The translations under genes were made by a program, and so were the position numbers. From the NCBI RefSeq assembly GCF_028416635.1, contig NZ_CP114013.1, positions 3,844,001 to 3,908,000 on the forward strand: a DNA stretch of 64,000 nt, given 5' to 3'. Position 1 is the first letter of the stretch. The number at the start of each line of letters is the position of its first letter. Source of the stretch: Baekduia alba. GTDB lineage: Bacteria; Actinomycetota; Thermoleophilia; Solirubrobacterales; Solirubrobacteraceae. Of this stretch, positions 1 through 64,000 are shown piece after piece. Below the pieces are notes generated by a model, which was not told where the DNA came from, searched no databases, and worked only from the letters and a program-made list of their open reading frames with translations.

Positions 1-812
1 TTGACCCAGCCGCGCAGCGGCACGTTGCACTTGACCACCGGGCCCTTGCACCCCAACTTGACCAGGCAGCGGTGGTCGTCGCCGTACTCGGTGGCGAAGT
101 CGCCCTCCTCGTAGAACGCGGCGCGGTTGCAGCTCTCGTGCGTCGTCCGGCCGAAGAGCGACACCGGCCGGCCGGCGTCGTCGAGCTCGGGCACCGGCCC
201 CATCCCCGCCAGCGCGAAGACGAGGTGGACCAGCATCTCGGTCATGTTGTCGGGCTGGGCCGGGCACCCGGGGATGTTGACGATCGGGATGCCGGCCTTG
301 GACTTCCAGTTCCACCCCAGGTAGTCGCGGACGCCCATCGCGCCGGTCGGGTTGTTGGCCATCGCCGGGATGCCGCCGTAGGTGGCGCACGTCCCGACGG
401 CGACGATCGCGGCGGCCTTGGGCGCCAGGCGGTCCAGCCACTCGTTGACCGTGATCGGCTGGCCGTTGGCGGGGTTGACGCCGAAGCCGGTCCAGTGCCC
501 CTCGCCGTTGATCTTCTCGTTGCCGAGCGAGCCCTCGACGACCAGCACGAACGGGTCGAGCTTGCCGTCCTGGGCGTCGAACCACGCCTGGACGTACTCC
601 TGGCCGACCTCGTAGGCGAGCACCTGGTTGTGCACCACCACCTTGGGCATCCCGGGGATCGCCCCCGTGATGATGTCCTCCAGGCTGGGGTTGGTCGCCG
701 CGGTCATGGCGACCGAGTCGCCCTCGCACGACAGCCCGACGGTGATCCACAGGACGTGGGCGGTCACCGCCTCCGTCTGGGCCTGGTTTGCAACGAACTC
801 GACCGATGCCAT
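1..812 (-). CDS. hhyS: [NiFe]-hydrogenase small subunit, actinobacterial group 1h/5 type (3' end off window)
   Basis: The first 270 residues are present; the C-terminus lies beyond the left edge. The iron-sulfur ligands of a hydrogenase small subunit are visible: C29 in LSCEGD, C142 in GTCATYGG, C183 in IPGCP, and a His/Cys set at H225, C228, C249 and C255, with C262 following. The position that is normally the second Cys of CxxC is Asp (D32), which is the known signature of actinobacterial oxygen-tolerant, high-affinity H2-oxidising enzymes. No Tat signal peptide is present, as in that group. The start is fixed by an in-frame TAG two codons upstream; AGGGG-type purine sequence precedes the ATG. 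The gene starts 17 bases after hypE on the same strand, so the large subunit is expected just outside the window. Role: electron transfer from the NiFe site, probably feeding H2 electrons to respiration. Confidence 0.93.
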   Translation of the reverse strand, partial: MASVEFVANQAQTEAVTAHVLWITVGLSCEGDSVAMTAATNPSLEDIITGAIPGMPKVVVHNQVLAYEVGQEYVQAWFDAQDGKLDPFVLVVEGSLGNEKINGEGHWTGFGVNPANGQPITVNEWLDRLAPKAAAIVAVGTCATYGGIPAMANNPTGAMGVRDYLGWNWKSKAGIPIVNIPGCPAQPDNMTEMLVHLVFALAGMGPVPELDDAGRPVSLFGRTTHESCNRAAFYEEGDFATEYGDDHRCLVKLGCKGPVVKCNVPLRGWV

Positions 813-829
813 CTCCTACCCCTCTCGTC

Positions 830-1921
830 TCAGCAGATCCGTGGCAGCGGGTCGCCGACGAGCTGATCCAGCACCCGTCGCCCGCCGAAGCCCGTCTCGA
901 CCAGCACCATTCCGGTGGGGCTCGTGCGCACCTCGCCGATGTCGGCGGCGCGCGCGAAGGACCCTTCCTGTACGTCTTGCAGCGCCGCCAGCGCGGCGCC
1001 GGCCCACTCGGGCGCGACGGCGGCGACCAGAACGCCTTCGTTGGCCACGTGCAGCGGGTCGATCCCCAGCAGCTCGGCGGCCCCGGCGACCGCCGGGTCG
1101 ACCGGCACGGCCGCCTCCTGGACGAGCATCGCGACGCCCGAGGAGCGCGCGAGCTCGTTGAGGACCGACGCGACGCCACCCCGCGTGGCATCGCGCAAGC
1201 AGCGCAGGCCCGGCCCTGCGTGCTCGAGCAGCGCGTCGGCCGCGGGCCACAGCGAGCGCGTGTCCGAGACGATCGTGGCGTCCAGCTCGAACTCGCCGCG
1301 CGCCAGCATGATCGCCGTGCCGTGGGCGCCGACGGGGCCGGAGACCAGGAGGCGGTCGCCGGGCGCCAGCGCGCCGGGCGACAGCGCGGCCCGCGGGTCG
1401 ACGTGGCCGAGGCCCGTCGTGCAGATGTACATCATGTCGGCGTGGCCGCGCTCGACGACCTTGGTGTCGCCGGCGACGATCGCGACGCCGGCGGTGTCCG
1501 CGGCGTGCGCGATCGCCTCCACCTCGGCGCGCAGCGCCGGCGCCTCGAGCCCCTCCTCCAGGATCAGCGAGAGCGTCAGCGCCACGGGCCTTGCACCGGA
1601 CATCGCAAGGTCGTTGACCGTGCCGTTGACCGCCAGGTCGCCGATCGAGCCGCCCGGGAAGCGGATCGGCGTGACGACGAAGCTGTCGGTCGTCAGCGCC
1701 AGCGTCGCGCCCCCGACGTCGAGCACGCCGGCGTCCCCGAGCACGTCGAGCGCCGGCGAGCCGAAGGCCGGGAGCAGCAGGCCCTCGATCAGCGCGCCCG
1801 TCGCCTTGCCGCCAGCGCCGTGGGCCATCGTGATGCGCTCGTCGCGGAACTTGGGGCGCTTGCCCCGCTGCGTCTCGATGATCCCCAGGACCCGCGCCTC
1901 GCGGGCGGCCGTGCCGCTCAT
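830..1921 (-). CDS. hypE: Hydrogenase maturation protein HypE
   Basis: 363 residues, a normal HypE length. The N-terminal AIR-synthase-like ATP-binding fold is seen in the MAHGAGGKA segment (about residues 32-40), and the protein ends in PRIC, whose C-terminal Cys carries the thiocarboxamide that HypE dehydrates to the cyanide ligand of the NiFe active site. The ATG overlaps the hypD stop by 4 bases (ATGA), so the two are probably translationally coupled. Partner HypF, which would load the Cys, is not in this window. The hydrogenase small-subunit gene follows 17 bases downstream, indicating one maturation-plus-structural operon. Confidence 0.96.
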   Translation of the reverse strand: MSGTAAREARVLGIIETQRGKRPKFRDERITMAHGAGGKATGALIEGLLLPAFGSPALDVLGDAGVLDVGGATLALTTDSFVVTPIRFPGGSIGDLAVNGTVNDLAMSGARPVALTLSLILEEGLEAPALRAEVEAIAHAADTAGVAIVAGDTKVVERGHADMMYICTTGLGHVDPRAALSPGALAPGDRLLVSGPVGAHGTAIMLARGEFELDATIVSDTRSLWPAADALLEHAGPGLRCLRDATRGGVASVLNELARSSGVAMLVQEAAVPVDPAVAGAAELLGIDPLHVANEGVLVAAVAPEWAGAALAALQDVQEGSFARAADIGEVRTSPTGMVLVETGFGGRRVLDQLVGDPLPRIC

Positions 1922-3033
1922 ACGACGACCCGCTCACGGGCGAAGCGCCCGTAGTTGTAGTACGCGGCGCACGCGCCCTCGCTGGAGACCATGCACGTCC
2001 CGATCGGCCGCTCCGGCGTGCACGCGCTCCCGAAGACCTTGCACTCGTAGGGCTTGATGACGCCCTTGAGCACCTCGCCGCACTGGCACGCCTTCGGGTC
2101 GGCGACGCGCACGCCCGGGACGTCGAAGCGCCGCTCGGCGTCGAGGTCGGCGTAGGCGTCGGACAGCTTCAGCCCGCTGTGGGAGATGAAGCCCAGGCCG
2201 CGCCACTCGAAGTGCGGGCGCAGCGCGAAGACCTCGGCCATGATCTCCAGCGCGCGCCCGTTGCCCTCGTAGGGCACGACGCGCTTGTACTGGTTCTCGA
2301 CCTCGCTGCGGCCCTCGCGCAGCTGGTGCAGGATCATCTGGACCGACTGCAGGATGTCGACGGGCTCGAAGCCCGAGACGACGACCGGCTTGGCGTAGTC
2401 GGCGCAGATGAACTCCAGCGGGCGCGCGCCGACGACGGTGCAGACGTGGCCCGGGCCGATGAAGCCGTCCAGGCGCAGGTCGGGCGAGTCGAGCAGCGCG
2501 CGCAGCGGCGGCACGATCGTGACGTGGTTGCAGAAGCAGGAGAAGTTGGCGACGTCCTCGGCGCGGGCGCGCTTGAGCGTCAACGCGGTCGACGGCGCCG
2601 TCGTCTCGAAGCCGATGGCGAAGAACACCACCTCGCGATCCGGGTTGGCCTTGGCGATCCGCAGCGCGTCGAGCGGCGAGTAGACCATGCGCACGTCGGC
2701 GCCCGCGGCCTTGGCCTCCAGCAGCGTGCCGGTCGAGCCGGGGACGCGCATCATGTCGCCGAAGCAGGTGAGGATCACGCCCTCGTGGCGGGCGATCGCG
2801 ATCCCGTCGTCGACGCGGCCCATCGGGATGACGCACACCGGGCAGCCGGGGCCGTGGACCAGCTCGACGTTCTCGGGCAGGAGGTCGTCGACGCCGTACT
2901 TGTAGATCGAGTGCGTGTGCCCTCCGCAGACCTCCATGATCTTCACGTGGCGGCCGGGCTCAACGGCCGCGATGATCTCCCCAGCGAGCACGCGCCCCAG
3001 CGCCGCGTCGCGGAACTCGTCGACGTACTTCAT
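1918..3033 (-). CDS. hypD: Hydrogenase maturation protein HypD
   Basis: 371 residues from the ATG of MKYVDEF. HypD assembles the Fe(CN)2CO group with HypC and HypE. Visible hallmarks are the EVCGGHTH motif, the GPGCPVC redox motif, and a C-terminal Cys-rich [4Fe-4S] region (CQCGEVLKG followed by further Cys in YECKVFGSAC and GTCMVSSEGAC). The start overlaps the preceding small HypC-like gene by ATGA, and the stop overlaps hypE in the same way. The reading frame is open further upstream, but that extension is Arg/Pro-rich antisense-type sequence without similarity, so the overlap start is preferred. Confidence 0.96.
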   Translation of the reverse strand: MKYVDEFRDAALGRVLAGEIIAAVEPGRHVKIMEVCGGHTHSIYKYGVDDLLPENVELVHGPGCPVCVIPMGRVDDGIAIARHEGVILTCFGDMMRVPGSTGTLLEAKAAGADVRMVYSPLDALRIAKANPDREVVFFAIGFETTAPSTALTLKRARAEDVANFSCFCNHVTIVPPLRALLDSPDLRLDGFIGPGHVCTVVGARPLEFICADYAKPVVVSGFEPVDILQSVQMILHQLREGRSEVENQYKRVVPYEGNGRALEIMAEVFALRPHFEWRGLGFISHSGLKLSDAYADLDAERRFDVPGVRVADPKACQCGEVLKGVIKPYECKVFGSACTPERPIGTCMVSSEGACAAYYNYGRFARERVVV

Positions 3034-3251
3034 GCCGGGCCGTCGTCGAGTCGGGTGAGCGCGGTGCCCGCGTGCACGAGGACGGAGTCGCCGACCGACA
3101 GCGGTGCGACGAGCGCGATCTCGACGCTCTCGTGGCCGCCGTCGTCGCGCTCGCACAGCGCCAGGCCGCGGGCCTCGTCGACCGCGAGGACGCGCTCGGG
3201 CACGCCGTCGTCGCCGCAGGTGATGCAGTGATGCGCGTCGTGGCAGGTCAT
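3030..3251 (-). CDS. Second small HypC/HupF-like hydrogenase chaperone
   Basis: 73 residues beginning MTCHDAHHCITCGDDG and continuing in a small beta-barrel pattern (VERVLAVDEARGLALC, then VGDSVLVHAGTALTRL) that matches the HypC/HupF family. It lies between hypC and hypD with ATGA overlaps on both sides, so it is certainly part of the hyp operon. It differs from the canonical HypC upstream: the N-terminus is MTC rather than MC, so the position-2 Cys that HypC uses to bind the Fe(CN)2CO unit is moved to residue 3, and an extra CxxC (CITC) follows. Similar short Cys-rich HypC-like proteins accompany actinobacterial hyp clusters. Its separate role is not established here; it could serve a different large subunit or a delivery step. 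Confidence 0.82.
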   Translation of the reverse strand: MTCHDAHHCITCGDDGVPERVLAVDEARGLALCERDDGGHESVEIALVAPLSVGDSVLVHAGTALTRLDDGPA

Positions 3252-3514
3252 TCGATCACGCTGTGGCGGAGCTCCTCGAGCTCCAGCTCGTAGTCGGCGC
3301 CCATGCCCTCCAGGAGCGCGATGGTCGCGGCGGCCTCCTCCTCGTCGACGCGCGAGATCGCGAAACCGACGTGGATCAGGACCCAGTCGTCGATCCGGGC
3401 GTCGTCGAGCAGGCCGACGTTCACCGTCCGGCGCACGCCGGCGACATCCACGCGCGCTAACCGGTTTGCCTCGTCGACCATCTCGATGATCCGACCAGGG
3501 ATCGCCAAGCACAT
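3248..3514 (-). CDS. hypC: Hydrogenase assembly chaperone HypC
   Basis: 88 residues starting MCLAIPGRI, the exact HypC N-terminus; Cys2 binds the Fe(CN)2CO intermediate with HypD and hands it to the large subunit. The rest follows the HypC barrel (VDVAGVRRTVNVGLL, then DWVLIHVGFAISRVDEEEA). An AGGA ribosome-binding site lies 7 bases before the ATG. This is the first gene of the minus-strand hyp operon and is read divergently from a GntR-family regulator, with a 12-bp palindrome in the shared promoter region. Confidence 0.96.
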   Translation of the reverse strand: MCLAIPGRIIEMVDEANRLARVDVAGVRRTVNVGLLDDARIDDWVLIHVGFAISRVDEEEAAATIALLEGMGADYELELEELRHSVIE

Positions 3515-3541
3515 AGCTTTGTCCTACTCCGGCGAACGGTG

Positions 3542-3553
3542 CGCTTGCAAGCG
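3542..3553. promoter_or_regulatory. Perfect 12-bp palindrome between hypC and the GntR gene
   Basis: CGCTTGCAAGCG reads identically on both strands and sits in the 70-base divergent region between hypC (start 3514) and the GntR gene (start 3585). Its TTGCAA core coincides with a possible -35 box of the GntR gene, followed after 18 bases by TCTACT (3569-3574). GntR-family regulators of the FCD class bind short palindromes, so this is a candidate operator for autoregulation and hydrogenase control. That link is inferred from position and symmetry only. Confidence 0.5.
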
Positions 3554-3584
3554 AATGGGCCGCGGTGGTCTACTGGCGTCTGAC

Positions 3585-4250
3585 ATGCCAGTGCCTCAGC
3601 AGCGGGCCGCGGTGGACCGCCAGCTCTTGCGCGACAACGCCTACGCGATGTTGTGTGGCGCGATCGTCGACGGGACGTTGGCGCCCGGAGAGTCGCTGCG
3701 CGACGACGAGCTGTGCGCCTGGCTCGGCCTGAGCCGGACGCCGGTGCGCGACGCGCTCGGCCGCCTGGCCGACGACGGGCTGGTCGAGATCGCGCCGCAG
3801 CGCTACACGCGGGTGAGCCCCCTGACGACCCGCGAGGCGCACGACACGTTCCCGCTGGTGGCCGCCGTCCACGCGCTGGCCGCCGAGCTCGGGGTGCCGC
3901 GGCTGAGGCGCGCCGACCACGCGCGGCTGCGGGAGGCCAACGACGCGTTCATCGTCGCGCTCACCGCCCGCGAGGCGCCCGCCGCCTACGACGCCGACGA
4001 CGCGTTCCACCAGACGCTCGTCGACGCGTCGGGCAACGACGAGATCCGCCGGACCCTGCGCCACGTCGGCCCCCGGCTGCGGCGGCTGGAGCTCCTGCCC
4101 GACACGGCGCTGCCGGGCCGGCGGTCGGTCGCCCAGCACGAGGCGATCATCGCGCGCGCCTCGGCCGGCGACGTCCGCGGGACCGCGTCGGCGACGCGCG
4201 AGAACTGGCTGGAGCTGGGCGCGCTGGTGGAGCGCTCGCTCAAGGCATAG
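3585..4250 (+). CDS. GntR family (FCD-type) transcriptional regulator
   Basis: 221 residues. The N-terminal winged helix-turn-helix (about residues 10-75) shows the GntR pattern: LAPGESLRDDELCAWLGLSRTPVRDALGRLADDGLVE. The C-terminal all-helical effector domain (about 85-215) includes DADDAFHQTLVDASGN and HEAIIARASAGD, typical of FCD ligand domains with metal-binding His residues. The ATG at 3585 is chosen because homology begins soon after; an ATG at 3555 is also in frame. No Shine-Dalgarno is visible, and a -10-like TCTACT lies 10 bases before the ATG, so the mRNA may be nearly leaderless. It is divergent from the hyp operon and may regulate it; the ligand is unknown. Confidence 0.88.
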   Translation: MPVPQQRAAVDRQLLRDNAYAMLCGAIVDGTLAPGESLRDDELCAWLGLSRTPVRDALGRLADDGLVEIAPQRYTRVSPLTTREAHDTFPLVAAVHALAAELGVPRLRRADHARLREANDAFIVALTAREAPAAYDADDAFHQTLVDASGNDEIRRTLRHVGPRLRRLELLPDTALPGRRSVAQHEAIIARASAGDVRGTASATRENWLELGALVERSLKA

Positions 4251-4252
4251 GA

Positions 4253-6922
4253 CTAGCTTCCCGTGCGGACCGCCCAGTCCGTGGCGCGGCCCGCGCGGGT
4301 GCGCAGCGTGAACGTGACGACGTCGCCGGCGCGGCGGAACCGGGCGCGGCGGCCGCTGACGAAGACCGCCGGGTGGGCCGTCGGCGCCGGGAGCCGGACC
4401 TGCATCGCCAGCGTGCCGCCGCGGACCGGCCGCACGTAGCCGCGGGCCTGGCGGGCGCCGTAGGCGACGCCCGCGACCTTCGTGCGCACCGAGAAGCTCG
4501 ACGCCGGCAGGCGCGGCGACACGCGGTAGCCGGTGGGCGTCGCATCCAACCCGCCCAGCTTGAACAGGTCGAACAGCCCCCACGCGTGGGCGTGCGTGAT
4601 CTGCGTGTTGTAGGCGGTGGAGAAGCCGAGGCCGCAGCGGCCGGGCGACGGGCTCGACGGACCGGCGCACGTGTCGTCGGTCGTGATGATCCCCGACCAC
4701 TGGTCCGGGTAGGTCTCGGCGTGGTTGGCCAGCGTGATGCGCCGGAACACGTCCCAGGCGTAGGCGCCGGCGCCCGGGATCGCGTCGGCCTTCTGCGCCA
4801 GCCCCCAGACCAGCGGGCCGTTCATGAACCACCACGACTCCGAGCCCGGGAAGTTCGACGTCGACTCCGTGATGTCCGGGTCGCCCTTGGCCGGGACCGC
4901 GAGCGGCCCGACCGGCGACGGGCCGCGCAGCTGCGGCGGCGCGCCCTGGTCGTCGAGGTAGCGCCGGACGTTGCCGACGATCGCCGCCGACTGCGCGGCG
5001 CTCGGCAGGCCGGCCATCAGCGGCCAGTACTGGGCGTCGGCGTAGATCGCCCCGGTGCCGAACACGCGATCGCCGATGTAGCCGCGGGCGTACCAGCCCC
5101 GGGCCTGCCACTGCGCCTGCACCGCACGCGCCAGCCGGGCGCCGTCGGCGCGCAGCGTCGCGGCGAAGGCACGGTCGCCGTGCGCGGTCGCCAGCGCGGC
5201 GAGCTGCGGGTACATGTAGGCGAAGTTGCCGGTGGTCGAGGTCGACTCGGTCAGGTGCAGCGCCGGGGTCGTGAGGTCGAAGGTGTCGCCCTCGGTACCG
5301 GGGCGGTACAGGCCGTGGGGCCCGTAGCCGATGCGCTTCTCCTGGTTGGCGTACGCCAGGCGCAGGTGCTGCCAGACCGTGCCCGCGCCGCCGCCGGCGT
5401 AGCGGACGCGCTCGTCGAGGAACGCGAAGTCGCGCGTCTGCTGCACGTACTGGATGACGCTGAGCTCCAGCCAGAAGCTCAGCTCGTCGGCGGTGCCGAA
5501 CTTCTCCACGCGGCCGCACAGCGGGCCGGTCCCGTAGGGCAGGTCCCCGGTGTGGGCGCGCTGGTACTGCAGCGCCCAGACGATCGTCTCCTTGGCGAGC
5601 TTGGGGTCGAGCAGCGTCATCGGCAGCATGTGCTCCAGCGGGTCGCGCAGGGCCTCGTCGAACCCGATCGCGTACTGGTAGTAGCCGCCCTGCGTGATCG
5701 TGTGCACGCCGCAGATCGCGTCGTAGACCGACGCCGCCTTGACCATGTAGGCGTCCCACTGCATCTCGCGCCCCACCCAGGCGTCGCGGCCGCCGAGCGA
5801 CACCTGCGGCACGAAGCGCCGCCACGCGTCCATGCTCTTGCGCAGCGGCTCGCGCACGCGGCCCAGCCGCCGGACCAGCCCGGTGACCTGCCGCGGCTGC
5901 GCCATGCCGTAGGCGTAGCGCAGCGTGACTGAGCGGTGCGGCGCCAGCCGCACGGCGGACTGCAGGACGAACGCGGTGTCGCCCACCTTGCCGTTGGCGA
6001 CGGGTCGCGCCCCGGCCGCGCCCCGCAGGCGCGTCGCGGCGCCCGTCGGCTGGGCGCGCGTCCCGGCGCCGAAGAACCGCGCGGCGCTCGTGCCGTGGCC
6101 GTCGACCGGGGCGCCGAGCGCGGCGGCGAAGATCGACAGCGGATGCTCGTCGCCGGCGAAGGGCCGCTGGGCGACCGACAGCGTGCGGGTCGCCGCGGCG
6201 TAGCGCGGCGCGCCCATGCCGCGGTGCACGAGCTGCGGCTGCACCTCCTCCTTGGGGTTGTGCAGCACGACCGGGTTGACGTCCCAGTACTCCGACCACA
6301 CCGCGTTGATCGGCTTGGTGGTGGTGTTGGTGATCCGGACGTCGTGGCGGACGGCGGGGTCGTCGCCGAACGGCGCGTAGACGGTCTCGTCGATCGCGAC
6401 CGGCGCGCTGACCGTGCGCCGCGCGAAGGAGCCGACGCCGTAGCGGCGCAGCGTCCGGGCGCCGGCCGGGCGGTCGTCGTAGGCCGTGCTGATCGTCCGG
6501 CCGCCGACGCGCAGGAAGCCGTAGCCGCCGCCGTAGTGGCGCCGGTCCGGCTCGTAGCGGTTGCCCCACTGCGCGAGCCGGTCCTGATCCCAGAACTGGA
6601 TCCAGCCGCCGGTGTGCGCGTCGACCTTGACGCGGCCGTTGCCGACCTGGTTCCACGCGTCGGTGCCGCCGGCGAGCGCCTGCTGGGCGGCGATGGGGTT
6701 CGTGTGCTGGTCGATGGTGTAGTCGTAGGCGGGCAGGCCGAAGCGGTCGGTCACCCAGCGGCCGAAGTCGCCGTTGCCGAAGGGCGAGGAGATGGCGGCC
6801 CGCCCGGCGTCGCCGCTGAGCGGCGGCGGGCCGGCCGCGAGCGCCGGGCTTCCGGCGGCGGCCGCCGCCGGCAGGAGGCCGAGCGCCGCGGCGAGCAGCA
6901 GGGGCAGGCGTCGTCTGGTCAT
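4253..6922 (-). CDS. Exported GH94-like (glycosyltransferase family 36 fold) carbohydrate-active protein
   Basis: 889 residues with a signal peptide (MTRRRLPLLLAAALGLL, cleavage near residue 30). After it come a beta-sandwich region with GNGDFGRWV, YDYTIDQ and GGYGFLRV, a long (alpha/alpha)6 barrel with WDAYMVKAASVYD, GGYYQYAIGFDEALRDPLEHM and DLPYGTGPLCG, and a C-terminal beta domain. This resembles cellobiose phosphorylase and cyclic-glucan-processing GH94/GT36 proteins, which are usually cytoplasmic; export here makes a phosphorylase reaction less likely and a hydrolytic or binding role more likely (inference). It is the last gene of a four-gene operon, its ATG overlapping the upstream esterase stop by 4 bases. 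The exact substrate cannot be read from the sequence. Confidence 0.72.
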   Translation of the reverse strand: MTRRRLPLLLAAALGLLPAAAAAGSPALAAGPPPLSGDAGRAAISSPFGNGDFGRWVTDRFGLPAYDYTIDQHTNPIAAQQALAGGTDAWNQVGNGRVKVDAHTGGWIQFWDQDRLAQWGNRYEPDRRHYGGGYGFLRVGGRTISTAYDDRPAGARTLRRYGVGSFARRTVSAPVAIDETVYAPFGDDPAVRHDVRITNTTTKPINAVWSEYWDVNPVVLHNPKEEVQPQLVHRGMGAPRYAAATRTLSVAQRPFAGDEHPLSIFAAALGAPVDGHGTSAARFFGAGTRAQPTGAATRLRGAAGARPVANGKVGDTAFVLQSAVRLAPHRSVTLRYAYGMAQPRQVTGLVRRLGRVREPLRKSMDAWRRFVPQVSLGGRDAWVGREMQWDAYMVKAASVYDAICGVHTITQGGYYQYAIGFDEALRDPLEHMLPMTLLDPKLAKETIVWALQYQRAHTGDLPYGTGPLCGRVEKFGTADELSFWLELSVIQYVQQTRDFAFLDERVRYAGGGAGTVWQHLRLAYANQEKRIGYGPHGLYRPGTEGDTFDLTTPALHLTESTSTTGNFAYMYPQLAALATAHGDRAFAATLRADGARLARAVQAQWQARGWYARGYIGDRVFGTGAIYADAQYWPLMAGLPSAAQSAAIVGNVRRYLDDQGAPPQLRGPSPVGPLAVPAKGDPDITESTSNFPGSESWWFMNGPLVWGLAQKADAIPGAGAYAWDVFRRITLANHAETYPDQWSGIITTDDTCAGPSSPSPGRCGLGFSTAYNTQITHAHAWGLFDLFKLGGLDATPTGYRVSPRLPASSFSVRTKVAGVAYGARQARGYVRPVRGGTLAMQVRLPAPTAHPAVFVSGRRARFRRAGDVVTFTLRTRAGRATDWAVRTGS

Positions 6923-8322
6923 CGTGCCTCGTCGATGTGGATCACGGCGCGGCGCCAGGTGCGCCGGGCCTCGGGGGTGAAGGTCGTCTGCGGGTGGCGG
7001 TGGGCGGGGCCGAGGTCGACGCCGAAGCGCAGCCGCCCGTCGGCGTCGGCGACCGCGACGTGGCGCGGCCGCGTCGCCGCACCCACGCGGTAGCGGCGCC
7101 CGGGCCGGTAGAGCGGCGGTGACGTGACCGTGACGGTCCCGCTGCCCTGCGCCGTCAGGCCGGCCCGCCGCACGTCGGACAGGTACAGGAGCTCACGGAC
7201 GCCGCGGCGCACCGCGAAGTCCCAGCCCCAGGCCGCGAACGCCGCCTCGCCGCTGCGCACCGAGAACGCGCGCGGCGCCGGCTGCGGGTGGCCGACGCGC
7301 GGGTCCAGCCAGGTCAGGAAGCGCCCCAGCTCCCGCTGCCAGTAGGGCCACGCGTGCGTGCCCGACCCGTAGAAGTCGGTCGTGCGCGCCACGCCGGCGG
7401 CGTCGAGCGCGGTGGCGAAGGCCTGGTTCATCGGCCACACGACCCGCTCGACGCCCGCCTGGACGTCGGTGATCGGCCCCGGCGCGTCCAGCGGGCCGGG
7501 CACGCCGCTGCCCGACGCCACGAACAGCCCGGTGCCCTTCAGGTTGGGCGCCAGCGCGGTCGCGTCGTTGGCCGCGACGCCGGCGGCGTCGGCGCCGGGC
7601 GGGCCGAACGTGCACGTCCCGGGCAGGCCGCCCGGCGGCGTCGCGGCGTTGAGCGCCGGCGCGACGGCCCGGTAGGCGGGCAGCCCGAGGTCGACGGCCC
7701 CGGAGAACGAGCCCGCCCACCCGAACAGGCCCGGGTGGCGGGCGGCGTACTTCATCGCGCCCGCGCCGCCCGACGACAGGCCGGCGACGATCCGGCCGCC
7801 CCGCGCGGCGACGGTCCGGTAGTGGCGGTCGATCCACGGCAGCAGCTCGGACAGGTGGTAGGACTCCCATGCGGGCACCGGCGCGTGCACGCCCGTGGGC
7901 AACCCGTACCAGTCGGTGTAGGCGCCGTTGGCGCTGTCGTCGGGCATGACGACGATCAGCCGGCGGTCGCCGACGATGCGCGCGACGTCGCCCTGCGCCG
8001 ACCACCCGGCGTAGGACCCGCCGGTGCCGTGCAGCAGGTACAGCACCGGGTAGCGGCGCCGGCCGCCGGCCGGGTAGCCGCGCGGCAGCAGCACGGCGAC
8101 GCGCTGGCGGCCGCCCATCGCGCGCGACGCCAGCGTGAGCGTGACCAGCCGCCCGTCGGTCGCGCGGCGTACGAGGTCCAGCCCGAGCCGGACCGGCGTG
8201 GCGCGCGCCACGCACGGCGCCGGCCCGCCCGCCGCGCGCGCGCCCGGCGCCCCGTGGGCGCCGAGCAGCGTCACGGCGAGCAGCGCGCACGCGCCCGCGA
8301 CGACGGCGGCCCTCCGGCTCAC
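6919..8322 (-). CDS. Exported esterase, Ag85/Fbp-type (PF00756-like) with C-terminal extension
   Basis: 467 residues from a GTG that overlaps the upstream gene's stop (GTGA). An N-terminal hydrophobic signal (about residues 5-31) precedes an alpha/beta-hydrolase domain with YPVLYLLHGTGGSYAGW (oxyanion region), the nucleophile elbow GLSSGG (S183), and a late His in GSGTHAWPYWQRELGRFL. This is the D-esterase/antigen 85 arrangement, acting on acyl or feruloyl esters outside the membrane. A 110-residue C-terminal beta-rich tail after WLDPRVG is additional and of unknown role. It is gene three of the TetR-linked secreted-enzyme operon. Confidence 0.8.
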   Translation of the reverse strand: MSRRAAVVAGACALLAVTLLGAHGAPGARAAGGPAPCVARATPVRLGLDLVRRATDGRLVTLTLASRAMGGRQRVAVLLPRGYPAGGRRRYPVLYLLHGTGGSYAGWSAQGDVARIVGDRRLIVVMPDDSANGAYTDWYGLPTGVHAPVPAWESYHLSELLPWIDRHYRTVAARGGRIVAGLSSGGAGAMKYAARHPGLFGWAGSFSGAVDLGLPAYRAVAPALNAATPPGGLPGTCTFGPPGADAAGVAANDATALAPNLKGTGLFVASGSGVPGPLDAPGPITDVQAGVERVVWPMNQAFATALDAAGVARTTDFYGSGTHAWPYWQRELGRFLTWLDPRVGHPQPAPRAFSVRSGEAAFAAWGWDFAVRRGVRELLYLSDVRRAGLTAQGSGTVTVTSPPLYRPGRRYRVGAATRPRHVAVADADGRLRFGVDLGPAHRHPQTTFTPEARRTWRRAVIHIDEAR

Positions 8323-9938
8323 GGAGCCCAGGGGCAGGTCGCCGCGCCGGCCTTGCGCTGCTGGCGCAGCTTCGTCACGTTGCCCGCGATCGCGCCCCGC
8401 GACATGCCGTCCAGACGACGCAGGAGCGACGTGTAGGCCAACACCTGGCGGCGCATCAGGCCGAAGTCGATGCCCTCCAGCCCCCAGCCCGGGTCGTAGA
8501 GGGTCTGCGGCGCGGCGATCGTCGCCACCGTCGGCAGCAGGTGGCGGTTGTAAGGCGTGCCCTCGCCGCCGAAGCTGCAGTGCACCGGGACGTGGTCGCC
8601 CGGCGCGTCGGCGCCCTTCAGCAGCGCCGTGCGCCGCAGGTCGTAGCGGCGCACCTCGTCCTGGACGGCGGACACGAGCTTGGGCGAGTCCGAGACGCCG
8701 ACGAGCGCGAGCTCCGGCTTGCCGGTGCGCCGCAGCGTCATCCCGATGCCGTCGGGTCGCGGCTGGACGGCGTACTCCAGCGCGCCGAGGTGCTCGAGCA
8801 CCACCACCGCGTCGACCGTGCCCTTGTCGTAGTCGCGGTCGAGCTGCTCGGCGACCTGCTCGGAGCCGCCGTCGCGGACGTGGACGTCCGGGCCCTTGAC
8901 CCGCTGGTAGAAGTGCGCGGTGCTGAACGCGAGCTCGATCGTCTTGGCGCGGCAGCCGCGCGGCAGGCCGGCGAAGTAGCGCGCCATCGTCAACATCGCG
9001 ATCGGCCCATTGTCCTCGACGGCGTTGGTCCCGTCGGTGTGGCTGTCGATCACCAGCCGCTGCTGGCTGGCGCCCGGGATCGTGGCCAGCAGGGTGCGCG
9101 TGGTGACGGGACGCGTCGTCGCCCGGAGGGTGATCGTCGCCTGCGGCTGGCCGCCGCCGGCGAGCGCGTCGCGGATCGCCTTGGACTCGTCGGAGCCCAG
9201 CCACAGGCCGGGCGTCTTGTAGGCCAAGCCCTCGTAGGGCTCGTCGTGGCCGACGATCTGGGCCCGGGGCAGGTCCTTCAGGAACACGATGCCGGCCGCG
9301 CCCGCGCGGTCGGCGTCCTGCATGTCCTGCAGGCGCTTGTCGTAGTTCATGAAGTCGCCCTGGTAGGTCCCGGCCTGGTCGATCATGTGCGTGGGGTCGT
9401 ACTCCGCCCAGCTCAGCAGCGGGTTGGCGAAGACGTTCAGCGGGACGCTGCCGCGCGGCGCCTCGCGCACGACGATCTTGCCGGCGGCGGTCGCGGCCGA
9501 GATCGGCGCGTCGTCGGCGACGACGACCAGCGGCGCGGTGACGCCGGCGGCGCCGGTGGCGCCCGAGGAGGGCACCGGGCCGGCGACCGGGAGCGCCACG
9601 GCGCGGTCGCCGACGCGCAGCTGCAGGGTGCTCGTCTGCGCCGTCCAGCGCCGGATCGTGAACCGCTGCTCGCGCAGCCGCACGCCCGGGATCCGGCGCA
9701 GCCGCGCCTCGAGCCAGTCCACGAACTGCTCGTGCGCGACGCTGCCCGTGGGCCGCGCGCCGAACTTCCACTCGGCGGCGTTGAGCGTGCGCAGCGTCGC
9801 GGCGCTGGCCAGCGACGACGTCGGCGGACAGGCCGTCGTCGTCGTCGCGTGCGCGGTCGGCGCGGCGGTCAGCGCGAAGGTGGCGAGGAGCGCCGCGCCC
9901 GCGGCGCGCGCTCCTGCCTGCCGTGTCCTCCCGATCAC
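8319..9938 (-). CDS. Exported M28 peptidase-like protein, probably with altered active site
   Basis: 539 residues from GTG 9938, which overlaps the preceding hydrolase stop by 4 bases. A signal peptide (ending about PTAHA, residue 31) is followed by a PA-domain-like insertion (AGKIVVREAP to AGAAGIVFLKDL) and an M28 core with SHTDG and VEDNGPIAM, matching the HxD and DN metal-ligand segments. The segment where M28 enzymes carry the catalytic Glu-Glu pair reads IELAFSTAHF, with no EE, and the final His is in PVHCSFGGEG. It may therefore be inactive as a peptidase or may have a different chemistry. Its operon partners are exported hydrolases, so an extracytoplasmic degradative role is likely. 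Confidence 0.72.
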   Translation of the reverse strand: MIGRTRQAGARAAGAALLATFALTAAPTAHATTTTACPPTSSLASAATLRTLNAAEWKFGARPTGSVAHEQFVDWLEARLRRIPGVRLREQRFTIRRWTAQTSTLQLRVGDRAVALPVAGPVPSSGATGAAGVTAPLVVVADDAPISAATAAGKIVVREAPRGSVPLNVFANPLLSWAEYDPTHMIDQAGTYQGDFMNYDKRLQDMQDADRAGAAGIVFLKDLPRAQIVGHDEPYEGLAYKTPGLWLGSDESKAIRDALAGGGQPQATITLRATTRPVTTRTLLATIPGASQQRLVIDSHTDGTNAVEDNGPIAMLTMARYFAGLPRGCRAKTIELAFSTAHFYQRVKGPDVHVRDGGSEQVAEQLDRDYDKGTVDAVVVLEHLGALEYAVQPRPDGIGMTLRRTGKPELALVGVSDSPKLVSAVQDEVRRYDLRRTALLKGADAPGDHVPVHCSFGGEGTPYNRHLLPTVATIAAPQTLYDPGWGLEGIDFGLMRRQVLAYTSLLRRLDGMSRGAIAGNVTKLRQQRKAGAATCPWAP

Positions 9939-10795
9939 GGCAGCTGCTTCTCGGCCTGGTTCTGCCACGCCGTGTTTGTGTTGATCTCGGGACCGGTGCC
10001 GGCGAAGGCGCCGCGCGCGTAGGTGTCGCCGCTCAGGCGGTAGCGCAGCCAGGCGGTGATGTAGCCCAGGAAGCCGCCGCCGGTGCCCTGGATCGTGTTG
10101 TGGTCGGCGTTCTTGAGCACGGCCTTGGCCGCCGCGCCCGGCACGCTGTCGTAGAAGCCGGCGATCGTGCTCGGCGGGGAGATCAACCAGTCGTTGGCGC
10201 CGCCGAGGAAGAGCACCGGGTTGGTCAGCTGCTCGGGGTGGTACTCGTCGCCGGGCGAGACCCAGATGGTGCTCGGCAGGGCGATCGGGATCGTCGAGGT
10301 GATGAGCCCCGCGGAGTGGGTGGTCGCGTTGACCGCGCCGCCCGCGCCCTGCGAGTGGCCGACCGCGGCGATCTTCGTGGTGTCGAGCTGCTGGTAGAAC
10401 GGGCTGCCGGCCGTGGCGTTCTGCGTGACGAGGTACTGCGCGCCGGCGAGCATCTCGGTGCCCTTCCCCGTCTTCGTGCTCGTGGACGCGACGACCACGA
10501 AGCCCCACGACGCGAGCTGGTGCAGCAGCCCCGAGTATTGGCTGGGCACCGCGTCGGTTCCGTTGCCCCAGGTGACGATCGGCGCCTTGACGCCGCCGGC
10601 GCCGAGATCGGCGGGATAGAGCAGGTTGTAGGTGACGCTCCCGGCCGACGTCACGTCGCTCGTGGCGATCGCCGACGGACCGGCCACCTTGTACTTGGAC
10701 TCGATCGGGTTGGTGACCGCGGACGCGTTGGCGGACGCGAACGCGGACACGGCCAGCGCGAGGACCCCCGCGCGCATCAGGCGACGACGCAACAT
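9935..10795 (-). CDS. Exported alpha/beta hydrolase, cutinase/PETase-like (dienelactone hydrolase fold)
   Basis: 286 residues starting at ATG 10795, chosen for its strong GGAGGA ribosome-binding site 6 bases upstream and the signal peptide MLRRRLMRAGVLALAVSAFA that follows. The fold is an alpha/beta hydrolase: VTWGNGTDA (oxyanion loop), GHSQGAGGA (nucleophile Ser), LGGANDWLISP (Asp) and NADHNTIQG (His). This arrangement resembles polyester hydrolases and lipase-like chlorophyllase-family proteins. It is the first gene of a four-gene operon and has a strong promoter with a TetR-type operator directly upstream. The physiological substrate is unknown. Confidence 0.83.
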   Translation of the reverse strand: MLRRRLMRAGVLALAVSAFASANASAVTNPIESKYKVAGPSAIATSDVTSAGSVTYNLLYPADLGAGGVKAPIVTWGNGTDAVPSQYSGLLHQLASWGFVVVASTSTKTGKGTEMLAGAQYLVTQNATAGSPFYQQLDTTKIAAVGHSQGAGGAVNATTHSAGLITSTIPIALPSTIWVSPGDEYHPEQLTNPVLFLGGANDWLISPPSTIAGFYDSVPGAAAKAVLKNADHNTIQGTGGGFLGYITAWLRYRLSGDTYARGAFAGTGPEINTNTAWQNQAEKQLP

Positions 10796-10830
10796 GCTCT
10801 CCTCCGGACAGACGTTGACCCTGCCGACCA

Positions 10831-10859
10831 ATTAAATACTGTTCAGTCTTTTAAGTCAA
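10831..10859 (-). promoter_or_regulatory. Promoter of the secreted-hydrolase operon
   Basis: On the minus strand a -35 box TTGACT (10859-10854) and a -10 box TTTAAT (10836-10831) are separated by exactly 17 bases, a near-consensus housekeeping promoter in otherwise very GC-rich DNA. Transcription would start near 10824 and reach the ATG at 10795 after a short leader with GGAGGA. The -35 box overlaps the last codons of the tetR gene, so the operon can be read both from this promoter and through from tetR. Confidence 0.75.
10835..10850. promoter_or_regulatory. TetR-type operator inside the promoter spacer
   Basis: The inverted repeat AATACTG-TT-CAGTCTT has arms that match at 6 of 7 positions; the core ACTG/CAGT arms are perfect. 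It fills the spacer between the -35 and -10 boxes of the hydrolase operon, the classical place for a TetR repressor to block RNA polymerase. The neighbouring upstream gene encodes a TetR protein, which makes it the natural candidate. Confidence 0.72.
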
Positions 10860-11522
10860 CCGGGCGACGTCGCGGTCGTCGGAGACCAGCCGGACGACGA
10901 TCGCCACCAGGTCGTCGGCCAGCTCGGCCAGCTGCGCGGAGCGCCCAGCGCGGACCTCGCTGCTCACGAGCTCGGTGATGGCCATGACCAGCAGCGACGG
11001 GACGAGCTCCGGCACCGGCGCCAGCTCCGGGCGCTCGGCCCGGACGCCCGCGGCGACGTCGACGAAGATGGTGCGGAACTCCGCGTAGGCGCGCTCGCGC
11101 TGGTCCAGGGCGCGCGCGCCCGCCGCCGGCAACTCGATGAAGTAGGCGAGCGACCAGCGCGCCTGCGCGGCCCACCACTCCAGGTAGGTCGTCATGCCCG
11201 CGCGCAGCGCGCTCAGCCAGTCGGCGTGCGGCGCGGCGGCCGCCCGGACCGCGCGCATCAGGTCGACGGCCATCGCGTCGCACGCCGCGACGAAGCAGTC
11301 CTCCTTGTCGGTGAACTGCTCGTAGAACACGTTGCGCGACACGCGCGCGAGCCGCACGATGTCGGTCAGCGTGGTCCGCGCGAAGCCGCGGTCCGCGACG
11401 GCCTCCAGCACGGCGAACAGCAGCCGCTCGCGCTGCGACGCGCGCACGGACTGCTCCGACAGCTTGTGGCGGCCGCGGGGCAGCGGCTCGGGCTGGCGGG
11501 AACGCTGCGGGCCGTCGGGCAC
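10851..11522 (-). CDS. TetR/AcrR family transcriptional repressor
   Basis: 223 residues from GTG 11522. The N-terminal helix-turn-helix spans about residues 25-75 (ERLLFAVLEAVADRGFARTT, TDIVRLARVSRNVFYEQFTDKEDCF), followed by a helical ligand domain of normal length. A frame open further upstream contains a Cys-rich segment without TetR similarity, so the GTG is preferred; it has no Shine-Dalgarno but a TACGGT box ends 6 bases before it, consistent with a leaderless transcript. The gene lies directly upstream of the exported-hydrolase operon, whose promoter contains an inverted repeat suited to this protein. The inducer is unknown. Confidence 0.88.
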   Translation of the reverse strand: MPDGPQRSRQPEPLPRGRHKLSEQSVRASQRERLLFAVLEAVADRGFARTTLTDIVRLARVSRNVFYEQFTDKEDCFVAACDAMAVDLMRAVRAAAAPHADWLSALRAGMTTYLEWWAAQARWSLAYFIELPAAGARALDQRERAYAEFRTIFVDVAAGVRAERPELAPVPELVPSLLVMAITELVSSEVRAGRSAQLAELADDLVAIVVRLVSDDRDVARLT

Positions 11523-11722
11523 GCGGCAACCGTAGCCGAGCGCCGGCCCGGTCAGCGACCACTCGCAGATGGTCCCGCCCGCCGCGGCGCGGCAGGCGGC
11601 GCACCGGCTCGCCGCCTCACCGGACGCCCCCGACCGTACGCAACCTGACGGTTGCGCGACCGCGGTGTCACATCTGGCGGGGGTCACCCGTCATCTGCAT
11701 GACCCCAGCCTGACGAGGAGCG

Positions 11723-12751
11723 ATGACGATGCCCGACGACGACCGACCGATCGCGGTCTACGGAGCGACCGGCTACACCGGCGTGCAGGTGGTCGACGAG
11801 CTGCGCCGGCGCGGCGCCGCGCCGGTGCTCGTCGGCCGCGACCGCGAGCGGCTCGCCGATGGCGCCGGCGGCGACGAGGTCCGGATCGCCGCGCTCGACG
11901 ACGCTCCGGCGCTGGCCGCGGCGTTCGCCGGCTGCTCCGCGGTGCTCAACTGCGTCGGCCCGTTCCAGACCAGCGGCGAGCGCGTGCTCGAGGCGGCGCT
12001 GGCCGCGGGCGCGCACTACCTCGACTTCGCCGCCGAGCAGGATCCCGTCCTGGCCATGTTCGACGGCTGGGACGGCCGCGCGCGTGCGGCCGGGCTCGCC
12101 GTCGTCCCGGCGCTCGGCTTCTACGGCGGGCTCGGCGACCTGCTCGCGTCGGTCACGGCGCGCGGCATGACCGACGTGCGCGAGCTGACGATCGCCTACG
12201 CGGTCGACGGCTGGGTGCTGACGCACGCCTCGCGCGCCGCGAGCGCGCTCATGGCCGGGCGCCGCCGCGCATGGCGCGACGGCCGGCTCAGCCTGGACAC
12301 CGACAAGCCGCGGTACGGCAGCTTCGCCTACCCCGCGCCGCGCGGGGTGCAGCCCGTCATGGAGGACTACCCGCTGCCCGAGGCGGTGACCGTCCCGCGC
12401 CACGTCGCCACCCCGAACGTCCGGCTGGTCATGGCGCTCGCGACGCTGCGCGAGATCCTCGGCCCCGACGCGCCGGCGCCCGACGACGTGACGGCCCAGC
12501 AGCGCGCGGACACGCCGTTCTCCGTCGTGGTCGAGGCGACCGACGTGAGCGGCACGCGGCGCTCGGTCGCCACCGGCAGCGACATCTACGGCATCACCGC
12601 GCCGATCCTCGTCGACGCCGCGCTGCGCCTCGTCGCGTCCGAGGCGATCGGGGTGCTGGCCCCGAGCCAGGCGTTCGACGCGGCGGACTTCCTCGCGGAC
12701 CTCGCCCAGCGCTGGCCGGCGCTCGCGCTGACCGGGGCCGTCGCGACCTGA
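11723..12751 (+). CDS. Saccharopine dehydrogenase-like NAD(P)-binding protein (trans-acting enoyl reductase type)
   Basis: 342 residues. An N-terminal Rossmann fold opens with IAVYGATGYTGVQVVDEL, and LNCVGPF plus AGAHYLDFAAEQ are the conserved segments of the saccharopine-dehydrogenase NADP-binding family. In actinobacteria this family includes trans-acting enoyl reductases of lipid synthesis as well as many uncharacterised oxidoreductases; true saccharopine dehydrogenase is unlikely because no lysine-pathway gene is near. A GAGGAG site lies 3-4 bases before the ATG. It is divergent from the TetR gene. The substrate is not identifiable. Confidence 0.75.
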   Translation: MTMPDDDRPIAVYGATGYTGVQVVDELRRRGAAPVLVGRDRERLADGAGGDEVRIAALDDAPALAAAFAGCSAVLNCVGPFQTSGERVLEAALAAGAHYLDFAAEQDPVLAMFDGWDGRARAAGLAVVPALGFYGGLGDLLASVTARGMTDVRELTIAYAVDGWVLTHASRAASALMAGRRRAWRDGRLSLDTDKPRYGSFAYPAPRGVQPVMEDYPLPEAVTVPRHVATPNVRLVMALATLREILGPDAPAPDDVTAQQRADTPFSVVVEATDVSGTRRSVATGSDIYGITAPILVDAALRLVASEAIGVLAPSQAFDAADFLADLAQRWPALALTGAVAT

Positions 12752-12792
12752 CCTGACGTGAACTTCCTAGGCTCGGGATCGCTATCCCAAGC

Positions 12793-13356
12793 ATGAGCCC
12801 CAGCCCTTCGACCGACGCCGAGGCGATCGAGCGCTCGCTGCGCGAGCCCGGCGCGTTCGTGACCGTCTTCGAGCGCCACTACGCGGCGGTGCACGGCTAC
12901 GCCAGCCGCCGCGTCGGCGGCGACCTCGCCGACGAGATCGCGGCCGAGGCGTTCCTGCTGGCCTTCGACCGGCGGTCGACCTACGACCGGGCCTACGCCG
13001 ACGCGCGGGGGTGGCTGCTGGCGATCGCGTCCAACCAGCTGCGCCATCACTGGCGCGCGGAGCGCCGGCGCTGGGACGCCTGGGTGCGGGCGCAGGCCGG
13101 CCGTCCGGCGGCCGACGCGCTCCCCGAGGCGCTCGCCCAGAGCACCGTCGACGCGCTGGCCGCGCTCGCGTCCGACGACCGCGAGGCGCTCCTGCTGTTC
13201 GTCTGGGGCGAGCTCACCTACGACGAGGTCGCACGCGCCGTCGGCTGCCCGGTCGGGACGGTCCGCTCGCGGATCGCCCGCGCGCGCCGGCGCCTGCAGG
13301 CCGAGCTTCCGAGAACCGAACCCGTCCGCACCCGAGAGGAGATCTGCGATGTCTGA
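12793..13356 (+). CDS. ECF-family RNA polymerase sigma factor
   Basis: 187 residues. Region 2 (about 25-95) includes FVTVFERHYAAVHGYASRRVGG, DEIAAEAFLLAF and ARGWLLAIASNQLRHHWR; region 4 (about 125-180) includes ASDDREALLLFVWGELTYDEVA and CPVGTVRSRIARARRRLQ. The next gene overlaps its end by 8 bases and encodes a CU044_5270-family membrane protein; this pairing is common in actinobacteria, and the partner probably restrains the sigma factor. No clear autoregulated promoter could be assigned; a short GGGAT/ATCCC hairpin lies just before the ATG. Confidence 0.9.
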   Translation: MSPSPSTDAEAIERSLREPGAFVTVFERHYAAVHGYASRRVGGDLADEIAAEAFLLAFDRRSTYDRAYADARGWLLAIASNQLRHHWRAERRRWDAWVRAQAGRPAADALPEALAQSTVDALAALASDDREALLLFVWGELTYDEVARAVGCPVGTVRSRIARARRRLQAELPRTEPVRTREEICDV

Positions 13357-14377
13357 CCTGGACCTGCTGCGGCAGTTGGCCGCGCCCGCACCCGCGCCGA
13401 CCCCCGAGGCGCAGCGCACCGCGCTGCAGGCCCTCGAACGCCACATCGCGCTCGCGCGCGCCGCGGCGGCCCCGGCGCCGGCCGCCGCGCCCCCGCGCCG
13501 CCGCGCGCCGCGGCGCCGGCGCTTCGCGCTGCCGGCCATGGCCGCGGCCGCGGTGGCCGCCGCCGTCCTCGTGCTCGTGGGCACCGACGACGGCGCGGCT
13601 CCCGCGCCGGCCTCGGCCGCGACGGTCCTGCACCACGCCGCCGCCGCGGCGCGCGAGCAGGCGCCGGCCCAGGCCCTCGGGCCGGGCCAGTACCTCTACA
13701 CCGAGTCGGTCGGCGCCGTCCTCTACGTGACCCAGGGCGCCCAGGCCATCCGTCGGCTCGTCCCGCTGCGCCGCGAGGCGTGGCGCGACGGCGACGGCGA
13801 CGGCTGGCTGACGTCGCGCCCCGGCACGCCCACGTGGTTGACGCCGGGCGACCACGACGCCTGGGTCGCCGCCGGCCGGCCGCACCTGGGCACCGGCGCG
13901 AGCGACGTGGCGCTGAGCGGCGCCGACCGCGCCGACGTCCCGCCCGGGACCAAGACGGCGCCGCTGCCGTCGACGCCGGCCGCGCTGGCCCAGCGCCTGC
14001 GCGCCGACGCGGCCGACGCCAAGGGCGCGCCCGTCGACCAGCAGGTGTTCCTCGAGGTCGGCGACGCCCTGCGCCAGGTCAGCACGACGCCGGCCCAGCG
14101 GGCCGCGCTCTACGAGGTCGCGGCGCAGCTCCCCGGCGTCGGTCTCAGCGACGACGCGCGCGACGGGACCGGGCGCGCGGGCGTCGCGGTGGCGATGGAC
14201 GTGCCCGGCAAGGCCATGCGGTTGGAGCTCGTCTTCGACCGCGACACCTACACCCTGCTCGGCGAGACGACGACCACGCTGGCCGACAACCCCTACAACC
14301 TGCCCGAGGGCACACGCATCGGGTGGACCGCCCACGTGCGGACGGCCGTCGTCGACGGCATCCGGCAGCGCCCGTAG
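13349..14377 (+). CDS. CU044_5270 family membrane protein, likely sigma-factor partner
   Basis: 342 residues. The N-terminus MSDLDLLRQLAAPAP and a Pro/Ala/Arg linker (RRRAPRRRRF) precede one membrane segment (about residues 62-80, MAAAAVAAAVLVLVG); the remaining 250 residues are extracytoplasmic and contain the family's GQYLYTES motif. The gene begins inside the 3' end of the ECF sigma gene, showing coupled expression. Proteins of this family sit next to ECF sigma factors and are thought to act like anti-sigma factors, though no zinc-binding anti-sigma motif is present in the short cytoplasmic part. Confidence 0.8.
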   Translation: MSDLDLLRQLAAPAPAPTPEAQRTALQALERHIALARAAAAPAPAAAPPRRRAPRRRRFALPAMAAAAVAAAVLVLVGTDDGAAPAPASAATVLHHAAAAAREQAPAQALGPGQYLYTESVGAVLYVTQGAQAIRRLVPLRREAWRDGDGDGWLTSRPGTPTWLTPGDHDAWVAAGRPHLGTGASDVALSGADRADVPPGTKTAPLPSTPAALAQRLRADAADAKGAPVDQQVFLEVGDALRQVSTTPAQRAALYEVAAQLPGVGLSDDARDGTGRAGVAVAMDVPGKAMRLELVFDRDTYTLLGETTTTLADNPYNLPEGTRIGWTAHVRTAVVDGIRQRP

Positions 14378-14385
14378 CGCGTCGC

Positions 14386-15861
14386 TCAGCAGGCGACGCG
14401 CGCCGGCAGCCAGCCGCGGGTGCCGCCGTCGGTCCGCACCCGCAGCCACTGGCGGCGGGCCGCCAGGACGGCCAGCGGCTGGCCGCTGGTGACGGTGCCC
14501 GCGGCGCTGGCGCCGGGAACGGCGCGGAGCGTCGCCCGGCGGCGGCAGGCGTGGACGACCGGCAGCGGGCCGGCGCCGCGCGGCGCGGCGCGCACCGACC
14601 CGCCGCGGTCGGGCACGCGGCACAGCACCGCGACGGTGAGCCGGCGCTCGCCGGTCGCCATCCGCGCGGTGTCGAGCAGGACGCTGGCCCGGCGGCTGAC
14701 GCCGACGACGGTCGCCGGGTCCATGCCGTGGGAGATGTCGTCGCCGGGGAACGGGACGAGCCCCGCGACGCGCATCGTCGCCGGGCAGGTCAGGCTCACG
14801 GCCAGCGGCCGGGCCGTGCGCCGGGCGACGGCCTCGCGGGTGACGACGGCCATGTGCGCCGGCACCGTCGCGCCCTTGGCCAGCCGCCCGCCCGGCACGC
14901 CGACGCCCTGCAGCGCCACCGGCGTCCGGCTGCCGGGGCCGAAGACGTGCGTGTGCAGCGCGTAGGCACCGCCCGCGGCGAGCGCGCCCGCCGCGACGAC
15001 CGCCGTCGCCTTGGCCGCCAGCGGCTGGCCCGCGCCGCCGACCAGGCCGCCGAGCTTGCCGGTCGCGCCGAGGCCGCCGCCGAGCAGCAGCAGCGCCGCG
15101 GGCGCGGGGACCAGGACGCGCAGCTGGCGGCGGCGCTGCTTGAGCGCGACGCGGAAACGCCGGCAGTCGCGGCACGACGCCACGTGGCGCAGCGCGGTCA
15201 TCGGCGGGCGCCGGCGCCGGTCGTGGGCGACGAGCAGGTCGTGGCGGATGTCCTCGCAACGCGTCTCGCGCGCCTCGGCGGCGCGCGTCAGGTTCTCCCG
15301 GGCGCGATGGACGAGGTTCTTGCTCGCGGCGGCGGAGATCCCGAGCTCGCGCGCGACCTCGTCGTGGGTGAGGCCGTCGAGCTCGCGGCGCACCAGCGCG
15401 TGGCGCTGGCTGGCGGGCAGCGCCGAGATCGCGGCGAGCGTGCTCAGCGTGGTCTCGCGCTCGATCGTCAGGTCGTGCGGCGAGGCGCTCGGCGCCGCCG
15501 GCTCGTCGCCGGTGGCCTGCAGCAGCTCGAGCGGGACCGCGTCGGTGTGGGCGCGCGCCAGCTCGTCCAGGCAGCAGTTGCGAACCAACCGGAACATGTA
15601 GGGCTTGACCTGGATGTGCCGGTCGTCGCGGCGCAGCGCGAGGTGCGAGCGCAGCAGCGCCTCCTGGACGACGTCCTCCACGACGGCGGGCCGCGCGCGG
15701 AGGATCCGGCCGGCGTAGCGGGTCAGCGCGGGCGCGTGCCGGCGCGCGAGCGCGTCGAAGGCGGCGCCGTCGCCGGCCCGGAGCATCTCGACGAGCTCGG
15801 AGTCGGCGGCGCGGTCGTAGGGACGGGACACGACGGCCGGACGGACGGGCTGGGCGCTCAC
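14386..15861 (-). CDS. Membrane-anchored sigma/anti-sigma fusion: ECF sigma + zinc anti-sigma domain + TM + SH3-like tail
   Basis: 491 residues from GTG 15861 (GGAGGATCG before it). Residues about 20-105 are sigma region 2 (AFDALARRHAPALTRYAGRIL, VVEDVVQEALLRSHLAL, YMFRLVRNCCLDEL) and 140-195 region 4 (LPASQRHALVRRELDGLTHDEVA, GISAAASKNLVHRARENL). Then comes a complete ZAS zinc motif C202-x23-H226-x3-C230-x2-C233, the fold of redox- or signal-sensitive anti-sigma factors, two hydrophobic segments (about 248-266 and 283-303), and an exported part that ends in an SH3-like repeat (WLRVRTDGGTRGWLPARVAC). The sigma factor and its restraint are thus one chain fixed in the membrane. Release would need proteolysis or a conformational change (inference). 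Confidence 0.85.
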   Translation of the reverse strand: MSAQPVRPAVVSRPYDRAADSELVEMLRAGDGAAFDALARRHAPALTRYAGRILRARPAVVEDVVQEALLRSHLALRRDDRHIQVKPYMFRLVRNCCLDELARAHTDAVPLELLQATGDEPAAPSASPHDLTIERETTLSTLAAISALPASQRHALVRRELDGLTHDEVARELGISAAASKNLVHRARENLTRAAEARETRCEDIRHDLLVAHDRRRRPPMTALRHVASCRDCRRFRVALKQRRRQLRVLVPAPAALLLLGGGLGATGKLGGLVGGAGQPLAAKATAVVAAGALAAGGAYALHTHVFGPGSRTPVALQGVGVPGGRLAKGATVPAHMAVVTREAVARRTARPLAVSLTCPATMRVAGLVPFPGDDISHGMDPATVVGVSRRASVLLDTARMATGERRLTVAVLCRVPDRGGSVRAAPRGAGPLPVVHACRRRATLRAVPGASAAGTVTSGQPLAVLAARRQWLRVRTDGGTRGWLPARVAC

Positions 15862-16175
15862 CGATCCTCCGGGCAGATCGTGGACGTCCGCAGCCAGCCG
15901 CGGGTGCGGAAGCGCGTCAGCACGCGCCGCCAGCGGTCGCCGCGGTCGCGCAGCAGCACGCGGACGACGTCGCCGTCGTGGACGACGCCGACGACCGCGC
16001 CGCCGGGCGACTCCACCAACTTGACCTCGGCGGCGCAGACTCGGACGCCGTGGGGCGACGTGGCGGCGTGGGCGTCGGTGGCGGCCGCGCCGACGCCGGC
16101 GGCGAAGGAGCAGGTCGCGAGCAGCGCGACCGCGCGGCGGGGCAGTGGGGAGCGGGGAGAGCGGGGCACGTGCAC
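15858..16175 (-). CDS. Small exported SH3-like protein, partner of the sigma fusion
   Basis: About 105 residues (103 if GTG 16169 is used instead of GTG 16175; neither has a clear ribosome-binding site). A signal peptide (LPRRAVALLATCSFAAGVGA, cleaved near DAHA) is followed by a single SH3-like domain with GGAVVGVVHDGDVVRVL and TRGWLRTSTIC, bounded by one Cys at each end (CAAEV and STIC) that may form a disulfide. The stop overlaps the GTG of the sigma fusion, which carries a similar SH3-like tail, so the pair probably acts in one extracytoplasmic sensing event, for example binding a cell-wall ligand. Function is inferred from context. Confidence 0.68.
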   Translation of the reverse strand: MHVPRSPRSPLPRRAVALLATCSFAAGVGAAATDAHAATSPHGVRVCAAEVKLVESPGGAVVGVVHDGDVVRVLLRDRGDRWRRVLTRFRTRGWLRTSTICPEDR

Positions 16176-16277
16176 GTAAGACCGGGTCCGCGCCCGAAGG
16201 TCTCGGACCTTGTGCGGGGCCAGTCTGACACGATGCAAACTCCGGTACCGATCGCGGTCCACGCCGTCATAGAGGGC

Positions 16278-17063
16278 ATGACCATCACCTCCCCGTCCCT
16301 CCGCCGCCGCGGCCTCGCGCTGCTCGGCGCCTCGGGCGCCGTCGCCGCGCTCGCCCTCCCCGCCCTCGCCGGCGCCGCGCCGGCCGCGCTCGACCCCGCG
16401 CTCACCGACACCGGCATCCCGGCCGGCGTCCTCGAGCACGGCGTCGTCGCGTTCGACCTCACCGGCGTGCCGAAGCCCAGCCACGGCACCACCGAGTACT
16501 GGGCGACCTCCAGCAGCTGGCGCTCCGTCTCGCGCGACGCGTCCGGCGCGCTGTCCGCGCAGGGCGTCTCGTCGCCGTCGGGCAGCGTCGTGTTCAACGC
16601 CAAGGAGCGGATCTCGTTCCGCAGCGACGGGCCGAGCACCCCGCCGTTCGCCGGCTGGAGCCCGGCCTACAACAAGAAGCTCGTCGCCGGCGGGCTCCTG
16701 CAGCCGATCGGACCGCAGACCGTCGCCGGCATCGCGGGCACGAAGTACACGGTGCCCGACGGCAAGAAGTCGAACGACCCGAGCACCGGCGCCGACCACT
16801 GGGTGACCGACAACACCGCGGCGCAGACGACGATCGTCCTGGAGGACGGGACCTACGCCCCGCTCGTGCGCGAGTCGACCAGCGACAACGGCTCCTACGG
16901 CACGTTCGACCAGCGCGAGACCCTGCAGTCGCGCGAGCACACGCCGCTGACGTCGGCCACGGCGACCGCGGCGCGCGTCAGCAAGCCGGCGCTCGCCAAG
17001 CTGCTGACCCGGTGGGAGCGCCAGTCCAAGGCGTCGGCCAAGCGCCAGGCCGCGCACCGCTAG
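16278..17063 (+). CDS. Exported protein of unknown function
   Basis: 261 residues from ATG 16278. A signal peptide with three Arg (LRRRGLALLG) and a hydrophobic stretch ending in ALAGAAPA suggests export, possibly by Tat. The mature part has no motif I recognise; it contains GTTEYWATSSSWRSVSRD, a FRSDG segment and TVAGIAGTKYTVPDGKKS, which looks like a beta-rich domain seen in actinobacterial secreted proteins, and ends in a basic tail (SKASAKRQAAHR). An upstream in-frame ATG at 16233 would add 15 residues ahead of the signal peptide and is less likely. It is divergent from the SH3/sigma operon. Confidence 0.7.
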   Translation: MTITSPSLRRRGLALLGASGAVAALALPALAGAAPAALDPALTDTGIPAGVLEHGVVAFDLTGVPKPSHGTTEYWATSSSWRSVSRDASGALSAQGVSSPSGSVVFNAKERISFRSDGPSTPPFAGWSPAYNKKLVAGGLLQPIGPQTVAGIAGTKYTVPDGKKSNDPSTGADHWVTDNTAAQTTIVLEDGTYAPLVRESTSDNGSYGTFDQRETLQSREHTPLTSATATAARVSKPALAKLLTRWERQSKASAKRQAAHR

Positions 17064-17159
17064 CACCGGCCGTTCGCTCGTCGCCGGCGACAGCCTCCGG
17101 GCCGTCGCTTGGCGGCGGGCGACGAACGCCGCCGCCGCCGCGCCCGGCAGGATGGACGC

Positions 17160-18287
17160 GTGACCGCCGCGCTCGTCTCCCTGAACCCCAACTGGACGCC
17201 CCCGGCCGCGCCGCCGGTCGTCGCGGCCGGCGACATCGACCGCTTCCACGCCTCGATCCCCGGCTTCGCGCCCACGCCGCTGGTCACGCTGCCGGAAGTC
17301 GCGGCCGCGCTCGGCGTCGAGCGCGTGCTCGTCAAGCACGAGCGCGAGCGCCTCGGGCTGCCGTCCTTCAAGGTCGTCGGCGCCGTCTGGGCGGTCAACG
17401 TCGCGCTGGCGCTCCGCGCCGACGCGCCGGTGCCCGCCACGTTCGGCGCGCTGACCGAGCTCGCCGCCGGCCTCGCGCCGGGAACCGTCCTGACCACCGC
17501 GACCGACGGCAACCACGGCCGCGCCGTGGCCCACGTCGCCCGCCGGATCGGGCTGCCCGCGCGCATCACCGTCCCTGCCGAGACCGCCGCGGCGCGGATC
17601 GCGGCCATCGCCTCGGAGGGCGCCGACGTCCGGGTGCAGGCCGGCTCGTACGACGACGCCGTGCGCTCGGTCGCCGACGCGGCGGCGACCGAGCCGGGCC
17701 ACGTCGTGGTCTCCGACACGTCGTGGCCGGGGTACGAGGCGATCCCGACCGCGGTCGCCGCGGGGTATGGCACGATCTTCCGCGAGGCCGAGGCCCAGCT
17801 CGCGCAGGCCGGCGGCGGCGCCTTCGACGTCGCGCTCGTCCCGGCCGGCGTCGGGGCGTTCGCGTCCTGCGCGGTCGCCCGGCTGGCGGGGCGCGGCTGC
17901 GCGGTCGTCACCGTCGAGCCGGTCGCCGCCGACTGCGTGCGCCGCTCGCTCGTGGCCGGCGCGCCGGTCGTCGTCCCGGGGCCGCACGGCTCGATCATGG
18001 CGGGGCTGAACTGCGGCGAGGTCTCCCCCGTCGCGTGGCCCGCGCTGCGGACCGGCGTGCGCGCCGCGGTCGCGGTCGGCGACGACGCGACGCGCGACGC
18101 CGTGCGCACGCTGGCCGCCGCCGGGGTCCCGTCGGGCGAGAGCGGCGCGGCGGCGCTGGCGGGCGCGCTCGCCCTCGCGGGCGACCCGGCGGGCGCGCCG
18201 CTGCTGGGCGCGACCGTGTTGCTCCTGGATACCGAGGGCGTCACCGACGCCGACGCCTACGCCGCGATCCTCAGCGCGCCGCGCTGA
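17160..18287 (+). CDS. Diaminopropionate ammonia-lyase-like PLP enzyme
   Basis: 375 residues from GTG 17160 (AGGATGG about 6 bases upstream). It belongs to the fold type II PLP family: LPSFKVVGAVWAV carries the Schiff-base Lys, TTATDGNHGRAVAHVARR is the substrate/cofactor loop, and VPAGVGAFASCAVA is the Gly-rich phosphate-binding turn. The order of motifs and the C-terminal GLNCGEVSPVAWPALR segment match diaminopropionate ammonia-lyase, which converts 2,3-diaminopropionate to pyruvate and two ammonia; a threonine or serine dehydratase is the main alternative. Its 3' end overlaps the convergent tldE gene by 17 bases. It borders the peptide and amino-acid catabolic region. Confidence 0.78.
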   Translation: MTAALVSLNPNWTPPAAPPVVAAGDIDRFHASIPGFAPTPLVTLPEVAAALGVERVLVKHERERLGLPSFKVVGAVWAVNVALALRADAPVPATFGALTELAAGLAPGTVLTTATDGNHGRAVAHVARRIGLPARITVPAETAAARIAAIASEGADVRVQAGSYDDAVRSVADAAATEPGHVVVSDTSWPGYEAIPTAVAAGYGTIFREAEAQLAQAGGGAFDVALVPAGVGAFASCAVARLAGRGCAVVTVEPVAADCVRRSLVAGAPVVVPGPHGSIMAGLNCGEVSPVAWPALRTGVRAAVAVGDDATRDAVRTLAAAGVPSGESGAAALAGALALAGDPAGAPLLGATVLLLDTEGVTDADAYAAILSAPR

Positions 18288-19659
18288 CCGTCGACATGTG
18301 GAAGTCGGGGATCCGCAGCGCCGGCATCGCGGTGCGGCGGAACGCGTCGCCGCGCTCGCGCGGCAGCGTGCGCTCCGTGCGGCCCGCCTCGGTCGCGCGG
18401 GCCAGGAGGTCGATCGGCGACTCGTTGAAGCGGAAGTTGTTGACCGCCGCCGTGATCCGGCCGTCCTCGACGAGATAGACGCCGTCGCGCGTCAGGCCGG
18501 TGAGCAGCAGCGTCCGCGGCTCGACCTGGCGGACGTACCAGAGGCTCGTCACCAGCAGCCCGCGCTGGGTCGACGCCACCATGTCGGCCAGCGACGCGGT
18601 GGCGCCGTCGGCGCTCAGCAGCAGGTTGCCGGCCGGCGGGCGCGGCGCGGCGCCGGTGGCGCGCGCCCATGCGCGCGTGCGCACGAGATCGGTCAGCGTG
18701 CCGCGGTCGATCCACGTGGCGGGCGCGACCGGCTGGCCGTTGTCGAAGGCCGAGCCCAGCGCGGACTCGCCGGCCGTCACCACGTCGAAGGGCAGGCACT
18801 CCAGGCCCGGCGCGCCCGGATCGGAGGCCAGCGTGAGCGGCAGCGCGGCCAGGCGCTCGCCGATGCGGTCGCCGCCGCCGGGGCGGGCGAAGACCGTCCG
18901 CCCGTCGTGCGCGTCGCGGGCGGCGATGCGCTGGTAGGCGAAGACCATCAGGTCGGCGACCGCGGCCGGCGGCAGCAGCGTCTCGTAGCGCCCCGGCGGG
19001 AGCGCCACCTCGCGCGCCGCGGTCCGCAGCCCGCGCTCCAGCTCGGCGCCGGCGGCGCCGACGTCCACCGCCGTGGCGTCGGGCACGTGCGCGCCGTACC
19101 AGGCCGAGCGCTGCATGTCGGTGGACTTGCCGGTCAGCTCGAAGCGGCCGTCGGCCTGGTCGAAGCGCCGGCGCAGCCCGGTGGACGTGGCCAACAACGT
19201 CGTCGTGCGCTGCTGCTCGAGGTAGCCGAAGGCCAGCCAGTCCTCGGCGTGCCAGCGGTCGACGAGCGCGGCCAGGCCCGGCACGACCGGCGCGAGCGCG
19301 TCCGGGCCCGTGCGCGGGACCTCGGCGCCCCAGTCGTCGTCGCAGAGGTAGGGCGCGACGAGCGGGCTGACGTCCTCGGTCGGCGCGCTCGCGCGGCTCG
19401 CGGCGTCGGCCGCGCGCGCGAGCGCCGCGGCCTCGGCCGCGGTCTGGACCGAGCGCGTCACGAGCCCGATGCCGGTGCCGGCGGCCCGCTCCCGGAACGC
19501 GATCGCGGTCATGGTCCGCGCGCTCGTCCAGCCGTTGGTCGTCATCGCGCTGGCCGCCCAGCGGAGGTTCGCGGCGCTGTGCTCCTCGAGCACGACGACG
19601 CAGCCGTCGGCGACCGACGCGGCCAGCGCCGCGTCGACGAGCTCCTGCGGCGCGCTCAT
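18271..19659 (-). CDS. TldE/PmbA-family metallopeptidase partner subunit
   Basis: 462 residues. It is the TldD/PmbA fold without the zinc HExxxH motif, as in TldE. Conserved segments include [49 protein letters not shown] and [14 protein letters not shown]. TldD and TldE form a heterodimeric peptidase that trims unfolded or ribosomally made peptides; TldE shapes the tunnel. The ATG overlaps the end of the tldD gene by 4 bases, fixing the start. Confidence 0.87.
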
Positions 19660-21137
19660 GCGCCGGCCCGCGTGTTGAGGACGTTGACGCCGCGGAACAG
19701 CGCGGACGGCGAGCCGTGCGAGACCGCCGCGGCCTGCCCCGGCTGGCCCTTGCCGCAGGCGATCGTCCCGCACAACATGTAGGTCTCGGGGCCGCCCACG
19801 GCCTCCAGCGACGCCCAGAAGTCGGTCGTCGTCGCCTGGTAGGCGACGTCGCGCAGCTGGCCGGCGAGGCGACCATCTTGTATGCGATGAAATTGCTGAC
19901 CCGTGAACTGGAAGTTCAACCGCTGCATGTCGATCGACCACGACGCGTTGCCGACGACGTAGATCCCGCGCTCGACCCGGCCGATCAGCTCCTCGGTCGA
20001 CGGGCCGCCGGGCGCCGGTCGCAGCGACACGTTGGGCATCCGCTGCAGCGGCGCGCGCTGCGCGGAGTCCGCGTACGCGCAGCCGTTGGAGCGCCCGAGC
20101 GCGCGCGTCTGGGCCATCTGGCGGTCGAGCTGGTAGCCGACGAGCACGCCGTCGCGGACGATGTCGAACGCCTGCGCCGCGACGCCCTCGTCGTCGTAGC
20201 CGACCGTCGCCAGGCCGTGGGGCGCCGTCCGGTCGCCGGTCACGTGCATCAGCGGGCTGCCGTAGCGCAGCGTCCCGAGCTGGTCGAACGTGGCGAAGCT
20301 CGTCCCGGCGAACGCGGCCTCGTGGCCCAGGACGCGATCGAGCTCGGTCGCGTGCGCGATCGACTCGTGGATCGTCAGCCACAGGTTGCTCGGGTGGATC
20401 ACGAGGTCGTAGCGGCCGGCCTCGACGCTCGGCGCGGCCGCGTGCTCGCGCAGCAGCGCCGGCAGCGCGTCGATCTCGGCGTCCCAGTCCCAGCCGGTGC
20501 CGGTCATGTACTCCCAGCCGCGGCCGGCCGGCGGCGCCAGCGTGCGCATCGAGGCGGGCCCCGCGATCGCGACCAGCTCGGGATGCAGCCGCACCCGCTG
20601 CTGCGTCGTCGTCGTGCCGGCCGTGTCGGCGTAGTGCTTGTTCTCGAGGACCTGGACGAGCGAGGCGTCGACGTGGTCGACGCCATCGGCCGCCAGCAGC
20701 CGGCGCGACAGCTGCGCCAGGCGCTCGACGCGCTCGGCCAGCGGCACGGCGAACGGGTCGACGTCGTAGTCCGAGACCCAGACCGCGTCGGCGTGGACGG
20801 GCTCGGGCGCCAGCACCGCGGGCACCCGGCTGAGCGCGCCGCCCAAGCGCGCGACCCCGACCGCGCGCTCGGCCAGCTCGGCCGCCGCGGCCACCGTGCA
20901 CGTCGTGCCGCTCGCGAAGCCCCACGCGCCGTCGTGGACGACGCGCACCGCGAGGCCCAGCTCCTCGCCGTCGCGGGCGGACTCCAGCGCGCCGTCGCGC
21001 AGCCGCAGCGTCTGCTGGCGCATGCGCTGCAGCCGGACGTCGGCGTGGTCGGCGCCGAGCGCGACGGCGCGCTCCAGCGCGGCGTCGGCGAGCGCCCGCA
21101 TCGGGAGCGCCAGGAAGGCTGGGTCGACGTCGCGCAC
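19656..21137 (-). CDS. tldD: TldD metallopeptidase (catalytic subunit)
   Basis: 493 residues from GTG 21137. The zinc motif HESIAHATE (HExxxH) is present around residue 252, followed by the TldD signatures DDEGVAAQ, RVERGIYVVGNASWSID and GGPETYMLCGTIACGKGQPGQ, where the Cys is a metal ligand in this family. It precedes tldE with a 4-base overlap. It is divergent from the serine-hydrolase gene at 21257. Its usual task is trimming of peptides; here it may join the local peptide-degrading set, though no copy of the local operator was found upstream. Confidence 0.9.
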   Translation of the reverse strand: MRDVDPAFLALPMRALADAALERAVALGADHADVRLQRMRQQTLRLRDGALESARDGEELGLAVRVVHDGAWGFASGTTCTVAAAAELAERAVGVARLGGALSRVPAVLAPEPVHADAVWVSDYDVDPFAVPLAERVERLAQLSRRLLAADGVDHVDASLVQVLENKHYADTAGTTTTQQRVRLHPELVAIAGPASMRTLAPPAGRGWEYMTGTGWDWDAEIDALPALLREHAAAPSVEAGRYDLVIHPSNLWLTIHESIAHATELDRVLGHEAAFAGTSFATFDQLGTLRYGSPLMHVTGDRTAPHGLATVGYDDEGVAAQAFDIVRDGVLVGYQLDRQMAQTRALGRSNGCAYADSAQRAPLQRMPNVSLRPAPGGPSTEELIGRVERGIYVVGNASWSIDMQRLNFQFTGQQFHRIQDGRLAGQLRDVAYQATTTDFWASLEAVGGPETYMLCGTIACGKGQPGQAAAVSHGSPSALFRGVNVLNTRAGA

Positions 21138-21256
21138 GGCTCCGGATCCTGCCGGGCCGACCCGCCCGCGAGGTGGTCGCGTCGGCCGAAGCCGCCCCGC
21201 CGCGTTCGTCGCCGCGCACCGGGGCGCGCCCGGAGCGCGTGGGTACGCTCCCGGCC

Positions 21257-22789
21257 GTGGCCGACCCTGGGCGCATCGACGAGCTGGCCGGCGTGCTGGA
21301 CGCCGCGATCCCCGACGCGATGGCGAGCGCCGCCGTCCCGGGACTGGCGATCGGCCTGTGCGACGCGAGCGGGCCGCTGTGGTCGGCCGGCTACGGGACG
21401 ACGCGCCGCGACGGCGACGTGCCGATCGCCACCGACACGCGGTTCAGCGTGCAGTCCACGTCGAAGCTCGCGACGGCCACGGCCGTGCTGCTCGCCGTCG
21501 AGGCCGGGCTGCTGCACCTCGACGCGCCGATCGCGACCGCCGTCCCCGACTTCGCCGTCCACAGCGTGTTCGAGGAGGACCCGGGCGCGCGCATCACGCT
21601 GCGCCACCTGCTCGGCCACACCGCCGGCTTCACGCACGAGACGGCCAACGGGTCCAACCACGACGTCGGCGACGGCGACTTCGACGCGCACTGCCGGAGC
21701 ATCTTCGCCACCTGGCTGCGGTTCCCGGTCGGCCACCACTTCGAGTACTCCAACCTGGGCATCGACCTCGCCGGGTACGCGCTGCGCCAGGCGGTGGGCC
21801 GGCCCTTCGCCGACGCCGCCCGGGAGCTGCTGCTGGAGCCGCTGGGCATGGCGCGCGCCACGTTCGACGCCGCGGTCGTCGCGGCCGACCCCGGCCGCGC
21901 CGTCGGCCACTGGCGCCCGTTCGCCGCCGCGGGGCGCGAGCTGCCCGTCGCGGTGCCGATGGTCGCCTCCGGCGGCCTGTACACGAGCGTCGACGACGCC
22001 CTGGCGCTCGTGGCCATGCTCCTGCGCGACGGCGCCCCGCTGCTGGCGGCCGAGCTGGCCGCCGAGCAGCGCCGGATCGTCACGCCGCACCCCGGCCAGC
22101 AGCTCGGCTACGGCCTCGGCCTCTACGCCGACGAGTGGGCGCCCGGCGTCCAGGTCTTCCACCACGGCGGCTCGGGCTTCGGCTTCCAGGCCCAGCTGTT
22201 CTGGGTGCCCGCGCTGGAGGTCGGCGCCGTGATCCTCACCAACTCGTTCGACCACAACCTGCAGAACGAGCTGGCCCGACGGATCGTCGCCGCGCTCGCG
22301 CCCGACCGCGGGCCCGCCGCGCCGCCCTTCCCTGCCGGCGGCCGCGTCGACCGCGACGACGTCGCCGGCGAGTACGTCGGGCGCAACGAGGACCGCGCGG
22401 CGGTCACGGTCGTCGCCGGCGGCCTGCGGATCGACGGCGCCCCGGCCGCGGCCGCGCGCTACCGCTTCCTGCCCGGCCGCGCCGGCGCCGGCACCTACAT
22501 GGTGGACCTGCGCAACGGCGACGTCCGCTACCGCAACGATGCGGCGCGCACCCCGCCGTCGACCCTGGACCCGGCGCGCGCCGGGACCTACACGATGAGC
22601 AGCTGGGGCGTGCCGACCGCGGAGTACGAGCTCGCGCAGGACGGCGCGTCGCCGGCGCTGCGCCGCGTCGGCTCCGACGTCGCGCTGCGGCTCGCGCCGA
22701 TCGGGACCGGCCTGTACCTGTCGAGCACGGGCGAGGTCCTCGACCTGCGCGCGGCCACGCCGACCTACGCGAACGTCGCGCTGGACTGA
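21257..22789 (+). CDS. Serine hydrolase, beta-lactamase class C / D-aminopeptidase type
   Basis: 510 residues from GTG 21257. The three active-site motifs of this family are present: SxxK in VQSTSKLA, YxN in FEYSNLGID, and HGG in FHHGGSGFG. After the roughly 340-residue catalytic domain come about 150 residues of beta-rich sequence, the layout of D-aminopeptidase and related peptide hydrolases. No signal peptide is visible, so it acts in the cytoplasm. A TACGCT box ends 7 bases before the GTG and no Shine-Dalgarno is seen, suggesting leaderless translation. It precedes the racemase gene on the same strand and may hydrolyse D-residue peptides (inference). Confidence 0.82.
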   Translation: MADPGRIDELAGVLDAAIPDAMASAAVPGLAIGLCDASGPLWSAGYGTTRRDGDVPIATDTRFSVQSTSKLATATAVLLAVEAGLLHLDAPIATAVPDFAVHSVFEEDPGARITLRHLLGHTAGFTHETANGSNHDVGDGDFDAHCRSIFATWLRFPVGHHFEYSNLGIDLAGYALRQAVGRPFADAARELLLEPLGMARATFDAAVVAADPGRAVGHWRPFAAAGRELPVAVPMVASGGLYTSVDDALALVAMLLRDGAPLLAAELAAEQRRIVTPHPGQQLGYGLGLYADEWAPGVQVFHHGGSGFGFQAQLFWVPALEVGAVILTNSFDHNLQNELARRIVAALAPDRGPAAPPFPAGGRVDRDDVAGEYVGRNEDRAAVTVVAGGLRIDGAPAAAARYRFLPGRAGAGTYMVDLRNGDVRYRNDAARTPPSTLDPARAGTYTMSSWGVPTAEYELAQDGASPALRRVGSDVALRLAPIGTGLYLSSTGEVLDLRAATPTYANVALD

Positions 22790-22855
22790 CCGAGGCGCTC
22801 GATTTGGTCGCGGCGAACGAGCCGCGGGCCGTGCGGGGCGGCTGTAATCGAGGCC

Positions 22856-23977
22856 ATGCGCACGAACGGCACGAAGCTCGAAGGCGTCGAACTGCGGCGG
22901 ATCGAGATGCCTCTCGTGTTCCCGTTCCGCACCTCGTTCGGCACCCAGACCACGAAGTCGGCGCTGCTCCTGCGCGTCGTCACCTCCGAGGGCGAGGGCT
23001 GGGGCGAGTGCGTGTCGTCGGCGCATCCCCTCTACTCCTCCGAGTACGTCGACGCCTCCGCCGACGTCCTGCGCCGGTTCTTCGTCCCGGCGCTGGCCGC
23101 CGGCGGCGACGTGCGGGCCAGCGCGGTCGCGACGACGCTCGCGCCCTTCCACGGCCATCGCATGGCCAAGGCGGCGCTCGAGATGGGCGTCCTCGACGCC
23201 GAGCTGCACGCGCGGGGCGTGTCGCTCGGCGACGAGCTCGGCGCGGTGCGCGAGCGCGTGGCCTGCGGCGTCTCGGTCGGGATCATGGACTCGATCGACG
23301 TCCTGATCGACCAGGTCGAGCAGTACGTCGCGCAGGGCTACGTGCGCATCAAGCTCAAGATCGAGCCGGGCTGGGACGTCGCGCCGGTCCGCGCCGTCCG
23401 CGAGCGCTTCGGCGACGACCTGCTCCTCCAGGTCGACGCCAACGCCGCGTACACGCTGGCCGACGCGCGGCTGCTGGCCCGGCTCGACGACTTCGACCTG
23501 CTGCTGCTCGAGCAGCCGCTGCCCGAGGACGACGTCCTCGGCCACGCGGACCTCGCCAAGCTCGTGCGCACGCCGATCTGCCTGGACGAGTCGATCGTCT
23601 CGGCCCGCGCGGCGGCCGACGCGATCCGGCTCGGCGCGTGCCGCATCGTCAACATCAAGGCCGGCCGCGTCGGCGGCTACCTCGAGGCCCGCCGGATCCA
23701 CGACGTGTGCGCCGCCCACGGCGTCCCGGTCTGGTGCGGCGGGATGATCGAGACGGGCCTGGGCCGCGCCGCGAACGTCGCGCTCGCCGGGCTGCCGGGC
23801 TTCAGCCTGCCGGGCGACACGTCGGGGTCGGATCGCTTCTTCGCCACCGACATCACCGAGCCGTTCGTGCTCGACGACGGCCACCTGCCGGTCCCGACCG
23901 GGCCCGGGCTCGGGGTGACGCCGATCGCCGACCGGCTCGCCGAGGTCACGGCCTCCACGGAGTGGCTCGCAGCTTAG
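22856..23977 (+). CDS. Enolase-superfamily N-acyl/N-succinylamino acid racemase (NSAR/OSBS family)
   Basis: 373 residues. Catalytic residues of the muconate-lactonising subgroup are visible: KxK in RIKLKIEPG, metal ligands in LQVDANAAY, LLEQPLPEDD and ICLDESI, and the second base Lys in VNIKAGRVGG. The family includes o-succinylbenzoate synthase (MenC) and N-succinylamino acid racemase. No menaquinone gene is near, whereas a GNAT acyltransferase of the kind paired with these racemases and M20 deacylases lie in the same region, so racemisation of N-acylamino acids is favoured. A TGTAAT box ends 7 bases before the ATG. Confidence 0.87.
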   Translation: MRTNGTKLEGVELRRIEMPLVFPFRTSFGTQTTKSALLLRVVTSEGEGWGECVSSAHPLYSSEYVDASADVLRRFFVPALAAGGDVRASAVATTLAPFHGHRMAKAALEMGVLDAELHARGVSLGDELGAVRERVACGVSVGIMDSIDVLIDQVEQYVAQGYVRIKLKIEPGWDVAPVRAVRERFGDDLLLQVDANAAYTLADARLLARLDDFDLLLLEQPLPEDDVLGHADLAKLVRTPICLDESIVSARAAADAIRLGACRIVNIKAGRVGGYLEARRIHDVCAAHGVPVWCGGMIETGLGRAANVALAGLPGFSLPGDTSGSDRFFATDITEPFVLDDGHLPVPTGPGLGVTPIADRLAEVTASTEWLAA

Positions 23978-23989
23978 TGTCGTGAGGTC

Positions 23990-24007
23990 TTCGTCCGTCA
24001 GGACGAA
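23990..24007. promoter_or_regulatory. Candidate PucR operator, site 1 (upstream of pucR gene)
   Basis: TTCGTCC-GTCA-GGACGAA is a perfect 7-4-7 inverted repeat of the form T-TCGTC-N6-GACGA-A, lying 65 bases before the PucR start and 48 bases before its possible -35 box. The same half-sites with identical spacing recur at 25751 and 36901 upstream of two other operons of the region, which supports a common regulator. PucR binding is inferred. Confidence 0.65.
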
Positions 24008-24037
24008 CGGTCGAGGCGAAGTTGTGCCTTGCGACAG

Positions 24038-24065
24038 TTGCGCTCGGCGCCACCGTGGGTAGGTT
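24038..24065 (+). promoter_or_regulatory. Probable promoter of the PucR gene (leaderless)
   Basis: TTGCGC (24038-24043) and TAGGTT (24060-24065) are spaced by 16 bases, and the GTG start follows 6 bases after the -10 box, so transcription would begin at or next to the start codon. No Shine-Dalgarno is present, in agreement with leaderless initiation. Confidence 0.5.
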
Positions 24066-24071
24066 CCACCC

Positions 24072-25715
24072 GTGCTCGCACCTCTCGCTGAGCAGCGTCG
24101 CGCATCCCTCGGGCGGGTTCTCGAGGACCTGGGCGGCACCGTCCTCGAGGTCCTGTCCGGTGACGCCGACCCGCCGGGCGACATCGACGGCATCGTCATC
24201 CACGACCCCGCCGACGAGCCGACGCACGCCCGCGGCGCGCTCGTCCTCGGCGTCGGCATCCAGACGCGCGAGCAGACCGTCGCGCTCCTCGACGGCCTCG
24301 GACCGCGCGCCTGCATCGGGCTGATCGTGCGCGGCGGCGTCGCGGTCGACCCCGACGTCGAGGCCGCCGTCGCGCGCACCGGCGTCACGCTCATCGGGCT
24401 CTCGGAGGGCACGTCCTGGACGCGGCTCGCCGCGCTGCTGCGCGCCGTGCTGGCCCAGGACGGCTTCGGCAAGACCGGCGAGGAGACGCTCGGCGGCATC
24501 CCGTCGGGCGACCTCTTCGCCCTGGCCAACGCGATCGCCGCGCTGCTCGACGCGCCCGTGACGATCGAGGACCGTCGCTCCCGCGTGCTCGCGTTCTCCG
24601 GGCGCCAGGACGAGGCCGACCCGTCGCGCATCGGGACGATCATCAACCGCGAGGTGTCGGTCGCGCGCACCGACGACCTCGAAGGCCGCGGCGTCTTCCG
24701 CGAGCTCTTCAGCACCGACGAGCCGCTGTGGGTCGACCCGCCGGCCAGCGGCCTGGAGGGCTTCACGATGCCGCGCGTCGCGCTCGCCGTCCGCGCCGGC
24801 GACGAGATCCTGGGCTCGATCTGGGCGGCGGTGGAGCAGCCGCTGTCCGACGAGCGGATGCGGACCTTCAGGGACATCGGCCCGCTCGTCGCGGTCCATC
24901 TGCTCAGCGAGCGCGCCGGCGCCGACGTCGAGCGCCGGCTGCGCGCCGACCTCGTGGCCACCGCGCTGGAGGGCGGGCCGGGCGCCGCCGACGCCGCCAG
25001 CCGGCTCGGCGTCGGCCACCAGCCCGCGATCGTCCTGGCCCAGACGCTGGACGACGACGCCGCGCCCGAGGCGCCGCACGCCGACCAGGTCGCGACGCGG
25101 CGCCGGATCGCCGACGCGTTCGCCATGCACCTCACCGTCGCCGCGCCCGGCTCGGCCACCGCGCAGGTCGGCGACGTCGCCTACGGGATCGTCCCGGTCG
25201 CCGGCGCGCCGGGCGACGCCGAGCGCAGCGCCACGCGCCTGGCCAACGAGTTCCTGCAGCGGATGGACAAGCAGGCCCACGCCGTCATCGGGATCGGGAC
25301 CGTCGCGGCCAGCGCCGGCGCGCTGGCCCGCTCGCGCGACGGCGCCGACCGCGCGCTGCGCGTCGTGCGCTCCAAGCGCACCAGCCGGCGCGTGGCCGCG
25401 ATCGCCGACGTCGGCCTCGACGCGCTGCTGATGGAGTTCGGCGACATGATGGCCGCGCGCGGCGACACGCTGACCGGCCCCGTCTCCCGCCTCGCCGAGT
25501 ACGACGCCAAGCACAGCACGTTCCTGGTCGAGACGCTGCGGGCCTGGCTCGACGCGTTCGGCAACGTCATCGAGGCGGCGCAGACGATGTGGGTCCATCC
25601 CAACACGTTCCGCTACCGCCTGCGCCGGCTCGTGGAGGTGGGCGAGATCGACCTCGACGACGCCGACACGCGGCTGTCGGTCATGCTGCAGCTGCGGCTG
25701 CTGCCCAAGGACTAG
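24072..25715 (+). CDS. PucR family transcriptional regulator
   Basis: 547 residues. The N-terminal third resembles the PucR ligand domain (RGALVLGVGIQTREQTVALLDGL, GVTLIGLSEGTSWTRLAALLRA), the middle is a GAF-like/GGDEF-related region (AVTIEDRRSRVLAFSG to LVAVHLLSERAGADVERRLR), and the C-terminal PucR helix-turn-helix is clear (ETLRAWLDAFGNVIEAAQ, VHPNTFRYRLRRLVEVGEIDLDDADTR). Such proteins activate amino-acid and purine catabolic genes in response to a metabolite. It lies between the racemase and the S9/methylaspartate operon, and a repeated inverted repeat near three operons is its likely binding site. Confidence 0.9.
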   Translation: MLAPLAEQRRASLGRVLEDLGGTVLEVLSGDADPPGDIDGIVIHDPADEPTHARGALVLGVGIQTREQTVALLDGLGPRACIGLIVRGGVAVDPDVEAAVARTGVTLIGLSEGTSWTRLAALLRAVLAQDGFGKTGEETLGGIPSGDLFALANAIAALLDAPVTIEDRRSRVLAFSGRQDEADPSRIGTIINREVSVARTDDLEGRGVFRELFSTDEPLWVDPPASGLEGFTMPRVALAVRAGDEILGSIWAAVEQPLSDERMRTFRDIGPLVAVHLLSERAGADVERRLRADLVATALEGGPGAADAASRLGVGHQPAIVLAQTLDDDAAPEAPHADQVATRRRIADAFAMHLTVAAPGSATAQVGDVAYGIVPVAGAPGDAERSATRLANEFLQRMDKQAHAVIGIGTVAASAGALARSRDGADRALRVVRSKRTSRRVAAIADVGLDALLMEFGDMMAARGDTLTGPVSRLAEYDAKHSTFLVETLRAWLDAFGNVIEAAQTMWVHPNTFRYRLRRLVEVGEIDLDDADTRLSVMLQLRLLPKD

Positions 25716-25750
25716 CACTTGGTCGCCGCGGCCAGGCGGGCTCTGACCGG

Positions 25751-25768
25751 ATCGTCGGCGCCGACGAA
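25751..25768. promoter_or_regulatory. Candidate PucR operator, site 2 (upstream of S9/methylaspartate operon)
   Basis: A-TCGTC-GGCGCC-GACGA-A contains the perfect 14-bp palindrome CGTCGGCGCCGACG (25753-25766) and extends imperfectly to GGAT/AATCC on the outside. It lies 57 bases before the ATG of the S9 peptidase gene. Half-sites and spacing equal those at 23990 and 36901. Confidence 0.65.
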
Positions 25769-25825
25769 TCCGGGCCGCCGCCGCGGTGCGACGATCAAGA
25801 CCATGTCGTACCCCGAGGAGCGCCC

Positions 25826-27802
25826 ATGCCCCGCCGCCTGACCGCCGACGACCTCGCCGCGATCGCGGTGCCCGAGAGCCCGGCGCTCTCCCCGGACGGC
25901 ACGCGCGTCGTCTACGTCCTGCGCCAGGCCGACCTCGACGCCGACCGCGACGTCCGCCGGCTCTGGACGGTCCCGGTCGACGGCGGCGCCGAGCCCGCCG
26001 CGCTCACCGACGGCCCGGCCGACACCGCGCCGACCTGGGCGCCCGACGGCCGCCGCCTCGCCCTCCTGCGCCCGGACGCCGGCGGGTCGGCGCAGCTCTG
26101 GCTGCTCGACGTCGACGACCCCGGCGCGGCCGTCGCGCTGACCGCGCTGCCGCTCGGCGCCGGCCCGGCCGCGTGGTCGCCGGACGGTAGGACCATCGCC
26201 TTCACCGCCTCCGTCGACCGCGCCGCGGTCGCGGGCGAGGACGACGCCGCCCGCGCGCGCCGCGCCTACGCGCCGATCGTCGCCGACCGCCTCAGCTACG
26301 TCGTCGAGGGCCCGGGCATCCGGGGCTCGGTCCGCGACCACGTCCACGTCGTCGACGTCGCGACGGGCGCGTGCACGCAGCTCACCGACGGCGACTGGGA
26401 CGCGGGCGCGCCGGCCTGGTCGCCCGACGGCGCACTGCTGGCGTTCCCGGCCGCGACCGACCCGGACGCCGACCTCAAGCGCACCCGCTCCGCGCACGTC
26501 CTCGACCCGTTCGCCCCCGGCGCGCACCCACGCGAGGTGGGCGCGGCCGACGGCTGGGCCGGCCCGCTGGGCTGGACCGAGGACGGCTCCGCCCTGCTCA
26601 TCGCCGGGACGCCCGCCGCGCCCAACGGCCACTACGGGCTGCTGCGCGTGGCGCTCGCCGGCGGCGCGACGACGAACCTCGCCGCGCCGCTGGACCGCAA
26701 CGTCATGTTCGGGTCGCCGGGCTACCCCGGCACCACGCCGCGCACCGCCGGCGACGGCGCGACCGTGCTGTTCTGCGCCACCGAGCGCGGCGACGTCGCC
26801 CTGCACGCCGTCCCGGCGGACGGCAGCGCCGCGCCGACCGTGCTCGTCGGCGGCACCGCCCGCAACGTCTCCGCCGTCACCGTCGCGGCCGGCCGCGCGG
26901 CGTTCACCCTCACCTCCGCCGCGTCCTTCGGCGAGGTCGCCAGCCTGGACCTGGCGACTGGCGTCGAGACCGTCCTCACCGCGCACAGCGCGGCGAGCCT
27001 CGCCGGCATCGAGCCGTTCGGGCGCACCGAGCGCGAGTTCACGATCAGCGACGGCACGGTCGTCCACGCGTGGCTGATGCGCGACCCGGCCGCGCCGCCC
27101 GGCCCGCAGCCGCTGCTGGTCGACGCGCACGGCGGCCCGCACAACTCGTGGAAGGGCACGCTCGACGAGGTCCACCTCTACCACCAGGAGCTCGTCGCTC
27201 AAGGCTGGACGATCCTGCTCGTCAACCCGCGCGGCAGCGACGGCTATGGCGAGGCGTTCTACCGCGGCGCCGCCGGCGGCTGGGGCGTCGAGGACGCCAA
27301 CGACTTCCTGGAGCCGATCGACGCGCTCGTCGCCGAAGGGGCGGTCGACCCGGACCGGCTCGCGCTGACCGGCTACAGCTACGGCGGGTTCATGACCTGC
27401 TACCTGACCAGCCGCGACCCGCGCTTCGCCGCGGCGGTCGCCGGCGGCATCATCAGCGACCTGACGAGCATGGCCGGAACCGCCGACAACCGCCGCGGGC
27501 TCAGCGAGTCGCAGTTCGGCGGGCGCTTCTGGGCCGACCGCGCGCGCTACGCCCAGCAGTCGCCGCTGACCCACGTCGAGGACGTCCAGACGCCGACGCT
27601 CGTGCTCCAGGGCGGCGCCGACCGGCGCTGCCCGTTCGGCCAGGGCCAGCAGTGGCACACGGCGCTGCGCGAGCTCGGCGTGCCGACGCAGCTGGTGATC
27701 TACCCCGACGCCGTGCACAACTTCACCATCAACGGGCGCCCGTCGCACCGCATCGACCTCAACCGCCGCGTCGTCGACTGGGTCACGACCCACGCCGCCT
27801 GA
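25826..27802 (+). CDS. S9 family prolyl-oligopeptidase/acylaminoacyl-peptidase
   Basis: 658 residues from ATG 25826 with GAGGAG 5 bases upstream. A seven-bladed beta-propeller (repeated WSPDG/WAPDG signatures, residues 20-400) precedes the catalytic alpha/beta-hydrolase domain with GGPHNSWKG, the nucleophile GYSYGG, the Asp in LQGGADRRCP and the His in DAVHNF. There is no signal peptide, so it cleaves short or N-blocked peptides in the cytoplasm. The methylaspartate ammonia-lyase gene follows after 3 bases, making this the first gene of an operon under the putative PucR operator. Confidence 0.92.
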   Translation: MPRRLTADDLAAIAVPESPALSPDGTRVVYVLRQADLDADRDVRRLWTVPVDGGAEPAALTDGPADTAPTWAPDGRRLALLRPDAGGSAQLWLLDVDDPGAAVALTALPLGAGPAAWSPDGRTIAFTASVDRAAVAGEDDAARARRAYAPIVADRLSYVVEGPGIRGSVRDHVHVVDVATGACTQLTDGDWDAGAPAWSPDGALLAFPAATDPDADLKRTRSAHVLDPFAPGAHPREVGAADGWAGPLGWTEDGSALLIAGTPAAPNGHYGLLRVALAGGATTNLAAPLDRNVMFGSPGYPGTTPRTAGDGATVLFCATERGDVALHAVPADGSAAPTVLVGGTARNVSAVTVAAGRAAFTLTSAASFGEVASLDLATGVETVLTAHSAASLAGIEPFGRTEREFTISDGTVVHAWLMRDPAAPPGPQPLLVDAHGGPHNSWKGTLDEVHLYHQELVAQGWTILLVNPRGSDGYGEAFYRGAAGGWGVEDANDFLEPIDALVAEGAVDPDRLALTGYSYGGFMTCYLTSRDPRFAAAVAGGIISDLTSMAGTADNRRGLSESQFGGRFWADRARYAQQSPLTHVEDVQTPTLVLQGGADRRCPFGQGQQWHTALRELGVPTQLVIYPDAVHNFTINGRPSHRIDLNRRVVDWVTTHAA

Positions 27803-27805
27803 CCG

Positions 27806-29038
27806 ATGCGCATCGACGACGTCCTCTGCTTCGCCGGCCTCGGCGCGTTCCCCAACGACGACCAGGCGGCGATCCGCGCCGGCGCCGGCCGCGACGGCCA
27901 CTTCTACACCGGCGTCCCGGTCACCGGCGGCTACCGCCGCGTGCGCCAGGCCAGCCAGGCGCTGTGCGTGGTCCTGGTCCTCGAGGACGGCACGACCGTC
28001 GGCGGCGACGGCGTGTCGGTGCAGTACGCCGGCGCCGCCGGCCGCGACCCGGTGCTCGACGCCGAGGCCGCCGCGACCACGTTCGGGCCCGTGCTGCGCG
28101 ACGCGTTCGCCGGCGGCGACGCGGCGTCGTTCCGGGCCTCCAGCGCGCGGCTCGACGCGCTCGAGCTGCCGCTCGCCGTGCGCTACGGCGCCAGCCAGGC
28201 GCTGCTCGCGGCGGCCGCCGCCGCGGGCCGGCGGACGATCGCCGAGACCGTGGCGGCGGAGTACGCGACGGGCGCGCCGCTGCGCGCGGTCCCGCTCTTC
28301 GCCCAGTGCGGCGAGAGCCGCCGGGACGGCGTCGACCACATGATCCTGCGCGAGGTCGACGAGCTCCCCCACGGGCTGATCAACCACGCCCCGACGCTCG
28401 TCGGGCCCGACGGCCGCGTGCTCGCCGAGTACGTGCGCTGGATCCGCGACCGGATCCTCGACCACCGCGCAAGCTCGGAGTACTCACCGACGCTGCACAT
28501 CGACACCTACGGGACGATCGGCGAGACGTTCGGGGCCGGCGACGCCTGCGCGGCCTTCCTGGCCGAGCTGGGCCGGCTGGCCGCGCCGTTCACGCTGCGC
28601 ATCGAGCAGCCCGTGCACGCCGCGTCGCGCGTCGAGCAGATCGCGGTGCTCGCGCAGCTGCGCGGCCGGCTGCGCGCCGCCGGCTCGACCGTGCAGCTCG
28701 TCGCCGACGAGTGGTGCAACACGCTCGAGGACGTCGAGGCGTTCATCGCCGGCGACGCCGCCGACATGCTGCAGGTCAAGCTCCCCGACGTCGGCGGCCT
28801 GGACGCGTCGATCCGCGCGCTGATCGCCTGCAAGGAGGCGGGCGTGCTCGCCTACTGCGGCGGCTCGTGCACCGAGACCGAGCGCGCCGCGCGGATCGCG
28901 GCGGGCGTCGCGATGGGCGTCGGCGCCGACCTCCTGCTCGCCCGCCCCGGCATGGGCATCGACGAGGCCGTCATGGTCACCCGCAACGAGATGCGACGAA
29001 CGCTCGCCCTCGTCGGGGCGCGGAGCGCGGCCCGATGA
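27806..29038 (+). CDS. mal: Methylaspartate ammonia-lyase (3-methylaspartase)
   Basis: 410 residues, the length of the clostridial enzyme. It converts L-threo-3-methylaspartate to mesaconate and ammonia. Family-specific segments are well kept: VQYAGAAGRDP near the N-terminus, the metal ligands in LHIDTYGTIGE, LRIEQPV and VADEWCNTLEDVE, and the base Lys in LQVKLPDVGG. This level of agreement makes another enolase-superfamily function unlikely. It lies 3 bases after the S9 gene and overlaps the CoA-transferase start by ATGA. No glutamate mutase (the usual source of methylaspartate) is encoded in this window. Confidence 0.94.
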   Translation: MRIDDVLCFAGLGAFPNDDQAAIRAGAGRDGHFYTGVPVTGGYRRVRQASQALCVVLVLEDGTTVGGDGVSVQYAGAAGRDPVLDAEAAATTFGPVLRDAFAGGDAASFRASSARLDALELPLAVRYGASQALLAAAAAAGRRTIAETVAAEYATGAPLRAVPLFAQCGESRRDGVDHMILREVDELPHGLINHAPTLVGPDGRVLAEYVRWIRDRILDHRASSEYSPTLHIDTYGTIGETFGAGDACAAFLAELGRLAAPFTLRIEQPVHAASRVEQIAVLAQLRGRLRAAGSTVQLVADEWCNTLEDVEAFIAGDAADMLQVKLPDVGGLDASIRALIACKEAGVLAYCGGSCTETERAARIAAGVAMGVGADLLLARPGMGIDEAVMVTRNEMRRTLALVGARSAAR

Positions 29039-30240
29039 CCGGCCTCGCCGACGTCCGCGTCGTCGCGATCGAGCAGTTCGGCGCGGGGCCGTTCGGCACG
29101 CTGCACCTCGCCGAGCTGGGCGCCGACGTCATCAAGGTCGAGGACGCGCGCACCGGCGGCGACGTCGGCCGCGCCGTCCCGCCGTTCCAGGAGGGCGACG
29201 ACAGCCTCTTCTACCAGAGCTTCAACCGCAACAAGCGCAGCATCGCGCTGGACCTCGCGACCGAGGGCGGGCGCTCGGTGCTGCACCGCCTCGTCGCCGA
29301 CGCCGACGCGGTCCTGCACAACCTGCGCGGCGACGTCCCGGCGAACCTCGGCCTGCGCTACGCCGACCTCGCGCCGTTCAACGAGCGGCTCGTCGTCTGC
29401 TCGCTGTCGGGCTTCGGCATGACCGGGTCGCGCGCCGCGCAGCCGGCCTACGACTACGTCGTGCAGGGCATGTCCGGCTGGATGGAGCTGACCGGCGAGC
29501 CCGACGGGCCGCCGACCAAGAGCGGGTTGTCGCTCGTCGACTACTGCGGCGGGCTGGTCGCGGCGCTGTCGATCATGGCCGGTGTGCACGTGGCGCGACG
29601 CGACGGCACCGGCGGCGACTGCGACCTGAGCCTGTATGACACGGCCATGTCGATGCTGTCCTATCCGGCCACCTGGTACCTCAGCCGCGGCCACGAGACG
29701 ACGCGGCGCCCGCGCTCCGAGCATCCGTCGGTCGTGCCGTTCGGCGCGTTCCCGACCGCCGACGGCTGGCTGATGCTGGCGTGCGTCAAGACCAAGTTCT
29801 TCGCTCGGCTGGTCGCGGTGCTCGGCGTGCCCGAGCTGGCTGACGACCCGCGCTTCGCCACGCTCGACGGCCGCCGCGACCACCACGACGCGCTGCTCCC
29901 GCTGCTCGACGCCGAGCTGCGCCGCGCGCCGACCGCGCACTGGCTGCCGCTGCTGGAGGCCGCGGGCGTGCCGTCCGGCCCGGTCAACTCGCTGGCCGAC
30001 GCGCTGGACGACCCGTTCGCCCAGGAGCGCGGGCTGATCGTCGACACGCCCCACGACGCGTTCGGGACGGTCCGCCACGTCCGCACCTCCGGCCGCGGCT
30101 GGTGGCCCGCGCCGGAGCCGCGCCGCGCGCCCGAGCTCGGCGAGCACCGCGACGAGATCCTCGGCGACCTGCTCGGCTACGACGCGGACGCGATCGCCGC
30201 GCTCGCCGCCGCCGGCGCGTTCGGCCGGGACGACGGGTGA
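29035..30240 (+). CDS. Class III CoA-transferase, probably mesaconate CoA-transferase
   Basis: 401 residues of the CaiB/BaiF family: VIAIEQ-type start (RVVAIEQFGAGPFGTLHLAELGADVIKVE in two parts), NRNKRSIALDL, PAYDYVVQGMSGW (a likely site of the catalytic Asp) and the C-terminal GVPSGPVNS. The family moves CoA between organic acids. Because it is translationally coupled to methylaspartate ammonia-lyase, whose product is mesaconate, and a mesaconyl-CoA hydratase domain is encoded further on, mesaconate is the most probable acceptor; succinyl-CoA would be the expected donor. Formyl-CoA transferase is less likely since no oxalyl-CoA decarboxylase is present. Confidence 0.85.
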   Translation: MTGLADVRVVAIEQFGAGPFGTLHLAELGADVIKVEDARTGGDVGRAVPPFQEGDDSLFYQSFNRNKRSIALDLATEGGRSVLHRLVADADAVLHNLRGDVPANLGLRYADLAPFNERLVVCSLSGFGMTGSRAAQPAYDYVVQGMSGWMELTGEPDGPPTKSGLSLVDYCGGLVAALSIMAGVHVARRDGTGGDCDLSLYDTAMSMLSYPATWYLSRGHETTRRPRSEHPSVVPFGAFPTADGWLMLACVKTKFFARLVAVLGVPELADDPRFATLDGRRDHHDALLPLLDAELRRAPTAHWLPLLEAAGVPSGPVNSLADALDDPFAQERGLIVDTPHDAFGTVRHVRTSGRGWWPAPEPRRAPELGEHRDEILGDLLGYDADAIAALAAAGAFGRDDG

Positions 30241-31508
30241 CCGCCGTCGAGCGCACGCGCGCGAGCCTGGAGCGCATCGACGCGCTCGACGGCGCGCTGC
30301 GCGCCTGCGTCCTCGTCCGCCGCGACGCGGCGCCGGCCGAGGCCGACGCCGTCGACCGCCGCGCCGACCCCGGCCCGCTGGCCGGCCTGACCTTCGCGGT
30401 CAAGGACAACACCGACGTCGCCGGCGCGATCACGACCGACGGCCTCGGTCCGCCCCACCCCGCGCCCGCCGCCGCCGACGCCACGGCGGTCCGCCGCCTG
30501 CGCGCCGCCGGCGCCGTCCTGGTGGCCAAGGCCAACCTCGAGCAGCTGAGCTTCGGCGCGACCACGCAGAACCCGACCTTCGGCGGCTGCCGCAACCCGT
30601 GGGACCGCACCCGGATCCCCGGCGGGTCGAGCGGCGGCTCGGCGGTCGCGGTGGCGGCCGGGCTGGTCGACGTCGCGCTCGGCACCGACACGGGCGGCTC
30701 GCTGCGCAACCCGGCCGCGTTCTGCGGCGTCAGCGCCCTGCGCCCGACGCACGGGGTCGTCCCGGTCGCCGGCGTGACGCCGCTGAGCCCGAGCATGGAC
30801 GTGGTCGGGCCGATCGCGCGGCGGGTGAGCGACCTGGCGAAGGTGATGGACGTCCTGGCGCCGGCGCAGGCCGCGCCGGGCACGGCCGCCGACGCCGAGG
30901 GCCTCGCCGTCGGCATCCCCACCACCTACTTCCTCGACGACCTCGACCCCGGCGTCGCCCGCGGGTTCGACGCCCTGCTCGACGCCCTGCGCGCGATCGG
31001 CGCGCGGCCGGTGCCGATCGCGCTGCCGGGCGTGGGCGCGGTCCCGGATGCGATGGCCGCCCTGCAGAACGCCGAGGCCGCGCGCAGCCTGCGCGCCTAC
31101 TGGGACGACACGCGCCTCAGCGACGGCATCCGCGAGCGGATGGACCTCGGGCGCACGCGCACCGACGAGCAGCTCGCCGGCGCCGAGGTCGTGGCCGACG
31201 CCTGGCGCGACACGGTCGCCGGCGCCTTCGCGCAGGTCGCAGTCATCGCCACGCCGGCCACGCCCTTCACCGCGCCGCCGATCAACGCCGACAACCTGGT
31301 CGCGCTGAGCCGGCGCATCAACCGCTGCACCGGCCCGTGGCCGCTCACCCGCGCCCCGGCGCTCGTGCTGCCGCTGCCGCTCGCGCCGGACGGCCTGCCG
31401 GTCGGCGGCCAGCTCGTCGCCGCGCCCGGCGCCGACGCGCGACTGCTCGCGCTCGGCGCGGCGCTGCAGGCCCACACCGACTGGCACGAGCAGACGCCGC
31501 CGCTCTAG
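30237..31508 (+). CDS. Amidase signature family hydrolase
   Basis: 423 residues from a GTG overlapping the CoA-transferase stop (GTGA). The Ser-cisSer-Lys triad is visible: Lys in FAVKDNTDVAG, cis-Ser in GGSSGGSAVAVAAG and the nucleophile Ser in GTDTGGSLRNPAAFCGV. The protein is cytoplasmic and shorter than GatA, and gatB/gatC are absent, so it is a free amidase rather than tRNA amidotransferase. Its place as last gene of the S9/methylaspartate operon suggests it opens an amide or a blocked carboxamide of the imported compound (inference). It ends tail to tail with the ABC ATPase gene, overlapping it by 4 bases. Confidence 0.9.
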   Translation: MTAVERTRASLERIDALDGALRACVLVRRDAAPAEADAVDRRADPGPLAGLTFAVKDNTDVAGAITTDGLGPPHPAPAAADATAVRRLRAAGAVLVAKANLEQLSFGATTQNPTFGGCRNPWDRTRIPGGSSGGSAVAVAAGLVDVALGTDTGGSLRNPAAFCGVSALRPTHGVVPVAGVTPLSPSMDVVGPIARRVSDLAKVMDVLAPAQAAPGTAADAEGLAVGIPTTYFLDDLDPGVARGFDALLDALRAIGARPVPIALPGVGAVPDAMAALQNAEAARSLRAYWDDTRLSDGIRERMDLGRTRTDEQLAGAEVVADAWRDTVAGAFAQVAVIATPATPFTAPPINADNLVALSRRINRCTGPWPLTRAPALVLPLPLAPDGLPVGGQLVAAPGADARLLALGAALQAHTDWHEQTPPL

Positions 31509-32314
31509 AGGGCGACGTCGGCCGACGCCGACGGCAGATGCGGCCGGATCGACGGCACCGCGGCCAGCAGCCGCTGCGTGTAGGCGTCGCCCGGGCGGTC
31601 GAGGATCTCGGCGGCCGGGCCCGCCTCGACGAGCCGGCCCGCGTTCATCACCGCGATGTCGTCGGCGAGGTAGCGGACGACCGCGAGGTTGTGCGAGATG
31701 AACAGGATCCCGACGCCGGTCTCGCGCTGGATGTCGCGCAGCAGGTTGAGCACCGCGCCCTGCACGGAGACGTCGAGCGCTGAGGTGATCTCATCGGCGA
31801 TCAGGATCTCGGGCCGGGCCGCGAGCGCCCGGGCGATCGCGACGCGCTGGCGCTGGCCGCCCGACATCTGGCGCGGGCGCAGGCGCACGCAGCCCGGATC
31901 GAGGCGCACGAGCTCGAGCAGCCGCCGGACCTCCGCGGCGCGCCCCGCGCGCGGGATCTCGCCGTGCGCGGTCACCCCCTCGCCGACCGAGTCGCCGACG
32001 CTCATCCGCGGGTCCAGCGACGCGGCGGGATCCTGGAAGACGAACTGCACGCGCCGGCGCAGCACGCGCAGGTCGCGCTTGGCCGCGCGGCCCGTCACGG
32101 CCACCGGCACGCCGTCCCACAGCACCTGCCCGGCGGCCGGCGGCACCAGGCCGACGATCGCGCGGGCCAGCGTGGACTTGCCCGAGCCGGACTCCCCCAC
32201 CAGGCCGAGCACCGACGAGGACGCGACCTCCAGGCTCACGCCGTCGACCGCGGTGAAGGCGGTGGCGCCGGAGCCGAAGCGGACGGTGAGGTCGCGGACG
32301 CTCAGGACGCTCAT
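31505..32314 (-). CDS. dppF: Dipeptide/oligopeptide ABC transporter ATP-binding protein (DppF-like)
   Basis: 269 residues. Walker A GESGSGKST, Q-loop FQDPAASLDP, signature MSGGQRQRVAIARAL, Walker B ILIADEITSALDV and H-loop FISHNLAVV are all present, as in OppF/DppF ATPases of peptide and nickel importers. It is the last gene of the minus-strand importer operon (substrate-binding protein, DppB, DppC-DppD fusion, DppF) and overlaps the preceding fusion gene by 4 bases. It supplies the second nucleotide-binding domain of the complex. Confidence 0.93.
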   Translation of the reverse strand: MSVLSVRDLTVRFGSGATAFTAVDGVSLEVASSSVLGLVGESGSGKSTLARAIVGLVPPAAGQVLWDGVPVAVTGRAAKRDLRVLRRRVQFVFQDPAASLDPRMSVGDSVGEGVTAHGEIPRAGRAAEVRRLLELVRLDPGCVRLRPRQMSGGQRQRVAIARALAARPEILIADEITSALDVSVQGAVLNLLRDIQRETGVGILFISHNLAVVRYLADDIAVMNAGRLVEAGPAAEILDRPGDAYTQRLLAAVPSIRPHLPSASADVAL

Positions 32315-34176
32315 CGCGCCACCTCCATGACGCGCGGATGCCAGCAGGCGACGCGCTGCCCGTCCTGGGCGACGAGCGGCGGGCGCTCCGCCCGGCAGCG
32401 CTCGTCGGCGAACGCGCAGCGCGGCGCGAACGAGCAGCCCGCCGGCATCGCGCCGAGGTCCGGCGGCCGGCCCGGGATCGTGGCCAGCGGCTGCTCGCGG
32501 TCGGTCCGCATGTCCGGGATGCTCGCGACGAGCGCGCGCGTGTAGGGGTGGGCGGCGTCCTCGAGCGAGGCGACCGGCAGGTCCTCGACGATGCGGCCGC
32601 CGTACATGACGAGCACGCGCGTGGCGATCTCGGCGATCACCGCGATGTCGTGGCTGATGAACAGGACGCCGGCGCCGCGCGCGTCGCGCACCTGGCGCAG
32701 GAGGACGAGCACGTCGCGCTGGACGGTGACGTCCAGCGCCGTGGTCGGCTCGTCGGCGACGATCAGCACCGGCTCGGCCATCAGCCCCATGCCGATCGCC
32801 GCGCGCTGGCGCATGCCGCCCGAGAACTCCATCGGGTACTGCCCGGCGCGCCGCTCGGCGTCGGGGATCTGCACGGCGCGCAGCCGGTCGACCGCGCGGG
32901 CGGCCGCGGCCTGCCGGTCGAGGCCCTGGTGGACCTCGGAGACCTCCGAGAGCTGGCGGCCGACGCGCAGCGCCGGGTTCAGCGCCGACATCGGGTCCTG
33001 GAAGACCATGGCCAGCGACGTGCCGAGGAAGTGGTCCTGCTCGCCGCGGCGCAGGGCCCGCGGGTCCTGGCCGCCGAGCTCGTGCACGTCGGCGTGCGCG
33101 TCGCCGGGATAGGAGGTCAGGAGGCTGATCGCCAGCGCGGTGAGGCTCTTGCCCGAGCCCGACTCGCCGACGACGCCGACGATCTCGCCGGCGCCCACCG
33201 TGAACGACACGCCGGCCACCGGGACCAGCGGCTCGCGCGCGCCCGGGAACGTCACGGTCAGGTTCTCGACGCGCAGGACGTCGTCGGGGCGCGCCGCGCC
33301 GACCTCGTCGGCCGGGCCGTCGAGGTCGACGTCGTCGGCGTCGACCCGGCGCGGCGGCCGCCGGCCGACCGCCTGGCCGGCGATGACCTGCGTGAGCAGC
33401 TCGCCCGCCAGGACGAAGGCGATCCCGGCCAGCATGATCGCGACGCACGGCGCGAGCGCCGCCGCCGGGTTGGTGTAGATGTTGGGCAGCCCGTCGGAGA
33501 GCATGCGGCCCCAGTCGTAGTCGGGCGGCTGCACGCCAAACCCGAGGTACGACAGCGCCGAGAGGCTGAGCAGCACGGCGCCGATCTGGCTGGTCGCGTT
33601 GACGACGAGCGGCTCGGCGATGTTCGGCAGCACGTGCCGGACGAGGATCCGCGGCCGCGACACGCCCAGGAGCTTGGCCGCCGACATGTAGTCCACCTCG
33701 GCGATGCTGCTGGCCGTCGTGTGCGTCAGGCGCGCGAAGCCGGGCGCGATGCCGACGGCCAGCGCCAGCACGGCGCCCTTGGCGCCGACCCCGAACACCA
33801 GCGCGAGGAAGAGCGCGAGCAGCAGGCCGGGGAACGCGACGAGCAGGTTGAAGCTCGCGACGACGAGCCGGCCCAGCCGGCGACCCAGGACGATCGGCAG
33901 CGACCCGACGATCACGCCGACGACCACCCCGATCGCGGTCGCCAGCAGCGCCAGCGAGATCGAGAGCCGCGCGGCGCTGAACGTCCGGGCCATGATGTCG
34001 CGGCCCAGCGCGTCGGTCCCGAAGGGATGCGCGCCCGAGACGCCCTGCTGGATCGCGGCGATGTGGTTCTGCCCGGCGCGGTCGCCGAAGAGGATCGGCC
34101 CGAAGACCGCGGCGAGCAGGAGCACCGCCAGCAGCGCGACGGTGACCGAGGCCATGGGGCTGCGCAGCCGGTGCAT
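32311..34176 (-). CDS. Fused DppC permease - DppD ATPase of peptide ABC importer
   Basis: 621 residues. Residues 1-290 are a DppC-type permease with an N-terminal membrane anchor, HPFGTDALGRDIMAR, five further membrane segments and the EAA loop (AAKLLGVSRPRILVRHVLPNI). After a charged linker of about 25 residues (VDADDVDLDGPADEV) follows a complete DppD ATPase: Walker A GESGSGKS, FSGGMRQRAAIGMGL, VLIVADEPTTALDV, and the C-terminal oligopeptide-binding Cys motif GCSFAPRCAFADERC. These are separate proteins in most systems. The start touches the dppB stop (TGATG). No frameshift is needed; the frame is continuous. Confidence 0.93.
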   Translation of the reverse strand: MHRLRSPMASVTVALLAVLLLAAVFGPILFGDRAGQNHIAAIQQGVSGAHPFGTDALGRDIMARTFSAARLSISLALLATAIGVVVGVIVGSLPIVLGRRLGRLVVASFNLLVAFPGLLLALFLALVFGVGAKGAVLALAVGIAPGFARLTHTTASSIAEVDYMSAAKLLGVSRPRILVRHVLPNIAEPLVVNATSQIGAVLLSLSALSYLGFGVQPPDYDWGRMLSDGLPNIYTNPAAALAPCVAIMLAGIAFVLAGELLTQVIAGQAVGRRPPRRVDADDVDLDGPADEVGAARPDDVLRVENLTVTFPGAREPLVPVAGVSFTVGAGEIVGVVGESGSGKSLTALAISLLTSYPGDAHADVHELGGQDPRALRRGEQDHFLGTSLAMVFQDPMSALNPALRVGRQLSEVSEVHQGLDRQAAAARAVDRLRAVQIPDAERRAGQYPMEFSGGMRQRAAIGMGLMAEPVLIVADEPTTALDVTVQRDVLVLLRQVRDARGAGVLFISHDIAVIAEIATRVLVMYGGRIVEDLPVASLEDAAHPYTRALVASIPDMRTDREQPLATIPGRPPDLGAMPAGCSFAPRCAFADERCRAERPPLVAQDGQRVACWHPRVMEVAR

Positions 34177-35171
34177 CAGCTCTCCCGGATCGTCGAGCGC
34201 GGGTCGATGATCGCGATCGCGACGTCGACCAGCAGGTTGATGATCAACACGGTCGAGCCGAAGAACAGCGCGGTCGCCTGCACGACCGGGAAGTCCGTCG
34301 CGAGCACCGACTCCACCAGCTCGTGCCCGATCCCGGGCCAGGCGAAGACCGTCTCGACCAGCACGGTGCCGGCCAGCAGCCCGGCCAGCACGAACCCGCT
34401 CACGGTCAGCGTCGCGGTCATGATGTTCGGCAGCGCGTGGCGCACGTAGACCAGCCGCGCCGGCAGCCGCTTGGCGCGCGCGGTGCGCATGTAGTCCTCG
34501 GTGAGCACGCGCTGGGTCTCGGCCCGCACGATCCGCGCCAGGTAGGCGATCGAGCCCGCCGACAGCGCGATCACCGGCAGGACGTAGGAGTCGGGGCCGG
34601 CGCGGCCGGCCACCTCGAAGATCGGGAACGTCACCGCGAAGAGGAACACGAGGCCCACGCTGAGCACGTAGTCGGGGATCGAGAGCAGGACGCCGGTGCC
34701 CGAGGCGAAGCCGAAGTGGGCCTTGCGGCGCTTGCCCTCGCGCGTGGCGATCGCGGTCAGGATCCCCAGCGGGATCGCCACGACGATGACCACGAGGAAC
34801 GCGATGCCGCCCAGCGCGATCGTCGCCGGCAGCCGCTGGGACATGATGTCGCTCACGGGGGTGTCGGAGATCAGCGAGGTGCCGAGATGGCCCTGGAGCA
34901 GCCCGTGGACGTAGTCCCAGTACTGGTGCCACACGGACTGGTCGAGCCCGAGGCGCTGGCGGGTCGCGGCGATCGTCTCCGGCGACGCGCCGATCCCGAG
35001 CGCCGAGCGCACCGGGTCGCCCGGCAGCGCGTGGACCATCGCGAAGCACGCGGTGACGAGGACGATCATCGACACCACGAAGCGCGCGAGGCGGCGGATC
35101 AGGAAGGCCAGCCACGGATGCCCGCCGAGGGCGGCGGACATCCGTGGCAGCGGGTGGGTCAGGGTCGCCAC
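34176..35171 (-). CDS. dppB: Dipeptide ABC transporter permease DppB-like
   Basis: 331 residues from GTG 35171 with GGAGG 7 bases upstream. Six membrane segments and the DppB hallmarks are visible: FAMVHALPGDPVRSALG, LGLDQSVWHQYWDYVHGLLQGHLGTS, and the EAA loop region TARAKRLPARLVYVRHALPNI. It pairs with the DppC half of the next gene to form the membrane channel. The gene follows the substrate-binding protein gene after 16 bases. Confidence 0.93.
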   Translation of the reverse strand: MATLTHPLPRMSAALGGHPWLAFLIRRLARFVVSMIVLVTACFAMVHALPGDPVRSALGIGASPETIAATRQRLGLDQSVWHQYWDYVHGLLQGHLGTSLISDTPVSDIMSQRLPATIALGGIAFLVVIVVAIPLGILTAIATREGKRRKAHFGFASGTGVLLSIPDYVLSVGLVFLFAVTFPIFEVAGRAGPDSYVLPVIALSAGSIAYLARIVRAETQRVLTEDYMRTARAKRLPARLVYVRHALPNIMTATLTVSGFVLAGLLAGTVLVETVFAWPGIGHELVESVLATDFPVVQATALFFGSTVLIINLLVDVAIAIIDPRSTIRES

Positions 35172-35187
35172 CGCGAGGCCTCCGAGG

Positions 35188-36798
35188 TCATCCCGCCAGG
35201 ACGCGCAGCGAGGTCGGGATCAGGTAGTGCGCCAGCACCTCGAACCGCGCCTTCTTGCCGTAGTACTCCAGCGGCTTGTTGGAGATCGGCGTGATGTCGG
35301 CGTCCTTGAAGAGCGCCGACTCCGCCGCGTTCCAGTCCGCGCATCCGGCCGTGCCGTCCTTCCCCTGTGCCGTGCTGACGCTCGCATCGTACTGCTTGTT
35401 GTTGAAGTGGCCGAAGTTGTTGCCCTTGGTCGGCGCGGGTCCCGAGAAGAACGGCACCAGCGTCGCCGGGTTGCTGACCCCGAGCCCGATCAGCGTCGCG
35501 CCCCACGCGCCCTTGCCGAAGACGACGGCCGAGGTCTGGTCGAAGGACCGCTCGTTGAGCTTGACGTCGGCGCCCAGTTGCTTCCACTGCCCCGCGAGGT
35601 ACTGCGCGGTGGCGGCGGTCGTCGGCGTCTCGTTGGGGTAGACCAGCTCGACCGCGAGCCGCTTGCCGTCCTTGGCCCGGATCCCGCCGGCGCCGGCGGT
35701 CCAGCCGGCCTGGTCCAGCGCGGCTTTCGCGCCGTCGAGGTCGAAGGCGGGCGTGAAGCCCTTCATCGTGTCGCCGCCGCAGATCTTCGGGTCGGCGATC
35801 GTGCCGTTGGCGGGCTTGCCGAGGCCGCCCGTGTCGACCTTGGCCAGGTCGGCGAGGTTCAGGCCCTGGATCAGCGCGCGCCGGACCGCGACGTCGGACA
35901 CGGCCTGGTCGGGCGTCTGGTTGAAGACGACCTCCTGGCCCATGAACATGCCGCCGGCGTGGAACAGGCCCGCCGCCTTCAGGCGGGTGGTCTCCGACCC
36001 CTGCACCGCCGCGACGCCGAGCTGGCCGCTGATGAGGAGGTTGGCGGTGGTGGTCGGGCTGGTCACGACCTTGAAGGTGACCTTGGCCGGGATGCCCTCG
36101 GAGGCGGTCGTCTGGCCCTTCGGCCCCCACGTGTAGCCCTTGCGCAGGACGTAGTCGTAGTGGTCGCCGGGCACGGCCTTGGCGAGGACGTAGGGCCCGG
36201 AGCCGTCGGTGGTGGCCTTCAGCGTGCCGCGGTTCGTCAGGCCCTTGGCGCAGACGAGCGGCAGCTCGGCGATGTTCTGCATGAAGAACGGCGCGTCGAC
36301 CGGCAGCTTGACCGCCACCGTGCTCGCCGCCGCGTCGGCCGTGGCCGTCGTGCCCACCGGCACGCGGCTGCCGGCCATCGGCGACTCGTTCTTGGCGTCG
36401 CCGACGTAGTTGATGTTGTCGGCGACGACCTTGGCGTCCATCGGCGTGCCGTCGGCGCAGGTGACGCCCTTGCGGACCGTCAACGCGTAGGACTTGCTGC
36501 CGGGCTTCCACGCCGTGACGACCTCGGGCGTGACCTGGCCGTTGTCGAGCACCTTGACCGGCGTGTCGTAGGCGAAGGTGTTGAGCAGCAGGTTGGACCC
36601 GCTGACCGACCGCTGGGGATCCAGGCTCCCGGGATCGGCGTCGACGGCGAGCGTGAGCGTGGCGCCGGACACGACCTTGGCGTCCTTGGCGTCGGTGCCG
36701 CCCCCGCTGCTCCCGCAGCCCGCCAGCGCGGACGCGGCGGCAAGGGCCAGCGTCACTGCGGCGACGCCGCAGCTCGTGCGTGAGTGCTTCATTGACAC
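35188..36798 (-). CDS. Peptide ABC transporter substrate-binding lipoprotein (SBP family 5)
   Basis: 536 residues. A lipoprotein signal with lipobox LAGC (about residues 25-28) is followed by the SBP_bac_5 fold: DADPGSLDPQRSVSG, LLLNTFAYDTPVKV, a long middle domain, and the family's C-terminal NNFGHFNNKQYDA segment. It captures peptides or similar amphipathic ligands outside the membrane. GTG 36798 is chosen because GGAGGAG lies 5 bases upstream; ATG 36792 is the alternative. It is the first gene of the importer operon. Ligand specificity cannot be read from sequence; the flanking enzymes suggest a peptide. Confidence 0.93.
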   Translation of the reverse strand: MSMKHSRTSCGVAAVTLALAAASALAGCGSSGGGTDAKDAKVVSGATLTLAVDADPGSLDPQRSVSGSNLLLNTFAYDTPVKVLDNGQVTPEVVTAWKPGSKSYALTVRKGVTCADGTPMDAKVVADNINYVGDAKNESPMAGSRVPVGTTATADAAASTVAVKLPVDAPFFMQNIAELPLVCAKGLTNRGTLKATTDGSGPYVLAKAVPGDHYDYVLRKGYTWGPKGQTTASEGIPAKVTFKVVTSPTTTANLLISGQLGVAAVQGSETTRLKAAGLFHAGGMFMGQEVVFNQTPDQAVSDVAVRRALIQGLNLADLAKVDTGGLGKPANGTIADPKICGGDTMKGFTPAFDLDGAKAALDQAGWTAGAGGIRAKDGKRLAVELVYPNETPTTAATAQYLAGQWKQLGADVKLNERSFDQTSAVVFGKGAWGATLIGLGVSNPATLVPFFSGPAPTKGNNFGHFNNKQYDASVSTAQGKDGTAGCADWNAAESALFKDADITPISNKPLEYYGKKARFEVLAHYLIPTSLRVLAG

Positions 36799-36872
36799 AG
36801 CTTCTCCTCCGGTTTCGGTGCCCCGCGGTCAATGCGACCCGTTCATACGCTCGCGCGGCTGATGGCATCGCG

Positions 36873-36918
36873 ATTATCGGGGGCGTCGCCTCCTCAGCGG
36901 ATCGTCGGCCCGGACGAA
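36873..36918 (-). promoter_or_regulatory. Importer-operon control region: operator site 3 and -10-like box
   Basis: A-TCGTC-GGCCCG-GACGA-A (36901-36918) repeats the half-sites and N6 spacing of the elements at 23990 and 25751. It overlaps the last codons of the M17 gene and lies 102 bases before the importer start. A GATAAT box (minus strand, 36878-36873) follows 22 bases after it, which places the element over the -35 region, as expected for an activator. The core here is not fully palindromic. Confidence 0.55.
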
Positions 36919-38396
36919 TTGTTGCCCGCCGTCTGGTCGGCCGAACCAGAGTCGCGCCCCGCGGCCGCGGCGTCCAGCAGGAAGCGCGCGAGCGTCCGCG
37001 CGCCGGTGCCGTTGGCCCCTTCGGCCCACGCGCGGTCACCGCGCGGACGCATCACGCTGATCCCGAGGTCCATGTGCGCCCACGGCACGTCGGCGACGAA
37101 GTGGCGCAGGTACAGGCCGGCCAGGACGGCGCCCGGCGCGTAGGCGAAGGCGGGGTCGCGGTTGCGCAGGTCGGCGACGCCGGAGCGCAGGTGGTCGAGG
37201 TAGCCCTCGTGCAGCGGGAGCTCCCAGCCGGGCTCGCCGGACGCGGCGCCGGCGGCGACGAGCCGCGCCACCGCGGCGCGGTCGGTGCCCAGGCCGGCCC
37301 ACATGCGCGGCCCGAGGCCGGTCTGCGAGGACAGCGTGGCGAGGTCGACGATCAGCGACGGCGCCGCCTCGGCCGTGTAGGCGAGCACGTCGGCCAGGAC
37401 GAGGCGGCCCTCGCAGTCGGTGTCGACGACCTCGGTCGTCAGCCCGTTGCGATGGCGCAGCACGTCGCCGACCCGGAAGGCCGAGCCGCTCGGCAGGTTC
37501 TCCGCGCACGCGAGGTAGCCGCGCAGGTGGGTGTCCAGGCCCAGCCGGTCGGCCGCGACGAACGCCCCGATGACCGCCGCGGCGCCGGCCATGTCGGCCT
37601 TCATCGTCTGCATCTCGAGGTTGGTCTTGATCGACAGGCCGCCCGCGTCGAACGTGATGCCCTTGCCGACGAGCGCGATGTGCGGGTCCTCGGGCCGGCC
37701 GCGCTCGAGCTCGATGAGCGCCGGCGGGTTGGCGCTGCCGGCGCCGACGGCCAGCAGGCCGCCGAAGCCGCCCTGGGCCAGCTCGCGGCCCTCGCGCACG
37801 CGCACGGTGAACCCGTGGACGGCGCCGAGCTCGCGGCAGCGGTCGGCCAGGGCCAGCGGCGGCAGGTCGCCGGGCGGCGTGTTGACGAGGTCGCGCGTGA
37901 CGCCGGCGGCCTCGCCGAGCGCCGCGCCGAGGGCGACCGCGTCGGGGTCGCCGCCGACCAGGACGACCTCCTCGGCCCGGGACGCCGTGGCGCGCGAGCG
38001 GTAGGCGTCGAAGCGGTAGGCGCCAAGCGCCCAGCCCTCGGCGACGGCCGTCGCGGCGGCCGCGTCGGCCGACGCGTACGCGGCGGCCAGCAGGCTGGCG
38101 ACCCGGGGCCGGTCGGCGACGCGCCCGGCCGCCATGGCGGCGGTGCGCAGCGCGCCGAGGTCGGCGGCCCCGACGCCGACGAGCAGCACGTCGGGCCCGC
38201 CGGCGGCCGGGGCGACCCAGGCGTGCGCGCCGAGCACGTGCGGCGCGAGCCGCGCGGCGAGCGCCGCCGCCGCGGCGCCGGCCGGCCCCAGCGCGCGCAG
38301 CGCCGCCTCCGGCACGGTCCCGTCGGCCAGCACCGGCACGGCGAGCGCCGCGAAGCCGTCGGGCTCCAGCGGCCCGTCCGATGACGTGTACCTCAT
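36894..38396 (-). CDS. M17 leucyl aminopeptidase
   Basis: 500 residues from ATG 38396 (AAGGGG about 8 bases upstream). The catalytic domain has the M17 motifs GKGITFDAGGLSIK and TDCEGRLVLAD (the usual NTDAEGRL, with Cys in place of Ala), plus KADMAGAA and HMDLGIS, giving the two-metal site. The enzyme is cytoplasmic and removes N-terminal residues or splits dipeptides such as Cys-Gly. It lies between the importer operon and the divergent M20/GNAT/lyase operon, which agrees with a role in cleaving imported peptides. Confidence 0.93.
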   Translation of the reverse strand: MRYTSSDGPLEPDGFAALAVPVLADGTVPEAALRALGPAGAAAAALAARLAPHVLGAHAWVAPAAGGPDVLLVGVGAADLGALRTAAMAAGRVADRPRVASLLAAAYASADAAAATAVAEGWALGAYRFDAYRSRATASRAEEVVLVGGDPDAVALGAALGEAAGVTRDLVNTPPGDLPPLALADRCRELGAVHGFTVRVREGRELAQGGFGGLLAVGAGSANPPALIELERGRPEDPHIALVGKGITFDAGGLSIKTNLEMQTMKADMAGAAAVIGAFVAADRLGLDTHLRGYLACAENLPSGSAFRVGDVLRHRNGLTTEVVDTDCEGRLVLADVLAYTAEAAPSLIVDLATLSSQTGLGPRMWAGLGTDRAAVARLVAAGAASGEPGWELPLHEGYLDHLRSGVADLRNRDPAFAYAPGAVLAGLYLRHFVADVPWAHMDLGISVMRPRGDRAWAEGANGTGARTLARFLLDAAAAGRDSGSADQTAGNNSSGPTIR

Positions 38397-38422
38397 GTTG
38401 CTCGCCCCTTCCCGCACGGTGG

Positions 38423-38440
38423 ATCGTCGAGCGCGAACGC
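38423..38440. promoter_or_regulatory. Weak operator-like site in M17/M20 divergent promoter (M17 side)
   Basis: A-TCGTC-GAGCGC-GAACG keeps the complete left half of the putative PucR element at the same spacing, preceded by GG as at 25749 and 36899, but the right half matches poorly. It lies 26 bases upstream of the M17 start. Confidence 0.3.
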
Positions 38441-38495
38441 TAGGCGCGCGCGAGGCCGCGACGTCTGTCCTGGCGACCCTGATCCAGACGGGAAG

Positions 38496-38513
38496 TTCGG
38501 ATGGCCCGACGAA
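38496..38513. promoter_or_regulatory. Weak operator-like site in M17/M20 divergent promoter (M20 side)
   Basis: T-TCGGA-TGGCCC-GACGA-A keeps the complete right half and TCG of the left half of the putative PucR element at the same N6 spacing. It lies 35 bases upstream of the M20 start at 38549. Confidence 0.35.
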
Positions 38514-38548
38514 CACCCGCGCGCCGACGCGGTGCAGGCTGATCGGCG

Positions 38549-39709
38549 ATGCGAACCAGCGCTCTGGCCCACTCCGACGCCGCCGCCCTGCTCGCGGCGC
38601 TTACGGCCGACCTGCCCACGCTCACCGACGACATCCTGTCGCTCGTCCGCTGCGAGTCGCCGTCGTCGGACCTCGCGGCCGTCGCGCGCTCCGCGCGCGC
38701 CATCGCGGCGCTCGGCACCGCGCGGCTCGGCGTCGCGCCCGAGCTGCTCGTCGTCGACGGCTGCACGCACGTGCGCTGGACCTTCGGCCCCGGGCCGACC
38801 CGCGTGCTGCTGATCGGCCACCACGACACGGTCTGGCCGGTCGGCTCCCTGGCCGCCCACCCGGCCGAGGTGAGCGGCGGCATCCTGCGCGGCCCGGGCT
38901 GCCTCGACATGAAGGCCGGCGTCGCCATGGCCATCCACGCGCTGGCCGCGCTGCGCGAGCGCGACGGCGTGGCGCTGCTGGTCACCGGCGACGAGGAGAT
39001 CGGCTCGCGCTCGTCGCGCGCCCTGATCGCCGCCGCGGCCGAGGGCTGCGAGGCGGTCCTCGTCCTCGAGCCCGCCGCGGACGGCCGCCTGAAGGTCGCG
39101 CGCAAGGGGCGGTCGCACTACGAGGTCGCGATCACCGGCCGGGCGGCGCACGCCGGGCTGGAGCCCGAGAAGGGCGTCAACGCCGCGCTCGAGCTCGCCC
39201 GTCAGGTCGTCGCCGTCGACGGGCTCGCCGATCCCGCCCACGGCACCACGGTGACGCCCGGCGTGCTGCGCGCCGGGCGCTCGTCGAACACGGTGGCCGA
39301 CGCCGCGTCCTTCAGCATCGACGTCCGCAGCGCCACGACCGCCGAGCTCGACCGCGTCGACGCGGCGCTGCGCGCGCTGCGCCCGACGCTCGCCGAGGCG
39401 CGCGTCAGCGTCGACGGCGGGATCGACCGACCTCCCCTGGAACGCTCCGCGTCGGATGCGCTCTTCGCGCTCGCGGCTGAGCTGGCGCCGGGCGCCGGCA
39501 TCGACGGGCTCGAAGGCGCCGCCGTCGGCGGCGGCTCGGACGGCAGCCTCACCGCCGCGCAGGGCATCCCGACCCTCGACGGGCTCGGCGCCATCGGCGA
39601 CGGCCTGCACGCCGAGCACGAGCACGTCGTGCTCGACGCGCTGCCGGGCCGGACGGCGCTGGTCGCGCTGCTGGCCAGCCGGCTCCTGGACGAAGGCGTC
39701 CCGGCATGA
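38549..39709 (+). CDS. M20 family metallopeptidase, carboxypeptidase G2-like
   Basis: 386 residues. Two-zinc M20 motifs are clear: GHHDTVWPVGSLAAHP, GPGCLDMKAGVAMAIHA and LVTGDEEIGSRSSR, with the dimerisation domain beginning near RKGRSHYEVAITGRAAHAG. The GCLDMKAG variant and overall length fit the glutamate carboxypeptidase/CPG2 branch, which releases C-terminal Glu or acidic residues from N-acyl or peptide substrates. It starts an operon of four genes with overlapping ends: this gene, a GNAT protein, a second M20 enzyme and the lyase-hydratase fusion. Confidence 0.9.
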   Translation: MRTSALAHSDAAALLAALTADLPTLTDDILSLVRCESPSSDLAAVARSARAIAALGTARLGVAPELLVVDGCTHVRWTFGPGPTRVLLIGHHDTVWPVGSLAAHPAEVSGGILRGPGCLDMKAGVAMAIHALAALRERDGVALLVTGDEEIGSRSSRALIAAAAEGCEAVLVLEPAADGRLKVARKGRSHYEVAITGRAAHAGLEPEKGVNAALELARQVVAVDGLADPAHGTTVTPGVLRAGRSSNTVADAASFSIDVRSATTAELDRVDAALRALRPTLAEARVSVDGGIDRPPLERSASDALFALAAELAPGAGIDGLEGAAVGGGSDGSLTAAQGIPTLDGLGAIGDGLHAEHEHVVLDALPGRTALVALLASRLLDEGVPA

Positions 39710-40593
39710 CGGGCGGCGAGTCGCCCGTGCTCAGCTCACCCGACGTGGACGACCTCGTCGCGGACGCCGCCGTCGTCGCCCGCGCGGCGGCCGACCATTC
39801 CGGGGTCGAGGTCCGCGAGATCGACGACCTCGGCGAGCTCGACGCCGTCGGCGCCCTGCTGACGGCGATCTGGGATCGCGAGGCCCAGGGCCGGACGATG
39901 ACGACCAGCCTGCTGCGCGCCCTGTCGATCACCGGCCACTACGTCGCCGGGGCGTTCGCCGGCGACCGCCTCGTCGGCGCGGCGGTGGGCTTCTTCGCCG
40001 CGCCACCGGCCGCGGTGCTGCACAGCCACATCGCCGGCGCCGACCCGACGGCCGCCGTGCGCGGGGTCGGCTACGCCCTCAAGCTCCACCAGCGCGCGTG
40101 GGCGCTGCGCCGCGGCGTGAGCACGGTCACCTGGACCTTCGACCCGCTGGTGCGCCGCAACGCGCACTTCAACATCACCAAGCTGGGCGCGCGGGCCGTG
40201 GCCTACCTGCCCAACTACTACGGCGCGATGAACGACGGGCGCAACGCCGGCGAGGAGAGCGACCGCCTCCTGCTGGAGTGGGACCTGGTCGCGTCCGCGG
40301 TCGTCGCGGCCGGCCACGGGCCCGCGGTCGCGGCCGCGCGCGCCGACGCGCCCTGCGTGCTGGCCATCGCGCCCGACGGCAGCCCGGCCCGCGCCGAATG
40401 GGACGGCGGCCCCGCCGTCCTGTTCGTGCCCGCCGACATCGAGCAGATGCGCGCCAACGCCCCGGGGCTGGCGCGCGCGTGGCGGCTGGCGGTGCGCGAG
40501 GCGCTGGGCGACGCGCTGGCCGCCGGCGGCGCGGTCGTCGGGTTCCGCCAGAGCGAGGGCTACGTCATCGACCGCGCGGGGCCGCGCCGATGA
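39706..40593 (+). CDS. GNAT superfamily acyltransferase of the COG3375 type
   Basis: 295 residues. The family-type motifs include a FAGDRLVGAAVGFF strand, LHSHIAGADPTAAVRGVGYALKLHQRAWAL (acyl-CoA-binding region, with G-x-G-xA) and TWTFDPLVRRNAHFNITKLGARAVAYLPNYYG. Proteins of this group are often encoded with N-succinylamino acid racemases, where a GNAT enzyme acylates D-amino acids so that the racemase and an L-specific deacylase can invert them. It lies between two M20 hydrolase genes with ATGA overlaps on both sides, and the racemase is at 22856. The donor and acceptor are inferred, not visible. Confidence 0.8.
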   Translation: MTGGESPVLSSPDVDDLVADAAVVARAAADHSGVEVREIDDLGELDAVGALLTAIWDREAQGRTMTTSLLRALSITGHYVAGAFAGDRLVGAAVGFFAAPPAAVLHSHIAGADPTAAVRGVGYALKLHQRAWALRRGVSTVTWTFDPLVRRNAHFNITKLGARAVAYLPNYYGAMNDGRNAGEESDRLLLEWDLVASAVVAAGHGPAVAAARADAPCVLAIAPDGSPARAEWDGGPAVLFVPADIEQMRANAPGLARAWRLAVREALGDALAAGGAVVGFRQSEGYVIDRAGPRR

Positions 40594-41909
40594 GCGCCGC
40601 GTCCGACGTCGTGGAGCTGTGCGCCCAGCTCATCGCGATCGACTCCACCAACTTCGGGCCGGCCGGGGCCAAGGGCGAACGGGAGGTCGCCGACTACTTC
40701 GTCCCGCTGCTGCGCGCCGCGGGCTACGACCCGACCGTGCTCGAGTCGGCGCCGACGCGCGCCAACGTCGTGGTCCGCGTCACGGGGACCTCGCGCGAGC
40801 TTCCGGCGCTGCTCGTCCACGGGCACCTCGACGTGGTGCCCGCCGCGGCCGAGGACTGGTCGGTGCCGCCGTTCGCGGGGCGGGTCGCCGACGGCTTCGT
40901 CTGGGGCCGTGGCGCGACCGACATGAAGGACATGATCGCGTCGATGCTCGCCACGCTGCTCGCGTGGGCGCGCGAGGGCGTGCGCCCCCGTCGCGACCTC
41001 GTCTTCGCGTTCGTCGCCGATGAGGAGGACGACGGGCAGCGCGGCGCCGAGTGGCTCGTCGACGAGCACCCCGAGCTGTTCGCCGGCGTCGCGGCCGCGA
41101 TCGGCGAGGCCGGCGGCGCGCCGGTCGACGTCGCCGCGCCCGACGGGACCACGCACCGCTTCTACCCCGTGGCCGTCGCCGAGCGCGGCTCGCTGCACAT
41201 GTCGGTCCGCGCGACCGGCACCGCCGGCCACGGCTCGCAGCGCAACGACGACAACGCGGTCGTCCACCTCGTCGCGGGCCTCCAGCGCCTAGCGGCGCAC
41301 CGCTGGCCGCTGCGGCCGACGCCGGCGACGCAGGCCTTCCTCGAGCAGGCGACGCGCACGCTGGGCCTCGACGTCGACGTCCGCACCGAGGCCGGGATCG
41401 AGGCCGCGCTGGACCGCTTCGGCGCGCTGCGCCCGTTCGTCGAGCCGGCGCTGCGGTGCTCGACGACGCTGACCGTGCTCGAGGCCGGCAACAAGATGAA
41501 CGTGATCCCCAGCGCCGCGCGGGCCGAGATCGACGTCCGCTCGCTGCCCGGCACCGACGACGCGATGCTCGCGATCGTCGACGAGCTCCTCGGCCCGGCG
41601 GTGTCGCGCACCATGCTGTCCGACAGCCGGGCGATCGCCGCCCCGCTGGAGTCCCCGTGGTACGACGCGATCGCGCGCTGCGTGGTCGCGGCGGACCCCG
41701 AGGCGACGGTCCTGCCGTTCTGCATGGCCGGCGGCACCGACGCCAAGCCCTTCTCGCGCCTGGGCATCCCCTGCTACGGCTTCGCGCCGCGCGGGCCCGA
41801 CCCCGAGGGCCGCGTGCCGTCCGGCGCCCACGGCGTCGACGAGCGCATCCCGGTGGCGGCGCTCGAAGGCGGCGCCCGGATGCTCCGCGCGCTGCTCGAG
41901 ACGATCTAG
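40590..41909 (+). CDS. M20 family deacylase (ArgE/DapE/acetylornithine deacetylase type)
   Basis: 439 residues. It opens with a typical IDSTNFGPAGAKGEREVADYF segment, then the metal motifs VHGHLDVVPA, GRGATDMKDMIASMLA and VADEEDDGQRGAEW, the dimerisation-domain TGTAGHGSQ, and a C-terminal AHGVDERIPV ligand segment. The architecture is that of ArgE/DapE-type N-acyl-amino acid deacylases. With the GNAT protein just upstream and the racemase in the region, N-succinyl- or N-acetyl-L-amino acids are probable substrates. It overlaps the GNAT gene by 4 bases and is followed after one base by the lyase-hydratase fusion. Confidence 0.9.
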   Translation: MSAASDVVELCAQLIAIDSTNFGPAGAKGEREVADYFVPLLRAAGYDPTVLESAPTRANVVVRVTGTSRELPALLVHGHLDVVPAAAEDWSVPPFAGRVADGFVWGRGATDMKDMIASMLATLLAWAREGVRPRRDLVFAFVADEEDDGQRGAEWLVDEHPELFAGVAAAIGEAGGAPVDVAAPDGTTHRFYPVAVAERGSLHMSVRATGTAGHGSQRNDDNAVVHLVAGLQRLAAHRWPLRPTPATQAFLEQATRTLGLDVDVRTEAGIEAALDRFGALRPFVEPALRCSTTLTVLEAGNKMNVIPSAARAEIDVRSLPGTDDAMLAIVDELLGPAVSRTMLSDSRAIAAPLESPWYDAIARCVVAADPEATVLPFCMAGGTDAKPFSRLGIPCYGFAPRGPDPEGRVPSGAHGVDERIPVAALEGGARMLRALLETI

Positions 41910-41910
41910 C

Positions 41911-43725
41911 GTGCCGGCGCGATCGATCCTGGTCGTTCCGGGCCACCGGGCGACGATGCACGCCAAGGCGCTGGCGTCGGCCGCCGACGAGGTCGTCCTC
42001 GACCTCGAAGACGCCGTCCTCCCGGCCGACAAGGACGCGGCGCGCGAGCAGGTGCGCGCGACGCTCGCGCAGCCGGAGTGGCGGGCGCGCCGCGTGGCGG
42101 TGCGGGTCAACGCGCCGGGGACGGCCGAGCACGCCGCCGACCTGGCGCTGTGCGCATCGCTGCGCAATAAGCAACTCTCAGTTGTCGTGCCGAAGGTCGA
42201 GCGGCCGGCCGACCTCGACGCGGCGTGCGCCGCGCTCGGCGCGGCGGTCGGCATCCAGGCGCTGATCGAGACGCCGCGCGGGCTGCTCGGCGCGGTCGCG
42301 ATCGCCGAGCGCGACGCGGTGCGCGCGCTGATCCTCGGCTACGCCGACCTCGCCAGCGCGCTCGGCCGCCGCGGCGACGACGGATGGCGCGTGCAGCGCG
42401 AGCTGCTGCTGACCGCGGCGCGCGCCGCGGGCGTGGCCGCGATCGACGGCCCCTTCTTCGGGCTGCGCGACGCGCGCGGGCTGGCCGCCGCCGCCCGCGA
42501 CGTGCGCGCGCTCGGCTTCGACGGCAAGTGGGCCATCCACCCCGACCAGATCGCGCCGATCAACCGGGCGTTCACCCCGACCGCCGGCGAGCGGGCGTGG
42601 GCGGGGCGCGTCGTCGCGGCGCTGGAGGACGCCGGCGCGACGACGGTCGACGGCGCCATGGTCGACGCGGCGATGGCGCGGCGGGCGCGGCGGCTGCTGG
42701 CCCTGCCGGTCGCCGAGGCCGGCGAGGAGGCGGACGAGGACGGCACGGCCGTCGCGCCGCCCTACTACGACGACCTCGCGGTCGGCGACGTCTTCCACAG
42801 CCCGGGCCTGACGATCACCGGCGGGCACGCCGCGCTGCACCAGGCCGTCGTCGGCGACCGCTTGCGCCTGGCGCTCGACGAGGACCTGCACGAGGCCGTC
42901 ACCGGGCGGCGCGGGCTGCTCGCCCACCCGATGCTCGTCTGCGACCTGGCGATCGGGCAGTCGACGGCGCCGACGGGGCGCGTGCTGGGCAACCTCTTCT
43001 ACCGCGGCCTGGGCTGCCGGCCGGTCACCGTCGGCACGACGCTGCGGACGCGGACCGAGGTCGTCGCGCGCCGCGACGCCTCGCGCGGGCGCGGCGTCGC
43101 CGCCCTGCGCGTCACGACCGTGGACGCCGCCGGCGCGCCGGTCCTGGACTTCTGGCGCTGCCCGCTGCTGCCGGCCCACGGCGACGGGAGCGCGCCGACG
43201 CCCGCCGACGACGACCTCTCCGCCGTCGGCGCGCCGGTCGACGCCGCCGCGCTCGTGCCGGCCGGCTGGACGCTCGCGCCGCTGCGCGAGCAGCCGCTCG
43301 GCCCGCTGCTCGCCGACCTCGCAGTGGGCGATCGCTTCACGGTCGAGGCGGGCGAGACCGTCACCTCCGCGCCCGAGCTCGCGCGCCTGTCGCTGAACCT
43401 CGCGATGACGCACACCGACGCGCGCACCAGCGTCTACGGCCGGCGGCTGGTCTACGGCGGCCACGTCATCGGCATCGCCGCCGCGCACGTCACGCGCGCC
43501 CTGCCCGACCTGGCGACGATCCTCGCGTGGGCGTCCTGCGACCACCTCGGCCCGACGTTCGAGGGCGACCTGCTGCGCACGCGTATCGAGGTCACGTCGG
43601 TCGAGCCGCGCGCCGACGGCGGCCTGCTCGGCCTCCGCGTGCAGACGTCCGCCCAGAGCGCCGGCGACGGCGACGACGCGGCGACCGCCGTCCTGGACTG
43701 GCGGCTGGTCGCGCTGATGCCCTGA
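41911..43725 (+). CDS. Fused CitE-type methylmalyl/citramalyl-CoA lyase and double MaoC (mesaconyl-CoA hydratase-like) protein
   Basis: 604 residues from GTG 41911. Residues 1-270 are an HpcH/HpaI-CitE lyase: VPGHRATMHAKALASAADEVVLDLEDAV in two parts, VRVNAPGT, VVPKVERP, ALIETPRGLLGA, LGYADLASALG, IDGPFFG and GKWAIHPDQI. Residues 285-604 are two hot-dog domains of the MaoC type, with YYDDLAVGDVFHSPG and SLNLAMTHTDARTSVYGRRLVYGGHVIG, as in mesaconyl-CoA hydratase. One chain could thus hydrate mesaconyl-CoA to beta-methylmalyl-CoA and split it to glyoxylate and propionyl-CoA. Archaeal and bacterial versions known to me are separate proteins. Methylaspartate ammonia-lyase and a CoA-transferase are encoded 12 kb away in the same region. 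Confidence 0.88.
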   Translation: MPARSILVVPGHRATMHAKALASAADEVVLDLEDAVLPADKDAAREQVRATLAQPEWRARRVAVRVNAPGTAEHAADLALCASLRNKQLSVVVPKVERPADLDAACAALGAAVGIQALIETPRGLLGAVAIAERDAVRALILGYADLASALGRRGDDGWRVQRELLLTAARAAGVAAIDGPFFGLRDARGLAAAARDVRALGFDGKWAIHPDQIAPINRAFTPTAGERAWAGRVVAALEDAGATTVDGAMVDAAMARRARRLLALPVAEAGEEADEDGTAVAPPYYDDLAVGDVFHSPGLTITGGHAALHQAVVGDRLRLALDEDLHEAVTGRRGLLAHPMLVCDLAIGQSTAPTGRVLGNLFYRGLGCRPVTVGTTLRTRTEVVARRDASRGRGVAALRVTTVDAAGAPVLDFWRCPLLPAHGDGSAPTPADDDLSAVGAPVDAAALVPAGWTLAPLREQPLGPLLADLAVGDRFTVEAGETVTSAPELARLSLNLAMTHTDARTSVYGRRLVYGGHVIGIAAAHVTRALPDLATILAWASCDHLGPTFEGDLLRTRIEVTSVEPRADGGLLGLRVQTSAQSAGDGDDAATAVLDWRLVALMP

Positions 43726-43732
43726 GCCCGGA

Positions 43733-44743
43733 CTAGACCGTGTCGGCGATGACGACCTTGCCAACGTGGCGCCGCGCCTCGAGGTGGGCGTAGGCCGCTC
43801 GCGCGTCCTCCAGCGCGAACGTGCGGTCGAGCACGGGACGCAGCGCGTGGCGGGCGATCGCCGCGTTCATCGCCTCGAAGTGCGCGCGGCTGCCGACGTA
43901 GTGGCGGCGCAGCGTGACCGGGGCGCTGAGCAGGCGGGCGTCGAGCTGCACGTCGCCCAGCGCGGCGAGCAGCGCGACGTCGCCCTCGGGCCGGCAGCAG
44001 GCCAGCGAGCGCGGGAGCGAGTCCGGGCCGCCGGTCTCCACCACGTGGTCGACGCCCACGCCGCCGGTCTCCGCGAGCACGGCCTGGTCCCACGCCGGGT
44101 GCTCGGACGACGCGATCGCGACGTCGGCGCCGAGCTCGCGCAGCAGCTGCGCCTTCGCGGCGGTCGACGTGACCGCGACGACCCGCGCGCCGGCCAGCTT
44201 GGCGAACTGCAACGCGAACAGCGCGACGCCGCCGGTGCCGATCGTGAGGACCGTGTCGAACGCCGCAACCGTCCGCGGCCCGTTCACCGCCGCCCAGGCG
44301 GTCACGCCCGCGCACGGCAGCGCCGCCGCCTCGGCGTAGGACAGGTGCGCCGGCAGCTTGACGAGCGCCTGCTCGTCGGCGACGACGGCCTCGGCCAGCA
44401 TCCCGTCGCGCGTGCACCCGAACTGCTCGGCGGCGAGCGCGACCGCGAAGCGGCCGTCGCGCCAGCGCGGGAAGTACGTGGCGGCCACGCGATCGCCGAC
44501 CGCGACGCGCGTGACGTCGGCGCCGACGGCGACGACGTCGCCGGCGCCGTCGCTGACCGGGACGACGCCCGCGACCGGCGGCACGAGGTAGCGCTGCTGG
44601 AGGATCAGCAGGTCCCGGTAGTTCAACGAGCGCGCGCGCACGCGGACGACGACGTCGGTCGGTCCGGTCGCCGCGGGCTCCGGTCGCTCACCGAGCACGA
44701 GCCCGTCGAGGCTGCCCAGCTGCTGGAGGGTGAAGGCCTTCAT
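43733..44743 (-). CDS. Zinc-independent MDR family oxidoreductase (quinone oxidoreductase-like)
   Basis: 336 residues. The medium-chain dehydrogenase/reductase pattern is present: VVRVRARSLNYRDLLILQQRY, PVSDGAGDVVAVGADVTRVAVGDRV, VTAWAAVNGPR and the nucleotide site VLTIGTGGVALFALQFAKLAGARVVAVTST. The catalytic-zinc Cys-His set of alcohol dehydrogenases is not seen, which favours an NADPH-dependent quinone or enoyl reductase. It ends 7 bases from the convergent lyase-hydratase gene. Substrate unknown. Confidence 0.85.
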   Translation of the reverse strand: MKAFTLQQLGSLDGLVLGERPEPAATGPTDVVVRVRARSLNYRDLLILQQRYLVPPVAGVVPVSDGAGDVVAVGADVTRVAVGDRVAATYFPRWRDGRFAVALAAEQFGCTRDGMLAEAVVADEQALVKLPAHLSYAEAAALPCAGVTAWAAVNGPRTVAAFDTVLTIGTGGVALFALQFAKLAGARVVAVTSTAAKAQLLRELGADVAIASSEHPAWDQAVLAETGGVGVDHVVETGGPDSLPRSLACCRPEGDVALLAALGDVQLDARLLSAPVTLRRHYVGSRAHFEAMNAAIARHALRPVLDRTFALEDARAAYAHLEARRHVGKVVIADTV

Positions 44744-44800
44744 GGCCCGGATGCTCGCGCCGCGAGCGCCGGGCGGCGATTCCCTGCGCGGTATGCGCCG

Positions 44801-45478
44801 TCAGCTGCGGCGCTCGTCGGTCGCGGCCGGCGCCTGCGCGACGGCGAGGCCGAGCGCGGAGACCTCGGCCGCGGTCGCGCGGTGGCGGTGCAGCTGGTAG
44901 GTCCGCCCGGTGAGCGCCTCGACGAGCGCGTCGACCTCGACCTGCGGCGCGTAGGCCACGAGCGCCGAGCTGCCCTGCGGCACGTCGGCGCGGAGCTCGG
45001 CCAGCAGCGGGGTCTCGCCCTCGGCGGCCGCCAGGTCGTGCTCGTCGACGTAGCGTCCGCCGACGGTCCCGCGGACCACGACGCGCCCATGGCGATGGCA
45101 CTCGGCGAACGCCAGGTCGCGCGTCCAGGCCGCCCCGTCGGCCGGCCCGCGCACGCCGGCATACGCGCGCTCGGCGCCGTTGCACCCGTCGAAGGTGAGG
45201 ACCGCGAGCTCCCAGCCCTCCTGCGGCTCGACGTGCTCGACGCGCCGCGGAGCCGGCGTGCCCGGCGGGTCGTGCGGCGGCGCGGTGGCCAACGCCGCCG
45301 GCCGCCGGCCGCGGGCGCCGAGGACCAGCACGCCGACCAGGACGGCGACGGCCAGGAGCACCACGACGATCCAGAACGCGAAGCCGCCGACGTCCCAGGT
45401 CGACGCCGACTCGCCGGCGTCCTTGCCTCCCGTCCCGCTGGCGCCGTCGGCGGCCAGCAGCAACACGGACAGCAGCAT
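44801..45478 (-). CDS. Membrane protein of unknown function, coupled to DUF1269 gene
   Basis: 225 residues if started at ATG 45478, which follows the upstream stop by 19 bases with AGGGG in front and opens a signal-like hydrophobic stretch (MLLSVLLLAADGASG); an in-frame ATG at 45526 would overlap the upstream gene by 29 bases. A strong membrane segment (FAFWIVVVLLAVAVLVGVLVLGARG) is followed by a Pro-rich linker and a cytoplasmic alpha/beta domain of about 140 residues (WELAVLTFDGCNGAERAYAG). No known family is recognised. Confidence 0.65.
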   Translation of the reverse strand: MLLSVLLLAADGASGTGGKDAGESASTWDVGGFAFWIVVVLLAVAVLVGVLVLGARGRRPAALATAPPHDPPGTPAPRRVEHVEPQEGWELAVLTFDGCNGAERAYAGVRGPADGAAWTRDLAFAECHRHGRVVVRGTVGGRYVDEHDLAAAEGETPLLAELRADVPQGSSALVAYAPQVEVDALVEALTGRTYQLHRHRATAAEVSALGLAVAQAPAATDERRS

Positions 45479-45497
45479 GCCGATCGCCCCTGCCGCG

Positions 45498-45992
45498 CTA
45501 GGCCGGAGCCGGCTCGGCGAGGGCATCGCGCAGATGGCGCTCGGCGTCGGTGCTCAGCGATGTCTGGATCACGTCGCCGCCGAACTGCTTCACGCGGTCG
45601 ATGACCTTGTCGCGCGCATCGGTGCTGCCGAGGACGATCAGCGCCGCGGTGCCCGGCTGCAGCTTCGCGCCGAGGTCCTTCATGAACGTGTCGTCGACGC
45701 CGACGTCGGCCATCTTGCCGCCGAGGGCGCCCGCCGCGGCGCCGACCGCCATGCCGACCACGGGCGCGAGGAAGAGCAGGCCGATGAGCCCGCCCCAGAG
45801 CACGCCGCCGGCGGCGCCGGCCGCCGCGGGGCTCATCGCCTGGCGCAGCTTGATCTTGCCGCCCGGCTCGTGCTCGACCACGACGGCGTCCTCGAGCTGG
45901 ACGAGGCGCTCCTTGGTGGCCTGGACCAGCTCGGAGCGGACGCGCTCGGCCGTTGCAGCATCGGGGTAGGCGATGGCGACGAGGGTGCTCAT
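45498..45992 (-). CDS. DUF1269 family membrane-associated protein
   Basis: 164 residues from ATG 45992. The family pattern is clear: an N-terminal ferredoxin-like part (TLVAIAYPDAATAERVRSEL, VQLEDAVVVEHEPGGKIKLRQ), a Gly/Ala-rich membrane hairpin (GGVLWGGLIGLLFLAP, GMAVGAAAGALGGKM), and a C-terminal part with MKDLGAKLQPGTAALIVLG and FGGDVIQTSLS. Members often occur near stress-response genes, but their biochemical role is not known. It heads a two-gene minus-strand unit. Confidence 0.87.
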   Translation of the reverse strand: MSTLVAIAYPDAATAERVRSELVQATKERLVQLEDAVVVEHEPGGKIKLRQAMSPAAAGAAGGVLWGGLIGLLFLAPVVGMAVGAAAGALGGKMADVGVDDTFMKDLGAKLQPGTAALIVLGSTDARDKVIDRVKQFGGDVIQTSLSTDAERHLRDALAEPAPA

Positions 45993-46101
45993 GGGCTTCG
46001 GGACTCCTGGCTCGTGGGTCGGCCTCGAGTCTCGACCGGCACGCTCGCGGCGACAATGAGGCGTGCCGGTGGACGGCCGGGAGGCACGCACCCCGCCGCG
46101 C

Positions 46102-46782
46102 TCATGCGACCGGGAGGCTCGCGACGAACACCAGCCCGCCGATCAGCAGCACGCTCGCCATCCCGAGCACGAAGCCGCGCAGCGGGCGCCATTCCAGGCG
46201 CAGCGAGATCCCCGCGAAGAACAGCACCGCCGCGAAGAAGACCGTCGACAGGATGTACCGGTCGTCGTTGGTCTTGGCCGCCGTGCCCTCGTCGTAGAGG
46301 GCGTCGGCCTGGGCGTCCAGGCGCTTGGAGATCGCGAGCTCGGGCGGCCGGTACTCCGGCATGGAGAGCGGGCCCGGGACGGCGTTCGGGTTCGTGAACG
46401 GCTTCTGGGCGATCCACGCGCGGAAGGCCGGCACGAACTGCGGCCGGAACCGCCGCTCGTAGATCTTCGCGAGCGGCGCGTCGCCGGCCTCGCGGGCGTC
46501 GAGCCAGCCGTTGAAGTACAGGAGGTCGTCGACGCGCAGCTGGCCGGCCGCCGTGGCCTGCTGCTGGGCCTTGATGCGGATCGTCGACGCGCGCGCGTAG
46601 TGCTGGGACTGCTCGCCCGACCAGCGCGCCGCCTGGTAGCCGCTCCACGCGGTCGCCAGCGTCGTGAGCGAGAGCAGCAGGACCGCGCCGAGCTCGAAGC
46701 GGCGCTCGACGCGCGAGACCGTGCCCGACGGCTCTTCCTTCTCGATCAGCTCGTGCGGGACGTGCACGTGGGCGTGCGCCAT
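46102..46782 (-). CDS. DUF4337-like membrane protein
   Basis: 226 residues. An N-terminal His/Val segment (MAHAHVHVPHELIEKEE) precedes a first membrane helix (LGAVLLLSLTTLATAWSGYQAARW), a soluble helical part with EQSQHYARASTIRIKAQQQ, and two C-terminal membrane helices. This arrangement matches the DUF4337 family of unknown function. The start lies 34 bases after a conserved 21-bp inverted repeat shared by four promoters in this region. Confidence 0.78.
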   Translation of the reverse strand: MAHAHVHVPHELIEKEEPSGTVSRVERRFELGAVLLLSLTTLATAWSGYQAARWSGEQSQHYARASTIRIKAQQQATAAGQLRVDDLLYFNGWLDAREAGDAPLAKIYERRFRPQFVPAFRAWIAQKPFTNPNAVPGPLSMPEYRPPELAISKRLDAQADALYDEGTAAKTNDDRYILSTVFFAAVLFFAGISLRLEWRPLRGFVLGMASVLLIGGLVFVASLPVA

Positions 46783-46816
46783 GACCCCGACCGTCGCACC
46801 GTGGGCGGCCTCGGGA

Positions 46817-46837
46817 CATCACCCGGTTCAGACGATG
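46817..46837. promoter_or_regulatory. 21-bp CGGGTGATG inverted repeat, copy 1
   Basis: Read on the minus strand: CATCGTCTG-AAC-CGGGTGATG. The right half is identical in four copies (46817, 53072, 54022, 56330); the left half keeps CATC at both outer ends and 6 of 9 symmetric positions. It lies between DUF4337 (minus) and the CMD-family gene (plus). Confidence 0.65.
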
Positions 46838-46905
46838 CGACGCGGGGCCGGGGCTGCGAGCGTCCAACGGATTCTGCCCCCGCCCCGCGTCCGCTCGGAG
46901 GACCC

Positions 46906-47244
46906 GTGCAGCGCAGCGAAGACCTGCTCCGGCGCCTCGCCCTCAACGACGAGAACGCTGTGCGCATCGTGCTGCAGGACGCCCCCGGCGCCGGCGCGAA
47001 TCCGAATGGCGGCGGCCTCGACCTCAAGACGCACTCGCTCGTGCGCCTCGGCGCGCTGCTGTCGGTCGACGCGGCCACCGACTCGTGCCGCCTCGCCGTC
47101 GACCTCGCCCGGGCGGCGGGCGCCGACGACGACGAGATCGTCGGCGCGCTGGTGGCCGTCGGGCCGGCGATCGGGTTCGCGCGCCTGGTCGCCGTCGCGC
47201 CGCGGCTGGCGCTCGCGATCGGCTACGACGTCGACGACGGCTGA
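46906..47244 (+). CDS. Carboxymuconolactone decarboxylase-like small protein without redox Cys pair
   Basis: 112 residues from GTG 46906 with GGAGGA about 3-4 bases upstream. The helical CMD/AhpD pattern is seen (LDLKTHSLVRLGALLSVDAATDS, ADDDEIVGALVAVGPAIGFARL). The CxxCxxxH motif of AhpD peroxidase partners is absent; only one Cys (TDSCRL) is present, so peroxidase-type chemistry is unlikely. The 3' end overlaps the convergent PAS gene by 22 bases. It is divergent from the DUF4337 gene across a conserved inverted repeat. Confidence 0.78.
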   Translation: MQRSEDLLRRLALNDENAVRIVLQDAPGAGANPNGGGLDLKTHSLVRLGALLSVDAATDSCRLAVDLARAAGADDDEIVGALVAVGPAIGFARLVAVAPRLALAIGYDVDDG

Positions 47245-48389
47245 CCGGGCTCCACGAGGACGACCGCCTCCTGGAACTGCCCGTCGACCTGCCGGACGAC
47301 GGTGGTCGTGACGGCGACGAGCGCGCCGGCGCAACGGGCGTCGTGGCGGTGGCGCGCGATGTCGCCGCGACGCCCGGACTCCGCCAGCGCGCGCGCCACG
47401 TCCAGGTCGACGGGCGGCAGCACCGCCTCCAGGGCGCGGCCCAGGAGCGCCTCGCGACTCGCGCGCGCCAGCGCGACCAGCGCGTCGTTGACCGCGAGCA
47501 CGCACCCGTCCTCGTCGCAGATCGCCGCCGCCGCCGGCAGCGCGTCGAACGCGGCATGGAACCGGCGCTCGCCTTCGCCCAGCTCGGTCATCGCCGCACG
47601 GCGCGCGGTCGCGTCGCGGCCGACGATGATCCACGCCGGCCGGCCGTCCTCGTCCTCGTAGCGCGACACGGTCTGCTCCCACCAGACCACCGCGCCGTCG
47701 CGGCGCCGCAGCTCCACCTCACCGCGCCAGACCTCTCCGCGATCGAGGACCTCCAGCATCTCGCCGGCGATCTCCTGCGGCACGCGCCCGCTCGGCGCGT
47801 TGACCGACGAGACGTGGCGCCCGGCCAGGTCGCCGGGCGCGTAGCCCAGGGCGTTGGTCCACGCGTCGTTGGTGTACACGAACGTGCCGGTCGCCGCGCA
47901 GATGACCGCGATCCCGTCAGCCGCGTGGCGCAGCAGCTCGGGGTGCAGCGCGGGGTCGGTCGCGTCGGCGGGCGGCGGCGCGCTGCGCAGGACGCAGAGC
48001 GCGCCGACCACATGGCGGCCGCGTCGGACCGGCCGGCCGCTGGCCGTGAAGCGGTCGCGCCCCGCGTCGGCCGTGTCGACCTCCACGTCGATCGACGCGT
48101 CCTCCTCGTCGCGCAGCGCGCGGATGAGCGGGAGCTCGTCGAGCGCGAGCGCGCGGCCAGACCCCGGCGCGAACACGCGGTGGCGCGCGGCCCAGTCCTC
48201 CTGGGTCAGCGGCTGGCGCGGGAGCCCGTGCAGCGCCCGCGCCGCGCGGTTGGAGCGGACGAGCCCGTCGGGCCCGACGATCGTCGCCGGCTCGGCGAGC
48301 TCCTCGAGCGCCTCTTCCAGGAACCCCGGCCCGCCGGCCCCCGCGCCGTCCACTCCCGCGCTCCGCCGTCGCACGCCGAACCCGTTCAC
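47223..48389 (-). CDS. PAS-only sensory protein (three PAS-like domains, no output domain)
   Basis: 388 residues from a GTG overlapping the kinase stop by 4 bases. Three PAS-like units are visible: about 25-110 (LEELAEPATIVGPDGLVRSNRAARAL), 145-265 (LLRHAADGIAVICAATGTFVYTNDAW, with the PAC segment RYEDEDGRPAWIIVGRDATAR) and 275-375 (FHAAFDALPAAAAICDEDGCVLAVNDALV). No kinase, helix-turn-helix, GGDEF or other output domain follows. It is coupled to the histidine kinase upstream and may act as its input partner. Confidence 0.82.
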   Translation of the reverse strand: MNGFGVRRRSAGVDGAGAGGPGFLEEALEELAEPATIVGPDGLVRSNRAARALHGLPRQPLTQEDWAARHRVFAPGSGRALALDELPLIRALRDEEDASIDVEVDTADAGRDRFTASGRPVRRGRHVVGALCVLRSAPPPADATDPALHPELLRHAADGIAVICAATGTFVYTNDAWTNALGYAPGDLAGRHVSSVNAPSGRVPQEIAGEMLEVLDRGEVWRGEVELRRRDGAVVWWEQTVSRYEDEDGRPAWIIVGRDATARRAAMTELGEGERRFHAAFDALPAAAAICDEDGCVLAVNDALVALARASREALLGRALEAVLPPVDLDVARALAESGRRGDIARHRHDARCAGALVAVTTTVVRQVDGQFQEAVVLVEPGQPSSTS

Positions 48390-50224
48390 GCCGACCGCTC
48401 CCGCACCGGCAGCACGCCGGTCACGACCGTGCCGACCTGCGGCGTGGACCGGACGCGCAGCGAGCCGCCCATCGCCGCCACGCGGTCGCGCACGTTGAGC
48501 AGCCCGCTGCCCGCGGGAACGGCCGCCTGGTCGAACCCGCGCCCGTCGTCGCAGACCTCGAACGCGAGCCCGTCGCCCATGGAGAGCACCACCGAGACCT
48601 CGGTCGCCCCGTCGGCGTGCTTGACGGCGTTCTGCATCGCCTCCATGCACGCGAAGTACACGGTGCTCTCGACCTCGCGGTGGAAGCGCCCGACGCCGTC
48701 GGCGCTGACCGAGGTCCACAGCGGCGACCGCCGCGCCGCCGAGCGCAGCGCCTCGGGCAGCCCCTGCTCGGCCAGCAGCGACGGGTAGATCCCGAGCGCC
48801 AGCTCGCGGATGTTGTCGATCGCCTCCTCGACCTCGACGCCGAGCTGCCGGAGCTCGGCGGCCTCGGCCGGCGCCGTGGCATCCAGACGATCGCTCTGCA
48901 CCGACAGCTTGAGCCGCAGCCCGACGAGCCGCTGCTGCGCGCCGTCGTGCAGGTCGCGCTCGATGGCGCGGCGTGACGAGTCCGCGACGGCCACGATGCG
49001 CCCGCGCGACGCCGACAGGTCGTTCAGCGACGCCCGCAGCCGATCGATCAGGAGCAGGTTCTCGAGCACGACGACCGCGAAGGACGCGACCGCGTCGACC
49101 AGCGCCGGGTCCGGGCCCGCGCCGGCGTCGTAGAGCAGGGCGCCGAGCACGCGGTCCTGGGAGCGCAGCACGACCATGCCGACGTCGCCGGCGGCGACGG
49201 GCGCGGCGATCGGCCAACCGGTGTCGTCGGCCCAGTGGTCGTCGTCGCCGGCCACGCGGTAGACGAGCCGGACGGTCGGGTCCTCCAGCGCGTCGGCGAG
49301 CGCCTCCTTCAGCTCGGTCGTCGAGGGGTGCGAGGTCAACCGCGTCCCGAGGCGCCGCAGCGCGGCGGCGACCTGGAAGCGGCGCAGCGCGATCCCGGCG
49401 GCGAAGCCGACCGCGACCAGCGGCAGCGTGGCGACGTACACCCAGCCGACGGCGTCGATCGCCCCTCCGGAGACGTCGGCGCGCCGGGCGAGGAAGTAGA
49501 CGACGAGGGCCATCGTCCGGAACGCGGCCATGGCCAGCGCCGGCCCGAGGGCCAGCGACAGCAGCGGGCCGGCTTCCCGGCTGCGCCGAACCAGGAGGGC
49601 GAGCGCGGCCCCGTAGAGGAGCACGGTGAGCACCTCGCGGACCGGCCGGACGACGGCGTCGAGGCCGTCCCACGAGACGATGTTGAAGGCGTTGTCCGGA
49701 CAGCCGGCGTGGCACGAGCTGTAGGGCGACGGCAGCGGGTAGCCGGTCGCGAACAGCGCCGTCGCGAGGTACCCGGCGACGACGAGCACGACCACGGCCC
49801 CGGCGAGCTGCCGCTCCCGCACGGTGCGCAGCCGCCCCGCCGGGAACGCCAGCAGGAGCAGCACCACCGCCGCGTCCGAGACCCAGGCGAACAGGCGCCC
49901 CAGGCTGTAGAGGACCGCGTCGCCCGACTCGGCCAGCGCCGTCGTGGACCAGAGCAGGCCGGCGAGCACCACGAGGAGCGCGAACCGGTCCGCGGGGCGG
50001 CGCAGGAGCGCGGCGCAGCCCAGCGCGACCGGGATCGCCACGACCGCGCCGTGCAGGAGCGCCGCCGTCGCCACGCGGTCGGGCGCGGCGGCATCGAGCG
50101 TGAACGCCACCGCGGCGGCCGAGGCCGCCACGCCGGCAGCCAGCAGCGTCGCCAGCGCCATGGGCGAGACCGGAGGCCAGGGCCCCCGCACGGACCAGCC
50201 CCTGCTGAGGGACCTGGGGCGCAT
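48386..50224 (-). CDS. NarL-type membrane histidine kinase without adjacent response regulator
   Basis: 612 residues. About eight hydrophobic segments fill residues 20-290, followed by a GAF-like part (residues 305-400), then HisKA_3 with RAIERDLHDGAQQRLVGLRL (phosphoacceptor His) and an HATPase with NAVKHADGA and CDDGRGFD. Such kinases normally phosphorylate NarL/LuxR-type response regulators, but no receiver-domain gene lies next to it; the neighbours are a DUF7144 gene and a MalT-like LuxR regulator that has no receiver. Its stop overlaps the PAS-only gene, indicating coupled synthesis. Confidence 0.9.
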   Translation of the reverse strand: MRPRSLSRGWSVRGPWPPVSPMALATLLAAGVAASAAAVAFTLDAAAPDRVATAALLHGAVVAIPVALGCAALLRRPADRFALLVVLAGLLWSTTALAESGDAVLYSLGRLFAWVSDAAVVLLLLAFPAGRLRTVRERQLAGAVVVLVVAGYLATALFATGYPLPSPYSSCHAGCPDNAFNIVSWDGLDAVVRPVREVLTVLLYGAALALLVRRSREAGPLLSLALGPALAMAAFRTMALVVYFLARRADVSGGAIDAVGWVYVATLPLVAVGFAAGIALRRFQVAAALRRLGTRLTSHPSTTELKEALADALEDPTVRLVYRVAGDDDHWADDTGWPIAAPVAAGDVGMVVLRSQDRVLGALLYDAGAGPDPALVDAVASFAVVVLENLLLIDRLRASLNDLSASRGRIVAVADSSRRAIERDLHDGAQQRLVGLRLKLSVQSDRLDATAPAEAAELRQLGVEVEEAIDNIRELALGIYPSLLAEQGLPEALRSAARRSPLWTSVSADGVGRFHREVESTVYFACMEAMQNAVKHADGATEVSVVLSMGDGLAFEVCDDGRGFDQAAVPAGSGLLNVRDRVAAMGGSLRVRSTPQVGTVVTGVLPVRERSA

Positions 50225-50297
50225 GGGCCGACCATAACGTCATGTGCGCTGCCTGTCCGCCTTCTGACTCCTGTCTCGCTCCGGTTTCAGGACCGTA

Positions 50298-50303
50298 GAT
50301 ATA
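50298..50303 (-). promoter_or_regulatory. Possible -10 box of the histidine-kinase gene
   Basis: TATATC on the minus strand stands in the AT-richest part of the 95-base gap between DUF7144 and the kinase gene and would give a leader of about 65 bases. No convincing -35 box is found at 17 bases, so an activator may be needed. Weak evidence. Confidence 0.3.
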
Positions 50304-50319
50304 GGCCAGATGATGTACC

Positions 50320-50748
50320 TCAGCGCGCCGGCCCAGGCCCGTAGTGGGCGATCAGCGCGTGGATCACGATGATGTCGACGGCGAAGAGCGCCAGCGCCAG
50401 GAGCGGGTAGGCGGGCAGGAACAGCAGCTGCGCGATGGCGTTGAGCCCCGCGGCGATGACGCCGACCCAGCGGCCCCACGAGGTGCCGCCGAAGATCGAG
50501 AACGCGGCGCCGAACTGGAGCGCGCCGATGAGGAGCAGCACCCAGCCCCACGTGCTCAGGCTGCTGATCGCGTACCGCGCGTCGTCGACGTAGAAGTTGG
50601 CGTTGTCGATCGCCGCGATGCCGTAGATGATGTTCAACGCGCCGACGATCGACAGCATGACGCCGGCGAACGTCACCCAGCCCGAGCGGGCTCCTCCATA
50701 CTCGCCGCCCGTGCCGACGTCACCGGCGGGCATGGTGCTCTGACTCAT
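50320..50748 (-). CDS. DUF7144 family four-helix membrane protein
   Basis: 142 residues. After a Gly-rich N-terminus come four membrane helices: WVTFAGVMLSIVGALNIIYG, WGWVLLLIGALQFGAAFSIF, RWVGVIAAGLNAIAQLLFLP and LALALFAVDIIVIHALI. The first helix with GWVTFAGV and the NIIYGIAAI segment are typical of the DUF7144 family of actinobacterial membrane proteins with no known function. GGAGG lies 6 bases before the ATG. It sits 31 bases after the LuxR-type regulator gene on the same strand and is probably cotranscribed. Confidence 0.83.
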   Translation of the reverse strand: MSQSTMPAGDVGTGGEYGGARSGWVTFAGVMLSIVGALNIIYGIAAIDNANFYVDDARYAISSLSTWGWVLLLIGALQFGAAFSIFGGTSWGRWVGVIAAGLNAIAQLLFLPAYPLLALALFAVDIIVIHALIAHYGPGPAR

Positions 50749-50779
50749 GCGGGTCCTCCTGGGTCGTTCAATGGGTCAC

Positions 50780-52954
50780 TCACTGGTCAAGAATTCCTAC
50801 CGCTCGCGCCCGCTCGACGGCCATCGAGCGCGACGAGGCGTCGAGCTTGCGATACACGGCGTGCGCCTGCGTCTTGACGGTGTTGGAGGACACCTGCAGG
50901 CGCTCGGCGATCTCGCGGAAGGACAGGTGGCTCGGCAGGAACCGCAGCACCCGCAGCTCGGCCGTGGTCAGCGAGCCGGGGCCCGCAAGGGCCTGGACGG
51001 CGAACGTGTCGGCCCGCCCCCACGCGTCGTCGATCCACGCGCGCAGCCGCGCCGCGTCGGGGATCCGGGAGGCGCCGCGTGCCGCCTCGGCCGTGAGCGC
51101 CCGCGCGGCCGCGACGTCGCTGAGGCGCAGCTGGGCGCGCGCGAGGGCCAGGCGCCCCTGCGCGTCGTACCAGGGCATGAGCGCGTCGCGCGCGCCGAGG
51201 ATGCTCCGCGCCTCGGTCACGTCGCCGCGCGCCTCCTCCACGCGCCCGCGGTGGGCGCGGGCGAACGCCGACACCGCGCAGACGAACCCGCGCGTCATGG
51301 GCTCGTCGAGCCCGCGCGCGTCGATGCGCGTCCGTGCCCGCTCGGCCAGCACGGCGCCCTCGTCGGCGTCGCCTTCGAGCAGCGCGTGGAGGGCGAGCTG
51401 GGCCAGGCACAGCGCCTCGATCGCCGGCATCACGACCGCGCCGCGGCGGACGCCTTCCTCGAGATCCTCCTGCGCCGCGGCGCGATCGCCGAGCAGGCCG
51501 TGGGCGATGCCGCGCAGCAGGCAGCAGACGGCACGCCAGGGGCTGCCCTCCGGCAGCGCCGCGAGCGCCTCGTCGGCACGGTCGCGCAGCGCCGCGGCGT
51601 CGCCGGGCGCGACGGCCGCGCGCAGCAGCGGTGCGGCGGCGTCCATCGGCGAGCCGCCGCCGCTGGCGACCGGGCCCGCGGCGCGCCGCGCCGCCGCCAC
51701 CCAGCGCTCGACCTGATCGCGGTCGCCGTCGGCCAGCGCGGTGAGCGCGGCGGTCAGCGCCAGCGCGGGGCGGCGGCCGACCTGCGTGTCGCCGATCCGG
51801 GCCAGCCACGCCTGCAGCTCGTGGGCGCGGCCGTCGAACAGCGCGCTGGGGGCGATGCCCCACAGCAGCTCCGCCGCCCGGTCGAAGTCCCCGCCGGCGA
51901 TCGCGTGGTCGATCGCGGTCGCGATCTGGCCGGCCTCCTCGTAGTAGGTCGCGGCGCGGGCGTGCAGCGCGCGCTCGCCCTCGGGGTCGGCGCGGTGCAG
52001 CTCGGCGCGGAGCATGTCGATCACGAGCGGATGCAGGCGGAAGTGCTCCTCGCTGCGATCGGTGGACCGCAGCGGCACGGGCGAGCGCCCGAGGTCGAAG
52101 AGGATGCGTCCAGAGTCGTGGCGCTCCAGCACGGCGTCGCAGACGGGACCGGAGAGCGCGCCGAGCACCGCCGTGTTGGTGAGGAACGCCAGCCGGTCGG
52201 CCGGCAGGTCGGCCAGGATCTCGCCGCGCAGGTAGTCGGCGACCACGCGGTCGTCGCCGCCGAAGCCCGCGACGGCGGCGTCGAGGTCGCCCTGGGCGCC
52301 CAGCGCCACGATCGCGAGCCGCAGGCCGGACGGCCAGCCCTCGGTCCGCGCCATCAGCGTCGCGACGGCGCGGCCGTCGAGCTCGAGGCCGGCAGCCGCG
52401 ATCAGCGCCGCGGCCTCGTTGTGGGTCATCGCCAGGTCGTCGGCGCCCAGCTCGAGCACCGGCCAGGCCGACCGCAGCCGCCCGAACGCCTCCGGCGGAG
52501 CCCCGCGGCCGGAGAGCACGAGCGTGACGCACGCCGGCAGCTCGCGCTCGGCCGCGGCGAGGGCCCGGGCGGCGAAGACGCCGTCGCCCACGTCGGCGTC
52601 GTCGACGACGAGCACCGCGGGCATGGCCGCGGCACGCAGGTCCTCGACGGCCGCCTCGAGCTCCGCGGCGGCGCCGTCCACGGCGTCGGCCGTGCGGCCG
52701 AGGCCGACGACGACCACGGGACGCGCCTCCACGGCCGCCCACGCCTCGAGCAGCGCGGTCTTGCCGTAGCCGGCCGGGGCGCTCAGCACGACCGCGCGCG
52801 TCTCGGCGGTGGCGAGCAGACGCCGCAGCAGCCGCACGCGCGGCTCGACGCGCTTGGGGACCGACGGTGGCGCGGCCCGCAGGAAGCTGATGGCCCGGGA
52901 AGGCTCGACGCCGGCGGGGACCAGCAGGGCGGAAGACGGTCCAGGCACGAGCAC
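50780..52954 (-). CDS. MalT-like large LuxR-family ATP-dependent transcriptional regulator
   Basis: About 724 residues from GTG 52954 (GTG 52948 is the near alternative; neither has a strong ribosome-binding site). A STAND-type NTPase begins with Walker A SAPAGYGKTALLEAW and Walker B AVLVVDDADVGDG, a helical TPR-like central part carries repeated Ala-rich units (YYEEAGQIATAIDHAIAGGDFDRAAELL), and the C-terminus is a LuxR helix-turn-helix (TTAELRVLRFLPSHLSFREIAERLQVSSNTVKTQAHAVYRKL). MalT-type proteins oligomerise on ligand and ATP binding and activate promoters. It is divergent from a small membrane-protein gene across a conserved inverted repeat that it might recognise (inference). Confidence 0.88.
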   Translation of the reverse strand: MLVPGPSSALLVPAGVEPSRAISFLRAAPPSVPKRVEPRVRLLRRLLATAETRAVVLSAPAGYGKTALLEAWAAVEARPVVVVGLGRTADAVDGAAAELEAAVEDLRAAAMPAVLVVDDADVGDGVFAARALAAAERELPACVTLVLSGRGAPPEAFGRLRSAWPVLELGADDLAMTHNEAAALIAAAGLELDGRAVATLMARTEGWPSGLRLAIVALGAQGDLDAAVAGFGGDDRVVADYLRGEILADLPADRLAFLTNTAVLGALSGPVCDAVLERHDSGRILFDLGRSPVPLRSTDRSEEHFRLHPLVIDMLRAELHRADPEGERALHARAATYYEEAGQIATAIDHAIAGGDFDRAAELLWGIAPSALFDGRAHELQAWLARIGDTQVGRRPALALTAALTALADGDRDQVERWVAAARRAAGPVASGGGSPMDAAAPLLRAAVAPGDAAALRDRADEALAALPEGSPWRAVCCLLRGIAHGLLGDRAAAQEDLEEGVRRGAVVMPAIEALCLAQLALHALLEGDADEGAVLAERARTRIDARGLDEPMTRGFVCAVSAFARAHRGRVEEARGDVTEARSILGARDALMPWYDAQGRLALARAQLRLSDVAAARALTAEAARGASRIPDAARLRAWIDDAWGRADTFAVQALAGPGSLTTAELRVLRFLPSHLSFREIAERLQVSSNTVKTQAHAVYRKLDASSRSMAVERARAVGILDQ

Positions 52955-53071
52955 CTCAAGTCCGTGGCGGAAGGGGCACGCTCCACTCTCTTCGTCCCCC
53001 TCCGGCCCGGCAAGGGCGCCGGCCAGCGCGCCCCGGGGAGGCGGACACCACCATGGGCGCGGGCCCGCAGG

Positions 53072-53092
53072 CCTCATCCCGATCGGGTGATG
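53072..53092. promoter_or_regulatory. 21-bp CGGGTGATG inverted repeat, copy 2
   Basis: CCTCATCCC-GAT-CGGGTGATG, 36 bases before the ATG at 53129 and 117 bases before the LuxR-family start on the other strand. The right half is identical to the other three copies; the left half matches 6 of 9 symmetric positions. The rest of the 174-base gap (52955-53128) holds no other feature I can support. Confidence 0.65.
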
Positions 53093-53128
53093 CCCGGCGC
53101 CCGGCCCGGAGGCAGCATCCGCCGGGCC

Positions 53129-53491
53129 ATGACGACGAACCCGATGACGCCGCTGACCGCCAACGTCCCGCGCTCGCATTCCGACGCGCTCGTGACCCAT
53201 TGGTACGGCTGGTTCTTCTTCGTCAGCTCGCTGTTCTGGCCCCGGCTGTGCATCGTGGTCTTCTGGATCTTCGGCCAGTTCATGCTCGACGCGTTCCACC
53301 ACAACTGGCTGATCCAGGTCGTCGGCTTCCTCGTGCTGCCGTGGACGACCATGGCCTACGCCCTGATGTGGGCGCTGACGTCGCACGGCGTCTTCGGCTG
53401 GGAGTGGCTGTGCGTCGCGGCGGCCCTCTTCTTCGACCTGTTGACCTACGGCGAAGGCCGCTTCCTCATCGGCGGGCTGTTCCGGAAGTAG
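53129..53491 (+). CDS. Small three-helix membrane protein of unknown function
   Basis: 120 residues with three hydrophobic helices: WYGWFFFVSSLFWPRLCIVV, WLIQVVGFLVLPWTTMAYAL and WEWLCVAAALFFDLLTYG, and a short basic C-terminus (GLFRK). The aromatic-rich sequence resembles small actinobacterial inner-membrane proteins without assigned function. It starts 36 bases after the conserved 21-bp inverted repeat. An upstream GGAGG in the leader is too far (about 22 bases) to be a good ribosome-binding site. Confidence 0.72.
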   Translation: MTTNPMTPLTANVPRSHSDALVTHWYGWFFFVSSLFWPRLCIVVFWIFGQFMLDAFHHNWLIQVVGFLVLPWTTMAYALMWALTSHGVFGWEWLCVAAALFFDLLTYGEGRFLIGGLFRK

Positions 53492-53503
53492 CCTCCGGCG
53501 CGG

Positions 53504-53953
53504 TCAGCCGGAGACGCGCTCCTCGGCCGCGTCGAGCGCCGCGACGATGGCCTGGACGGGGATCCGGCCGCTGGCGACCAGCTGGCCGCCGGACCGGCGC
53601 AGCGCCGTGGCGACGGGCGCCGCCCACAGGTTCTCCCAGACCAGGATCGCGGCCGCGGTCCCGGGCTCCAGGGCGGACGCCGCGTCGGCCAGGTCGTCGT
53701 CGTCGATCAGCCCGGAGGTCGCGCCGTCGAACGCGGAGAAGGCCGCGGCGGAGGGTCCCAGGTCGCCGACCTCGACGGCGGTCATCGCGCCGTCGGCGTC
53801 CTTGGTCACGAACGTGATGTCGAGGATCTTGATGGTGCCGCGGTCGACGAGGTCGAGCAGCAGCGGCACGACCTCGTCGCCGGAAGGCTCCGCCGGCCAT
53901 TCCAGGATGATGTAGTCGATCGGACCCATCTCGCGGATCTCTGCCTCGCTCAC
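53504..53953 (-). CDS. DUF6325 family protein
   Basis: 149 residues from GTG 53953 (AGGAG 6-7 bases upstream). The family signatures are present: EMGPIDYIILEWPAEPSGDEVVPLLLDLVDRGTI, DITFVTKDADG, SGLIDDDDL and AAAILVWENLWAAPVATALRRSGGQLV. DUF6325 proteins are small soluble actinobacterial proteins of unknown role, often found with other membrane-stress DUFs such as DUF1269 nearby. It ends 12 bases from the convergent membrane-protein gene and is divergent from another across a conserved inverted repeat. Confidence 0.83.
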   Translation of the reverse strand: MSEAEIREMGPIDYIILEWPAEPSGDEVVPLLLDLVDRGTIKILDITFVTKDADGAMTAVEVGDLGPSAAAFSAFDGATSGLIDDDDLADAASALEPGTAAAILVWENLWAAPVATALRRSGGQLVASGRIPVQAIVAALDAAEERVSG

Positions 53954-54021
53954 GGCCTGCTCCTGTCGGTCGCGTGCCGGGATCGGCACCGCCCCATGTT
54001 CGAAGCGGCCGCCGTCGGCGA

Positions 54022-54042
54022 CATCATCCGCTCCGGGTGATG
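54022..54042. promoter_or_regulatory. 21-bp CGGGTGATG inverted repeat, copy 3 (most symmetric)
   Basis: CATCATCCG-CTC-CGGGTGATG: the 9-base arms match at 8 of 9 positions, the best palindrome of the four copies. It lies 33 bases before the ATG at 54076 and 68 bases before the DUF6325 start on the other strand. Confidence 0.7.
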
Positions 54043-54075
54043 AACGCCGCAGCCGGACCACCCACCCTGGGCGGC

Positions 54076-54453
54076 ATGGAATGGGTTGCCCTGATGGTCT
54101 GGATCGTGATCGTGTCGCTGGCCCTGCCGGTGGCCTTCGGCGCCCTGTCGGGCGCGCCGGGCCTCGCGCTGCAGGCCGTGGCCGCGATCGGCGGCCTCGC
54201 GGCGGTCGCGCTGTTCATCATCCTCGACGGCCCGGTGTGGACCGGGTGGGTGGCCGTGGGCCTGGCGGTCGCCGGGATCGTCGCCGACCTCATGGGCGCC
54301 GAGCGCCTGCTCTCGGCGGAGCGCTCCGTCAGCGCCGACCTGCAGGGGATCGAGGAGCTCGAGGCCGGGCTCCTCGGCGTGCAGCTACCGCTGTTCGGGG
54401 TGGCGCTGCTGTGCAGCCTGTGCCTCGGCGTCGACCTCGTGACGCTCGCCTAG
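54076..54453 (+). CDS. Small hydrophobic membrane protein of unknown function
   Basis: 125 residues from the ATG of MEWVALMVWI; an in-frame ATG at 54040 overlaps the conserved repeat and is less likely. Three to four hydrophobic helices fill residues 1-75 (MVWIVIVSLALPVAFGAL, ALQAVAAIGGLAAVALFIIL, WTGWVAVGLAVAGIVADLMG) and the C-terminus (LPLFGVALLCSLCLGVDLV), with a charged Ser/Glu loop between (AERLLSAERSVSADLQGIEEL). No family is recognised. It overlaps the convergent S53 peptidase gene by 4 bases. Confidence 0.65.
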   Translation: MEWVALMVWIVIVSLALPVAFGALSGAPGLALQAVAAIGGLAAVALFIILDGPVWTGWVAVGLAVAGIVADLMGAERLLSAERSVSADLQGIEELEAGLLGVQLPLFGVALLCSLCLGVDLVTLA

Positions 54454-56297
54454 CGCGTCGCCAGCAGGCCGGCGATCTGGTCCGCGCGCGGCGAGCCGAG
54501 CCCGGAGGCCATGTCGTAGCCACTGCCCGCGGTGCAGCACGAGCCGCCGAAGAGCGCGTTGGTGCCCTGGGTGATGTCCAGGAACGCGCCCGGCGAGCGC
54601 TGCGCCAGCAGGTAGAGCAGCGGCGCGACGAAGCCCGGCCGCGGCAGGCCCTGGGCGCGGGCCTGCTGGTTCCACAGGGCGACCATGCCCGCCACCAGCG
54701 GCGTCGCGGCGCTCGTGCCGCCGACGAACGCCACGCTCTGGGTGCCCGGCCCGCACTTCTGGACGCCCGACGAGCAGATGATCGGGTAGCCGGGCGCGGG
54801 ATCGCCGAAGGCGGCGACATCCGGGACGCGGCGCTTGCTCGCCGTTCCCGTCTGCCACCACGGCCGGGCGTTGAGCGTGCTCTGCCCGCCGCCGCCGGCG
54901 GCGGTGGCGTTGGTGTAGGGCGCCGGGTAGAGCGCGTCGTTCCAGGTCCCGCTCGACGTGATCGCGTTGCTGGCGTTCAGCGTGAGGTTCGTGCCGCCGA
55001 CGGCCAGGACCCACGGCGAGGTCGCCGGCCACGAGGCCTGGACCTGCTTCTCGGCGCTGGTCAGCTGGTTGGCGGGGACGCCGCGCGCGCAGGCCGACGA
55101 GCCGGTGTCGCCCGCGGCGACGGCCACGGTGATGCCCAGGGCGGCCATCGCGCTGAGCTCGCGCTCGACGATCGTGCGAGACGCGGTGTACGGCGCGACC
55201 GTCGACTCGCACTCGCCGTAGGAGACCGACACGACGTCGGGCAGCGCGTGCCCGCTCGTCGTCGCCTGCAGCGGCGCGGCGAGCATGTTCAGGAAGCCGA
55301 GCACGTCGCCGTCGTCGGAGCTCTCGTCCAGCGGCGTGACCCAGAGGTCGAAGTTCGCGAGCTGCGGCGCGACGGCGGAGGCGACCATCGCGTCCAGCGA
55401 GCTCTCGAGGATCGGCTGGATCGAGCCGGCGCCGTGGATCGCCAGCGGCGTCCCGTCCGCGCCGAAGCACGACCGGTAGCTGTTGACGTCGGAGGCCGGC
55501 GTCGGCGCCTCGCCGACGATGGCCAGCCGCGCGCCCTGGCCCAGGAGGCCGCTGGCCTGCAGCGGCGCGATCCCGTAGGCGGCCAGGATCTGGTTGGGCA
55601 TCAGCCCGGCCGTGCCGGCGGCCTGCAGCGGGTACTGGCCGGCCAGGCAGCCGGTCGCGGGCGTGCCGGTCCGCGTCGGCGTCCCGCCCAGCACGGGAGC
55701 CTGGGCCTGGTGGGCGACCGGCCGCGTTGGTGCGACGACGGGGCCGTGCGCGGAGGACGAGCTCGCCGACTGCGAGACGGTCAGGCGCAGGCCCGCGATC
55801 GTGTCTACGTTGCCGGCGATCCCGCTCGGGAGCTTGGGCGTGTGCGTGGGCAGCACGACGAACTGGCCCGCGGTCCCGCTGCGGTACTGCGTCCACGAGG
55901 TGCCGAACAGCTTCTGGGCGTTGCCGATCGAGATCGTGGCGCTCATGCGCAGATCGGTCACGTCGGCCTTCGCGGTCACCCCGTAGCGCTTGAACGCGTT
56001 GGCCACGGCGCTGCGCTTGGACGACGACGCGCCGTAGGTCGAGGACAGCGTCGACAGCGACGGGTACTTGCCGTAGGACGACGACGCGGGGTTGCTCGCG
56101 TTCTTGACCGCCGTCTGCAGCCCGGACTGGTTGGCGATCATCCCGATCTGCACGGTGAGCTTGAGCGCGGTGGACGCCGGCCCGGCGCTGGACAGGCCCT
56201 GATGGGAGATCGGGCCGTAGTCGACCGTGGGCGACGCGGCCGAGGCGGCGGCCGGCAGGACGAGCGCGACCAGGGCAACGGCGAGCAGGCGGAGCAT
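54450..56297 (-). CDS. Exported S53 sedolisin/kumamolisin-type serine-carboxyl peptidase with prodomain
   Basis: 615 residues from ATG 56297. A signal peptide (MLRLLAVALVALVLPAAASA) is followed by an activation prodomain (about 25-200; SSSYGKYPSLSTLSSTYG, FGTSWTQYRS) and the catalytic domain. The Glu-Asp pair is in ILESSLDAMV, the oxyanion Asp region in VVSVSYGECES, the nucleophile in GGTSAATPLVAG, and the Ca2+ site in FLDITQGTNALF and GSGYDMASGLGSPRAD. Such enzymes are secreted and self-activate at low pH. It is divergent from the GH15 gene across a conserved repeat. Confidence 0.93.
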   Translation of the reverse strand: MLRLLAVALVALVLPAAASAASPTVDYGPISHQGLSSAGPASTALKLTVQIGMIANQSGLQTAVKNASNPASSSYGKYPSLSTLSSTYGASSSKRSAVANAFKRYGVTAKADVTDLRMSATISIGNAQKLFGTSWTQYRSGTAGQFVVLPTHTPKLPSGIAGNVDTIAGLRLTVSQSASSSSAHGPVVAPTRPVAHQAQAPVLGGTPTRTGTPATGCLAGQYPLQAAGTAGLMPNQILAAYGIAPLQASGLLGQGARLAIVGEAPTPASDVNSYRSCFGADGTPLAIHGAGSIQPILESSLDAMVASAVAPQLANFDLWVTPLDESSDDGDVLGFLNMLAAPLQATTSGHALPDVVSVSYGECESTVAPYTASRTIVERELSAMAALGITVAVAAGDTGSSACARGVPANQLTSAEKQVQASWPATSPWVLAVGGTNLTLNASNAITSSGTWNDALYPAPYTNATAAGGGGQSTLNARPWWQTGTASKRRVPDVAAFGDPAPGYPIICSSGVQKCGPGTQSVAFVGGTSAATPLVAGMVALWNQQARAQGLPRPGFVAPLLYLLAQRSPGAFLDITQGTNALFGGSCCTAGSGYDMASGLGSPRADQIAGLLATR

Positions 56298-56329
56298 CCG
56301 GGGATGCGACCACCGTGGGGCCCTGAGGG

Positions 56330-56350
56330 CATCGTCCCAAACGGGTGATG
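56330..56350. promoter_or_regulatory. 21-bp CGGGTGATG inverted repeat, copy 4
   Basis: CATCGTCCC-AAA-CGGGTGATG, located between the S53 peptidase gene (minus, start 56297) and the GH15 gene (plus, start 56408, 57 bases downstream). The right half is identical to the other three copies; the left arm matches 6 of 9 symmetric positions. Confidence 0.65.
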
Positions 56351-56407
56351 CCAGCGGCGTGCGGCGGCGCGCACACTCCGGCAGACCCCGCGAAAGGCAG
56401 AGACACG

Positions 56408-58309
56408 ATGGCCAGCGCAGTGACCCCGAAGTCCGACGCAGCCCCACAGAGCGCTGCGGCACCTTCACCGTTTCCGCCCATCGCGGAGTACGCGTTCCTG
56501 TCGGACTGCCACACGGGCGCGCTGGTCTCGCCGGACGGGGCGATCGACTGGCTGTGCGTGCCGAGCTTCGACGCGCCGAGCGTCTTCGGGATGCTGCTCG
56601 ATCGCGAGGCGGGCTTCTTCCGGCTCGGGCCGTTCGGCATCAACGTGCCGTCCTCGCGGGAGTACGAGCCCGGGACCAACACGCTGGTCACCACCTGGCA
56701 CGTGCCGGGCGGCTGGCTCGTCGTCCGCGACGCGCTGACGATGGGCCCGCGGCGCCACGAGGACACGATCACGCCGCACACGCGCCCGCCGACCGACGAC
56801 GACGCCGAGCACCTGCTCGTGCGCACCGTCGAGTGCATCGAGGGCAGCGCCGAGGTCGAGCTGGTCTGCGAGCCGGCGTTCGACTACGGGCGCGTGCCGG
56901 CGGAGTGGACGCTCAGCGGCGAGGATCGCCACCAGGCCGACGCCACCGGCGCGGGCGTGACGCTGCGCCTGCGGACCGACATGGCGCTCGGCATCGAGGG
57001 CGACCGCATCCGCGCCCGCCATGTCCTGGCGGCCGGGGAGCGGGTCTTCTGCTCGCTGTCGTGGGCCGCCGAGCTGGAGTCGCCCGTCGACGGCGACGAC
57101 GCGCACGCGCGCCTGGAGACGACCCAGAACTTCTGGCGCAAGTGGCTGGAGCGCGCGCGGATCCCTGACCACCGCTGGCGCCCCTACCTGCAGCGCTCGG
57201 CGCTGGCGATCAAGGGGCTGACCTACATGCCCACCGGCGCGACGGTCGCCGCGAGCACCACCTCGCTGCCCGAGACGCCCGGCGGCGAGCGCAACTGGGA
57301 CTACCGCTTTACGTGGATCCGCGACTCGACGTTCACGCTGCAGGCGCTGCACTGGCTCAACCTCGACTGGGAGGCCGACGAGTTCATGCAGTTCATCGGC
57401 GATCTCGCCTGCAACGAGGACGGCTCGCTGCAGATCATGTACGGGATCGACGGGCGTCGCGACCTGACCGAGACCACGCGCGACGAGCTGTCGGGCTACG
57501 CCGGCGCGCGACCGGTGCGCATCGGCAACGGCGCGTTCGACCAGCGCCAGAACGACGTCTTCGGCGCCGCGCTGGACTCGATCCTGCTCCACACCCGGCG
57601 CAGCGAGCGCCTCCCGCGCCGGCTGTGGCCGATCGTGGAGGCCCAGGCCGAGGGCGCGACGCGCGTGTGGCGCGAGCCCGACCAGGGGATCTGGGAGGCG
57701 CGCGGCGCGCCGCAGCACTACGTGTCGTCCAAGTTGATGTGCTGGGTCGCGATGGACCGTGCGGCCAAGCTCGCCGAGATCCGCGGCGACCCGGACCTGC
57801 GGACGCGCTGGCAGGCGACCGCCGACGAGATCAAGGCGGACATCTTGGAGCACGGCGTCACGACCGACGGGGTGCTGCGCCAGCACTACGAGACCGACGC
57901 GCTGGACGCCTCCACGCTGCTGGCCGTGCTCTTCGGCTTCCTGCCGGCCGACGACCCGCGCCTGCACGCCAGCGTCATGGCCATCGCGCACGACCTGACC
58001 GAGAAGGGCTTCGTGCTGCGCTACCGCACCGGCGAGACCGACGACGGGCTGGCCGGCAAGGAGGGCACGTTCCTGATCTGCTCGTACTGGCTGGTCTCCG
58101 CGCTGTCGATGATCGGCGAGGCGCAGCAAGCCCGCGACCTCATGGAGCGCCTGCTGCGCGTGGCCTCGCCGCTGGCCCTCTACGCCGAGGAGTTCGATGC
58201 CGACACCGGCCGCCACCTCGGCAACTTCCCGCAGGCCTTCTCGCACCTGGCGCTGGTCCAGGCCGCCGCGCAGATCATCCTCACCGAGCGGATCGCGGAG
58301 CTGCGATGA
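56408..58309 (+). CDS. GH15 family glycoside hydrolase (trehalase/glucoamylase-like)
   Basis: 633 residues. The N-terminal beta domain has the usual IAEYAFLSDCHTGALVSPDGAIDWLCVPSFDAPSVFG in successive parts, and the (alpha/alpha)6 barrel shows GGERNWDYRFTWIRDSTF, GAFDQRQNDVFGAALDS and GIWEARGAPQHYVSSKLMCWVAMDRA, the signature segments of bacterial GH15 proteins. No signal peptide is present, which suits intracellular trehalose or short alpha-glucan hydrolysis to glucose; mycobacterial trehalases belong to this family. It opens a plus-strand series with GMC oxidoreductase, NADH dehydrogenase and a DUF4239 gene. Confidence 0.9.
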   Translation: MASAVTPKSDAAPQSAAAPSPFPPIAEYAFLSDCHTGALVSPDGAIDWLCVPSFDAPSVFGMLLDREAGFFRLGPFGINVPSSREYEPGTNTLVTTWHVPGGWLVVRDALTMGPRRHEDTITPHTRPPTDDDAEHLLVRTVECIEGSAEVELVCEPAFDYGRVPAEWTLSGEDRHQADATGAGVTLRLRTDMALGIEGDRIRARHVLAAGERVFCSLSWAAELESPVDGDDAHARLETTQNFWRKWLERARIPDHRWRPYLQRSALAIKGLTYMPTGATVAASTTSLPETPGGERNWDYRFTWIRDSTFTLQALHWLNLDWEADEFMQFIGDLACNEDGSLQIMYGIDGRRDLTETTRDELSGYAGARPVRIGNGAFDQRQNDVFGAALDSILLHTRRSERLPRRLWPIVEAQAEGATRVWREPDQGIWEARGAPQHYVSSKLMCWVAMDRAAKLAEIRGDPDLRTRWQATADEIKADILEHGVTTDGVLRQHYETDALDASTLLAVLFGFLPADDPRLHASVMAIAHDLTEKGFVLRYRTGETDDGLAGKEGTFLICSYWLVSALSMIGEAQQARDLMERLLRVASPLALYAEEFDADTGRHLGNFPQAFSHLALVQAAAQIILTERIAELR

Positions 58310-58358
58310 GGTCGAACGCTGTCATCGTCGCCGGTCGACCGGGCTCAGGGCACGTTCG

Positions 58359-59942
58359 ATGAGCTCCTACGACGTGATCGTCATCGGCAGCGGCGCGGGC
58401 GGCGGCACGCTCGTCCGCCAGCTCGCGGCCTCCGGCAAGCGCATCCTGCTGCTCGAGCGGGGCGACTGGCTGCCCCGCGAGCCGCAGAACTGGCAGAGCC
58501 ACGACGTCTTCGTCGACAACCGCTACGTGTCGGAGGACACGTGGTACGACGAGCACGACCGGCCCTTCCAGCCCCAGGTCCACTACTTCGTCGGCGGCGC
58601 GACCAAGCTGTACGGCGCCGCGCTGTACCGCCTGCGCGCCGAGGACTTCGGCGAGTTGCGCCACCACGACGGGATCTCCCCCGCCTGGCCGATCTCCTAC
58701 GACGAGCTGGAGCCGTACTACACGCGCGCCGAAGACCTCTACCACGTGCACGGCGCACGCGGCGAGGACCCGACCGAGGGGCCGGCCAGCGCGCCGTACC
58801 CCTACCCCGCCGTCTCGCACGAGCCGCGGATCCAGCAGCTCTCCGACGACCTCGAGGCCGCCGGCCACGTGCCCTTCCACGCGCCGTGCGGCGTGATGCT
58901 CGACGAGCGCAACATGCCCTACAGCCCGTGCGTGCGCTGCTCGACCTGCGACGGCTTCCCGTGCCTGGTGCACGCGAAGTCCGACGCCGAGGTGCTCGGG
59001 GTGCGCCCGGCGCTCGAGTACGACAACGTGACCCTGCTGACCGGTGCCCGTGCGCTGCGGCTGGAGACCGACGCGCCGGGCACGACCGTCACCGGCGTCG
59101 TCGTCGAGCGCGACGGCCGGCGCGAGACCGTGACCGGCGACATCGTCGTCGTGGCCTGCGGCGCGGCCAACAGCGCCAAGCTGCTGCTCGCCTCGGCCAG
59201 CGACCGCCATCCCAACGGCCTGGCCAACGGCTCCGACCAGGTCGGGCGCAACTACATGTTCCACAACAGCCAGGCCGTCCTCGCGCTGTCGGTGGAGCCC
59301 AACCCGACGGTGTTCCAGAAGACGCTCGGGGTGAACACCTACTACTTCGCGACCAAGGACATCGACTTCCCGCTGGGCAACATCCAGATGGTCGGCAAGT
59401 CGTCGGCCGAGATGTACCGCGGCGAGAAGCCGCTGCAGACCAAGCTCGCGCCCGAGTGGACCCTGAACCACGTCGCCGATCACGCCGTCGACTTCTGGCT
59501 GTCGACCGAGGACCTGCCCCGGCCCGACAACCGCGTGACGCTGCGCGACGACGGCAGCGTCGCGCTGCGCTACGCGCCGAGCAACGACGTGCCCAAGCAG
59601 CGACTGCTGCACGAGCTCAAGTCCATGCTCAAGCACCTCGGGATGCACCACGACCACCTGCTCCCCCGCCACGCCTACCTCAAGAACGAGATCCCGGTGG
59701 CCGGGTGCGCCCACCAGGCCGGGACGTGCCGCTTCGGCGCCGATCCCGCGACGTCGGTCCTGAACACCGACTGCCGCGCGCACGAGGTCGACAACCTCTA
59801 CGTCGTCGACACGAGCTGCTTCCCGAGCATCGGCGCGGTGAACCCGGCGCTGACGGCCATGGCCAACGCCGTGCGCGTCGGCGACCACCTGCTCGAGCGG
59901 CTGGGCGCGTCGGTGCCGGCCCCGGAGGGCGTCCATGTCTGA
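58359..59942 (+). CDS. GMC family FAD-dependent oxidoreductase
   Basis: 527 residues from ATG 58359. The FAD-binding start VIVIGSGAGGGTLVRQLA, GGATKLYGAALYRLR, and the C-terminal AGCAHQAGTCRFG and SIGAVNPALTAMANAVR define the glucose-methanol-choline family. A Cys-rich insert PCVRCSTCDGFPC is conserved in a bacterial subgroup. The substrate is likely a sugar or alcohol; the upstream GH15 enzyme would release glucose. The gene overlaps the next (NADH dehydrogenase) by 8 bases. Confidence 0.9.
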   Translation: MSSYDVIVIGSGAGGGTLVRQLAASGKRILLLERGDWLPREPQNWQSHDVFVDNRYVSEDTWYDEHDRPFQPQVHYFVGGATKLYGAALYRLRAEDFGELRHHDGISPAWPISYDELEPYYTRAEDLYHVHGARGEDPTEGPASAPYPYPAVSHEPRIQQLSDDLEAAGHVPFHAPCGVMLDERNMPYSPCVRCSTCDGFPCLVHAKSDAEVLGVRPALEYDNVTLLTGARALRLETDAPGTTVTGVVVERDGRRETVTGDIVVVACGAANSAKLLLASASDRHPNGLANGSDQVGRNYMFHNSQAVLALSVEPNPTVFQKTLGVNTYYFATKDIDFPLGNIQMVGKSSAEMYRGEKPLQTKLAPEWTLNHVADHAVDFWLSTEDLPRPDNRVTLRDDGSVALRYAPSNDVPKQRLLHELKSMLKHLGMHHDHLLPRHAYLKNEIPVAGCAHQAGTCRFGADPATSVLNTDCRAHEVDNLYVVDTSCFPSIGAVNPALTAMANAVRVGDHLLERLGASVPAPEGVHV

Positions 59943-61269
59943 CGCCGAGGACCAGCGCCGGCATGTCGTCGTCGTGGGCGGCGGCTTCGCCGGCGTCGGC
60001 GCCACCCGCCGGCTGGCGGGCCGCGACGACGTGCGCGTGACGCTGATCGACCGCAACAACTACCACCAGTTCCAGCCGCTGCTCTACCAGGTCGCGACGT
60101 CGCAGCTGGCCTCCAGCGACATCGCCTACTCGCTGCGCAAGCTGTTCGCCGAGGACGAGAACGTCGCCGTCAAGCTCGCCGAGGTGGAGACGATCGACGC
60201 GGCCGCGCGCAGCGTGACGACGACCGACGGCGACGTGATCGCCGGCGACGCGATCATCGTCGCCGCCGGCTCGCAGCCGAACTTCTTCCGGACGCCGGGC
60301 GCCGCGGAGCACGCCTTCCCGCTCTACTCGCTCGACGACGCGCTCGCGCTGCGCTCGCGGATCCTCGGCGTCTTCGAGGCCGCCGACCGCGACGCGTCGC
60401 TGATCGATCAGGGCGCGCTCGCGTTCGTCGTCGTGGGCGGCGGCCCGACCGGCGTCGAGCTGGCCGGCGCGCTGGCCGACCTCGTCGCCGAGACGATGGC
60501 CGAGGAGTACCACGACCTGGCCGTCAGCTCCGTGCAGATCCACCTCGTCGACCTCGGCCCGACGCTGCTCGGGCCGTTCTCCGAGGACGCCCACGAGTAC
60601 GTCGCGAAGATCCTCGGCCGCAAGGGCGTCCGCATGCACCTCGGCGTCGCCGTGACCGAGGTCGGCGCCGGGCACGTCACGCTCGCCGACGGGACGGCCA
60701 TCCGCACCCGCTGCGTCGTCTGGGGCGGCGGCATCAAGGCGCCGCCGGTCGCCGGCGCGCTGCCCGACGCCCAGGGCCGCGGCGGCCGCCTGGCGGTCAG
60801 CTCCGACCTGTCAGTCGCCGGCGCGCCCGGCATCTACGCCGCCGGCGACATCGCCAACATCCCGGCGCCCGACGGCAGCGCGCTGCCCCAGCTCGGCTCC
60901 GTGGCGCTGCAGAGCGGCGTGCACGCGGCGAACACGGTCATGGCCGACCTGACCGGCGAGCCGCGGTCGCCCTTCCACTACCACGACAAGGGGATCATGG
61001 CGATGATCGGGCGCGGCGCCGCGATCGCCGAGGTCGGCCCGCACCGCCACGAGCTGCACGGCGCGATCGCGTTCTCGGCCTGGCTCGGCGTCCACGCGCA
61101 GCTGATGACCGGCGTGCGCAACCGCATCGACGCGTTCGTCAGCTGGGGCTCGGACTACTTCTCCAAGCGCCGCGGCCCGCAGATCCTCGACCACACCGAC
61201 GCGGCGGAGATCGACTGGGACGAGGACCCCGCGCCCCCACTGGCCGCCGCCGGCCACCCGCAGCCCTGA
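59935..61269 (+). CDS. ndh: Type II NADH dehydrogenase (NDH-2)
   Basis: 444 residues. Two Rossmann motifs are present, VVVVGGGFAGVGATRRLAG for FAD near the N-terminus and AFVVVGGGPTGVELAGAL for NADH near residue 165, together with the NDH-2 segments NYHQFQPLLYQVATSQL, GPTLLGPFSEDAHEY, IYAAGDIANIPAPDG and AMIGRGAAIAEVG. The C-terminal hydrophobic part (IAFSAWLGVHAQLM) anchors it to the membrane, where it passes electrons from NADH to quinone without proton pumping. It is coupled to the GMC oxidoreductase gene, suggesting that the operon feeds reducing power to the respiratory chain. Confidence 0.93.
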   Translation: MSDAEDQRRHVVVVGGGFAGVGATRRLAGRDDVRVTLIDRNNYHQFQPLLYQVATSQLASSDIAYSLRKLFAEDENVAVKLAEVETIDAAARSVTTTDGDVIAGDAIIVAAGSQPNFFRTPGAAEHAFPLYSLDDALALRSRILGVFEAADRDASLIDQGALAFVVVGGGPTGVELAGALADLVAETMAEEYHDLAVSSVQIHLVDLGPTLLGPFSEDAHEYVAKILGRKGVRMHLGVAVTEVGAGHVTLADGTAIRTRCVVWGGGIKAPPVAGALPDAQGRGGRLAVSSDLSVAGAPGIYAAGDIANIPAPDGSALPQLGSVALQSGVHAANTVMADLTGEPRSPFHYHDKGIMAMIGRGAAIAEVGPHRHELHGAIAFSAWLGVHAQLMTGVRNRIDAFVSWGSDYFSKRRGPQILDHTDAAEIDWDEDPAPPLAAAGHPQP

Positions 61270-61278
61270 GCCACGCCG

Positions 61279-62100
61279 ATGACCGTCGCCTGGGCGATCC
61301 TCATCGTCGTCGTCGCGACGGGCCTCGCCGTCACCGCGATGCTGCTCGTCCGGCGCCGGGCGCCGGAGGGCAGCGTCTTCGAGGACGGCGATCGCGCGTC
61401 CGGCGTCTTCGGCGTCCTGGCGACCGGCTTCTCGGTGCTCCTGGGGCTGATCGTCTTCCTGGCCTTCTCCAGCTACGACGAGTCGCGCAGCGGCGCCGAG
61501 ACGGAGGCGCTCACCGTCGCCCAGCAGTACCAGACCGTGCAGTTCCTGCCGGCGACCGCGCGGGCCGCGCTCGGCGGCGAGCTCGTCTGCTACAGCCGCG
61601 CCGTCGTCCACCAGGAGTGGCCGCGGCTGGCGCGGGGCACGGAGGGCGAGGCGTTCAACCCCTGGGCCGTGGCGCTGTTCCGCACGATCAAGACCGTCGA
61701 CCCCAAGACGCCGGCCGAGCAGACCGCCTACGACAAGTGGATGGACCGCACGAGCGACCGCGAGCAGGCCCGCAGCGACCGGGTCCACGGCGCGGTCGGC
61801 GTCATCCCGCGCTCGCTGTGGGTCGCGCTGTTCTTCATCGCCGTCACGATCTTCTGCTACATGTTGTTCTTCGCCGACAGCCACGAGCGCTGGTACGCGC
61901 AGGCCATGTTGATGGGGTCGGTCGTCTCCGTGATCGCGACGCTGCTGCTGCTGATCTCCTTCCTGGACAACCCGATCCGCGAGCACGGCGGGCTCAAGCC
62001 GGTCGCGATGCAGCGCACGCTGAAGATCCTCGACCAGGAGCGCGCGCTCGTAGGCGATCGCGCGCGGCCGCCGTGCGACGCGGCCGGCGCGCCGAGCTAG
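61279..62100 (+). CDS. DUF4239 (bestrophin-like) membrane protein
   Basis: 273 residues with four membrane helices: two at the N-terminus (AWAILIVVVATGLAVTAMLLV and FGVLATGFSVLLGLIVFLAF) and two near the C-terminus (LWVALFFIAVTIFCYMLFF and MLMGSVVSVIATLLLLISFL). The SYDESRSGAETEALTVAQQYQTVQFLP segment and the FLDNPIREHGGLKP ending match the DUF4239 family, distantly related to bestrophin-like proteins. The function is unknown. It lies 9 bases after ndh and ends 4 bases from the convergent TPR gene. Confidence 0.85.
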   Translation: MTVAWAILIVVVATGLAVTAMLLVRRRAPEGSVFEDGDRASGVFGVLATGFSVLLGLIVFLAFSSYDESRSGAETEALTVAQQYQTVQFLPATARAALGGELVCYSRAVVHQEWPRLARGTEGEAFNPWAVALFRTIKTVDPKTPAEQTAYDKWMDRTSDREQARSDRVHGAVGVIPRSLWVALFFIAVTIFCYMLFFADSHERWYAQAMLMGSVVSVIATLLLLISFLDNPIREHGGLKPVAMQRTLKILDQERALVGDRARPPCDAAGAPS

Positions 62101-62104
62101 ACGC

Positions 62105-63535
62105 TCAGCACGTCGGGGCCGCGCCGGGGCCGGTCTGCGTCAGCACGCGGGCGCCGTCGAGGTAGACGTCGACGCGCACGGCGGTCGGCCGGCAGACGCG
62201 GGGCGCGGGCGCCGCGATCCGGCGCGCGCCGCTGCCGTCCGCGTCGAAGAGCAGGGCCAGCGCCCACGGCTGGGTCCACGCGCCACCGCGCAGCGGTCGC
62301 TCGTAGGCCACGGCCGTCACCGCCGTGCCGCGCGGCAGGCGAGCCCAGGCCAGCCGCAGGCGCAGCCGGCCCTCCGACCAGCGCAGCCCTTCTACCCGCA
62401 CGCGCGCGCCCGCCGGCGCGCGGCCGCTGAGACGGCGGCGCAGCGTCGACGCCGTCTCGGCCGCGACGACGCGATCGGCCGCGCGCCGGGCGTCGGCGGC
62501 CCGCGCCGGGTGGTGGCGGGCGACCCAGGCCAGCTCGCTCAGCGCCGTGGCGGCCAGGTGGCGCGCGCGCTCCGACGCGCCGCCGGCGGTCGCCAGCGCG
62601 AGCCCATGGGCCAGCGCGGCGTCGGCGGCGGCGCGGTCGCCGCGGGCCAGCAGCGCGGCGCCGCGCAGCAGCCAGACGTCGGGCACGTGCGGGTTGATCG
62701 CCCGCGCGGCGTCGGTGGCGGCGACCGCCTTGTCCAGGTCGCCCACGTAGAACGCCTGCAGGGCGACGAGCCCCGGCCCGAGCAGGTCCTTGCCCGGGTC
62801 CAGCGCCTGCGCGCGCTCCGCGTCGCGGATCGCCGGCCGGGAGGCGCGCCCGCTGCGGTCGGTCCACGCGCCGGTGACCGGGTAGTCGGGGTTGGCCGCC
62901 TGCAGCAGCGCGCGCGAGCGGCCCAGGAACGCGGCCGCGTAGTCGCCGTCGGCCGCGATCGCGCGGCTGAACCCGGCCACCGCCGCGCGCGGCCGGCCGT
63001 CGGCGCTCAGGACGGTCGCGCGGGCGGCCGCGGCGACCGCGCGGGACGACGTCTCGGGGATCGGCTGGTGGAAGATCCACAGCGCCCATCCGGCGGCGAA
63101 GACGGCGGTCCCCACGCCCAAGGCGTAGGAGTACGGGCGCAGCGGCCCTTCGACGACGAGCGCGTAGCCGACGAAGAACAGCGCGGCGGCGAGGACGGCG
63201 ATCACGGTCGTGTACTGCGTGGAGCGCGTGTTCCAGGTGACGCGCGTCGTCGCGAGCGCCCGCTGGCTCAGCGTCTCGCGCGCGGCGTCGAGCTGCCGGC
63301 GCGCGGCGAGGCGCCGCGCCTCGGTCCCGCTCGCCGCCGTGACGCCGACGTTCGCGCGCAGCGCGCGCACCGCGGCGCGCGTTGTCTCGCGCGCGGTGGT
63401 CGACTCCTTGGTGCTCGCGTCGCGCTGGGCGATCGCGATGCCGGCGCCCAGGACCGCGAGGAGCGCGAGCGTGATCGCGATGTGGCGCTTGAGCCGGCCG
63501 TCGGCGTCGTCGTCGTCGCGCATCCGCCGCCTCAC
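62105..63535 (-). CDS. Membrane protein with TPR-like repeats
   Basis: 476 residues from GTG 63535, which overlaps the upstream stop by 4 bases; ATG 63523 is the alternative. One membrane helix near residue 25 (HIAITLALLAVLGAGIAIA), a coiled helical region, and two more helices (TTVIAVLAAALFFVGYALVV, SYALGVGTAVFAAGWALWIF) precede a TPR-like solenoid (residues about 185-330, e.g. AAVAGFSRAIAADGDYAAAFLGRSRALL). The C-terminal 110 residues form a beta-rich domain. A signalling or envelope scaffold role is possible but not shown. Confidence 0.75.
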   Translation of the reverse strand: MRRRMRDDDDADGRLKRHIAITLALLAVLGAGIAIAQRDASTKESTTARETTRAAVRALRANVGVTAASGTEARRLAARRQLDAARETLSQRALATTRVTWNTRSTQYTTVIAVLAAALFFVGYALVVEGPLRPYSYALGVGTAVFAAGWALWIFHQPIPETSSRAVAAAARATVLSADGRPRAAVAGFSRAIAADGDYAAAFLGRSRALLQAANPDYPVTGAWTDRSGRASRPAIRDAERAQALDPGKDLLGPGLVALQAFYVGDLDKAVAATDAARAINPHVPDVWLLRGAALLARGDRAAADAALAHGLALATAGGASERARHLAATALSELAWVARHHPARAADARRAADRVVAAETASTLRRRLSGRAPAGARVRVEGLRWSEGRLRLRLAWARLPRGTAVTAVAYERPLRGGAWTQPWALALLFDADGSGARRIAAPAPRVCRPTAVRVDVYLDGARVLTQTGPGAAPTC

Positions 63536-64000
63536 GCCCAGAAGTACGTGGCCAGCCCGGCGATCAGGGCGGTGAGGTAGACGCCGACGCCCGCGGCCGC
63601 GGCCGCGACCACCATCCGGCGGCGCGTCGAGAGCTGGGCCAGCGTGTAGAGCGGCACGGCCAGCAGCGCGACGAACGCCCACCGCGTCAGCCCGTTGACG
63701 CGCACGCGGATCGCGTCGGCCTCGCGCGCCCAGCGGTCCGGGTCCAGCGCCGCCGGCGCGTCGAGCGCCGTGGACTGCTGAGCGATCAAGGCTCGCTCGC
63801 GCTCGTCGAGGTCCAGCGGGCGCGGCCTCCGCGGCGGGCGCAGCAGGTCGCCGGAGACCGCGAAGGCGTCGAAGGCCCCGGCGTCGACCGCGCGCCGGGT
63901 GGCCGCCCGTCGCACCGCGTCGCCGCCGGCGCCGCGGAGGGTCGCGGCGCGCGCGAAGTCGGCGCGGTAGCGGTCGTACGCGCGGGCCGCCGCCTGCAGC
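63532..64000 (-). CDS. Membrane protein, N-terminus off window
   Basis: The last 155 residues of a minus-strand gene; the frame is open to the right edge. The visible part has a helical Ala/Arg-rich region, an Arg/Pro motif (LLRPPRRPRPLDL), then two membrane helices (LTRWAFVALLAVPLYTLAQL and RMVVAAAAAGVGVYLTALIAGLATYF). It is coupled to the TPR gene by a GTGA overlap. No family is recognised. Confidence 0.6.
   Translation of the reverse strand, partial: LQAAARAYDRYRADFARAATLRGAGGDAVRRAATRRAVDAGAFDAFAVSGDLLRPPRRPRPLDLDERERALIAQQSTALDAPAALDPDRWAREADAIRVRVNGLTRWAFVALLAVPLYTLAQLSTRRRMVVAAAAAGVGVYLTALIAGLATYFWA

What the first reader, a model, noticed from the sequence alone, without database searches (positions are those of the whole stretch)
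14386..16175. Membrane-anchored sigma factor fused to its own zinc anti-sigma domain, with a secreted SH3-like partner
One chain contains sigma regions 2 and 4, a complete C-x23-H-x3-C-x2-C zinc motif, two hydrophobic segments and an exported SH3-like tail; the overlapping upstream gene encodes a small exported SH3-like protein. This is a one-protein signal transducer from envelope to promoter. Release must involve proteolysis or refolding, and the SH3 domains suggest a cell-wall or peptide ligand.
Basis: partly seen in the sequence, partly recalled or inferred. Interest (0 to 1): 0.62.

Follow-up and report, generated by a model that had tools for sequence, protein, structure and literature searches.

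The report
Sigma factor wired through cell membrane
A soil-type bacterium carries a gene switch that is glued to its own off-button and anchored in the cell membrane, and its relatives keep small exported helper proteins next to it, one of which looks like the envelope-stress sensor RseB of E. coli.

Summary
Window 14386-15861(-) is one 491-aa chain: ECF sigma regions 2 and 4, a zinc anti-sigma (ZAS) domain, two weak hydrophobic segments and an exported tail. A secreted SH3 gene overlaps it by 4 nt. The fusion itself is a published kind (ECF48/52/53 'one-component' sigma factors).
(1) The tail has a second, conserved two-cysteine domain (D1) before the SH3. (2) In relatives, 24 of 28 D1-type fused sigmas have a stand-alone exported SH3 or D1 gene directly upstream; 0 of 27 fused sigmas without D1 do. 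(3) The divergent neighbour (16278-17063 +) is an exported protein whose model matches RseB best (Z 12.4). This genome has exactly three such genes and three D1-type sigmas, paired one to one. (4) The 102-bp gap between the two units holds back-to-back copies of an ECF-like promoter motif, the only two in 64 kb.
Best reading: a sigmaE-RseA-RseB-like envelope switch with sigma and anti-sigma on one chain, probably released by proteolysis and probably self-activating. Partner function, proteolysis, ligand and topology are inferred. New variant of a known kind.

The parts
14386..15861 (-). Fused ECF sigma / zinc anti-sigma / membrane segment / D1 / SH3 protein, 491 aa (P0001)
   Evidence: AlphaFold2 model pLDDT 86.2
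15544..15804 (-). Sigma region 2 (residues 20-106)
   Evidence: Pfam Sigma70_r2; model matches E. coli sigmaE region 2 bound to its -10 element, 4lup, Z 15.1, 94 aligned, 2.6 A
15265..15480 (-). Sigma region 4 (residues 128-199)
   Evidence: Pfam Sigma70_r4_2; matches sigmaE region 4 on -35 DNA, 2h27, Z 11.4, 69 aligned, 1.7 A
15112..15258 (-). Zinc anti-sigma (ZAS) domain, residues 202-250; zinc site C202, H226, C230, C233
   Evidence: Invariant in 42 of 42; zf-HC2 found in 12 of 42 members, best 2.9e-4, but not in this member itself; profile finds stand-alone anti-sigmas
15061..15117 (-). Hydrophobic segment 1 (residues 249-267), Pro-containing; could be the fourth ASD helix or membrane
   Evidence: model helix 254-265 at low confidence
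14953..15009 (-). Hydrophobic segment 2 (residues 285-303), Ala/Gly-rich, the likelier membrane span
   Evidence: hydrophobicity scale recalled from memory; low-confidence part of model 269-297
14578..14940 (-). D1: extracytoplasmic beta domain with two invariant cysteines
   Evidence: Own HMM 5.5e-34 (trained on it); cysteines invariant in 16 of 16; residues 301-415 beta in model
14389..14574 (-). C-terminal (cis) SH3-like domain
   Evidence: Pfam SH3_3 9.4e-8; model residues 432-491 match a stretch of NlpC2 6biq, Z 10.5, 58 aligned, 1.2 A
15858..16175 (-). Exported stand-alone (trans) SH3-like protein, 105 aa (P0002); stop overlaps the sigma start (GTGA). An in-frame GTG at 16169 is an alternative start
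   Evidence: both cysteines kept in all 15 trans SH3 rows (read by eye)
16180..16212 (-). ECF-type promoter-like site toward the SH3-sigma unit (CAAGGTCCGAGAC-N17-GTC, 2 mismatches to consensus)
16236..16268 (+). ECF-type promoter-like site toward the RseB-fold gene (CAAACTCCGGTAC-N17-GTC)
   Evidence: same motif upstream of the homologous gene in L043, L050, L094, L097, L112
16278..17063 (+). Exported RseB/LolA-fold protein X (261 aa), divergent neighbour
   Evidence: AlphaFold2 pLDDT 71; VIA-align top rows are four RseB entries, Z 12.2-12.4, 158-165 aligned, 3.5-4.0 A, 6-8% identity; family alignment

Best explanation
This is a membrane-tethered one-component envelope-stress sigma factor with dedicated exported partners. 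SHOWN: sigma, zinc anti-sigma domain and ectodomain (D1 + SH3) are one chain; a secreted SH3 (or D1) gene and an exported RseB-fold gene are conserved next to it; both transcription units in the window carry the same promoter-like motif. INFERRED: the ZAS domain clamps sigma regions 2 and 4 in cis; one hydrophobic segment crosses the membrane, so D1-SH3 lies outside; the RseB-fold protein and the soluble SH3 bind the ectodomain and shield it from a site-1 protease until an envelope signal (perhaps a lipid-like molecule for the RseB fold and a wall or peptide ligand for SH3) removes them; site-1 then site-2 cleavage frees a sigma-ZAS fragment; the ZAS part is then trimmed or loses its hold, and sigma transcribes its own operon and the RseB-fold gene, which resets the switch (positive autoregulation plus negative feedback).
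For: Domain architecture and confident model. ZAS homology to stand-alone anti-sigmas beside ECF sigmas. Partner conservation, 24 of 28 against 0 of 27 controls. Cis and trans SH3 are two old, separately inherited lineages: 3 label changes against a shuffled mean of 12.5. RseB is the best structural match of X, and X genes pair one to one with D1-type sigmas in this genome, 3 and 3. Back-to-back promoter motif, the only 2 sites in 64 kb and 2 of 6 in the genome. M50 site-2-type proteases are present at three places in the genome. Published expectation of proteolysis for ECF48/52/53, and the SCO4117 truncation data (PMC8999054, PMC5826349, passages).
Against: No binding, cleavage or expression data. 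X shares only the LolA/RseB fold (6-8% identity to RseB, pLDDT 71) and lacks the second domain of RseB; LolA, LprG and VioE share that fold. X was found in 11 of 28 loci within 3.5 kb, and the motif in a minority. The motif was defined on these loci: genome-wide it is no commoner than its reversed control (6 against 5). Both hydrophobic segments are weak, and two spans would put the tail inside. 4 of 28 have no SH3/D1 partner. In a fused chain, cleavage at the membrane leaves ZAS attached to sigma, so a further step is needed.
Confidence: 0.5

Rival explanations
1. Exported SH3 and the RseB-fold protein are outputs, not regulators: ordinary wall- or lipid-binding proteins that the sigma switches on, while the sigma senses directly through D1-SH3.
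For: Both units carry the same promoter-like motif, as target genes would. LolA-fold proteins are often lipid or lipoprotein carriers (rows).
Against: The partner is almost always 5' of sigma in the same operon (24 of 28), and is a second copy of one of the sigma protein's own ectodomains, which fits a binding partner better than a random target. X occurs only beside these sigmas in this genome.
Confidence: 0.3
2. Thiol/zinc switch: oxidation of the ZAS zinc site frees sigma within the chain (RsrA-like); the membrane part is only an anchor or tuner.
For: Zinc site invariant in 42 of 42. RsrA-type ZAS domains are redox switches (PMC3961337, abstract start in search listing).
Against: Does not explain the conserved ectodomain, its partners or their co-inheritance. 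Many ZAS anti-sigmas are not redox sensors (recalled).
Confidence: 0.15
3. Both hydrophobic segments span the membrane, so D1-SH3 lies in the cytoplasm and the secreted SH3 is unrelated to it.
For: Two segments of similar weak hydrophobicity in several relatives.
Against: Stand-alone copies of D1 and SH3 carry signal peptides (read by eye), and the paired cysteines of D1 are invariant in 16 of 16, typical of oxidised, exported domains.
Confidence: 0.06

Closest known systems
ECF52 sigma factors (SCO4117, Streptomyces coelicolor), and ECF48/ECF53
   Same: ECF sigma fused to zinc finger/ZAS and one or two membrane helices with an outside tail; Actinobacteria; proteolytic release proposed (PMC8999054, PMC5826349, passages)
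   Different: ECF52 tail is proline-rich with a carbohydrate-binding module; here it is D1 + SH3 with conserved exported SH3/D1 and RseB-fold partners, which the passages read do not mention
sigmaE-RseA-RseB / AlgU-MucA-MucB
   Same: ECF sigma, membrane anti-sigma, exported protein of the same fold (Z 12.4 RseB, 10.4-10.6 MucB); role of RseB from PMC8103513 (passages)
   Different: Sigma and anti-sigma are one chain; anti-sigma is zinc type; X has no second RseB domain; an added SH3/D1 partner; Actinomycetota
IutY (ECF243, Pseudomonas putida)
   Same: Sigma and anti-sigma in one polypeptide, released by Prc and RseP (PMC8999054, passages)
   Different: FecR-type cell-surface signalling with an outer-membrane receptor (recalled); no ZAS and no SH3 (recalled)
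Two-gene ECF-ZAS pairs (RsiW/SigW, ChrR/SigE type)
   Same: ZAS domain of the same family; 9 of 10 fetched homologues sit directly 3' of an ECF sigma gene
   Different: Here the genes are fused and the ectodomain is new

Membership tests
ECF sigma factor | Regions 2 and 4 only, no region 3 | tested here: met
   Pfam and TIGR02937 sigma70-ECF 66.7 bits over cut-off 42.9; fold
Zinc anti-sigma (ZAS / class I ASD) | Conserved C/H-x22-25-H-x3-C-x2-C and homology to stand-alone ZAS proteins | tested here: met
   (zf-HC2 in 12 of 42 members, not this one). The PDB sequence search found no ZAS
One-component ECF (sigma fused to its anti-sigma) | Sigma, ZAS and membrane segment in one reading frame, conserved in relatives | tested here: met
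   33 of 33 loci L001-L033 carry the zinc motif in the sigma frame; 26 of 28 D1-type frames uninterrupted
ECF52 | Proline-rich linker and carbohydrate-binding module | tested here: not met
   Tail is D1 + SH3; no carbohydrate-binding Pfam match in P0001 at E up to 1
ECF48 / ECF53 | Group HMM of the ECF classification | not testable with these tools
   Group models and the 2021 classification paper are not held
Bacterial SH3 (SH3b) | SH3_3 profile and fold | tested here: met
   Cis copy 32.6 bits over cut-off 27. Trans copy 19.8 bits, below cut-off in Pfam but found by the family profile
RseB/MucB | LolA-like N-terminal fold | tested here: met
   RseB rows rank 1-4 (Z 12.2-12.4), about 2 Z units above the best LolA (10.0)
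RseB/MucB | Second, C-terminal domain that contacts the anti-sigma (recalled) | tested here: not met
   X is 261 aa; its alignments to RseB and MucB end at model residue 234-243 and chain residue 193-208
RseB/MucB | Binds the anti-sigma ectodomain and blocks site-1 cleavage | not testable with these tools
   Needs binding and cleavage assays
Regulated intramembrane proteolysis substrate | Cleaved by site-1 and M50 site-2 proteases | not testable with these tools
   M50 genes exist at three places, which shows only that the machine is there

The most novel reading that the evidence does not exclude
A three-part actinobacterial envelope-stress switch in which sigma and anti-sigma are one chain and two exported brakes, an RseB-fold protein and a soluble copy of the sensor's own SH3 (or D1) domain, gate its cleavage. 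The protease must then destroy or detach the inhibitor and stop before it eats the sigma on the same chain.
Probability: 0.3. Interest if true: 0.75.

Novelty: new variant of a known kind. Interest (0 to 1): 0.52.

Why it matters
If right, the RseB principle (an exported lipid-type sensor guarding a sigma factor) exists in a phylum far from E. coli and is combined with a sigma fused to its inhibitor. It turns an open question, what regulates one-component ECF sigmas from outside, into direct tests with named partners and promoters. The cis/trans sharing of one sensor domain is also a clean case of a receptor with a soluble copy of itself.

Tried and rejected
Pfam zf-HC2 on P0001 alone gave no match; only the family gave it. 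PDB sequence search with the ZAS, D1-SH3 and X profiles found nothing convincing. A generic AAC/GTC promoter scan found nothing consistent; the motif was seen by eye in those outputs and then tested. The loose form TCCGGKAC-N14-18-GTC is at background genome-wide (75 matches against 86 for the reversed control), and the full form is 6 against 5. The claim therefore rests on position and on recurrence in relatives, not on genome-wide enrichment. Hydrophobicity could not settle whether one or two segments span (scale from memory). The first tally of 29 D1-type fused sigmas included L095, which on checking has no sigma part in frame, the tail following a methyltransferase-like ORF; it was dropped, giving 28. 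L096_trans in the SH3 tree is really its cis SH3 after the in-frame TAG, and L095_cis is also in that tree. Near-duplicates left out of the count: L093 (same contig as L033) and L112 (near-copy of L098); further copies in G160 were not fetched. L107-L111 (solitary SH3 or D1 matches without a fused sigma) were not counted. For 21 of the 27 control loci (L012-L032) at most about 1.5 kb upstream was available. A per-group ECF assignment was not possible. D1's own fold was not searched alone (prediction cap).

Full report
WHAT IS THERE. The window lies in a 5.86-Mb, GC-rich genome (G000:C1:3844001-3908000). Relatives place it near Solirubrobacteraceae: L033 is a Solirubrobacteraceae MAG, 44% identical over residues 20-488. 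One ORF, 14386-15861 on the minus strand, reads as 491 aa. Pfam finds Sigma70_r2, Sigma70_r4_2 and SH3_3. The motif C-x23-H-x3-C-x2-C sits at 202-233; its four ligands are invariant in all 42 rows of the relatives' alignment. The upstream gene (stop 15858, GTG 16175) overlaps by 4 nt and encodes an exported SH3-like protein.

MODEL. AlphaFold2 on the 42-row alignment gives mean pLDDT 86.2. Sigma helices run 20-106 and 128-199, ZAS helices 202-250 (ten-residue blocks mostly 96-98, 88 at the end). A weak stretch covers 269-297, and the tail from 301 to 491 is mostly beta. VIA-align matches region 2 to DNA-bound sigmaE region 2 (4lup, Z 15.1, 94 aligned, 2.6 A) and region 4 to sigmaE region 4 on -35 DNA (2h27, Z 11.4, 69 aligned, 1.7 A). 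The relative placement of regions 2 and 4 and ZAS was not tested (pTM 0.43).

THE ZINC DOMAIN IS A REAL ANTI-SIGMA. Pfam zf-HC2 is found in 12 of 42 members, not in this one. A profile of the fused zinc domain alone matched 69 of 296 Actinomycetota genomes. I fetched ten of those matches, chosen for short open frames. All ten stretches hold a match in a short frame, and in nine an ECF sigma gene lies directly 5' on the same strand (L145 is arranged differently). The fused protein thus corresponds to an ordinary sigma/anti-sigma gene pair joined into one.

THE FUSION IS COMMON HERE AND PUBLISHED ELSEWHERE. All 33 loci L001-L033 carry the zinc motif in the sigma frame. The review PMC8999054 (passages) describes ECF48, ECF52 and ECF53 as Actinobacterial sigma factors with a ZAS-like zinc finger, one or two membrane helices and outside extensions, expected to be activated by proteolysis. 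PMC5826349 (passages) describes SCO4117 (ECF52), with a proline-rich region and a carbohydrate-binding module. The present tail lacks that module.

THE TAIL AND ITS SOLUBLE COPIES. The tail holds D1 (about 308-428, two cysteines invariant in 16 of 16) and then SH3. A tail profile matched 24 of 146 genomes of the family. In an even sample of the class it matched 34 of 399, with only one strong match outside the family (G411); in a sample of the phylum 5 of 396, three of them in the family. It is a lineage-specific device. Of 28 distinct fused sigmas with D1 (29 less L095), 24 have directly upstream, on the same strand, an ORF with a stand-alone SH3 (15) or D1 only (9); L033 and L048 have both close by. 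The four without are L051, L056, L104 and L106. Among 27 fused sigmas without D1, none has such a neighbour (up to about 1.5 kb upstream for 21 of them). Six of the 28 lack the cis SH3 (L044, L047, L051, L100, L105, L106); four of these six have a trans SH3. In a tree of 38 SH3 rows, cis and trans copies need 3 label changes against a shuffled mean of 12.5 (75 columns, so many forks are open): the two copies are old partners, not recent duplicates. All 15 trans SH3 rows keep two cysteines (read by eye).

AN RseB-FOLD NEIGHBOUR. The divergent gene 16278-17063(+), called X, is exported (signal peptide read by eye). No Pfam family matched it. Its homologues lie beside D1-type sigmas in 11 of 28 loci within 3.5 kb, and next to L112. 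In the whole genome an X profile finds exactly three genes, and each lies beside one of the three D1-type sigmas (window, 1.55 Mb, 4.19 Mb). I had noted an RseB/LolA/LppX fold as a guess before modelling (note). The model (pLDDT 71) then gave Foldseek matches to VioE, MucB, LprG, LolB and RseB; in VIA-align four RseB entries rank first (Z 12.2-12.4, 158-165 aligned, 3.5-4.0 A), MucB at 10.4-10.6 and LolA at 10.0 or below. Identity is 6-8% for RseB, and the second RseB domain is absent, so this is a shared fold, not proven function.

PROMOTERS. Upstream of X in several relatives the string AGTCCGGGAC-N15-GAGTC recurs with different spacers (L050, L094, L097, L112; seen, scanned; these four are of one genus); L043 has the same -35-like part with a shifted GTC/GTT. 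Generalised to CAAASTCCGGKAC-N17-GTC, it has two sites with up to 2 mismatches in the 64-kb window on both strands. Both lie in the gap between P0002 and X, back to back, one facing each unit (16236 + and 16212 -). In the whole genome there are six such sites against five for the reversed control, so two of six fall in one 102-bp gap. The perfect 13-mer occurs twice in the genome, both upstream of X genes, though it was defined on these sites. The third cassette (L044) lacks it. L058, a D1-less fused sigma, has a similar site 5' of it. The shape (GGGAC ... GTC) is like known ECF promoters (recalled). In L045, the closest relative, X, SH3 and sigma run in one direction; in the window X is divergent but both units carry the motif.

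HOW IT PROBABLY WORKS. Shown: the chain, the partners, the pairing and the motif. Inferred: cis inhibition by ZAS, an outside tail, shielding by X and SH3, two-step cleavage, autoregulation. Three M50 protease loci exist. A feature of any fused design is that after membrane cleavage the ZAS is still attached; the trimming protease must stop before sigma, or the ZAS must let go. RseB's role (binds RseA, blocks the first cut, proposed to be removed by LPS) is taken from PMC8103513 (passages).

IN PRINT? Searches of the held open-access library listed no paper whose title or abstract start joins a fused ECF sigma with SH3 tails or an RseB-fold partner; I read passages of only four papers. Most subscription papers and the 2021 ECF classification are not held, so this is weak evidence of novelty.

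VERDICT. The new part is the partner set and the promoter pair. New variant of a known kind; interest 0.52.

Noticed in passing
window 12793-14377 (+): A second ECF sigma gene followed by a CU044_5270-family protein (NF038083, 1e-46) converges tail to tail on the fused sigma gene (8 bp between the stops); possibly another sigma/anti-sigma pair.
   Followed up: partly
L096 (G066:C51): The fused sigma of one MAG-like assembly has an in-frame TAG inside D1; single case, perhaps an assembly error or a dying gene.
   Followed up: partly
L095 (G067:C17) 3288-4901: A D1-SH3 tail follows a DNA-methyltransferase-like ORF with no sigma part in frame; rearrangement or misassembly.
   Followed up: partly
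L054 and L055 (G024): The stand-alone D1 proteins seem to have lost both conserved cysteines (read by eye), and the cis SH3 of the neighbouring sigmas lacks its cysteines too.
   Followed up: no
L108 (G000:C1:1343000-1352000) near 4385-4516 (-): A solitary SH3 match of the same type in the same genome, with no fused sigma in the 9 kb fetched.
   Followed up: no
L058 4465 (+): The promoter-like motif (2 mismatches, GTT) lies about 130 bp 5' of the sigma match of a fused sigma without D1; the motif may belong to the wider family.
   Followed up: no
L047 7469-8752 (-): A second sigma match upstream on the same strand in the same 11-kb stretch of G005.
   Followed up: no

Follow-up and report, generated by a model that had tools for sequence, protein, structure and literature searches.

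Four divergent promoters of Baekduia alba carry the same 21-bp inverted repeat, and this raises the question of which protein reads the repeat and in what way. The window, i.e., the whole analysed stretch of 64,000 nucleotides (C1:3844001-3908000 of a 5.86 Mb single-contig genome), contains four copies in the 9-3-9 layout, at 46817 (minus strand), 53072, 54022 and 56330, as originally described. Their invariant right half, CGGGTGATG, is found four times in the window (0.76 occurrences expected; 1 of 100 shuffles reaches four), and the palindrome with up to three mismatches gives five strand matches against 0.74 expected. The original prediction also placed CATC in the left half of every copy; the tetranucleotide is indeed always present, but its position is shifted at 53072 (CCTCATCCC). 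Each of the four divergent intergenic regions of the 46817-56350 stretch has a site. The motif is nearly symmetric, so that the orientation noted earlier matters little, and several single sites have promoters on either side.

The distances from site to start codon are 34, 36, 33 and 57 nt, in line with the 33-36 and 57 nt given previously. The first site (46817-46837, minus strand, CATCGTCTGAACCGGGTGATG) lies 34 nt before position 46782, where the minus-strand gene of a DUF4337-like membrane protein begins (46102-46782; weak Pfam match only), and 68 nt before the plus-strand gene of a carboxymuconolactone decarboxylase family protein (46906-47244). The second (53072-53092, plus strand, CCTCATCCCGATCGGGTGATG) precedes by 36 nt the ATG at 53129 of a small membrane protein assigned to no Pfam family (53129-53491, plus strand) with 123 nt separating it from the start called for a minus-strand regulator gene (50780-52948). 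The third (54022-54042, plus strand, CATCATCCGCTCCGGGTGATG) lies 33 nt upstream of the start codon (ATG, 54076) of another small membrane protein (54076-54453, plus strand). On its other side it faces the gene of a DUF6325 protein (53504-53953, minus strand), whose called start, at 53953, is 68 nt away; a GTG at 53989 is 32 nt away, and the spacing rule of the operator suggests this GTG as the start of the gene. The fourth (56330-56350, plus strand, CATCGTCCCAAACGGGTGATG) lies 57 nt before a GH15/trehalase-like gene that heads a plus-strand run (56408-58309) and 32 nt from the ATG at 56297 of an S53/kumamolisin-like peptidase (54450-56297, minus strand). Palindromes with genes on both sides are those at 46817, 54022 and 56330 in the window and at genome positions 3908917, 3921309, 3934497 and 3938595.

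The set of sites extends past the end of the window. A symmetric position weight matrix, trained on the island sites and scanned over the window and 57 kb downstream, revealed 16 sites with scores of 19-32 at positions 46817-96009 of this extended stretch (49 kb), all of them intergenic, the next score being 11.8 and the maximum in simulated sequence about 9. The 12 additional sites are located at genome coordinates 3908917, 3910285, 3919554, 3921309, 3925644, 3927308, 3928040, 3928547, 3930399, 3934497, 3938595 and 3940009. The consensus of the 16 is TCAYCC-N5-GGRTGA, with one mismatch in some sites. Among the matches listed in the genome-wide scan, the best concentrate at C1:3890817-3940029, every inspected distal site of at least 18 bits is intergenic, the two within-gene matches score no higher than 15.4, and copies crowding coding sequence irrespective of position were not seen. 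One distal site, at 1832196, sits between PPK2 and P-type ATPase genes. The presence of 16 intergenic sites in 49 kb, well above the next score, strongly supports the view of the repeat as a regulon motif.

Alignment of 79 gene-facing sides of sites from this genome and its relatives, part of which came from loci fetched for having sites, revealed a fixed promoter layout. A hexamer NANNNT, defined by its second (A) and sixth (T) letters, starts exactly 20 nt beyond the 21-mer in 47 of the 79 sides and 21 nt beyond it in eight; any other distance gives zero to six sides, the six being at 31 nt, where start codons fall. Among the 43 sides without a close gene call, the hexamer occurs at 20 nt in five, and some of these sides face a gene that the caller overlooked (e.g., the plus side of 53072). 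Gene calls were made with our own codon-bias script, and some of the relatives are fragmented drafts. Start distances are bimodal with a gap, being either 31-36 nt or at least 51 nt; the first class is predicted to be leaderless and the second to use a ribosome-binding site. Setting the T of the -10 hexamer at -7 places the palindrome centre at about -43 of the predicted start, reaching into the -35 region, which is the position of a class-II activator. The earlier question of whether the repeat is an operator or a promoter element thus resolves towards an operator that replaces the -35 element at a fixed distance from the -10.

The predicted -10 elements in the window are GACGGT (46790-46795, minus strand) for the DUF4337-like gene, 21 nt after the site and proposed from its sequence and the fixed-offset statistic, GAGCGT (46858-46863, plus strand), 20 nt after the site, for the carboxymuconolactone decarboxylase gene, CAGCAT (53113-53118, plus strand) and CACCCT (54063-54068, plus strand) for the genes at 53129-53491 and 54076-54453, GAACAT (53996-54001, minus strand) for the DUF6325 gene, and CACACT (56372-56377, plus strand), 21 nt after the site, for the GH15 gene. 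The hexamer of the peptidase gene is weak (TCGCAT), and no clear -10 was found on the side of the 53072 site that faces the regulator gene. The DUF4337-like gene and the two small membrane protein genes are predicted to be leaderless. The fixed spacing also suggests corrected start codons: for the glutamate-decarboxylase-like gene after the site at genome position 3925644, the probable start is a GTG located 33 nt past that site.

The first candidate for the protein binding the operator was a NarL-type response regulator encoded within the island (genome 3921838-3922527), with a HisKA_3 kinase, e.g., the one encoded at 48386-50161, as its possible activator. Its co-occurrence with the motif is good, with 92 motifs in the 32 genomes that have close relatives of this regulator vs. 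64 in the other 169. Sites of at least 18 bits are present in 14 of 27 neighbourhoods of close relatives, picked regardless of sites, and in none of 11 neighbourhoods of distant ones, used as controls. This candidate was dropped after the 27 loci were split by the presence of a MalT-like gene: sites occur in 14 of 14 loci with this gene and in 0 of 13 without it. Moreover, four loci (L103, L105, L108, and L116) contain clustered sites and a MalT-like gene but no such response regulator. Recognition of the operator by the response regulator is therefore very unlikely.

The same comparison points to the MalT-like regulator encoded at 50780-52948 as the cognate activator. According to the original prediction, the motif was not attached to any known regulator, and the MalT-like gene was listed among the targets. 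The 53072 site does adjoin this gene, but its product is now proposed to be the activator, and the pairing of motif and regulator had already been published for Actinoplanes sp. SE50/110 (PMC7567727). In 201 genomes the exact motif is present in 36 of 45 with a close MalT-like gene vs. 31 of 156 without one (p = 2e-13), loci and thresholds in these comparisons having been set partly after the pattern was seen. In newly fetched loci, the surroundings of close MalT-like genes (367 kb) contained 28 sites and those of distant paralogs (265 kb) two. A quick tree of 129 rows places the window protein in a 37-row clade, 33 rows of which have sites within 10 kb, while the neighbouring 13-row paralog group has none (0/13). 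Two genomes (G101 and G177) have several motifs but no complete close MalT-like gene, and their assemblies are fragmented or incomplete. Three loci (L155, L173, and L178), whose MalT-like genes were missed by the gene caller and are known from tblastn, were excluded from the co-occurrence argument. The motif is also found near MalT-like genes in loci of Acidimicrobiia, Cellulomonas and Nocardioides. The Baekduia genome encodes a second close MalT-like paralog (at 1811006, 44% identical), which could share sites.

The product of the 50780-52948 gene (minus strand) is a 722-aa MalT-like STAND NTPase of the LuxR type, with a GerE domain at residues 659-712. Its family profile matches the Protein Data Bank structure of Escherichia coli MalT (8bob, 8bob_C) with E=2.5e-70 over residues 6-397. 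The score against the NCBIfam MalT equivalog NF003420 is 181.8 bits, below the cut-off of 537, and the protein is therefore described as MalT-like rather than as MalT. An AlphaFold model (pLDDT 87.6) fits an NTPase followed by helical repeats and a terminal helix-turn-helix. In a Foldseek search a MalT structure ranked first with low TM-scores, which are probably due to the orientation of the domains and to an incomplete target; homology to MalT is thus argued from the sequence-profile match.

The same protein could in principle act at these sites as a repressor, since binding at about -43 could also block RNA polymerase. However, the palindrome replaces the -35 element in GC-rich promoters having only a -10, and in Actinoplanes sp. 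SE50/110 deletion of the regulator gene lowered expression of 42 of 51 region genes while its overexpression raised 39 (PMC7567727), so that we consider repression very improbable. Least probable of all is that an alternative sigma factor directly reads the palindrome as a core promoter element: its constant spacing from a -10-like hexamer and its overlap with the -35 position would fit, but the 21-mer is two-fold symmetric and serves both directions, unlike the asymmetric elements read by sigma factors, it tracks a LuxR-type regulator gene, and the same motif is MalT-dependent in Actinoplanes (PMC7567727).

Given the observed sites, their fixed spacing from the -10 and their co-occurrence with the regulator gene, we assign a probability of about 0.9 to the motif being the operator of the MalT-like STAND/LuxR regulator 50780-52948, acting as a class-II activator. 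We infer operator binding by this protein itself from the genomic association, and its activating role is taken from the Actinoplanes regulator. A regulator dimer would bind the inverted repeat TCAYCC-N5-GGRTGA through the C-terminal GerE helix-turn-helix, with the operator centred at about -43 of the predicted start in the usual place of the -35 element, and would recruit RNA polymerase to the -10 (NANNNT) in the class-II mode. The symmetry of the operator means that one site could drive both divergent promoters. Many of the target mRNAs are predicted to begin at the start codon. In this way the sites would join the 49-kb island into one regulon, with a few distal members such as the PPK2/P-type ATPase pair.

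Many distal sites in the Baekduia genome have a third half-site 7 nt past the palindrome, giving the pattern TCAYCC-N5-GGRTGA-N7-YCACCC, with 22 matches at no more than one mismatch. The motif check found the third half-site in none of the island sites; island site 3908919 is within one mismatch of the pattern via ATGACCC. A stricter version of the pattern is present in 20 of 201 genomes and its reversed control in 0 of 201. A -10 hexamer follows the third half-site by 10 nt in 16 of the 22 matches, and start codons cluster 21-25 nt after it. Copies adjoin longer MalT-like genes in this genome (3134529 and 3143283) and in five others (G138, G014, G063, G147, and G117). This class appears to be a sister regulon whose operators have a geometry of their own. 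The chances are about even that one genome uses two operator grammars, the two-half-site one at about -43 in the island and the three-half-site one for a dispersed regulon of the paralogs of about 870-970 aa, with geometry separating the paralogs; the third half-site would then fall between the -35 and -10 positions. The half-sites of both classes are near-identical.

The island genes code for cytochrome bd, glucose-6-phosphate dehydrogenase (G6PDH), a CLC channel, SulP and glutamate decarboxylase, as well as DUF1269, DUF6325, DUF7144 and SHOCT proteins and the GH15 protein. Together with growth-phase-dependent expression in Actinoplanes, this gene content leads to our best guess that the island serves late growth, energy or redox/stress physiology. 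With these results an orphan-looking motif receives a probable regulator. The rule leading from the palindrome over 20-21 nt to the -10 and the start codon can be used to predict members of the regulon and to correct starts in poorly annotated genomes. The role of this widespread island and the signal of its regulator are now testable questions.

Several known systems resemble the Baekduia island. Regulons of the NarL/DosR type likewise combine a GerE-type DNA-binding domain, a palindromic operator and a clustered regulon; as a difference, the sites compared here do not follow the response regulator gene of the island. The Baekduia regulator shares homologous NTPase and C-terminal GerE domains with E. 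coli MalT, whose box, quoted as GGGGA(T/G)GAGG (PMC7567727), contains the half-site core GGATGA, as does the Baekduia operator. The latter is, however, a strict inverted repeat with a 5-nt spacer, and its targets are not maltose genes.

In Actinoplanes sp. SE50/110, a 51-gene region named MRLGR (MalT-activated large genomic region) is activated by the MalT-like LuxR regulator ACSP50_3915 (Droste et al., 2020; PMC7567727). Its motif, TCATCC-N5-GGATGA, overlaps the -35 and lies 34.4 +/- 1.0 nt from 17 mapped starts, and its kinship with the E. coli MalT box was pointed out in the same work (PMC7567727). The -10 hexamers of the Baekduia sites, like their predicted distance to the start, agree with these data. 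Transcription of MRLGR is higher on maltose than on glucose, the region has no maltose genes, and ppk2 was noted in sister regions (PMC7567727). We compared the island with those of Actinoplanes italicus, A. xinjiangensis and two related genomes of Micromonosporaceae, which appear to be MRLGR counterparts. In the two named species the palindromes are concentrated in a segment of about 42 kb that surrounds two MalT-like genes lying side by side, while the Baekduia island has one close MalT-like gene. The Actinoplanes-type regulators are about 30-33% identical to the Baekduia protein and stand elsewhere in the tree. The predicted -10 lies at 20 nt in most Baekduia-type sites and at 20 or 21 nt in the four Micromonosporaceae islands (34 and 27 of 87 sides, respectively). 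About one third of the Baekduia island genes have homologs there, including an unnamed 180-aa family (69-73% identity), DUF2252 (about 53%), DUF6325 (about 50%; the target gene described above), SHOCT, DUF1269 and DUF7144 proteins. Cytochrome bd, G6PDH, CLC and GMC genes are present in the Baekduia island, and arginine-pathway genes in MRLGR. Both systems have the TCATCC-N5-GGATGA palindrome in front of many operons within a single region and a MalT-like LuxR regulator gene inside an island of roughly 40-50 kb. For Baekduia, the constant -10 offset and the leaderless starts predict an overlap of the palindrome with the -35 and a distance of 34 nt between its end and the transcription start, the value mapped in MRLGR. 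Their hosts belong to different actinobacterial classes. The Baekduia island is a further case of the published Actinoplanes MalT-type switch, and a regulon reported for Micromonosporaceae has its counterparts in Solirubrobacterales.

The best conserved gene of the island encodes a 180-aa protein (L025:3312-3854 in the fetched locus; genome 3908313-3908855), which matches no Pfam family and is 69-73% identical to its counterparts in the four Micromonosporaceae islands. An operator and a ribosome-binding site are predicted 5' of this gene. The same locus encodes a response regulator of the NarL type (L025:16835-17527; genome 3921838-3922527), belonging together with its relatives to a conserved subfamily. 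This subfamily, accompanied by HisKA_3 kinases and separated from lower-scoring proteins by a score gap, is present in 32 of the 201 genomes of the order and frequently, but not invariably, adjoins the MalT-like regulon.

Far from the island on the Baekduia alba chromosome, another copy of its operator is located at C1:1832196 (L030:7196), between genes coding for a P-type cation ATPase (33 nt away) and a PPK2 polyphosphate kinase (32 nt), with a predicted -10 hexamer on either side. The genome also contains a second close MalT-like paralog (C1:1811006-1813045; L167:9117-11087), 44% identical to the window regulator, with one weak operator site nearby. This paralog could share the island operators or compete for them.

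A putative second operator class with three half-sites, TCAYCC-N5-GGRTGA-N7-YCACCC, is scattered across the same chromosome (loci L300-L321; for example, C1:1311952, 2001833, 2292031, 2732182, 3134529, 3143283, and 5224017) and occurs in 20 of the 201 genomes. In 16 of 22 chromosomal copies the third half-site is followed after 10 nt by a predicted -10 hexamer; start codons cluster at 21-25 nt, and longer MalT-like paralogs adjoin copies of this class.

Outside the groups known for it, the palindrome was also found near MalT-like genes in Chloroflexota (loci L226 and L231) and in Acidimicrobiia/Acidimicrobiales (L208 and L212), in L212 with predicted -10 hexamers at the correct spacing.
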